DNA of 11,563 nucleotides from an uncultured Spirochaetaceae bacterium. Its GTDB lineage: Bacteria; Spirochaetota; Spirochaetia; Treponematales; Treponemataceae. The stretch lies in the NCBI GenBank assembly GCA_902773215.1, contig CACYDQ010000041.1, positions 1 to 11,563 of the forward strand, given 5' to 3'. The position numbers were made by a program, and so were the translations under genes. The notes below the pieces were generated by a model that saw nothing but the letters and a program-made list of their open reading frames with translations, ran no database searches and was not told the origin of the DNA. Positions 1-11,563 of this stretch are shown here, in pieces. The stretch's first letter is position 1; the number at the start of each line of letters is the position of its first letter.

Positions 1-1343
1 CGAAGGCCGCTCTGCAGGACCTGCGTTCCGTCGCCATTACGCTGGGCCTTGATATCGTGAAGTTCCTGATCCTGGGGATTGTCCTGCTTGTTCCGTTCAT
101 ACTGATTTATCTTCCTGTCATGCGTGGCAGCGGCGGCTACGACTGGGGAGAGGCTTTTTCCCTGTCGCCTGAGTTCGCCGACATACTGAACGTCGGGGAC
201 TCAAACCTTTTTCTGGGCCGCTTGATCCGCAGGCTGCACATGGACGGACGGGGAGAGCTTGAGGAGGGAATGAGCGTCGTCTTGTTCGCTGCCTATATCC
301 TTGCCCTTCGCTTTTTCCTGCGGAAGGGGCGGGAAGAGAGGGGACGGGGCCAGCTCTTCTTCTCCGTGCTCGCGCTGGCCTGCGCTGTCTGCCTTGTCCT
401 GCCGATGCGGATGAGCGGTATGGGCCTGTCCTTCTGGCGCTATCTTGTCTGGAAACTGATTCCTGGCGGCAAGTCCGTCCGCGCGGTGGCGAGGTTCCTG
501 TTTTTCCTGAGCTTCCCTATATCGGTCGTGGCATCGGTTTATGGAGAAAAAAAACTGAAGTCGTGCGGACACCCCAGGTTTGCGGCGGCATTTTCCGCCT
601 TTCTCCTGCTCCTGCTCTTCCTGACTCAAATCCGGCGCGGGGGAGTCTACAGTTATTGGAATGCCGGTTCGCACCGGGCTTTCGTTGCGTCCGTGCAGGA
701 GGCCCCGTCGTCTTGCGAGGCTTTTTATGTTTTCAATTCCGGGAACAAGATGCGGTCGGCGGAACAGGATCAGCTGGACGCTTTTGAGCTTGCATCCTGC
801 ATGAATGTGCCGACATTGAACGGATATTCCGGCGGGATGCCGGAAGGATGGGGAAAGCTGTGGGTTATTGCGGGCGAAGACTATCTTCCTGCCATTGCCT
901 ATATCTCTTTCAGTCAGGGACTTGATAACGTCTGGGGCCTGGACCTTGCGACCGGCAGCTGGAGCCGGCTGCCGCTTTCGTCCGACCTTATGAGGAGGGA
1001 AAGGTCGTGGAGATTCAACGGTACGCACATCGTCTGGGAAGGCTATGAGGCAGGTGGCAAGAGATACCTGAAGCCCCAGGGAATGAGCGAGGGACCGTAC
1101 TGGACTGTGTTTCCCGGAAATTATAAGGTAACTATAAAAGGCGAGAATTTAGGCGGGATGGAAATTGATGTCAACTCTGGGGCAGGAAAGACCCGCTATC
1201 CGTTCACGAGCGAGCTTTCCGAGGATCAGGTGCAAATCTGCTTCTCCGTCCAAGACACAGTTCCTGACCTGGAGGTTTTTATTCGGAACGTGTCTGACAA
1301 GCAGATGTGCCTCTCGTCTTTCGTCCTTGTCATGGAGGACTAA
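1..1343 (+). CDS. Polytopic membrane protein, GT-C glycosyltransferase-like, 3' part only
   Basis: The reading frame is open from base 3 with no upstream stop, so the gene enters from the left and its N-terminus is missing. A GTG at 57 is only an internal codon; residues below count from it. At least five hydrophobic segments are visible (about 1-21, 71-88, 98-117, 143-162, 174-191), followed by a soluble tail of about 235 residues, presumably outside the cytoplasmic membrane. Between membrane segments lies IPGGKSVRAVARF (135-147), a pattern familiar from GT-C type and YfhO-like membrane glycosyltransferases; the tail carries NGYSG (255-259), also common in such proteins. The last 90 residues are beta-rich and may form a jelly-roll or carbohydrate-binding module. 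The catalytic first loop would be upstream, so transferase activity cannot be checked. It converges on rubrerythrin. Membrane protein is nearly certain; the family assignment is inference. Confidence 0.6.
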   Translation, partial: KAALQDLRSVAITLGLDIVKFLILGIVLLVPFILIYLPVMRGSGGYDWGEAFSLSPEFADILNVGDSNLFLGRLIRRLHMDGRGELEEGMSVVLFAAYILALRFFLRKGREERGRGQLFFSVLALACAVCLVLPMRMSGMGLSFWRYLVWKLIPGGKSVRAVARFLFFLSFPISVVASVYGEKKLKSCGHPRFAAAFSAFLLLLLFLTQIRRGGVYSYWNAGSHRAFVASVQEAPSSCEAFYVFNSGNKMRSAEQDQLDAFELASCMNVPTLNGYSGGMPEGWGKLWVIAGEDYLPAIAYISFSQGLDNVWGLDLATGSWSRLPLSSDLMRRERSWRFNGTHIVWEGYEAGGKRYLKPQGMSEGPYWTVFPGNYKVTIKGENLGGMEIDVNSGAGKTRYPFTSELSEDQVQICFSVQDTVPDLEVFIRNVSDKQMCLSSFVLVMED

Positions 1344-1367
1344 GGCCCTGCGGCTTATCTGGAATTC

Positions 1368-1408
1368 AAAAGGGGACAGAAGCGTCCGGTTTCTGCCCCC
1401 CCTTTTTT
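1368..1408. terminator. Stem-loop terminator between convergent genes, probably bidirectional
   Basis: Left arm AAAAGGGGACAGAA (1368-1381) and right arm TTCTGCCCCCCC plus TTTTTT (1391-1408) enclose a 9-nt loop. Read on the minus strand, the stem GGGGCAGAA/TTCTGTCCCC pairs fully with one G-U wobble and is followed by TTTT, which suits rubrerythrin. Read on the plus strand, the stem has one A-C mismatch and is followed by T6, which suits the membrane-protein gene. Confidence 0.75.
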
Positions 1409-1432
1409 GGGTTGAAAAATCTTTCTTGAAGC

Positions 1433-1972
1433 TTACTCGAAGCTGACGTCCGTCACCTGGAAGTAGGCCTGCGGATGGGCGCAGACCGGACAGACTTCCG
1501 GAGCCTTTGTTCCGACGACGATGTGCCCGCAGTTGCGGCACTCCCAGACCTTGACCTCACTCTTCTCGAAGACCTTTGCGGTCTCCACGTTCTCAAGCAG
1601 CTTGCGGTAGCGCTCCTCGTGGCGCTTCTCTATCTTGGCGACACCGCGGAACTTGGCGGCAAGCGCCTTGAAGCCTTCCTCCTCGGCGGTCTTGGCGAAG
1701 CCCTCGTACATGTCGGTCCACTCGTGGTTCTCCCCGTCGGCGGCTTCCTTGAGGTTTGCCTTGGTGTCACCGATGCCCTCCAGCTCCTTGAACCACATCT
1801 TGGCATGCTCTTTCTCATTGTCGGCCGTGTGCAGGAAGATGTCGGCAATCTGCTCGTAGCCCTCTTTCTTCGCGACGGAGGCGAAGTAGGTATACTTGTT
1901 GCGGGCCTGGCTCTCGCCCGCGAAGGCGGCAAGAAGGTTCTTCTCGGTCTGTGTTCCAGCGTATTTGCTCAT
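1433..1972 (-). CDS. rbr: Rubrerythrin
   Basis: A 179-residue non-haem iron protein, the normal length for rubrerythrin. The family reduces hydrogen peroxide to water using electrons from rubredoxin or NAD(P)H oxidoreductases in the cytoplasm of anaerobes. The N-terminal four-helix di-iron domain (about 1-135) shows candidate ligands E20, E53 and H56 (ExxH), an acidic group E97-E99 before GF, and E115xxH118. The C-terminal rubredoxin-like domain has C145xxC148 and C161xxC164 for a mononuclear iron. The ATG at 1972 was chosen over the longer frame from 2014 because AAGGAG (1980-1985) lies 7 bases before it and homology starts there. It is monocistronic, with its own promoter and terminator, and diverges from the fliG homologue. 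Confidence 0.97.
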
Positions 1973-1979
1973 CGGTATT

Positions 1980-1985
1980 CTCCTT
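1980..1985 (-). promoter_or_regulatory. Ribosome binding site of rubrerythrin
   Basis: Minus-strand AAGGAG with a 7-base spacer to ATG at 1972. It fixes the start and contrasts with neighbouring genes that lack any such motif. Confidence 0.85.
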
Positions 1986-1998
1986 ACGAATTGCGAAT

Positions 1999-2014
1999 GT
2001 GGTTTTGTTACCAC
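1999..2014 (-). other. Small hairpin at the predicted 5' end of rubrerythrin mRNA
   Basis: On the minus strand GTGGT-AACAAA-ACCAC forms a perfect 5-bp stem with a 6-base loop. It begins at the base where transcription would start from the promoter at 2022-2050. A 5'-terminal stem can protect an mRNA from decay; that role here is inference. Confidence 0.4.
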
Positions 2015-2021
2015 TCAGCCT

Positions 2022-2050
2022 AGACTATCCTTGCCGGGCAGGAATGTCAA
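2022..2050 (-). promoter_or_regulatory. Sigma-70 type promoter of rubrerythrin
   Basis: Minus strand: a perfect TTGACA (2050-2045), a 17-bp spacer, then TAGTCT (2027-2022), a weak -10. The predicted start near 2015 gives a leader of about 43 bases with a good Shine-Dalgarno. No clear PerR-like operator was recognised. Confidence 0.5.
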
Positions 2051-2086
2051 GGGTTCGGATTGCTGGTGGCAAGCCTTGTCTGAATC

Positions 2087-2118
2087 TTGAAACTGAGCGG
2101 AATTTATCATACTATATT
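2087..2118 (+). promoter_or_regulatory. Candidate promoter of the fliG homologue, predicting a leaderless or near-leaderless mRNA
   Basis: TTGAAA (2087-2092) lies 17 bp before TACTAT (2110-2115), while the better -10 match TATATT (2113-2118) ends 6 bases before the ATG at 2125. With either -10 the start site falls at or within about 3 bases of the start codon. No Shine-Dalgarno is present upstream of the ATG. Confidence 0.45.
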
Positions 2119-2124
2119 TCCAAT

Positions 2125-3486
2125 ATGAAGCTGAACGATTATATGCTCGATGCCTACAAGAAGGCTTCTGATGATGAGCCCGCCGTCCGCAAGCCGGTTT
2201 TTGAGAAGCTAAGCCGCCAATCCGGTGAGAAGCAGGGACAGGAAGAGGCTGGCAGGAAGCCCCTCGTGCATAAGCCCATTTTCGAGAAGGTGAACAGCCG
2301 CGTCGGAGAGATTCTGGGGCAGGAAGAGGCCGACCGCAAGAACCTGGAGGAGGCCAAGATTGCCGCCAAGACGGGCATCTGGTACGGAAAGACTCCGGTT
2401 AAGCCTACGGATGCGGACGTGCGGAAAGCCGCCAGGCCGTTGACGGAGGGGGCACTGGTAAAGGTTCCCCAGTTGCCGAGGGAGGCTGACGGCAGGGAGA
2501 GCATATACCGCAGGGTCGCCAAGTTCCTCGTCATCATCGGCGTGGACGAGGCCGCCAAGATAATCCCCCAGCTCGGTGAGGAGCAGATAGAGAAAATCAT
2601 GCCGGAGATTGCCTCCATCCGGTCTGTGCCCAAGGATGAGGCCGAGCAGATACTCAAGGAGTTCGAGTCCCTCTTGGACAAAGCCCGCGAGGAGGGGGGC
2701 ATAGACACGGCCCGCACCATACTGACCAAAGCCTACGGGGAGAAGAAGGGGGAGGAAATCCTCGGCCGGGTCATCCAGTACCCCAACGGCAGGCCCTTCG
2801 ACTTCCTGTCCGAGGCGGGAGCTGACCGCATAGGTGTCCTTTTGAACGGGGAGAGCGAGCAGGTGCAGGCCCTCGTCCTGTCCCAGATAGAGCCCAAGAA
2901 AGCCGCCGCCGTCATAAAGGAGATGGACGACAAGACCAAGAGCGCGGTCGTCATCCGCCTGGTCAAGATGAAGAACGTAGCCCCCCAGGTCATGGAGAGC
3001 GTCAGCAAGAGCCTGTACGAGAAAATGCTCTCCCAGAACACCGAGGTGTCCCAGTCGCTGGACGGCAAGAACGTCCTCGCTCAGATTCTCAAGCGGATGG
3101 ACCCGTCTACGGAATCCAACCTGATCGCGGCCCTGTCCGGCGAGGACCCGGAACTCGGCGCGGACATACGCAGGAGGCTTTTCACCGAGGACGACCTGGT
3201 GAACGCGGAGGACCGCTACTTGCAGAACAAACTGCATGACATGGACGACAAGACGATTGCGATTCTCATAAAGGGCAAGAAGCCCGAATTCCGGGACAAA
3301 ATCCTTTCTAACCTGTCCAAACGAAGGGCGGAGAGCGTGCTGGACGAGGAGTCCGTCACCGAGTTCCTGCTCAAGAGCGAGAGCGAGCGCGTCACCTCCC
3401 AGTTCTTCGCCGATTTGCGCCGCGCCTGGGAAGCGGGCGAGATGCGCGTCAAGGGCCGGGACGACGATGAAATCTGGGTACAGTGA
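2125..3486 (+). CDS. fliG: Flagellar motor switch protein FliG homologue, FliG1-like with long N-terminal extension
   Basis: A 453-residue protein; ordinary FliG is about 330-345. FliG forms part of the C-ring at the cytoplasmic base of the flagellar motor and couples to the stator to generate torque. FliG-like sequence starts near residue 127 (VAKFLVIIGVDEAAKIIPQL), followed by the middle domain (about 225-305) and the C-terminal domain (about 312-453). The torque helix keeps its charge pattern: K384 in IKGKK, then KRRAESVLDEES, where E. coli has K264, R281, D288 and D289. The middle-domain EHPQ motif is degenerate (ESEQ, 244-247). Residues 1-120 are charged and contain a repeated segment. 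The ATG at 2125 was chosen because the upstream frame is low in coding character and overlaps the rubrerythrin control region. It lies among non-flagellar genes, matching the solitary extra FliG of spirochaetes; the FliG1 label is inference. Confidence 0.88.
   Translation: MKLNDYMLDAYKKASDDEPAVRKPVFEKLSRQSGEKQGQEEAGRKPLVHKPIFEKVNSRVGEILGQEEADRKNLEEAKIAAKTGIWYGKTPVKPTDADVRKAARPLTEGALVKVPQLPREADGRESIYRRVAKFLVIIGVDEAAKIIPQLGEEQIEKIMPEIASIRSVPKDEAEQILKEFESLLDKAREEGGIDTARTILTKAYGEKKGEEILGRVIQYPNGRPFDFLSEAGADRIGVLLNGESEQVQALVLSQIEPKKAAAVIKEMDDKTKSAVVIRLVKMKNVAPQVMESVSKSLYEKMLSQNTEVSQSLDGKNVLAQILKRMDPSTESNLIAALSGEDPELGADIRRRLFTEDDLVNAEDRYLQNKLHDMDDKTIAILIKGKKPEFRDKILSNLSKRRAESVLDEESVTEFLLKSESERVTSQFFADLRRAWEAGEMRVKGRDDDEIWVQ
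2191..2340 (+). repeat. Tandem 27-residue protein repeat in the FliG N-terminal extension
   Basis: Residues 23-45 and 50-72 align without gaps over 23 positions with 14 identities, sharing KP(V/I)FEK, GE and GQEEA-RK. The 81-bp period keeps frame. The DNA copies have diverged, so this is an old duplication. Confidence 0.75.
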
Positions 3487-3526
3487 GGAAGTCTGTCTCT
3501 CATTCTGTGTCAGTCAAATGGCTTTT

Positions 3527-3626
3527 CGGCGGCCGCCGGACTTGCGGATAAGCGCTGCGACCGCCTCTCATAAAAAATTTTAAAATTTTTCTGCACGAAG
3601 TTTCGTTTTTTATCACCTGTGGACAA
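3527..3626. promoter_or_regulatory. Non-coding control region upstream of ssb: A/T palindrome flanked by DnaA-box-like sites
   Basis: The 276 bases between fliG and ssb show no credible gene. Visible elements are the 12-bp G/C palindrome CGGCGGCCGCCG (3527-3538); a minus-strand TTATCCGCA (3543-3551), 8 of 9 to the DnaA box TTATCCACA; a perfect 18-bp palindrome of A4-5/T4-5 tracts (3573-3590), probably bent DNA; and a minus-strand TTGTCCACA (3618-3626), also 8 of 9. TATTAT (3631-3636) is a possible -10 but lacks a good -35. The 3655-3700 part is rich in short G/C inverted repeats (AGCC-CTTC-GGCT, GCCGGC, ACCGGT), suggesting a structured ssb leader. No U-tract terminator for fliG is evident. 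Functional meaning is inference. Confidence 0.35.
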
Positions 3627-3750
3627 TGAATATTATGTAGGTTTTGAAAGGCTGATAAGCCCTTCGGCTGCCCGCCGGCTGTGACCGGTCCTTCCGCTGG
3701 GTGCCAGGGGGTTACGGCTTTCAGTTCCTGCGAAAACCATCTTCAGTAAA

Positions 3751-3755
3751 AGGAG
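3751..3755 (+). promoter_or_regulatory. Ribosome binding site of ssb
   Basis: AGGAG, preceded by AAA, 7 bases before the ATG at 3763. It is the only strong Shine-Dalgarno among the plus-strand genes here. Confidence 0.85.
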
Positions 3756-3762
3756 AAAGCGT

Positions 3763-4248
3763 ATGAATTCATTGAACCAGATTATCCTTGAGGGAAACGT
3801 GAGCAGGCAGCCGGAGCTGAGGCAGTCGGCGACAGGAACGAACGTGTGCGTTATTCCGATTGCCGTGAACCGCTCGTACAAGAATGTCAAGGGCGAGTCC
3901 GTGGAGGAAGTGTCATTCTTCGATGTCACATCGTTTGGAAAGACAGCCGAGGTATGCTCCAAGTACGCCACAATCGGACGGCATGTCCGTGTTGTCGGCA
4001 GGCTCAAGCAGGACCGTTGGAAGAACCTTGAGGGCAAGTCGCAGAGCAAGATAAACATCATTGCCGAGCATGTGGAGCTTTTGAACCTGCCCCGCAAGCA
4101 GTCCGAAGGGGCGTTCAGCCGCACGTCTGGGAAGCCTGCCGGGGCTGGTTACGGGGCTGACGAGCAGACTCTGGTCGCAACCAATGCCGCCGCCTGCGAG
4201 CAGCAGGATATTGAGGATACCGTGGGCGAGGAAATTCCCGCCTTTTAG
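3763..4248 (+). CDS. ssb: Single-stranded DNA-binding protein
   Basis: A 161-residue SSB, within the usual bacterial range. It coats single-stranded DNA during replication, recombination and repair and recruits partner proteins through its C-terminal tail. The OB fold spans about residues 1-108: it opens with MNSLNQIILEGNVSRQPELR, has the strand SFFDVTSFGK (51-60) where other SSBs carry aromatic base-stacking residues, and GRLKQDRW with W86. A flexible linker rich in Gly, Ala and Gln follows (about 110-148). The acidic tail is EDTVGEEIPAF, so the usual terminal DDIPF appears as EEIPAF with an Ala before the final Phe. The start is set by AGGAG 7 bases upstream. It appears monocistronic and is not beside rpsF/rpsR as in many bacteria. 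Confidence 0.96.
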   Translation: MNSLNQIILEGNVSRQPELRQSATGTNVCVIPIAVNRSYKNVKGESVEEVSFFDVTSFGKTAEVCSKYATIGRHVRVVGRLKQDRWKNLEGKSQSKINIIAEHVELLNLPRKQSEGAFSRTSGKPAGAGYGADEQTLVATNAAACEQQDIEDTVGEEIPAF

Positions 4249-4274
4249 TGCGGGTACCCCTGTCTAAGACCTCC

Positions 4275-4309
4275 CTCTCCCCGTGGGGGTATATGCCTCT
4301 CGGGGAGGG
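4275..4309 (+). other. Stem-loop downstream of ssb
   Basis: CTCTCCCCG (4275-4283) pairs with CGGGGAGGG (4301-4309) through 9 bp including one T-G wobble, with a 17-base loop. An alternative small CCCC-GT-GGGG hairpin sits in the left half. No T-tract follows, so it is not a classical intrinsic terminator; it may block 3' exonucleases or act with Rho. Nothing else was recognised between ssb and the next promoter. Confidence 0.4.
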
Positions 4310-4330
4310 AATCCTCCGGAATGTACTCGG

Positions 4331-4359
4331 TTGAAGAAATTCCCCTCGTATGATACAGT
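4331..4359 (+). promoter_or_regulatory. Candidate promoter of the M16C peptidase gene, near-leaderless
   Basis: TTGAAG (4331-4336), a 17-bp spacer, then TACAGT (4354-4359), which ends 9 bases before the ATG at 4369. The predicted start lies within about 3 bases of the ATG, and no Shine-Dalgarno is visible. Both hexamers are imperfect. Confidence 0.35.
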
Positions 4360-4368
4360 ATCCTCGTT

Positions 4369-7300
4369 ATGAAGGTGAACGACGTTTACAAGGGTTTCAG
4401 GGTTTTGTCGGTTTCGGATGTGAGGGATTATGATTCAACGGCAGTCCACCTCCGGCATGAGGAGAGCGGGCTTGAGGTATTCAAGCTGCTCAATGATGAC
4501 AGCGAGAACTGCTTCGCCTTTGCCTTCCGCACGCCCTGCGAGAACAGCACGGGTGTCGCGCACGCGATAGAACATTCGGTCTTGTGCGGGTCAAAATCCT
4601 ATCCGCTCAAAGACCCCTTCATCAGCCTGGAGAACCAGAGCGTCAACACCTACCTGAACGCCTACACCTGCCCGGAGCACACGGTATATCCGTCCTGCTC
4701 CCCGGTCAAAGCGGACTTCTTTAACATCTTCTCTGTCTATGCGGATGCGGTGTTTTTCCCTTTGCTCAAGGAGGGGGCCTTTTTGCAGGAGTGCCACCGC
4801 ATGGAGCTGGACAAGGACGGGAATCCCTGCCTACAAGGGGTCGTCTACAACGAGATGAAGGGCAACTATGCCTCATTCGAGGATGTAGCCTATGATTCGA
4901 TAAACCGCCCCGTCATGGAGGGGAGCGAGTACGTTCATGATTCGGGCGGAGACCCGCTCGTCATCCCCTCGCTCACGTATGAGGCCTTCAAGGACTACCA
5001 CAGGCGTTACTACTGCACGGCCAACTGCCTCTGCTACCTCTACGGGAACATCCCGCTGGAAGAGGAGCTGGACTTCCTCGTGGAGCACGTCACGGGCCGC
5101 GTCAGCTCATATGGAAAGAAAGCCGAATATCCGTCGCCGGATTTCTCAAAGCCCGTCAAGGACAGGGTAAAGGCCTTTGCCCCGGCGGGGGAGGGGGGCG
5201 AGGATTCCCGCCGCGTCGTCGCGATGAACTGGAGGCTCAGCGACGGGCTTGAGAAAGAGGATTTGCTTCCGTTCAACATGCAGTTCTCCTTCTTGTCCGA
5301 GCTCCTGTGGGGGGACGACAGTGCGCCTGTTTCCAAGAAGATGCTTGCCTCAAAAATCGGCGATTCGGTTGCTCCGTACACGGGATTCTCATCCGCGAGC
5401 CGCTTTCCGACGATATGCTTCTCTATGAGCGGAGTCCGGGAGGGGGACGAGGAGAAGTTCCGGCTCCTGCTTCGCGAGGTTCTGAGGGATATTGCCGACA
5501 AGGGGATTTCAAACGAGGACTTTGACAGGACGGCGATGACCTTTGACTTTTTCAACAGGGAGATACGGAGACCGGGCGGCTCCCCTTTCTCGCTCAGCCT
5601 GATGCGGCGGGCGGTGAAGAGCTGGCTCTTCGGCTTCCCGCCGGACGGGGCTCTGTCCTACCGGGAGGAGATTGAATCTCTCAAACGTCGGATAAAGGAG
5701 AACCCCGCCCTGCTGCCCGGCCTCATAGACAAATATCTTCTGGGCAATGCCCGCTGCTCGCTCGTTTCCGTAGACCCTTCTGCTGAGTGGGAGAAGGAGC
5801 GGGCGGACAAAGAGCAGAAGCTGACCAAGCAGGAGTTCGCTGCCTTGGGCAAGGATAAGCTGCTCGCTGACCTCGAGAAGATGAGGGAATTCCAGAATTC
5901 CGATGACGATGACAGCTGTCTGCCTCACCTGCATCTTGCTGATTTGCCGCGGAAGCTTGACAAAATCACTATGACCGAAGAGGCTGCGGGGGGCGTTCCC
6001 TTCTTTGTCAGCAGGGAGCCGACAAACGGGATAACGTACTTTGACATAGGCTTTCCCTTTGACACGCTGGATCCGGAGGATTACCTCTACGTGACCCTGC
6101 TTGCAAGTTTGGTCTCCCAGGTTGGATTTACGGGCAAAGCCTGGGACGAGGTGATGAGCAGGATAGGGGCGGTGTCCGGCAGCTTTGGGGCAGATGCCAG
6201 GAGTTTCAATTCCGACCTGACCGGGCAGAAAGATTCTTCTGAAAATCCCTATGTGGAGCGGGATATGTTCTTTTTCCGTTTCAAGTGCCTGGATGAAAAA
6301 GTGAAGGATAACCTGGATATCTTATCCTCATATTTGGAGGGAATGGATTTCTCCGATGAGAAGCGCCTTACCGACCTGCTCGCCTCTAATGCGAATGATG
6401 CCAAGTCTTCTGTCCTGCCCGACGCGCATCATTATGCGATGTACCGGGCTTCGAGGAATCGAGGCCCCAAGTTTGCGATACGGGAGATTCTTCTGGGGCT
6501 CACGGCCGTCGTATTCGCTTGCAAGCTCAAGGATATGGATATCAAAGCTTTGTCCGCACGGCTTGAGGCTATCTACCGCAAGATACTCAGCGGCGGGGCG
6601 GTGATACACGTGACGGCAGAAGAAGCCCAAATCCCCGCGTTGCGTTCTTCCGTGGCGGAGTTCGTTGCCCGGAACAAGCTTGCGCCCCTCTGTCCCCGGC
6701 CTGTGATGACAGCGGAACGGGCTGCCGGCCTGCTGAAGCTGACCGAGTTCGAAGGGGAGCAGACTCAGGCGGACGGAAAAGACAAGCCTGCCGATAAGAT
6801 TTGTATCGATGAGATTTTCGTCATACCCGGCTCTGTCGCCTTCGATGCGAAATGCTGTGGGTCGAGCCCCGTTAATACTAAGGAATCTGTGGCGGACCAG
6901 GTGTTCGCGCACTGCCTTTCCATGACCGACCTCTGGGACAAGGTGCGGACCAAGGGTGGGGCATACGGGGTGTTTTTCAATCCTCAGGCTCTCACCGAGA
7001 CGAGCTATTTTGTCACCTACCGCGACCCCAAACCTTTCCTTTCGCTTTCCGCTTTGTCAGATTCCATGAACGATGAGAAAACCTCCGTATTCACGGACGA
7101 GGAGGTGGAGAAGGCGATAACCGGATGCTATTCATCGGAGATTACGCCGGAGACTCCTTCCCTCAAGGGGTCACGGGGCTTCCTCTGGCTTTTTACGGGC
7201 GGCTCTAACGAGAAGCGGGAGCGCAGGGTCGGACAGCTGTTGGACATCAGCAAGGAAGACCTTAAGGCCTCCTGCCTGCGCTACAGGGAAAACTTTGACA

Positions 7301-7392
7301 AGGATTCCTCCGTGGTCATCCTCTGCCCCAGGGCAATCATGGATGATAAAGTTGTCGAATCTACTGGAAAAATAATCGTCTTGCCGTTATAA
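4369..7392 (+). CDS. M16C family zinc metallopeptidase, PreP-like
   Basis: A 1007-residue protein, typical for the presequence protease (PreP/Cym1) branch of family M16, which degrades unfolded peptides of some tens of residues inside a closed two-half chamber. The inverted zinc motif HxxEH is H65-A-I-E68-H69, with E68 as general base; the third zinc ligand is probably E162 in VVYNEMKGNY, 93 residues on, as the family requires. The M16C-associated hinge and middle region covers roughly 450-720. In the C-terminal half VRTKGGAYG (859-867) supplies the Arg/Tyr pair (R860, Y866) that binds substrate in active members. There is no signal peptide, so it is probably cytoplasmic. The ATG at 4369 has no Shine-Dalgarno, but the homology begins directly after it. 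Its stop overlaps the -10 of the next gene. Confidence 0.95.
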   Translation: MKVNDVYKGFRVLSVSDVRDYDSTAVHLRHEESGLEVFKLLNDDSENCFAFAFRTPCENSTGVAHAIEHSVLCGSKSYPLKDPFISLENQSVNTYLNAYTCPEHTVYPSCSPVKADFFNIFSVYADAVFFPLLKEGAFLQECHRMELDKDGNPCLQGVVYNEMKGNYASFEDVAYDSINRPVMEGSEYVHDSGGDPLVIPSLTYEAFKDYHRRYYCTANCLCYLYGNIPLEEELDFLVEHVTGRVSSYGKKAEYPSPDFSKPVKDRVKAFAPAGEGGEDSRRVVAMNWRLSDGLEKEDLLPFNMQFSFLSELLWGDDSAPVSKKMLASKIGDSVAPYTGFSSASRFPTICFSMSGVREGDEEKFRLLLREVLRDIADKGISNEDFDRTAMTFDFFNREIRRPGGSPFSLSLMRRAVKSWLFGFPPDGALSYREEIESLKRRIKENPALLPGLIDKYLLGNARCSLVSVDPSAEWEKERADKEQKLTKQEFAALGKDKLLADLEKMREFQNSDDDDSCLPHLHLADLPRKLDKITMTEEAAGGVPFFVSREPTNGITYFDIGFPFDTLDPEDYLYVTLLASLVSQVGFTGKAWDEVMSRIGAVSGSFGADARSFNSDLTGQKDSSENPYVERDMFFFRFKCLDEKVKDNLDILSSYLEGMDFSDEKRLTDLLASNANDAKSSVLPDAHHYAMYRASRNRGPKFAIREILLGLTAVVFACKLKDMDIKALSARLEAIYRKILSGGAVIHVTAEEAQIPALRSSVAEFVARNKLAPLCPRPVMTAERAAGLLKLTEFEGEQTQADGKDKPADKICIDEIFVIPGSVAFDAKCCGSSPVNTKESVADQVFAHCLSMTDLWDKVRTKGGAYGVFFNPQALTETSYFVTYRDPKPFLSLSALSDSMNDEKTSVFTDEEVEKAITGCYSSEITPETPSLKGSRGFLWLFTGGSNEKRERRVGQLLDISKEDLKASCLRYRENFDKDSSVVILCPRAIMDDKVVESTGKIIVLPL

Positions 7393-7393
7393 T
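7365..7393 (+). promoter_or_regulatory. Promoter overlapping the peptidase stop codon, predicting leaderless mRNA for the 78-residue protein
   Basis: TGGAAA (7365-7370), a 17-bp spacer, then a perfect TATAAT (7388-7393) that contains the TAA stop of the upstream gene. The ATG at 7402 begins 9 bases after the -10, so transcription should start at or just before it. There is no Shine-Dalgarno. Confidence 0.5.
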
Positions 7394-7401
7394 AGAAGCA
7401 A

Positions 7402-7638
7402 ATGAGTGAGAAGATGAGCAAGGTCGGAAATTTGGTCAAGATGATACGGCAGTTAGTCTCGGACGTGCAGGGCGCGCCATATCCCGGGCAGGGATTCGAG
7501 CCCGAGGTCTATCGGATTTGGTACGAGCACGTCCAGAAGAATGCGCAGGACTGCTATGAGTTCCTTGACGCGAATTTCCCGCTGGAATCCAAGGAGTTCA
7601 ACCAGTCAATTGACAAGATGTTCAAGAAAAATGTTTGA
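7402..7638 (+). CDS. Small hypothetical protein, 78 residues
   Basis: I do not recognise this protein. It is hydrophilic, without a signal peptide or membrane segment, and probably helical. The N-terminal half, SKVGNLVKMIRQLVSDVQ, could form an amphipathic helix; the middle has YPGQGFEPEVYRIWYEHV, rich in aromatics; the tail is lysine-rich (DKMFKKNV). A single Cys (52) is the only obvious metal or redox candidate. The ATG at 7402 is preferred because of the TATAAT 9 bases upstream; ATG at 7414 is possible. It follows the M16C peptidase by 9 bases, so it may also be read through from that gene. Codon use resembles its neighbours, supporting a real gene. Confidence 0.7.
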   Translation: MSEKMSKVGNLVKMIRQLVSDVQGAPYPGQGFEPEVYRIWYEHVQKNAQDCYEFLDANFPLESKEFNQSIDKMFKKNV

Positions 7639-7680
7639 ACAAAAGGTTTAAAACGCCTGTTGCAGATGCCGACCATATAA

Positions 7681-7704
7681 GAAGGAAAAAGGAAGGGTTC
7701 CTTC
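7681..7704 (+). other. Purine-rich hairpin upstream of the tocopherol-cyclase-like gene
   Basis: GAAGGAA (7681-7687) is a perfect inverted match to TTCCTTC (7698-7704) with a 10-base loop; an alternative AAGGAA-GGG-TTCCTT stem competes with it. TATAAG at 7676 just upstream is a weak -10 candidate without a matching -35. The hairpin may lie in the leader and affect translation, or end the preceding transcript weakly. The role is unknown. Confidence 0.35.
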
Positions 7705-7726
7705 TAAAACGTGGGTGGGTATGGCA

Positions 7727-8905
7727 ATGGATTTAAACAAAGTCAGTCGCAGCAGGCGCTATAAGCTTACGGGCTTGTTGAAGAAGAACGGCTTTGACCG
7801 CTGGAGGATAAGTGCAAGCGCGATAAGCTCCGTGACGGGTGAGGAATGTACGTTCTTCATCGAGTTCTACATTGTCAATCCTGCCCTCTCCCCTGACAAA
7901 GCCGTCCTTGGCTTCAAGAGCCGTCTGCCCAAGACCGATACCGATTTGCAATATGCTCTTGCAGGGACGGAGAACGAGAAGACTCTGCTTACCGAGGAAT
8001 TCGTTCAGCCTTCCTTCGTCATGGTCAAAGCCGGAAAGCTTTCCAAACATGGCAAACAGATCAATGCCTATTTCCCCTGTTCCTCGCTCGTGACAGGAAC
8101 TCCTGAGTACATCGTAAAGGTAGGCACGGATGGCAACGATAGCTGCTATATAAAGGCCAACGCGACTTCCGGTTCCATTTCTGTTTCCGGTGCCGACCTT
8201 CTGGAGCGGCCGGAGCTTCTGGGGGATTCCGGCGCCATCGCATGGAACCTGCACTATTCGATAGAGGACGGCTTTTTCCCGAATTTCCGGAGCAAACAGA
8301 CCAACTGGGCGTGCTTCGGGGCGAGGACGAGCATCGCCGGGGTCATCGTGATGGACGGCGAGCAGTTCAATGTCAGCAAGGACAGGTCTTACGGATACTT
8401 CGACAAGAACTGGGGGCGGTGTTTCACGAATCCTTTCCTGCACCTCAGTTCATCAAACATGGTCAGCAACATAAGCGGCAAGAAACTCCTTGAGTCCTGC
8501 TTCGCCATACAGGGGGAGTACAACAGCAGGCTCTGCATCCTCACTTCGATAGAGGGCAAGAAGCTGGAATTCCATGCGGGCAGCCATAAGAAATATAATA
8601 CGATCTATGAGTGCACGCAGATGCCTGAGGACGAGGACGGAATCAAGCTGCACTGGTCCGTCAGCATGGATAACAGAAGCCATGTCATAGACGTGGACAT
8701 TGTATGCAATGCTGAGAAAATGTTTGTCCGCGATTACGAGTGCCCGGAAGGAAACCGCAAGGTGTTGAAGCTGATTGGCGGCGGAAGCGGCACCGGCGAG
8801 GTAAAAATCTATAAGCGGGTCAGAAAAGACCTGGAGCTGATAGAGGACGTGCATATCAGTAACTGCCTCTGCGAGTTCGGTAACATCGAGACAGCCGAGA
8901 AATAA
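7727..8905 (+). CDS. Tocopherol-cyclase-like / lipocalin-fold (AttH/CrtC-like) protein
   Basis: A soluble protein of about 392 residues without a signal peptide or membrane segment. The pattern WNLHYSIEDGFFPNF (173-187), then RSYGYFDKNWGRCF with the FDKNWG core at 225-230, resembles bacterial relatives of plant and cyanobacterial tocopherol cyclase, a two-barrel lipocalin-like fold shared with AttH and hydroxyneurosporene hydratase (CrtC). Family members bind hydrophobic substrates; no tocopherol pathway is expected in a spirochaete, so the substrate is unknown. Starts at GTG 7715, ATG 7721 and ATG 7727 are in frame; 7727 is preferred because GGGTGGG (7713-7719) sits 7 bases before it, but this is weak. 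The gene converges on the FnIII/TPR gene with 15 bases between stops and no terminator. The fold family is moderately certain; the function is not. Confidence 0.7.
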   Translation: MDLNKVSRSRRYKLTGLLKKNGFDRWRISASAISSVTGEECTFFIEFYIVNPALSPDKAVLGFKSRLPKTDTDLQYALAGTENEKTLLTEEFVQPSFVMVKAGKLSKHGKQINAYFPCSSLVTGTPEYIVKVGTDGNDSCYIKANATSGSISVSGADLLERPELLGDSGAIAWNLHYSIEDGFFPNFRSKQTNWACFGARTSIAGVIVMDGEQFNVSKDRSYGYFDKNWGRCFTNPFLHLSSSNMVSNISGKKLLESCFAIQGEYNSRLCILTSIEGKKLEFHAGSHKKYNTIYECTQMPEDEDGIKLHWSVSMDNRSHVIDVDIVCNAEKMFVRDYECPEGNRKVLKLIGGGSGTGEVKIYKRVRKDLELIEDVHISNCLCEFGNIETAEK

Positions 8906-8920
8906 TTACTCACACTTCTT

Positions 8921-10036
8921 TCAGAGCAAGTCAATGCAGGAATCTATCCACTTTCCCGCAAGCTCGGGAAAGCTGTCCTGCACGGTCAGGAATAGGTTTA
9001 GCGCATTTTCGTAGTTGTCGGTGAAGTACTCCGCCTCGGCCAGGTAGAAGGTGGCCCGCTTTGTCGCTCCTTCTTCCCGGTGCTGCGACAGGAATGCGGA
9101 AAGCTTTGTCTTTGCCTGCACGTAGCTGTACTGCATCCAGCCTTCATTGAGAATCTCATACAGAAGCCAGTCGTCTCCCCCTGCCGGGACAACCTGGTCC
9201 TCGCTGAATATGTGGCGGAAGAGGGGCTCGGTCTTCCGTTTGGACTCCTTCCTTGCAGGAAGCAGGAGGGCTGCGTTTCTCTCCGACTGGAAGGAGATTT
9301 GCCGCTCCTTGTTCTGCGTCTCCTCCTCTTCCCGGATGATTTCCGTTACCTTCCGGGAACTTGTGTCGCGCGGAGTGTCCGTGCTCCGCGGCATCGTGCC
9401 CGCCATGACGGGCAAATCCGTCTTGCTCAGGCTTTCTGTTGCCGCCGGCAGGTCATCGGCTGCCAGCTTCCCGCCGCGCGTACCTTCATGTGCGTCAGGT
9501 ATGAGGCTTGCGGTGTAGCCCGGGGCTTGCCCGGCTGAGGCCCGTACCGGGGCAACCGTGGAATTCAAGCCGGGAAGGACTGCGGCGTAGAGCATCCCGG
9601 AATCTTCATCTACCCTGCTGTCGCCGTCCGGCCCGTCAAGCTCCTCGTCGTAGTAGAGCCCGGCATAACCGTCTTCCTTCTTCTGTTTGTCCACAAAGGT
9701 AAGGATTGCATAGTAGTAGGACTTGCCGTCATCTGCCTCGTCGGTATAGGAGATGTGGGTCTTGGGTACGGCTGCTATGGGGAAAAGGGACCTGGCCCGT
9801 GCGCTGCTGTAGATAGGACGCTGGTCACGATAAATTGCGAAGAAGAGAATGCTGCTCCTGTCCTTTCCCTCTGGTAACGTCCAGCTCAGGCGTATCTTGC
9901 CGCCTCCAGCATCCTCTGCCTGCAGGTTCGAGACGCAGAGAGAGTCTCCTGCCTCGCTGCCTGCTGCTTGGGCAGGAGCTATGAAAGCCAGGGCGGACAG
10001 GATCAGCGATGCGAGAAGGACCTTAATCGTTTTCAT
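8921..10036 (-). CDS. Exported protein with fibronectin-III-like domain and TPR-like C-terminus
   Basis: A 371-residue protein with a clear signal peptide: MKTIK, then a hydrophobic core to residue 20 and a probable cleavage after AQA (24). There is no lipobox Cys, so it should be soluble in the periplasm or surface-attached. Residues about 34-116 look like a fibronectin type III domain (IRLSWTLPEG, FFAIYRDQRPI, YYYAILTFVD). An acidic stretch DGPDGDSRVDEDSG (134-147) might bind calcium. Residues about 160-275 are low complexity, rich in Ala, Pro, Ser, Lys and Glu, and probably disordered. The end (326-370) resembles a TPR unit: ATFYLAEAEYFTDNYENALNLFL. It lies 48 bases downstream of the pseudo-rhomboid gene on the same strand, so co-transcription is likely; only a weak AGG precedes its ATG. 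Function unknown. Confidence 0.8.
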   Translation of the reverse strand: MKTIKVLLASLILSALAFIAPAQAAGSEAGDSLCVSNLQAEDAGGGKIRLSWTLPEGKDRSSILFFAIYRDQRPIYSSARARSLFPIAAVPKTHISYTDEADDGKSYYYAILTFVDKQKKEDGYAGLYYDEELDGPDGDSRVDEDSGMLYAAVLPGLNSTVAPVRASAGQAPGYTASLIPDAHEGTRGGKLAADDLPAATESLSKTDLPVMAGTMPRSTDTPRDTSSRKVTEIIREEEETQNKERQISFQSERNAALLLPARKESKRKTEPLFRHIFSEDQVVPAGGDDWLLYEILNEGWMQYSYVQAKTKLSAFLSQHREEGATKRATFYLAEAEYFTDNYENALNLFLTVQDSFPELAGKWIDSCIDLL

Positions 10037-10051
10037 ACAAGCCTATCTTGT

Positions 10052-10080
10052 TTTATCGGGCGAATTTGGTCTTGTGACAA
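10052..10080 (-). promoter_or_regulatory. Weak candidate internal promoter for the exported FnIII protein
   Basis: Minus strand TTGTCA (10080-10075), a 17-bp spacer, then GATAAA (10057-10052), giving a leader of about 9 bases before the ATG at 10036. The -10 is poor, so read-through from the upstream gene is at least as likely. Confidence 0.25.
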
Positions 10081-10084
10081 GGGC

Positions 10085-10849
10085 TTATATGTCAAGGGTC
10101 TCTGTGAAGGTGTCGTCAGAACCGGCCATGACCGTCTCGTCCTTGCTGATGTCCAGCCTTCCTTTCTTCTCGTTCTTGTTCGGCTTTGCTTTGGGCCGTG
10201 CCGCTGTCTTCGGACGGCTCGTACCCGTGCCCTTTCCCAAGATGAAGACGGAGGGGATGCTGCCCGCAATGCCTCCAGCAAGGGAGATGAGGATGGGAAG
10301 GCATGGCTTGAGCATTTCCATGGGGCTGGCCGGCACGATCGGAACGATGACAGCGTATGCGCGGAGGGCGGTGAATGCGAGGAAGGCGAGAATCCAGCTG
10401 AAGGAGATGACCGAACCCGAGAGACTGATGAAGAAGTTCAGGAGGAGCAGCATGAAAATAAGCGGGTCTGGCCCCTGCACGGAAAAACCGGGAATCAGGC
10501 ATGCGATGACCCCCGAGACCAGGGCGGACAGGAGCATCATGACGGCGAGGGGCAGGGATCCGGCCCCCTCCTCTGCGCTCCTCCCCAGAATGAGCAGGAC
10601 AAGGGCGTTCCTGAGCAGGGGAATCCAGCTGTCAGAGCCCAGCACATGGGCGAAGAGGCGGACGTAATCCAGCGGGGCGCGGACATCTATCGTGGAGCAG
10701 GAGAGCAGCCAGCTGGTCAGGCTCTGCCCCTCGGGGAGGGGGAGCCTGCTGTGGATCGAGATATCAAGCGCGTAGGCAGCGATGTATGCGAATACGAGCA
10801 GGATGGTCACGGGCGCATCGAACGAGAAAGAATATCTTTTTTTAGCCAT
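10085..10849 (-). CDS. Rhomboid-fold membrane protein, predicted catalytically inactive (pseudo-rhomboid)
   Basis: A 254-residue protein with about six hydrophobic segments (13-30, 79-90, 101-119, 129-147, 150-170, 182-204) and a polar, lysine-rich tail (206-254). The segment from R64 (RLFAHVLGSDSWIPLLRNAL), continuing LGRSAEEGAGS to LLSALVSG, aligns closely with E. coli GlpG (RYFTHALMHFSLMHILFN... LGGAVEKRLGS... LISALLSG). Active rhomboids need a GxSG serine and a histidine near the last helix. Here the GLSG site reads GPDP (126-129), so the serine is D128; the oxyanion-region histidines are S72 and P77; no His occurs in ISLAGGIAG (188-196). N81 remains. It should therefore bind or traffic membrane clients rather than cleave them. 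The ATG at 10849 has no Shine-Dalgarno but lies exactly 7 bases after a -10. It is the first gene of a probable operon with the exported FnIII protein. Confidence 0.72.
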   Translation of the reverse strand: MAKKRYSFSFDAPVTILLVFAYIAAYALDISIHSRLPLPEGQSLTSWLLSCSTIDVRAPLDYVRLFAHVLGSDSWIPLLRNALVLLILGRSAEEGAGSLPLAVMMLLSALVSGVIACLIPGFSVQGPDPLIFMLLLLNFFISLSGSVISFSWILAFLAFTALRAYAVIVPIVPASPMEMLKPCLPILISLAGGIAGSIPSVFILGKGTGTSRPKTAARPKAKPNKNEKKGRLDISKDETVMAGSDDTFTETLDI

Positions 10850-10855
10850 AGGAAC

Positions 10856-10884
10856 AGTTTAAGCCCAAAGCCCCCTTTTGTCAA
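10856..10884 (-). promoter_or_regulatory. Promoter of the pseudo-rhomboid gene, predicting leaderless mRNA
   Basis: Minus strand: a perfect TTGACA (10884-10879), a 17-bp spacer, and TAAACT (10861-10856). Six bases separate the -10 from the ATG at 10849, so the A of the ATG is the expected first transcribed base. Its -35 overlaps the -35 of the divergent NAD synthetase promoter. Confidence 0.6.
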
Positions 10885-10904
10885 ACCCGGCTTCCTGCTA
10901 TAAT
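10878..10904 (+). promoter_or_regulatory. Promoter of nadE, predicting leaderless mRNA
   Basis: A perfect TATAAT (10899-10904) stands 6 bases before the ATG at 10911, so transcription should begin at the start codon. The -35 is either TTGTCA (10878-10883, 15-bp spacer) or TTTTGT (10876-10881, 17-bp spacer). No Shine-Dalgarno is present. Confidence 0.6.
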
Positions 10905-10910
10905 GCCCGC

Positions 10911-11563
10911 ATGAAGTATTCAGTTCTCAGGGCTGCGGCGGTCAGCCCTTCACTCATAGTGGCGGACTGCGATTACAACGCAGGTCAGATTATCTCCTCC
11001 ATACGGGAGGCATACTCCCGGGGAGCGAGGCTCGCCGTATTCCCCGAGCTGTGCCTGACAGGCTATACCTGCGGGGATCTCTTTGCCCAGAATTCCCTTA
11101 TCAAAGCGGGTGTCAAGGCCCTTCTCCGCATAGCCGACGAGACCCGGGATTTGGGCATCCTGTCCGTCGTCGGGCTGCCTCTCGCCGTGGACGGCGTGCG
11201 CTACAACACGGCGGCCTTCGTCAACAAGGGTGAGGTTCTTGCCATCATCCCCAAGGTTTATATCCCCAATTACGGGGAATTCTACGAGCGGCGCTGGTTC
11301 TCGCCGCCGGTCCGGGGTACGCCCGACACCGTATTCCTGTCCCAGGAGATGTGCGAGGTGCCGTTCGGCCTGAACCTGATGCTGCAGGACAAGGACGACA
11401 ACCTGCTCAAGGTCGCCGCCGAAATATGCGAGGACGCATGGGTTCCCTTCTCTCCGTCCATCCGCCACAGCCTGAACGGGGCGACCGTCATCGTGAACTT
11501 GAGCGCGAGCAACGAGGTCGTCGGCAAGGCAAGCTACCGCAGGCAGCTGGTCTCATCCCTGTC
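10911..11563 (+). CDS. nadE: Glutamine-dependent NAD+ synthetase, N-terminal part (cut by window edge)
   Basis: The first 217 residues of a protein that runs off the right end. They form the nitrilase-type glutaminase domain that frees ammonia from glutamine; the ATP-dependent synthetase domain, which converts deamido-NAD+ to NAD+, would follow outside the window. The nitrilase triad is visible: E46 in VFPELCLTGYTCGDLF, K115 in IIPKVYIPNYGEFYERRWF, and the nucleophile C173 in AAEICEDAW. GYTCGDLF and the NYGEFYE-RRWF segment are characteristic of two-domain NadE rather than of simple amidases. The ATG at 10911 matches the natural start of homologues and lies 6 bases after TATAAT with no Shine-Dalgarno. 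The cytoplasmic enzyme completes NAD biosynthesis. It is divergent from the pseudo-rhomboid gene across 61 bases. Confidence 0.93.
   Translation, partial: MKYSVLRAAAVSPSLIVADCDYNAGQIISSIREAYSRGARLAVFPELCLTGYTCGDLFAQNSLIKAGVKALLRIADETRDLGILSVVGLPLAVDGVRYNTAAFVNKGEVLAIIPKVYIPNYGEFYERRWFSPPVRGTPDTVFLSQEMCEVPFGLNLMLQDKDDNLLKVAAEICEDAWVPFSPSIRHSLNGATVIVNLSASNEVVGKASYRRQLVSSL

Follow-up and report, generated by a model that had tools for sequence, protein, structure and literature searches.

Promoters that directly abut the start codon very probably give leaderless or nearly leaderless mRNAs in the gut-type Treponema studied here, as judged from the promoter geometry, a genome-wide excess of that geometry and its conservation in orthologues. 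The window, that is, the whole stretch of DNA analysed, consisted of 11,563 nucleotides from an uncultured Spirochaetaceae bacterium of the Treponemataceae (GCA_902773215.1, contig CACYDQ010000041.1, positions 1 to 11,563, forward strand). The term gap denotes the number of bases between the end of the -10 hexamer and the ATG, a gap of 6 corresponding to a predicted leader of 0. The features of the window are collected in Table 1.

Table 1. Predicted promoter elements, Shine-Dalgarno sites and genes of the window
Feature	Position	Strand	Remarks
Shine-Dalgarno AAGGAG of rbr	1980..1985	-	promoter TTGACA 2045-2050, TAGTCT 2022-2027; leader ~43 nt
-35 TTGAAA, fliG-paralogue promoter	2087..2092	+	spacer 17 to TACTAT; TTGAAA or TTGCAA at the same place in near relatives L003-L007
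-10 TACTAT	2110..2115	+	9 bases upstream of ATG 2125; predicted leader ~3 nt
FliG-family paralogue with N-terminal extension, predicted near-leaderless	2125..3486	+	Pfam FliG_N/M/C
Shine-Dalgarno AAGGAG of ssb	3750..3755	+	contrast class
-35 TTGAAG, M16C peptidase promoter	4331..4336	+	TTGAAR or TTGCAG in L002-L007
-10 TACAGT	4354..4359	+	9 bases upstream of ATG 4369; predicted leader ~3 nt
PreP-like M16C metallopeptidase, predicted near-leaderless	4369..7392	+	Pfam M16C_assoc, Peptidase_M16_C, PreP_C, Peptidase_M16
TGGAAA-N17-TATAAT promoter	7365..7393	+	overlaps M16C gene end and stop codon
Small conserved protein	7414..7638	+	likely start 7414, leader ~14 nt; not leaderless at 7402
Rhomboid-like membrane protein, predicted leaderless	10085..10849	-	weak Pfam Rhomboid match, E 1.2e-4, just over cut-off
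-10 TAAACT	10856..10861	-	6 bases upstream of ATG 10849; gap 6 in 4/4 orthologues found
-35 TTGACA, rhomboid-like gene promoter	10879..10884	-	spacer 17; TTGACA also in L004-L007
Possible -35 TTGTCA	10878..10883	+	spacer 15; overlaps -35 of divergent rhomboid-like gene
Extended -10 TGCTATAAT	10896..10904	+	6 bases upstream of ATG 10911
NAD+ synthase N-terminal part, predicted leaderless	10911..11561	+	gene runs off contig; NCBIfam PRK02628, 230.5 bits vs cut-off 473 for full-length protein

Promoter geometry and gene starts in the window

The earlier note on this DNA had proposed leaderless or nearly leaderless mRNAs for five genes, starting at 2125, 4369, 7402, 10849 (minus strand) and 10911. 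A Shine-Dalgarno match of 4 or more bases was absent at all five starts, and the -10-like hexamers were located before the ATGs as described: TACTAT or TATATT (9 or 6 bases) at 2125, TACAGT (9 bases) at 4369, TATAAT (8 bases) at 7402, TAAACT (6 bases) at 10849 and TATAAT (6 bases) at 10911. The proposal held for 2125, 4369, 10849 and 10911, where the promoter-to-ATG geometry was conserved in orthologues, and failed for 7402. A gap of exactly 6, which had been claimed for three genes, was found in two, 10849 and 10911, because the -10 of 2125 is TACTAT at gap 9; TATATT at gap 6 would leave a spacer of 20 to TTGAAA and is not the conserved hexamer. A -35 element at a spacer of 17 preceded 2125, 4369 and 10849, while the sole TTG-type -35 of 10911 had a 15-base spacer. 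ATGAAG did open three of the five coding regions, and 2125 and 4369 were alike in 13 of their first 15 bases. Both likenesses were set aside as marks of the leaderless class: ATGAAG was not clearly special (8/60 leaderless-type vs 7/108 Shine-Dalgarno genes), and a lysine second codon occurred in 13/60 vs 17/108.

The genes at 2125 and 4369 shared the layout TTGAAR-N17-TANNNT-N9-ATG. For the fliG paralogue, TANNAT was present at gap 8 in the near relatives L003-L006 and at gap 9 in L007; of the 33 distinct orthologues whose ATG could be aligned, 29 carried a hexamer at gap 5-10 and four had none in place. The near-ATG promoter of the M16C gene was kept in all six near relatives (L002-L007), where TANAGT ends 9 bases before the ATG except in L005, which has a gap of 10. 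The wider M16C orthologues revealed the hexamer in 10/54 and a Shine-Dalgarno match of 4 or more bases in 38/54 (distinct sequences with an ATG near the start; 48 others without such an ATG and one partial sequence were set aside). The near-leaderless mode of this gene is thus not conserved beyond the near clade.

At the divergent pair, both -10 hexamers end 6 bases before a conserved ATG, which predicts a leader of 0 for 10849 and 10911 alike. Comparison of 30 distinct NAD+ synthase orthologues demonstrated the hexamer in place in 24, at a gap of exactly 6 in 20, and no hexamer in place in six. A Shine-Dalgarno match of 5 or more bases was seen in three of the 30, and of 4 or more in nine.

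The start of the small conserved protein is likely 7414 rather than 7402. An ATG occurred within 3 codons of the 7414 equivalent in 56/61 relatives, with a Shine-Dalgarno match of 4 or more bases in 51 of these 56 (relatives not de-duplicated), and TATAAT was found within 60 bases upstream in 46/56. The window's own 7414 start has a match of 4 bases only. ATG 7402 was rejected as the true conserved start, since the relatives' ATG with its Shine-Dalgarno site clusters at the 7414 equivalent. One of the refuting conditions named in the earlier note, a conserved start farther downstream that has its own ribosome-binding site, thus applies to the gene called at 7402; the other four starts were conserved ATGs.

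The AAGGAG-type sites attributed to rbr and ssb were confirmed, each with a 6-base match at a spacing of 7. The leader of about 43 bases ascribed to rbr also agreed with its promoter, TTGACA-N17-TAGTCT, which ends 49 bases upstream of the ATG. For ssb, a TAnnnT hexamer was sought in the last 60-odd bases before the gene and was not found.

Hexamer distances across the genome and related loci

The genome sample comprised 546,786 readable bases in 89 readable contigs, of which 63 had a GC between 0.55 and 0.60; another 31 contigs read as N. The mean contig GC of 0.42 was discarded as an effect of these 31 contigs, and because they give no genes, the part of the counts that includes them differs only slightly from the readable-contig counts. 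Gene starts were obtained with a simple home-made caller, which moved the 10849 start to 10810. The caller yielded 377 genes with a called start, and 227 unit-first ATG genes were examined against dinucleotide shuffles.

The genome-wide distance test suggested in the earlier note revealed the expected sharp peak at gap 6-9, with a mode of 6, in genes without a Shine-Dalgarno site. TAnnnT at gap 6-9 was present in 47/126 such unit-first ATG genes (shuffle mean 7.5, maximum 15, 200 rounds). When unit-first ATG genes with a Shine-Dalgarno match of fewer than 5 bases were considered, the hexamer at gap 6-9 was observed in 53/162 (shuffles 9.2, maximum 18; readable contigs), in 50/155 once the window's own contig was removed, and the composite TTG-N16-18-TAnnnT at gap 5-10 in 39/162 (shuffle 1.1, maximum 4). 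A -35 TTG lay at a spacer of exactly 17 in 30/61, with 0-4 at every other spacer from 8 to 27, and a TGn extension accompanied the hexamer signal. The hexamer at gap 6-9 preceded 44 of the 3,536 ATGs that lie in frame inside genes of this genome, and 4/56 within-unit genes without a Shine-Dalgarno site. It was absent from all 65 unit-first genes with a Shine-Dalgarno match of 5 or more bases, partly by construction, as that site occupies the same bases. Subtracting the shuffle expectation leaves about 44 leaderless or nearly leaderless genes among the 227 unit-first ATG genes, which corresponds to near 12% of the 377.

A Pfam scan (E up to 1e-8, window contig excluded) was run on the leaderless-type genes other than the longest one and the five shortest (30 of 36) and on 30 of 63 Shine-Dalgarno genes taken at random. 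A family could be found for 27/30 and 26/30, respectively, and both sets were functionally mixed. The preference of leaderless initiation for metabolic and housekeeping genes that the earlier note had suggested is thus not established. The leaderless-type set includes alanyl-tRNA synthetase, an EF-G-family protein, chorismate synthase, UDP-glucose dehydrogenase and transporters; the Shine-Dalgarno set includes chemotaxis receptors, BspA-type repeats, L25, a sigma factor and threonine synthase.

Analysis of 59 further Treponema or Spirochaetaceae loci demonstrated the hexamer at gap 6-9 in 103/308 (shuffles 34.2, maximum 49) and the composite promoter in 59/308 (shuffle 4.5, maximum 12). At least one leaderless-type gene occurred in 52/58 further loci, which is weak evidence because chance alone accounts for roughly one in three of the hits in these loci. 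Loci that had been retrieved by way of NAD+ synthase and fliG gave 27/42 and were kept out of the main count, having been selected on the genes under study. In 11 loci from other families of the order and sediment relatives, the counts of 5/48 (shuffle 1.4, maximum 5) and, for the composite, 2 (0.2, maximum 2) were suggestive only and too thin to judge. The composite was absent from all 28 unit-first ATG genes of the small E. coli K-12 control (50 kb), and a single one of them carried the hexamer at gap 6-9.

Proposed initiation mode and its alternatives

In the proposed mechanism, a sigma-70-type promoter (TTGaaa, 17-base spacer, often TGn, TAtaaT) would adjoin the gene. With a gap of 6, RNA polymerase would start at the A of the ATG, and with a gap of 7-9 it would do so about 1-3 bases farther upstream. 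Such an mRNA would have no room for a Shine-Dalgarno site, so that protein synthesis would start from the 5'-terminal AUG. In other bacteria, leaderless mRNAs are entered by direct 70S (or IF2-assisted) binding, and by analogy the ribosome may enter in the same way here. A second class in the same genome has longer leaders and AAGGAG-type sites. The abutting arrangement seems old within Treponema. It is conceivable, though rather doubtful, that leaderless initiation is an ancestral, gene-specific Treponema trait under selection, with a possible co-regulated translational class. On that account, NAD+ synthase and the extended FliG paralogue would have kept a 0-3 base leader while their other upstream sequence diverged, and the leaderless state itself would be selected.

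The genome-wide excess above every shuffle, together with the cross-species conservation, leaves virtually no chance that five common AT-rich hexamers had simply been picked by eye. Such hexamers do occur by chance, and 12 of the 319 ATGs on both strands of the window have one at gap 6-9, the five genes of the earlier note being among these 12. The AT-rich stretch before these ATGs could, rather than act as a promoter, aid initiation through low structure or as a site for ribosomal protein S1, as has been suggested for many Shine-Dalgarno-less genes. In several phyla such genes show a bias towards A and T around -20 to -10, which may reflect S1 sites (PMC5397173). This is very unlikely for the present signal, which is a specific hexamer that dinucleotide shuffles do not reproduce and which comes with the TTG preference at exactly 17 bases and the TGn extension.

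Real promoters could also precede wrongly called starts, with translation from a downstream start behind a leader and a ribosome-binding site. This likely applies to 7402, but it is improbable as a general account, given that the other four window genes align with near relatives to residue 1 with a conserved ATG and that internal ATGs lack the peak. There is a small chance that the near promoters are secondary and that most transcripts are leadered, through a promoter farther upstream or operon readthrough. The 7402 promoter sits within the end of the preceding gene, and distant promoters are possible genome-wide; against this, the divergent ATGs 10849 and 10911 have 61 bases between them and overlapping -35 elements, which leaves little room, and the peak is found mainly in unit-first genes.

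Relation to known leaderless genes and meaning

Leaderless genes are already known, also in the spirochaetes Leptospira, of a more distant branch, and Borrelia, of another spirochaete family; the Treponema case is a new and well-supported prediction. Zheng et al. (2011) described TA-led genes by a TANNNT with its first T about 12 bases before the start codon and no Shine-Dalgarno site (PMC3160421). The first T lies at 12 in 10849 and 10911, as at the genome-wide mode of gap 6, and at 15 in 2125 and 4369, and all four resemble TA-led genes in having no Shine-Dalgarno match of 4 or more bases. The same survey reported leaderless genes in 6/18 Spirochaetes genomes, with a mean of 3.9% of genes (1.8-6.9), and the word Treponema is absent from its main text (PMC3160421). 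Set against that mean, the excess of about 12% of called genes makes leaderless initiation look commoner here than the survey suggested, although the methods differ.

In Leptospira interrogans, about 440 mRNAs with leaders below 10 nt were detected by dRNA-seq (PMC5243855), so that leaderless mRNAs are measured there and predicted here. That study found no shared promoter motif other than sigma-54, whereas a clear TTG-N17-TATAAT was evident in the present genome. A high frequency of leaderless mRNAs is also attributed to Borrelia burgdorferi (PMC10618245). The flaA cluster promoter of Treponema denticola, TTGACT with TATACT and a start mapped by RLM-RACE, has a leader and is not leaderless, but it indicates that the consensus used here is realistic (PMC9481697). 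A limited literature search found no genome-wide transcription start map for the genus Treponema.

The finding provides a gene-by-gene, near base-level prediction of transcript starts in Treponema, and gene finders that rely on Shine-Dalgarno sites may misplace starts in Treponema genomes. M16C orthologues have a near-leaderless promoter of their own in the near clade and are mostly without one elsewhere. At 7402/7414, a leadered gene has an ATG close to where its transcription is predicted to begin, which may show one class turning into the other.

Promoters and genes of the window

The window was the entire contig C41 of an assembly of 2.69 Mb in 523 contigs. Its M16C peptidase shared 81% identity with the counterpart in L002, a goat-rumen Treponema assembly, and 83% with the one in L007, an uncultured Spirochaetaceae assembly. 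Among the genomes searched, 35 were listed in the same genus. The best -35/-10 pairs upstream of each window start were tabulated.

Genes of the window and their promoters
Product	Start	Strand	Promoter	Remark
Other gene	3 (3-1343)	+		without Pfam match
Rubrerythrin (rbr)	1972	-	TTGACA-N17-TAGTCT, ending 49 bases upstream of start	AAGGAG present
FliG paralogue	2125	+	TTGAAA-N17-TACTAT-N9-ATG	N-terminal extension
ssb	3763	+		AAGGAG present
PreP-like M16C peptidase	4369	+	TTGAAG-N17-TACAGT-N9-ATG	
Small protein	7402/7414	+		without Pfam match
Other gene	7721	+		without Pfam match
Other gene	10036	-		without Pfam match
Rhomboid-like protein	10849	-	TTGACA-N17-TAAACT-N6-ATG	
NAD+ synthase	10911	+	TGCTATAAT-N6-ATG	-35 weak (TTGTCA, spacer 15); truncated by contig end

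The earlier note had proposed two initiation classes in this region, and both were present, since promoters lay next to the ATG at 2125, 4369, 10849 (minus) and 10911 and AAGGAG sites at rbr and ssb. No promoter could be located for ssb among the pairs listed upstream of its start. With transcription beginning, as is usual, seven bases past the -10 hexamer, the predicted leaders would be approximately 3 bases at 2125 and 4369 and approximately 0 at 10849 (minus) and 10911. The latter two genes form a divergent pair, 61 bases from ATG to ATG, whose -35 elements overlap in TTTGTCAAA; this arrangement was kept in the near relatives L004-L007 at 61-63 bases. The NAD+ synthase seems to run on into contig C122 of the same genome, the first bases of which encode the same last 28 residues (window 11478-11561) with 100% identity.

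Hexamer-to-start distances in the genome and in other Treponema

Gene calling relied on codon usage only and ignored upstream signals; it covered a sample of 120 contigs of the window's genome (89 readable, the window's contig included). The plot of hexamer-to-start distances suggested earlier revealed the anticipated peak: among 126 unit-first ATG genes without a Shine-Dalgarno site, 0-5 hexamers (TAnnnT) occurred at each gap of 0-5 bases before the ATG, and 21, 13, 10 and 9 at gaps 6, 7, 8 and 9. On the readable contigs, 53 of 162 unit-first genes with a Shine-Dalgarno match below 5 bases had a hexamer at gap 6-9, compared to 9.2 in shuffled sequences (maximum 18 in 200 rounds), and 50 of 155 did so when the window's contig was left out. 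A hexamer at gap 5-10 together with a -35 TTG at spacer 16-18 was found in 39 of the 162 (shuffles 1.1, maximum 4). Genes with a Shine-Dalgarno match of at least 5 bases had no hexamer at gap 6-9 (0/65), a contrast that is to some extent built in, as such a site itself takes up these positions. Hexamers at this gap were seen in 4/56 within-unit genes without a Shine-Dalgarno site, 44/3,536 internal in-frame ATGs and 1/28 genes of an E. coli K-12 control stretch. Alignment of 61 genes on the hexamer placed TTG at spacer 17 in 30, with T at 54% and G at 60% in the TGn position.

Another 59 loci, which carried the titles Treponema or other Spirochaetaceae/Spirochaetes and belonged neither to the near clade nor to the next group, also showed the geometry. 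Here the hexamer stood at gap 6-9 in 103 of 308 genes (34.2 in shuffles, maximum 49; the higher chance level is due to AT-richer sequence, mean GC 0.43), and 59 of the 308 had the composite with TTG (shuffle 4.5, maximum 12); among genes with a Shine-Dalgarno match of at least 5 bases the count was 0/92. Six of these loci, from T. parvum, T. socranskii, T. bryantii and strain Marseille-Q4130, showed the hexamer in 12/24 genes without a Shine-Dalgarno site, 6/19 with a 4-base match and 0/8 with a longer one. The sample from sediment relatives and from the order's other families was small and gave 5/48 (shuffle maximum 5). The window's genome also held several AAA-ATPase_like (PF09820) paralogues (L172:2462-3754, L189:2356-3942, L103:3063-4730, L172:1-222), two with a leaderless-type promoter and two with a Shine-Dalgarno site.

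Conservation of the geometry among orthologues

Orthologues were scored for TAnnnT with at least 4/6 bases matching TATAAT at gap 5-10. This hexamer was found in 29/33 distinct fliG-paralogue orthologues whose alignable start had an ATG close by (2 lacking one and 52 partial set aside), in 24/30 distinct NAD+ synthase orthologues (2 and 5 set aside likewise), with gap 6 in 20, and in 4/4 rhomboid-like orthologues, all with gap 6. A Shine-Dalgarno match of at least 5 bases was present in 3/30 NAD+ synthase orthologues. Beyond the near clade, fliG and NAD+ synthase orthologues shared only ~41-66% protein identity and the bases flanking the hexamer had, by eye, diverged; thus the geometry was held and the sequence was not.

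For M16C, TTGMAR-N17-TANAGT preceded a conserved ATG in 6/6 near relatives (L002-L007); the gap was 10 in L005 and 9 in the other five. In L008-L011, L016, L045 and L074 the fliG-paralogue match either overlaps the M16C match or adjoins it, with no more than 13 bases separating the two; they lie 72-236 bases apart in L003-L007, where M16C has its own promoter, and in the window ssb sits between them (3487-4368). Across the whole set, 54 M16C orthologues had an ATG close to the start; of these, 38 showed a Shine-Dalgarno match of at least 4 bases and 10 a hexamer at gap 5-10. From the arrangement of the genes, the near-leaderless promoter appears to have been gained as M16C left the operon. A tblastn search of the loci of 137 relatives did not reveal ssb. 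The M16C match at L074:2911-5969 is split into two parts that differ in identity, 62% over residues 1-249 and 39% over residues 250-1007.

The small gene behaved differently from the leaderless start at 7402 envisaged in the earlier note. Its promoter is real, and its -10 box (7388-7393) is built from the final Leu and stop codons of the M16C gene followed by a single T, which by eye is kept in several other Treponema. Among 61 relatives (not de-duplicated), 56 had an ATG within 3 codons of the 7414 equivalent, with a Shine-Dalgarno match of at least 4 bases in 51 and at least 5 in 37; TATAAT lay within 60 bases upstream in 46 of the 56, at varied distances. TATAAT-N8-ATG as in the window was confined to the two closest, L002 and L007, among 26 relatives displayed, and L003-L006 had no ATG equivalent to 7402. 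These comparisons favour 7414, and a short leader is most likely for this gene. Since a weak Shine-Dalgarno match of 4 bases precedes 7414 in the window, 7402 may be used as the start there.

Predicted leaderless genes in Treponema

Leaderless genes with the same geometry are described in many bacteria; Zheng et al. (PMC3160421) list Spirochaetes with 6/18 genomes, mean 3.9% and range 1.8-6.9%. Leptospira has ~440 mRNAs with leaders below 10 nt (PMC5243855), and Borrelia is said to have many leaderless mRNAs (PMC10618245). In T. denticola the promoter of the flaA gene cluster, mapped by RLM-RACE, carries TTGACT and TATACT and gives a transcript with a leader (PMC9481697). Judged by title and abstract opening, no paper dedicated to leaderless mRNAs in Treponema was among those listed in a search that mostly lay outside subscription literature; in two T. 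pallidum papers, the word "leaderless" denoted antimicrobial peptides or sat in a reference.

The promoter abutting the ATG is real and general in the window's genome and the Treponema loci sampled. The interpretation first offered was mostly correct, with leaderless transcription and translation predicted from sequence, and the Treponema case adds to a kind of leaderless gene already known from other bacteria.
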